DNA from: Rickettsiales bacterium
Lineage (GTDB): Bacteria > Pseudomonadota > Alphaproteobacteria > Rickettsiales > 21-14-0-20-44-7
Direction of reading: 5' to 3'
NCBI GenBank assembly: GCA_023301015.1
Contig: JALZVI010000147.1
Location: forward strand, 1-7,655
Length of the DNA stretch: 7,655 bases
The notes beneath the pieces are model-generated. The model did not search any database, was not told the origin of the DNA, and worked only from the letters and a program-made list of their open reading frames with translations. Each line of letters starts with the position of its first letter. Position 1 is the stretch's first letter. Shown here piece after piece: positions 1-7,655 of the stretch. Position numbers and translations under genes: made by a program.

Positions 1-259
1 TGTTGATCCAAGCATTTTAGCAGGCGGGATTTGGGAAGCTCTAATCACTACTGTCGCAGGATTGCTTGTGGCAATTGCAGCATTTCTGGCATATCATTAC
101 TTCACTAGCAAAGTTGATAATACACGCATGCTGATGAAGGATTCTGTAACGCAAATTCTAAACCTCCAAGAAGAAGAAAAGCCATATAGTGAACTGCCAG
201 AAATTTTGAAGAGGGTGAGAAAAATTGAGAAAGATGCGAAGAAAGAGGAAGCTGGCTGA
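1..259 (+). CDS. MotA/TolQ/ExbB-family proton channel protein, C-terminal part (5' end outside window)
   Basis: The reading frame is open from the left window edge (first full codon at base 2) to TGA at 257-259, giving about 85 C-terminal residues. The segment from GGIWEALITT through the following hydrophobic stretch to LAYHYF is the characteristic last transmembrane helix of the MotA/TolQ/ExbB family. In that family this helix belongs to the inner-membrane proton channel that energises outer-membrane transport or envelope stability together with an ExbD/TolR partner. The tail after it is a charged Lys/Glu-rich cytoplasmic helix, as usual. An in-frame TTG at 62 is not the start, because the conserved motif lies upstream of it. 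No ExbD/TolR-like gene follows; the next gene is a peptide-binding protein that overlaps by one base. ExbB versus TolQ versus another paralogue cannot be decided from this fragment. Confidence 0.82.
   Translation, partial: VDPSILAGGIWEALITTVAGLLVAIAAFLAYHYFTSKVDNTRMLMKDSVTQILNLQEEEKPYSELPEILKRVRKIEKDAKKEEAG
244..249 (+). promoter_or_regulatory. Shine-Dalgarno site for the solute-binding protein gene
   Basis: AGAGGA lies 9 bases before the ATG at 259, inside the end of the upstream channel gene. It supports 259 as the start and suggests translation of the second gene within the same transcript. Confidence 0.5.
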
Positions 260-2091
260 TGCGTTTTTTCTTGGCAATTTCCGCATTCCTCCTCCTTGCT
301 ATACCCGCAATTTCAGCCGCCGACGATTCCACTGACCTAGCCGAATCCATCGCTCCAATTCGCAAAAACGCAACACATGCAATTTCCATTTTTGGTGATA
401 TAAAATATGCCCCAGATTTCAAACATTTTGACTATGTAAATGCCGATGCACCAAAGGGCGGAAAAATTATTCTGCCAGAAATCGGGACTTTCAACAGCCT
501 CAATCCATATATATTAAAAGGCAAAACGGCATCAAACATCAACCTGCTCTTTGATACATTGCTGAGCTCTTCGCTAGACGAAACTGGAAGCAGCTATGGC
601 TTGCTCGCAAAATCTGTGAAGCTAGCGCAAGACAACTCATACATCATCTTCAACCTCAACCCGCTCGCCCGCTTTGCGGATGGCACGGAAGTAACTGCTG
701 ATGACGTGATTTTCACATTCAAAACCCTCCTAGAAAAAGGCCATCCATATTACCAAATTTACTACGCCGAGATTGGCGAAGTGGAGAAGCTTGGAAAACG
801 GAGCGTTAAGTTTAATTTCAAAAACAAAGAGAACCGCGAACTCAAATTCATAATAGGCCAACTCCCCGTTCTTTCCGCCGCCTATTATGAGGATGTTGAT
901 TTTGAGAAAACAACGCTAAAAGCGCCGCTAGGAAGCGGGCCATATGCAGTAAAATCTCTCAAGCAAGGGCGTGATATTTCATATGAGCGCAGGGCTGATT
1001 ATTGGGGCAAAGACTTGCCCGTCAATCGTGGTTTTTATAATTTCGATGAAATTCGCCACGAATATTATAAGGATACTAATGTAGCAATTCAGGCGTTCAA
1101 ATCGGGCAAGCTAGATTTGCGCTATGAGAATGTGGCGAAGAATTGGGCGAATGCGTATAATATTGACGCGGTGAATGATGGGCGAATTTTGAAGGAAAAA
1201 ATCCCACACTCAATTCCAACAGGTATGCAAGGCTTTGTGTTTAACACCCGCAAAAACAAATTCTCTGATCCGCAAGTGCGTAAAGCAATCTCGCTGGCGT
1301 TTGACTTTGAGTGGATGAACAAGAATCTTTTCTACAGCTCATATACTCGCACGCAGAGCTATTTCTCGAACTCCATTTATGCTTCAAAAGGCTTGCCGTC
1401 TGAGGAAGAAATAGCACTGCTTGAACCGTTCCGCGAACAGTTGCCCGAAGAGGTGTTCACAAAAGAATTTACCCTCCCAGTTTCTGACGGCAAGGGAAGA
1501 ATCCGCCCACGCTTGGTGGAAGCTGCAAAATTACTGGAAAAAGCAGGATGGAAACTTGAAGACAAAAAGCTGACGAAAGATGGAGAGATTTTCGAGATTG
1601 AGTTTTTGCTACAATCAGGCGCAACAATGGAGCGCCTAATTCCGCCCTTAGCAGAGAATTTGAAGCAGTTAGGGATCACCACAAAAATGCGTACTGTCGA
1701 GCCTTCGCAATATAAACAGCGCCGCGACGGGTTTGATTTTGACATGATGGTGACCGTTTGGGGACAAGGAAATTCTCCTGGCAATGAGCAGATCAACTAT
1801 TGGCATTCTTCCACCATAGATGTGGAGGGTAGCAAGAATTTCATTGGCATAAAAAACCCAGCAGTGGATGCAATGATAGACAAAATTGTGAACGCTAAAG
1901 ATAAGGTCGAGCTGGTAAACGCCACCCGCGCGCTGGACAGAGTTTTGCTACATAACCACTACACAATCCCACAATTCTACGCAGGCTATTTCCGCGTGCT
2001 ACATTGGGATAAATTTGAAAAGCCAAAAACCTTGGCAATTTATGACACACAATTCGGCCTATGGACATGGTGGGCAAAGGAGACGAAATGA
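259..2091 (+). CDS. Extracellular solute-binding protein family 5 (YejA-like peptide-binding protein)
   Basis: This 610-residue protein is close in length to E. coli YejA. It starts with a clear Sec signal peptide: MRFF, a hydrophobic core to about residue 18, and a likely cleavage in the ISAAD region near residue 20. The mature N-terminus carries HFDYVNADAPKGG (residues 56-68) followed by GTFNSLNPY (about 77-84), typical of the YejA branch of SBP family 5. The SBP_bac_5 fold covers roughly residues 95-520, with RFADGTEVTADDV near 140. In this family the protein captures oligopeptides or peptide-like compounds in the periplasm and delivers them to an ABC importer. No permease or ATPase genes (yejBEF type) are visible here, so its transporter must be encoded elsewhere or before the window. 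It overlaps the upstream channel gene by 1 base and coaX by 4 bases, so the three genes are probably co-transcribed. The ligand is unknown. Confidence 0.9.
   Translation: MRFFLAISAFLLLAIPAISAADDSTDLAESIAPIRKNATHAISIFGDIKYAPDFKHFDYVNADAPKGGKIILPEIGTFNSLNPYILKGKTASNINLLFDTLLSSSLDETGSSYGLLAKSVKLAQDNSYIIFNLNPLARFADGTEVTADDVIFTFKTLLEKGHPYYQIYYAEIGEVEKLGKRSVKFNFKNKENRELKFIIGQLPVLSAAYYEDVDFEKTTLKAPLGSGPYAVKSLKQGRDISYERRADYWGKDLPVNRGFYNFDEIRHEYYKDTNVAIQAFKSGKLDLRYENVAKNWANAYNIDAVNDGRILKEKIPHSIPTGMQGFVFNTRKNKFSDPQVRKAISLAFDFEWMNKNLFYSSYTRTQSYFSNSIYASKGLPSEEEIALLEPFREQLPEEVFTKEFTLPVSDGKGRIRPRLVEAAKLLEKAGWKLEDKKLTKDGEIFEIEFLLQSGATMERLIPPLAENLKQLGITTKMRTVEPSQYKQRRDGFDFDMMVTVWGQGNSPGNEQINYWHSSTIDVEGSKNFIGIKNPAVDAMIDKIVNAKDKVELVNATRALDRVLLHNHYTIPQFYAGYFRVLHWDKFEKPKTLAIYDTQFGLWTWWAKETK
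2077..2082 (+). promoter_or_regulatory. Shine-Dalgarno site that fixes the coaX start
   Basis: AAGGAG sits 5 bases before the ATG at 2088. This favours 2088 over the upstream in-frame ATG at 2061, because from 2088 the protein begins directly with the conserved family N-terminus. The site lies inside the end of the upstream gene. Confidence 0.7.
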
Positions 2092-2852
2092 TATTATTAC
2101 TCGACATCGGGAATACAAACATCAACATCGCGGTAGCAGATGGCAATGAAATCACGGCCAAATGGCGCATTGCAACCACGCATAACCGAACCGCCGATGA
2201 ATATATCGCCCTCATCACCCAGCTGATGAGCAACAGCGGCATTGCCCCAAAAGACATTGACGATGTGGCCGTAAGCAATGTTGTGCCGCAGATTATGATG
2301 CATATCAACAAGATGTGCCAAAGCCTTTTCGGCATAGAAGCAAAGCGCGTTGGACATGAGTTGAAGGCCAGCATTGTCGTAAAAACTGATAACCCAGCCG
2401 AAGTTGGCGCAGACAGAATTGTCAACGCCGTCGGAGTTGCAAAACAATATGGCGCACCCGCAATTGTGGTTGATTTCGGCACCGCCACAACTTTTGACGT
2501 AGTCGACGGGAATGGCGATTATTGCGGCGGAATCATCTGCCCGGGAATTAATCTATCCCTCCACGCCCTGCAAGAATTTGCCGCAAAACTGCCGAGTATC
2601 CCGATTGAAAAACCAGCAAAGGTGATCGGCACAAACACCAAAGACGCAATGCAATCGGGAATATATTGGGGCTATATCGGCCTAATCGAAGGCCTGCTGG
2701 CACGTTGCACCGCAGAGATGGCAAGCAACCCAACAATCGTCGCCACAGGCGGCCTAGCCCCACTATTCGCCGATGGCGTGGAAGCAATTGAGCATGTTGC
2801 AGCCGACATTACGATCACGGGTTTGCTAGAGATTTACAACATGAATAGCTAA
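2088..2852 (+). CDS. coaX: Type III pantothenate kinase
   Basis: The 254-residue protein phosphorylates pantothenate to 4'-phosphopantothenate, the first step of coenzyme A synthesis, in the cytoplasm. The type III hallmarks are all present in order: DIGNT at residues 6-10 (phosphate-binding loop of the ASKHA fold), GADR at 107-110 carrying the family's conserved acidic residue, DFGTATT at 129-135, GGIICPG at 147-153, GTNTKDAMQSG at 181-191 and TGG at 220-222. The length matches the family. I chose ATG 2088 because of the Shine-Dalgarno site 5 bases upstream and because the protein then starts MILLLDIGNT, as its relatives do; ATG 2061 would add nine unconserved residues. The ATG overlaps the TGA of the preceding peptide-binding gene (ATGA), indicating translational coupling. 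In many alphaproteobacteria coaX sits beside nuo genes and birA, so this placement is different. Confidence 0.95.
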   Translation: MILLLDIGNTNINIAVADGNEITAKWRIATTHNRTADEYIALITQLMSNSGIAPKDIDDVAVSNVVPQIMMHINKMCQSLFGIEAKRVGHELKASIVVKTDNPAEVGADRIVNAVGVAKQYGAPAIVVDFGTATTFDVVDGNGDYCGGIICPGINLSLHALQEFAAKLPSIPIEKPAKVIGTNTKDAMQSGIYWGYIGLIEGLLARCTAEMASNPTIVATGGLAPLFADGVEAIEHVAADITITGLLEIYNMNS

Positions 2853-2857
2853 TAAAC

Positions 2858-2885
2858 TTGACATCCGTTACTAAAAGTTAATAAT
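2858..2885 (+). promoter_or_regulatory. Sigma70-type promoter for the 2891 gene (predicted leaderless)
   Basis: A perfect -35 box TTGACA (2858-2863) is followed by a 16-base spacer and a -10 box AATAAT (2880-2885, 5 of 6 consensus). The -10 box ends 5 bases before the ATG at 2891, so transcription should begin at or next to the start codon. No Shine-Dalgarno sequence precedes that ATG. The -35 box begins 5 bases after the coaX stop codon. Confidence 0.65.
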
Positions 2886-2890
2886 GCGGC

Positions 2891-3550
2891 ATGACTGAAA
2901 GACTAGCACCAAAAGTATTCGCGGCATTTCTTGAAAAAATTGGCGCATTCCACAACATACCAAATGAAGTGAAGTCAAAAGACATTGGGAAGTTTGTTCT
3001 TGATAATTTGGAACAATTTGACCTCGCGTTAAACGATGCAGAATATTCTCGCGATAATGAAATTGATGGTGATATAAAAAGAATTGTGACCGAGGCAAGC
3101 AATCTAGACGTTATAGAAGCAACATTAGCGTGCGGACGAAAACTTAACAGCGCTTTTGTTGCGGATATCATGATTGAAGCAACTTCACCAGAAGCGATAA
3201 AAGACACTGCAAGTAATGCAATAGCATTCTTTGAACTAGGCATCAGCCATAAACAAATATCACAGATAGCCATTAATTGCACTGGCGAACAAGATGTTGC
3301 AGAAACTCTTGAAAAAGCGCGTTCAAAATTATCACCATTGGGAAATGCCCTTAGATCGACTGAATCTGAATTGGCACAAGCACATAGAGAAGTTGAAAAA
3401 CTCGAGCTTGCAAAACTTCGTGCAGAAAACAGCTTAGATACTGCAACTGGATGGATCGTACGCGGCACTATAAAGCCTGAAATACAAGCACCACCAGAAG
3501 CAACTGCTGCAACTCAAAACCCTGATGAGAAAACGCCAGAACGCAGCTAA
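2891..3550 (+). CDS. Hypothetical protein, helical with coiled-coil region (unrecognised family)
   Basis: I do not recognise this 219-residue protein. No signal peptide or membrane segment is visible, so it is probably cytoplasmic. The N-terminal two thirds (about 1-137) reads as a chain of short amphipathic helices rich in Ala, Ile, Asp and Glu, somewhat like helical-repeat proteins. Residues about 138-182 are highly charged with heptad-like spacing and could form a coiled coil. The last 20 or so residues are a low-complexity Pro/Ala/Glu/Thr tail. The start at 2891 is the only reasonable ATG, since the next in-frame Met is about 94 residues further in. It has its own promoter directly upstream and no Shine-Dalgarno site. 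The comM-like gene starts 41 bases downstream and may be co-transcribed. An open antisense frame over the same DNA (3468 to 2878) is Ser-rich and looks like a shadow. Confidence 0.7.
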   Translation: MTERLAPKVFAAFLEKIGAFHNIPNEVKSKDIGKFVLDNLEQFDLALNDAEYSRDNEIDGDIKRIVTEASNLDVIEATLACGRKLNSAFVADIMIEATSPEAIKDTASNAIAFFELGISHKQISQIAINCTGEQDVAETLEKARSKLSPLGNALRSTESELAQAHREVEKLELAKLRAENSLDTATGWIVRGTIKPEIQAPPEATAATQNPDEKTPERS

Positions 3551-3591
3551 GACAACTTGCGCACTCAACCAATATGGTGTAAACAAAGCCT

Positions 3592-5097
3592 ATGGTTGCA
3601 CATGTTACAACGGTCACGTTTGAAGGGCTTTCGGTTACGAAGGTTGATGTGCAGGTGCAAATTTCGGGCGGGTTGCCAGCTTTTATCATTGTTGGTTTGC
3701 CAGACAAAGCCGTGGCCGAGAGCAAGGAAAGGGTGCGTGCAGCACTGAATGCTATTGGCCTTTCGCTTCCTCCAAAAAGAATTTTAGTCAATCTCGCTCC
3801 CGCAGACCTCGCCAAAATCGGCAGTCATTTTGACCTCCCAATCGCCATCGCTTTGCTGGTGGCAATGCAAATAATCCCGCAAGATGCGGTTGATGGATAT
3901 TTCTGCATGGGCGAACTTTCTCTGGATGCGTCAATTTTGCGCGTGAACGGAATTTTGCCTGCAAGTGTGGAGGCGGTGGCAAATGACAAAGGCATAATCT
4001 GCCCCGAAGATTGCGGATCTGAGGCTGCATGGGCTGGCGAGCTGGATGTGCTAGCCGCACCGAATTTGGTCGACTTAATCAACCATTTCAAAGGCACTCA
4101 AATCTTGAGCGCGCCCAAAGCAAAAGTTGCGGAATCGAACGCGATATATCCAGACATGGCTGATATTAAAGGGCAAGAAAATGCCAAACGCGCGCTGGAA
4201 ATTGCTGCGGCTGGCGGGCACAACCTACTAATGATGGGCCCTCCAGGTGCAGGAAAATCTATGCTCGCCTCAAGGCTCATCGGCCTCCTCCCGCCACTTG
4301 CACCTGATGAGATTTTGCAGGTGAGCATGATAAATTCCATCGCGGGTGAAATTTCGGAAGATGGCCTAACCAGCAAGCGTTCATTCCGCGATCCACATCA
4401 TTCAACCTCCATGGCCGCAATGGTGGGCGGCGGCAAGCGCGCGCAGCCTGGGGAAATTTCATTGGCGCATAAGGGGGTTTTATTCTTGGATGAACTGCCA
4501 GAATTTAATCGCGACGTTCTCGAAAGCTTGAGACAGCCTGTGGAAAACGGCAACATCACCATCGCCCGCGCCAACTCGCACATCACTTACCCCGCGCGCT
4601 TCCAGCTAGTTTCGGCGATGAACCCGTGCCGCTGCGGATATATCGACGACCCATCCCGCGCATGCACCCGCGCACCAAAATGCGGCGCGGACTATCAATC
4701 TCGAATCAGCGGCCCGCTCTATGACCGCATCGACCTATTCATCGAAGTCCCCGCCCTGCGCCCAGATGAAATGGCCAGAGTCGAAGGTGGAGAACCAACT
4801 GGAAAGATTGCAAAGCGCGTAGCCAGAGCACGTGAAATTCAGGCGCAGCGCTATGCAGACCAATCAACAAGCACCAACACCGAAGCCAACGGGCAGCTCT
4901 TAGAATCCATCGCAACCCCAAGCGTTGAGGGCAAGGCGCTGTTAATGCAAGCTGTAGAAAACTTCAAAATCTCCATGCGCGGCTATAATCGTATCCTCCG
5001 CGTAGCCAGAACCATAGCCGATTTGGCGGGAAGCGAAAGCGTGGAAAAGGGGCATATTGCCGAGGCTATTTCATTTCGACAACGGATTTATAAGTAA
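3592..5097 (+). CDS. comM: YifB/ComM family Mg-chelatase-like AAA+ ATPase
   Basis: The 501-residue protein has the full YifB/ComM layout. The N-terminal ChlI-type domain (about 1-170) contains GLPDKAVAESKERVRAA and LPPKRILVNLAPADL. The AAA+ core has Walker A GPPGAGKS at 216-223 and Walker B GVLFLDE at 295-301. A Cys-containing loop follows, with NPCRCG at 344-349 and further Cys at 358 and 364, then GPLYDRIDL at 374-382 with a likely arginine finger at R379. The C-terminal Mg-chelatase-like domain (about 410-501) ends in RILRVARTIADLAGS and an ISFR motif. ComM in naturally competent bacteria is a hexameric helicase that promotes branch migration during integration of imported single-stranded DNA; YifB homologues are also widespread in bacteria not known to be competent. 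ATG 3592 begins the conserved N-terminus exactly. No good Shine-Dalgarno sequence is present; a very weak promoter-like pair (AAGACA 3549-3554, TATGGT 3573-3578) is not convincing. Confidence 0.95.
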   Translation: MVAHVTTVTFEGLSVTKVDVQVQISGGLPAFIIVGLPDKAVAESKERVRAALNAIGLSLPPKRILVNLAPADLAKIGSHFDLPIAIALLVAMQIIPQDAVDGYFCMGELSLDASILRVNGILPASVEAVANDKGIICPEDCGSEAAWAGELDVLAAPNLVDLINHFKGTQILSAPKAKVAESNAIYPDMADIKGQENAKRALEIAAAGGHNLLMMGPPGAGKSMLASRLIGLLPPLAPDEILQVSMINSIAGEISEDGLTSKRSFRDPHHSTSMAAMVGGGKRAQPGEISLAHKGVLFLDELPEFNRDVLESLRQPVENGNITIARANSHITYPARFQLVSAMNPCRCGYIDDPSRACTRAPKCGADYQSRISGPLYDRIDLFIEVPALRPDEMARVEGGEPTGKIAKRVARAREIQAQRYADQSTSTNTEANGQLLESIATPSVEGKALLMQAVENFKISMRGYNRILRVARTIADLAGSESVEKGHIAEAISFRQRIYK

Positions 5098-5117
5098 CAA
5101 ATAAAGCCACACAAAAC

Positions 5118-5236
5118 AAGCAAAGCCAGTAGGCTTTGCCCAGCCTTGAGCACGCGTTAGCGCTCCCTCAGTCTGCGAGCCAGCAGGCGAGCGGGGAGGA
5201 AATTATAAAACCAGCGAGGAAACAATTAAAAACTCC
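5118..5236 (+). repeat. Intergenic hairpin repeat, copy A1 (fullest copy)
   Basis: This is the most complete copy of the repeat family. It has a perfect 8-bp hairpin at 5120-5139 (GCAAAGCC, loop AGTA, GGCTTTGC), a variable second arm around 5148-5165 that can pair with a small bulge, and a third block at 5166-5205. The third block is CCTCAGTCTGCGAGCC through to GCGGGGAGGAAATTA. After it comes a tail (about 5206-5236) containing CCAGCGAGGAAACAATTA and ACTCCT, which is shared with copy B2. Bases 5166-5189 are identical to 7632-7655, and 5186-5205 are identical to the reverse complement of 6041-6060. It sits between the comM stop and rpsD. Confidence 0.8.
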
Positions 5237-5285
5237 TGAGCGCGTTTCAGCCTACAAGCCGAAGGCGAAGCGGGGAGATAATTAA
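5232..5285 (+). repeat. Intergenic hairpin repeat, copy A2 (short form)
   Basis: This short form follows A1 in the same orientation, sharing the ACTCCT junction. It reads TGAGCGCGTTTCAG, then CCTACAA, a small hairpin GCC-GAA-GGC (5258-5266), then GAAGCGGGGAG and an AT-rich end. It matches copy B2 (6194-6240) closely. It ends about 8 bases before the -35 box of the rpsD promoter. Confidence 0.7.
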
Positions 5286-5292
5286 AAAGTAG

Positions 5293-5320
5293 TTGACATA
5301 CCAACCAAAACCTCTATATT
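5293..5320 (+). promoter_or_regulatory. Sigma70-type promoter of rpsD
   Basis: A perfect TTGACA (5293-5298), a 16-base spacer and TATATT (5315-5320, 5 of 6) form a near-consensus promoter. Transcription should start near 5327, giving a leader of about 30 bases before the ATG at 5357. The leader is A-rich and has no Shine-Dalgarno sequence. A strong promoter is expected for a ribosomal protein gene. Confidence 0.75.
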
Positions 5321-5356
5321 TCGCCGTCCAACTACATAATAAATAAGCAAAAAAAT

Positions 5357-5974
5357 ATGACAAAAATTGTAAAATCAAAATTCAAAATCAGCCGCCGTCT
5401 TGGCGTTGCGCTTTGGGGCCAAGCTAAAGACGCATTCAACATTCGCAAACTTCCTCCTGGGCAGCATGGCGAAGCGGCAACACGCAAGAAATATTCAGAT
5501 TTCGGCAAACAGTTGCGCGCTAAGCAACAGCTGAAAGGTTATTACAACATGACAGAAAAGCAGTTCCACGCTGTTTACAAGAAAGCGACACGCATTAAGG
5601 GTGATACTTCTGAGAACCTGATCGCATTGCTTGAGCGCCGCTTGGATGCGGTTGTTTATCGCGCTAATCTTGCACCAACAATTTTCTCTGCTCGCCAACT
5701 AGTTTCTCACAAGCATATTGTTGTGAACGGAATTAAGGTGAACATCGCTAGCTACCAAGTTAAAGATGGCGACGTTGTTGAGATTAAAGAAAAATCTCGC
5801 AAACTTCCAATCGTTATGGAAGCAGCGCAAAAGCAAGAGCGTGAAATTCCTGGTTACATGGAAGTTGATTTGGCAGCATCAAAAGCAACATACGGCCGTA
5901 GCGCTGGTTTGTTGGATGTACCATATCCAGTTCAAATGGAGCCAAATTTGGTTGTGGAATTCTACTCACGTTAG
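5357..5974 (+). CDS. rpsD: 30S ribosomal protein S4
   Basis: The 205-residue protein is the expected length for bacterial S4. S4 binds 16S rRNA early in assembly of the small subunit and contributes to decoding fidelity. The N-terminus has [10 protein letters not shown] and KLPPGQHG (31-38), then [14 protein letters not shown] (51-64). The S4 RNA-binding domain covers about 92-143 ([33 protein letters not shown]). The C-terminus [19 protein letters not shown] is classic. The N-terminal region has no Cys residues, so this is the zinc-free form. The gene stands alone rather than in the rpsM-rpsK-rpoA cluster, as is usual in alphaproteobacteria, and has its own promoter and terminator. No Shine-Dalgarno sequence precedes the ATG, but the conserved N-terminus leaves no doubt about the start. 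Confidence 0.98.
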
Positions 5975-5999
5975 GATCCACTAACACTACAAAAAATTC

Positions 6000-6030
6000 A
6001 AAAGCCTCAGCCACAAGCTGGGGCTTTTTT
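6000..6030 (+). terminator. Intrinsic terminator of rpsD
   Basis: A 12-bp stem (6000-6011 with 6017-6028, one T-G pair, loop CACAA) is followed by T residues to 6030. It begins 25 bases after the rpsD stop codon. Read on the other strand the same stem is followed by TTTTGAATTTTTT, so it could also stop transcription coming from the convergent - strand genes. Confidence 0.88.
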
Positions 6031-6040
6031 GTTGGTCTTT

Positions 6041-6127
6041 TAATTTCCTCCCCGCTCGCCTAATGGCGCGCAGACTGAGGAATTGCTTCGCAAGCTCATG
6101 GCTGGCAAGGCCTGCTGGCCTTGGGGT
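6041..6127 (-). repeat. Intergenic hairpin repeat, copy B1 (inverted orientation)
   Basis: Read on the - strand this copy has the same order as A1 and the copy at 7584. First comes hairpin CAAGGCC-AGCA-GGCCTTG (6123-6106), then GCCAGCC. The second arm forms GCTT-GCG-AAGC (6095-6085). The third block is TTCCTCAGTCTGCG to GCGGGGAGGAAATTA (6084-6041). In this copy the third block folds as a long imperfect hairpin: TTCCTC 6045-6050 pairs with GAGGAA 6077-6082, with a CGCC/GGCG tip and TAAT loop. It lies just after the rpsD terminator. Confidence 0.8.
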
Positions 6128-6137
6128 TATTAGAGAC

Positions 6138-6176
6138 TCTGGATTACCGCGTCGGCGACGCCTCCTCGCAATGACG
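6138..6176. repeat. Different palindromic repeat of the GTCATTGCGAGG type
   Basis: The 39 bases start TCTGGATTACC and end CCTCGCAATGACG, with a central GCGTC-GGC-GACGC hairpin (6149-6161). From memory, elements reading CGTCATTGCGAGG...GGATTCCAGA-like are common dispersed palindromes in many bacterial genomes. It lies between the inverted copies B1 and B2 and does not resemble them. Only one copy is in this window. Confidence 0.6.
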
Positions 6177-6187
6177 GATTAACGGCG

Positions 6188-6272
6188 CAGCCTTGAGCGC
6201 GTTTCAGTCTGCAAGGCGAAGCCGTAGCGGGGAGCAAATGAAAAACCAGCGGGGAAACAATTATAGACTCCT
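6188..6272 (+). repeat. Intergenic hairpin repeat, copy B2
   Basis: This copy starts CAGCCTTGAGCGCGTTTCAG like A2, has a small hairpin GGC-GAA-GCC (6215-6223) and then GTAGCGGGGAG. It continues with the tail CCAGCGGGGAAACAATTA and ACTCCT that is otherwise seen in A1. It therefore links the A1 tail and A2 as one family. It points opposite to B1, and its end touches the stop codon (6271-6273) of the - strand DUF2610-type gene. Confidence 0.7.
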
Positions 6273-6516
6273 ACTCAGTAGGGTAATTCAGCGCATACGT
6301 ACACAGATCAACGAACGAAACATTATTCTCGATCGAAATTTGGTGCAGCTTTTTCAGACTGTCCATCACGTCAGACGGAACACTTACTCCGCGTTCTTTG
6401 GAAATCCATGAGGATTGATGCTGGATTGGGTGCGATTTTGGATGCGGCTCACCGATATAAAACTGCACAGGAGTTTTTTGACCATTAACATCACAAGGAA
6501 TCACAAACATCTTCAT
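6271..6516 (-). CDS. Small DUF2610-type protein of unknown function
   Basis: This 81-residue protein resembles what I remember of DUF2610, a small family described mostly from Rickettsiales and other alphaproteobacteria. The features I match are the N-terminal MKMFVIPCDVNG, IGEPHPKSHPIQHQ (21-34), the SSWISKERG block (35-43), and the C-terminal PSDVMDSLKKLH and NNVSFVDLCTYAL (64-76), which look like two helices. It has no signal peptide or membrane helix. The function of the family is not known to me. It lies 31 bases after the oxidoreductase gene on the same strand and has its own promoter there, whose -10 box ends 6 bases before the ATG. No Shine-Dalgarno site is seen. The 3' end abuts repeat copy B2. 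The family call is from memory and has not been searched. Confidence 0.75.
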   Translation of the reverse strand: MKMFVIPCDVNGQKTPVQFYIGEPHPKSHPIQHQSSWISKERGVSVPSDVMDSLKKLHQISIENNVSFVDLCTYALNYPTE

Positions 6517-6522
6517 ATGCTC

Positions 6523-6551
6523 ATCATAGCATAATTCGCGCGCCTTCTCAA
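6523..6551 (-). promoter_or_regulatory. Sigma70-type promoter of the DUF2610-type gene (predicted leaderless)
   Basis: On the - strand, TTGAGA (6551-6546, 5 of 6) is followed by a 17-base spacer and TATGAT (6528-6523, 5 of 6). Six bases then lead to the ATG at 6516, so the transcript should start at the start codon. The -35 box overlaps the stop codon of the upstream oxidoreductase gene. Confidence 0.6.
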
Positions 6552-7486
6552 GCCTTCTGAACTTCTTTCAAACACTCGGCACTCAATTTCTCCGCCAAGC
6601 TGTTTTGCTGCAACCGCGCGCGCAAATGCTCAAAGTCTACAAAACGCATGTCTTGGTCTTGGTTTGTGCAGGAATAAACATAGCTCTCCGCGCCAGTCAC
6701 AGGGTCAACATGGCGTTGCAGACACTGGGCGCAAATCTCTTTCATCATGCACTGCATCGGCGAGTTGATTGAACCGACCATCTTCACATCGTCTTTGAAC
6801 AAACCCGCGTTCGGAACAAACTCAGCCACCGCGCGCATCATTCTGTCGGAACCGATGGCGATTATGTGATCGATTGAATGCGCCTGATTGCTGCCTATAT
6901 AACCCTTGATAGCCTCGATGATATTTCCATGAAAGCTGGAGTCGATCTCGCGCGTTTTCTCCAATTCCACCTCGTCACAGCACCAAATAATCACATCCGC
7001 CGCCGCCTCTATCTCCGCGATTTTATAGCGGTCTTGGGCTTTTTTGTAGCCAGCGAAATACGTCACATGGCAGCCATTTTCGCGCATGGCTTTACCGATG
7101 GAAAACAGCACAGCATTGCCTAAGCCACCGCCACAAAGCATCACATTCTCATCACGCGGAATTTCTGTTGGCGTGCCAGTTGGCCCCATCAGCACCACCT
7201 CTTCACCCACTTCTAAACCAGCACATAAATTGCTTGAGCCGCCCATTTCTAGAATTATTAAAGAGATCAAGCCATCCTCGGGCTTCACCCACGCACCCGT
7301 CATCGCAAGCGGCTCCATAGAGTTCGTGGCATCAGCAAAATTCTGCAACCGAAAGAACTGCCCAGGTTGAAAATTCTTCGCAGCCATTGGCGCATATAAA
7401 ACCACCTCCAATATCGTTGGAGTAAGGCGCACAACCTCATGCACGCGGGCAGAGAGGTTTGCGGAGATTTCAGACAGAGTTGGCAT
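6548..7486 (-). CDS. FAD/NAD(P)H-binding oxidoreductase subunit with C-terminal Cys cluster motif (PyrK/SudB-like)
   Basis: The 312-residue protein has the ferredoxin-reductase-like layout. An N-terminal FAD-binding barrel covers about 10-105 (FQPGQFFRLQNF, residues 39-50, and VGEEVVLMGPTGTP, 93-106). An NAD(P)-binding domain covers about 112-225 and begins with the nucleotide-binding loop LCGGGLGNAV (117-126). The C-terminal region has C246, C252, C255 and C273 (C-x5-C-x2-C-x17-C), probably binding an iron-sulfur cluster as in PyrK-type electron-transfer subunits. The region QCMMKEICAQCLQRHVDP with the following SCTNQDQ strongly recalls the C-terminal part of large alphaproteobacterial glutamate-synthase-like flavoproteins, where it is fused to a GltD-like module. 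Here it stands alone, and its electron partner is not in the window. The start at 7486 follows a promoter with only 6 intervening bases and no Shine-Dalgarno site. The exact substrate is unknown. Confidence 0.85.
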   Translation of the reverse strand: MPTLSEISANLSARVHEVVRLTPTILEVVLYAPMAAKNFQPGQFFRLQNFADATNSMEPLAMTGAWVKPEDGLISLIILEMGGSSNLCAGLEVGEEVVLMGPTGTPTEIPRDENVMLCGGGLGNAVLFSIGKAMRENGCHVTYFAGYKKAQDRYKIAEIEAAADVIIWCCDEVELEKTREIDSSFHGNIIEAIKGYIGSNQAHSIDHIIAIGSDRMMRAVAEFVPNAGLFKDDVKMVGSINSPMQCMMKEICAQCLQRHVDPVTGAESYVYSCTNQDQDMRFVDFEHLRARLQQNSLAEKLSAECLKEVQKA

Positions 7487-7492
7487 TGCTGT

Positions 7493-7521
7493 ATATTAGA
7501 TGGTGAACGGGGAACTGTAAA
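7493..7521 (-). promoter_or_regulatory. Probable promoter of the oxidoreductase gene (predicted leaderless)
   Basis: On the - strand, TTTACA (7521-7516, 5 of 6) is followed by a 17-base spacer and TAATAT (7498-7493, 4 of 6). Six bases then lead to the ATG at 7486. The -35 box lies inside the short tandem repeat at 7507-7534. It is weaker than the other promoters but has the same geometry. Confidence 0.45.
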
Positions 7522-7534
7522 CGGCGAACTGTTT
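7507..7534. repeat. Short imperfect tandem repeat, 2 x 14 bases
   Basis: ACGGGGAACTGTAA (7507-7520) is followed directly by ACGGCGAACTGTTT (7521-7534), with 11 of 14 bases equal. A partial further unit (GTGAACGG) lies just before. The repeat covers the -35 region of the oxidoreductase gene, so copy changes could affect its expression. Confidence 0.5.
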
Positions 7535-7583
7535 TTGTGGACGAGAAGAGATTATGTAAGCAGCATTGAAACGCATACATCAA

Positions 7584-7655
7584 CCTCCAAGGCCAGCAGG
7601 CCTTGCCAGCCACTCGCTAAGCGAAGCACTTCCTCAGTCTGCGAGCCAGCAGGCG
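7584..7655 (+). repeat. Intergenic hairpin repeat, copy C (cut by the window edge)
   Basis: The copy begins with hairpin CAAGGCC-AGCA-GGCCTTG (7588-7605) and GCCAGCC. A second arm TCGC-TAA-GCGA follows (7614-7624). The third block CCTCAGTCTGCGAGCC begins at 7632 and is identical to A1 for all 24 bases up to the window end. The element surely continues beyond 7655. It lies upstream of the - strand oxidoreductase gene. Confidence 0.8.

Follow-up and report, generated by a model that had tools for sequence, protein, structure and literature searches.

A three-hairpin palindromic element of Rickettsiales found between genes, within protein genes and in RNase P RNA

RPE-1 and other Rickettsia palindromic elements (RPEs) were reportedly described by Ogata et al. 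in 2000 and 2002. To our knowledge, the origin and movement of these protein-coding palindromes of Rickettsia have been an open question since that description, and we know of no mobiliser for them. According to the available parts of the published accounts, RPEs form long stem-loops that measure 105-146 bp and carry terminal inverted repeats (PMC2229807), and they are inserted in frame into protein genes and also in RNase P RNA (PMC2229807, PMC10969869). The CGTC-tagged REPs, among them RPE-4 and RPE-6 of R. conorii, each consist of one hairpin of 8-9 bp marked by a CGTC tag (PMC3733652).

The window analyzed here, a stretch of 7,655 nucleotides from a Rickettsiales bacterium (contig JALZVI010000147.1), carries copies of an element with one strand capable of folding into three hairpins. 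The element works like the RPEs but appears to form a separate family, RPE1 alone having been compared at the DNA level. We consider it probable (roughly 0.68) that it is a selfish, non-autonomous palindrome that behaves like the RPEs and has a three-arm fold of its own. No three-hairpin Rickettsiales element was recognised in the literature searched, including the accessible parts of PMC10969869, PMC2229807, PMC3733652, PMC9352585 and PMC4316617, which is weak evidence, most subscription papers lying outside the search.

Copies of the element in the window

Alignment, a repeat search and covariance models, the latter trained on the copies, confirmed the original prediction of five repeat copies sharing blocks. 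Its division into three full (A1, B1 and C) and two short forms (A2 and B2) also held, C being truncated by the window edge, while the extents had to be revised: A2 and B2 comprise the 3' half only, and 22-nt fragments follow A1 and B2 (Table 1). The repeat search paired A1 with B1 (55 nt, inverted, 85%), B1 with C (26 nt, inverted, perfect) and A2 with B2 (52 nt, 85%). The pattern TCAGTCTGCN{8,18}AGCGGGGAGNAAATNA, derived from the window copies themselves, matched the window at 3 places and 0 of 200 shuffles.

As had been claimed, the copies fill every long intergenic gap, that is, all three above 100 nt (259, 296 and 169 nt); the remaining gaps measure 1, 38, 41 and 31 nt. The five copies lie entirely outside genes, an arrangement that 0 of 200,000 random placements reproduced, given an intergenic share of 10.9% in the window. 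Their higher GC content was likewise borne out (0.51-0.65, against 0.475 for the window and 0.419 for the other intergenic DNA). The tail of A2 ends 4 nt from the -35 box of rpsD, and B1 adjoins the rpsD terminator on its downstream side. An RNA terminator role does not suit the element, whose modelled strand ends in an A-rich tail. Rfam gave no match to the element in the window and 20 loci, in agreement with the earlier failure to recognise a named family; the sole Rfam match in the window was due to chance (it scored 20.4 bits where the gathering score is 114). A CGTC-like repeat at positions 6139-6178 is separate from the three-hairpin element.

Table 1. Positions of the element copies and their parts in the window (R2 and R3, covariance models described in the text)
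Feature	Positions	Strand	Details
A1, full	5117-5209	+	between yifB and rpsD; R2 99.9 bits, R3 72.4 bits; in both training sets
Hairpin 1 of A1	5120-5139	+	GCAAAGCC-AGTA-GGCTTTGC, C(AGNA)G loop
Linker of A1	5140-5151	+	CCAGCCTTGAGC
Hairpin 2 of A1	5153-5162	+	CGC-GTTA-GCG
Basal stem of A1	5166-5199	+	CCTC/GAGG, TCTGC/GCGGG
Hairpin 3 of A1	5179-5188	+	GCC-AGCA-GGC, tip of basal stem
A-rich 3' tail of A1	5200-5209	+	
3'-end-like fragment after A1	5210-5231	+	ACCAGCGAGGAAACAATTAAAA, 22 nt; repeat family D1
A2, short (3' half)	5232-5288	+	R1 56.6 bits (trained on A2); R3 8.3 bits, E 0.15
B1, full	6037-6127	-	R2 105.8 bits, R3 85.1 bits; in both training sets
B2, short, without hairpin 1 or 2	6188-6245	+	R1 57.5 bits (trained on B2); R3 13.5 bits, E 0.006
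3'-end-like fragment after B2	6246-6267	+	CCAGCGGGGAAACAATTATAGA, 22 nt, resembles fragment after A1
C, full	7584-7655	+	edge falls inside hairpin 3; R2 62.1-71.6 bits, R3 29.3-43.6 bits; in both training sets

Fold, conserved parts and covariation

The element is about 80-92 nt long and consists, in order, of hairpin 1, an AGCCnTGAGC linker, an optional hairpin 2 (GCGAAGC being its most frequent form in the relatives), a basal stem around hairpin 3 and an A-rich tail. Changes on both sides preserve the pairing as the stem sequence drifts. With the five window copies alone, 91 of 500 shuffles scored equally well for covariation, and the fold became clear after relatives were added. In a 22-row alignment 78.5% of the cells were paired, against 60.0 +/- 1.3% in shuffled controls and 33-42% when the alignment was slid, and both-side changes numbered 117 against 40 +/- 5, the shuffled controls ignoring relatedness. 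RNAalifold applied to the same alignment recovered only 8 of the 26 pairs named for the fold. The loops C(AGNA)G and GNA stayed constant while the stems covaried. The AGCC of the linker was invariant in the 22 rows; in a 31-row alignment AGC was invariant and the last C was present in at least 90%. The nucleotide preceding AGCC and the one it pairs with on the other side were C-G in 63, G-C in 28 and other in 3 of 103 rows (102 distinct copies), with the linker unmatched in 9, a count that also ignores relatedness.

Stacked G.A mismatches in hairpin 1, present in 57 and 61 of the 103 rows at the two positions, show which strand is the structured one. G-U pairs made up 3.2% of the standard pairs, compared with 7.3% for 32 tRNAs on the loci retrieved, and the non-standard cells included 48 A.C against 68 G.U, with 0 A.C in the tRNA count, a comparison that ignores relatedness and in which the tRNA finder may itself avoid non-standard pairs. 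The 5' edge of the element is sharp, and no conserved base was found 5' of hairpin 1 in 102 copies; the A-rich tail was conserved in 100 copies, with no conservation beyond it. Identity between copies of one genome averaged about 66% (maximum 91%) and was 61% between genomes. What the family conserves is its structure rather than its sequence. The within-genome mean is unlike that of a recent burst and stands as a counter-point to selfish spread.

The covariation, the conserved loops and the strand-specific G.A motif would also be expected of a functional structured RNA or mRNA element (a regulator, or a signal for RNA stability or processing) under selection at each locus. The few G-U pairs, the A.C cells and the lack of an Rfam match argue against this explanation, which we consider unlikely. 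Integron attC sites, too, keep their structure and a few loop bases while the stem sequence varies and one strand matters; the three-hairpin element resembles them in these respects, and differs in that its copies are dispersed in genes and spacers.

Occurrence across genomes and relation to described elements

The search of related genomes with a covariance model, proposed in the original prediction, was fruitful. R2, built from the three full window copies alone, was run on 30 selected Rickettsiales genomes and matched 12 of them at E<=1e-3, with a best value of 2.1e-10. The refined model R3, with seeds from 11 genomes, matched 51 of 343 Rickettsiales genomes; all 11 seed genomes were among the 51, so that the non-seed matches were 40 of 332. 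Among 385 genomes sampled across the class R3 matched four, three of them from Rickettsiales. The centre genome for Rickettsiales was chosen through an RpsD-based scan, the closest relatives being absent among the matches listed; relatives of 82-92% identity were seen as proteins of metagenome contigs. In 18 genomes searched deeply there were 4-93 R3 matches per genome at E<=0.01; the high copy number that had been predicted for the genome of the window thus holds for relatives. The element belongs to a large family spread over many environmental relatives of Rickettsia. A 23-base sequence pattern, on the other hand, had no match in viral or genome contigs. When one mismatch was allowed, a 16-base pattern turned up at 3 scattered places in 2 of 343 genomes, compared with 4 matches of its reversed control, and a sequence-pattern search gave weak short matches in plasmids (7 records) and none in phages. 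Exact or near-exact sequence searches are misleading when used alone for this family.

RPE-like behaviour had not been considered in the original prediction. Like the RPEs, the element would be short palindromic selfish DNA of Rickettsiales of comparable size, lying between genes, in frame within conserved protein genes (in relatives, not in the window) and within RNase P RNA. The same order, the comparable size and the shared insertion in frame in protein genes and in RNase P RNA, as the available parts of PMC2229807 and PMC10969869 describe it, would fit a divergent RPE of common descent with RPE1 to RPE8. We regard such descent as quite improbable. R3 had no hit on six RPE1 loci, the only RPE compared at the DNA level (best E 0.55, away from RPE1), and among the listed matches of the tested ORFs there was no RPE model: none at E<=1 for the uvrC and lipB ORFs, none among the best 25 of 52 matches for the glycosyltransferase ORF and none at E<=1e-5 for ten further ORFs. 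Among the 343 genomes, none of the 51 R3 carriers was also a carrier of RPE1, which was present in 65 genomes at E<=1e-3 and in 57 when the cut-off was applied. The RPEs, moreover, are long stem-loops with terminal inverted repeats in the accessible parts of PMC2229807, whereas the three-hairpin element has conserved loops and a conserved linker in a shorter length and stem sequences that vary freely. Membership of RPE1 itself was rejected on the missed loci, the disjoint carriers and the absence of the RPE1 peptide signature TIGR01045 from the tested element-bearing ORFs.

With the CGTC-tagged REPs, which in the available parts of PMC3733652 are small palindromes common in alphaproteobacteria, partly intragenic and without a dedicated transposase, the element shares this general character, but it has three hairpins and no CGTC tag. 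The prediction of a REP/MITE-like family was right in spirit, the element being dispersed, structured, multi-copy and mostly intergenic, and was not borne out as regards a cognate Y1 transposase and target duplication. Short hairpins in many copies, mainly extragenic and without target-site duplication, are shared with REP/BIME elements and would suit movement by a REP-associated tyrosine transposase (RAYT); no target-site duplication is expected of Y1/HUH transposition. This origin is nevertheless highly improbable. No tetranucleotide tag, GTAG or CGTC, was conserved at the foot of hairpin 1 in 102 copies. Of 30 genomes, 8 carried the Y1 transposase family PF01797; the 16 R3-positive genomes among the 30 contributed only three of these, G235, G245 and G324. 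A second search gave it in 1 of 20 carriers (G320), although the genomes may be incomplete. An insertion-sequence-derived MITE was not supported, since target-site duplication in 100 copies did not exceed that of permuted flanks, where 52 of 200 permutations reached the same level. A reverse transcriptase was present in 1 of 20 carriers, G119, within very long ORFs resembling eukaryotic retroelements in the assembly, and is unsupported as mobiliser. No mobiliser of the element was found and no movement was observed. A bolder form of the preferred reading, possible though doubtful, is that of a family-spanning Rickettsiales selfish element spreading as a folded single strand, either DNA or RNA, whose stems drift while its conserved three-hairpin shape, its loops and its linker serve for recognition. 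It would be moved by a new kind of enzyme, neither Y1 transposase nor reverse transcriptase, and would have settled both in essential protein genes and in the ribozyme of RNase P.

Placement between and inside genes

The element is dispersed and mostly intergenic, with some copies lying in frame in protein genes and others in a peripheral loop of RNase P RNA. In the relatives 51 of 59 classifiable copies were intergenic (66 copies examined), a share that is inflated because element stop codons shorten ORFs and because the count omitted 37 of 103 rows, those of the window and of short loci rich in in-gene copies. The copies lie in both orientations, and their orientation to transcription between same-strand gene pairs was unbiased (18 same, 14 opposite), which weakens the idea of an mRNA element.

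The claim that no copy lies in a coding region, true of the window, did not extend to the relatives, which carry in-frame copies within hemF, hisF, priA, hemW, carA, lipB and uvrC. An open frame of at least 45 aa on both sides was present for 19 of 106 elements. All ten tested ORFs with an element matched named families, eight of them on both sides of the element, and uvrC, lipB and a glycosyltransferase gave three further in-gene cases; for uvrC and lipB, solved relatives are contiguous or nearly so at the site of the extra residues. At hemF site 1 the element is present in G239 and G240 and absent in G244 and G246, a comparison that is not a clean insertion, adjacent residues differing too; at hemF site 2 there are 27 extra residues. 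The RNase P RNA gene carries the element in a peripheral loop in G311 and G317, and in locus L180 the Rfam RNase P match spans it as an insertion. Copies in frame in unrelated genes and in RNase P RNA speak against a structured RNA selected at each locus, and point to RPE-like behaviour.

As a selfish palindrome the element would spread as a folded single strand, recognised by its shape, loops and linker rather than by stem sequence and moved through an enzyme; its compactness and a reading open in at least one frame may account for survival inside genes. It would be a second case in Rickettsiales of a palindrome entering protein genes, with structural constraints clearer than those of the RPEs: its loops are fixed, a linker pair covaries, a G.A motif is specific to one strand and the ends are sharp. 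From these constraints the substrate that the mobiliser recognises can be defined computationally and tested in vitro. Conserved enzymes repeatedly accept extra residues, as at hemF site 2, and RNase P RNA accepts an extra domain; the occupied sites can be compared with unoccupied ones in relatives.

Six orthologous pairs bear on both the selfish palindrome and the structured RNA. The result was mixed: element identity exceeded flank identity in 4 and was lower in 2, and copies that change about as slowly as their flanks could mean locus-level selection, as the structured RNA explanation would have it. In these pairs 20 stem pairs were non-standard in at least one genome, some being alternative G.A states or misalignment, and 17 stem pairs had changed on both sides, 3 of them through G-U.

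The element in the window and its fold

The window carries the end of a TolQ/ExbB gene and genes for a family-5 solute-binding protein, CoaX, an orphan protein, a YifB-type ATPase, RpsD, a DUF2610 protein and an FAD/NAD-binding reductase. The five repeat copies of the original prediction were confirmed as real by alignment, repeat search and covariance models R1 and R2 (R2 built from copies A1, B1 and C). Copies are present in each of the three gaps that exceed 100 nt, and none overlaps a gene; the proposed full and short forms were also borne out, A2 and B2 corresponding to the 3' half. Small fragments resembling the 3' end directly follow A1 and B2, and the gaps may therefore have been struck repeatedly. 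In the window sequence, 4 nt separate A2 from a predicted good rpsD promoter (TTGACA-16-TATATT), and B1 sits a few bases past the rpsD terminator.

Coordinates of the features discussed
Sequence	Position	Strand	Feature
Window	2891-3550		orphan ORF, 219 aa
Window	5117-5209	+	copy A1, full
Window	5232-5288	+	copy A2, short
Window	6037-6127	-	copy B1, full
Window	6139-6178		CGTC-REP-like repeat, between B1 and B2
Window	6188-6245	+	copy B2, short
Window	6548-7486		reductase, 312 aa
Window	7584-7655	+	copy C, full, cut by the window edge
L180 (G311)	1950-2004		Whalefall-1 RNA (RF01762)
L232 (G320)	5296-5367		short subtype
L241 (G320)	4730-4801		short subtype
L241 (G320)	11118-11191		short subtype

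The orphan ORF has no Pfam or NCBIfam match. Named database hits of RpsD and of the reductase include 'Rickettsiales bacterium'. The reductase is a stand-alone protein, and its nine closest homologues measure 251-331 aa, but in most of the 113 matched Rickettsiales genomes the homologue is part of an ORF of roughly 1,000-1,250 aa. The CGTC-REP-like repeat reads GGATTACCGCGTCGGCGACGCCTCCTCGCAATGACGG; its core CCTCGCAATGACG recurs in 10 of the 300 loci retrieved, a number of which overlap one another, and the Rickettsia-like L288 and L290-L292 are among them. PMC3733652 equates the CGTC REPs of R. conorii with the Rickettsia palindromic elements RPE-4 and RPE-6.

From the 5' end of the structured strand, the element consists of hairpin 1, a linker, hairpin 2, a basal stem with hairpin 3 at its tip, and a tail resembling CAATnAAAA. 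The loop of hairpins 1 and 3 is C(AGNA)G, and hairpin 1 frequently contains two stacked G.A mismatches (57 and 61 of 103 aligned rows have G.A at the respective positions, and in both cases 39 have a Watson-Crick pair). In the 94 rows where the linker AGCCnTGAGC was matched, the bases flanking it form a C-G pair 63 times and a G-C pair 28 times. Hairpin 2, usually GCGAAGC, is missing from the short forms. A short subtype in genome G320 typically has GCGAGC-TGG-GCGAGC as hairpin 1 and little or no hairpin 2. No conserved bases were found beyond the element ends in the flanks of the aligned copies.

Across 22 aligned rows, 78.5% of cells were paired, against 60.0 +/- 1.3% in shuffled controls, which ignore kinship, and 33-42% in slid alignments, which preserve it. 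Changes on both sides occurred at 23 of the 26 stem pairs, and RNAalifold, unaided, called 8 of the 26, every one with double changes.

Relatives, copy number and age

Sequence-pattern searches of contigs and 343 genomes gave no useful relatives. R2 was run on 30 genomes picked for a good reductase homologue (from the 113 with such a match) and matched 12 at E<=1e-3 and 19 at E<=1; apart from a few weak matches resembling chance, the sequences followed the plan of the window element. The refined 22-row model including relatives (R3) matched at least 51 of 343 Rickettsiales genomes at E<=1e-3, a lower bound since filters were strict and at most 12 candidates were scored per genome; 11 of these 51 had supplied seeds for it. 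A deep search of 18 carriers (up to 150 candidates scored in each) gave, at E<=0.01, 93 matches in G117, 92 in G320, 79 in G346, 64 in G001 and 55 in G322, with 22, 21, 21, 20, 18, 16, 15, 10, 9, 7, 5, 5 and 4 in the others. Class-wide, 4 of 385 sampled genomes were matched at E<=1e-4: G001, G104 and G246 of the order set, and G446, the only one outside it (3 matches, best 6.7e-12), which may reflect horizontal transfer or a misplaced relative.

Among 102 distinct copies, mean identity was 66% within genomes (370 pairs, maximum 91%) and 61% between genomes (4781 pairs). Such low identity within one genome speaks against a recent burst of copies. In six orthologous pairs, element identity was 0.80-0.94 against 0.79-0.88 in the flanks, being higher in four and lower in two; 17 stem pairs had changed on both sides, 3 via G-U, and 20 were non-standard in at least one genome. 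Old copies may stay folded because active lineages turn over rapidly, through replication errors that correct the palindrome, or by selection acting locus by locus.

Location relative to protein and RNA genes

Location was counted for the 66 of 103 rows with enough context, all from loci of 1,700 nt or more outside the window; 8 lay within an ORF, all in sense orientation, 7 lacked one flank, and 51 lay between ORFs (counted from 100 aa upwards). That share overstates intergenic location: stop codons in the element shorten ORFs, part of the 51 overlap an ORF prediction, and the shorter loci contained many of the in-gene copies described below. For comparison, spacers account for 9.2% of the sequence in 80 contig pieces.

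The observation that no copy lies in a coding region holds in the window (0/5) but not in relatives, where copies occur inside protein genes and RNase P RNA. An open frame extends for at least 45 aa on both sides of 19 of 106 distinct elements, 14 of which were taken as lying within real protein genes, 12 sense and 2 antisense (uvrC and a glycosyltransferase of G320). All ten element-bearing ORFs searched against NCBIfam were matched, on both sides of the element in hemW, hemF (three), hisF, priA, carA and ubiD. The TsaC/Sua5 match stops at the element start and the creatininase-like match lies only past the element, and these two are weaker evidence because only one side is covered. Three further copies lie in uvrC, a GT4 glycosyltransferase gene and lipB, and the fourteenth, in G240 hemF, aligns with G239. 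The remaining five open-frame elements comprise two RNase P loci and L145, L200 and L219, judged probably spurious or upstream of a start. Read antisense, the G320 uvrC and glycosyltransferase copies, which belong to the short subtype, give a common peptide, GSGLSADxTLxxLKAGSPSS.

Solved relatives are at 138/143 where the LipB query spans 139 to 189, and at 80/81 where UvrC spans 466 to 516; both inserts exceed the element length, and further inserted sequence may therefore flank it. At hemF site 1, G239 and G240 have the element and G244 and G246 do not, which is no clean insertion since neighbouring residues also differ; at site 2 the element is common to G240, G244 and G246.

The RNase P RNA of G311 and G317 carries the element on its own strand, inserted into a hairpin loop (P12) between model positions 136 and 137. 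The element adjoins RNase P RNA in G120 and tmRNA in G080; in 12 further G346 loci, no overlap with an RNA gene was seen. Near the element-bearing RNase P gene of G311, a Whalefall-1 RNA scored above the gathering score.

Maintenance, mobility and comparison with RPE1

G-U made up 3.2% of standard pairs in the element (68/2157) against 7.3% in 32 tRNAs from the loci retrieved (51/699; Fisher P = 9e-6 assuming independent cells, which they are not). A.C mismatches (48) were almost as frequent as G.U (68), though misalignment inflates both and the tRNA finder may itself avoid A.C. Relative to same-strand neighbour genes, 18 copies had the same and 14 the opposite orientation (P = 0.60). The scarce G-U and unbiased orientation favour maintenance at the DNA level, perhaps as single-stranded DNA, and the G.A motif and linker pair show that one particular strand matters.

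No target duplication was found in 100 copies checked. The cognate Y1 transposase (PF01797) envisaged as mobiliser was not supported: it occurred in 8 of 30 genomes, where only G235, G245 and G324 of the 16 R3-positive ones had it, and in a search of 20 carriers in just one. Reverse transcriptase (PF00078) was likewise present in 1 of 20 carriers, G119. This rarity argues against both as mobiliser, though assemblies may be incomplete. The seven RVT_1 matches of G119 (contigs C217, C215, C152, C20 and others) fall in ORFs as long as 2196 aa that resemble eukaryotic non-LTR retroelements and are possibly foreign DNA in the assembly.

We consider the element probably (about two chances in three) a non-autonomous selfish palindrome with RPE-like habits and a fold and distribution of its own. 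R3 failed to recognise the six RPE1 loci searched. RPE1 was present in 65 of 343 Rickettsiales genomes (57 over the cut-off), which bears out the order assigned to this set, and its carriers shared no genome with the R3 carriers, against 9.7 expected (P = 8e-6 ignoring kinship).
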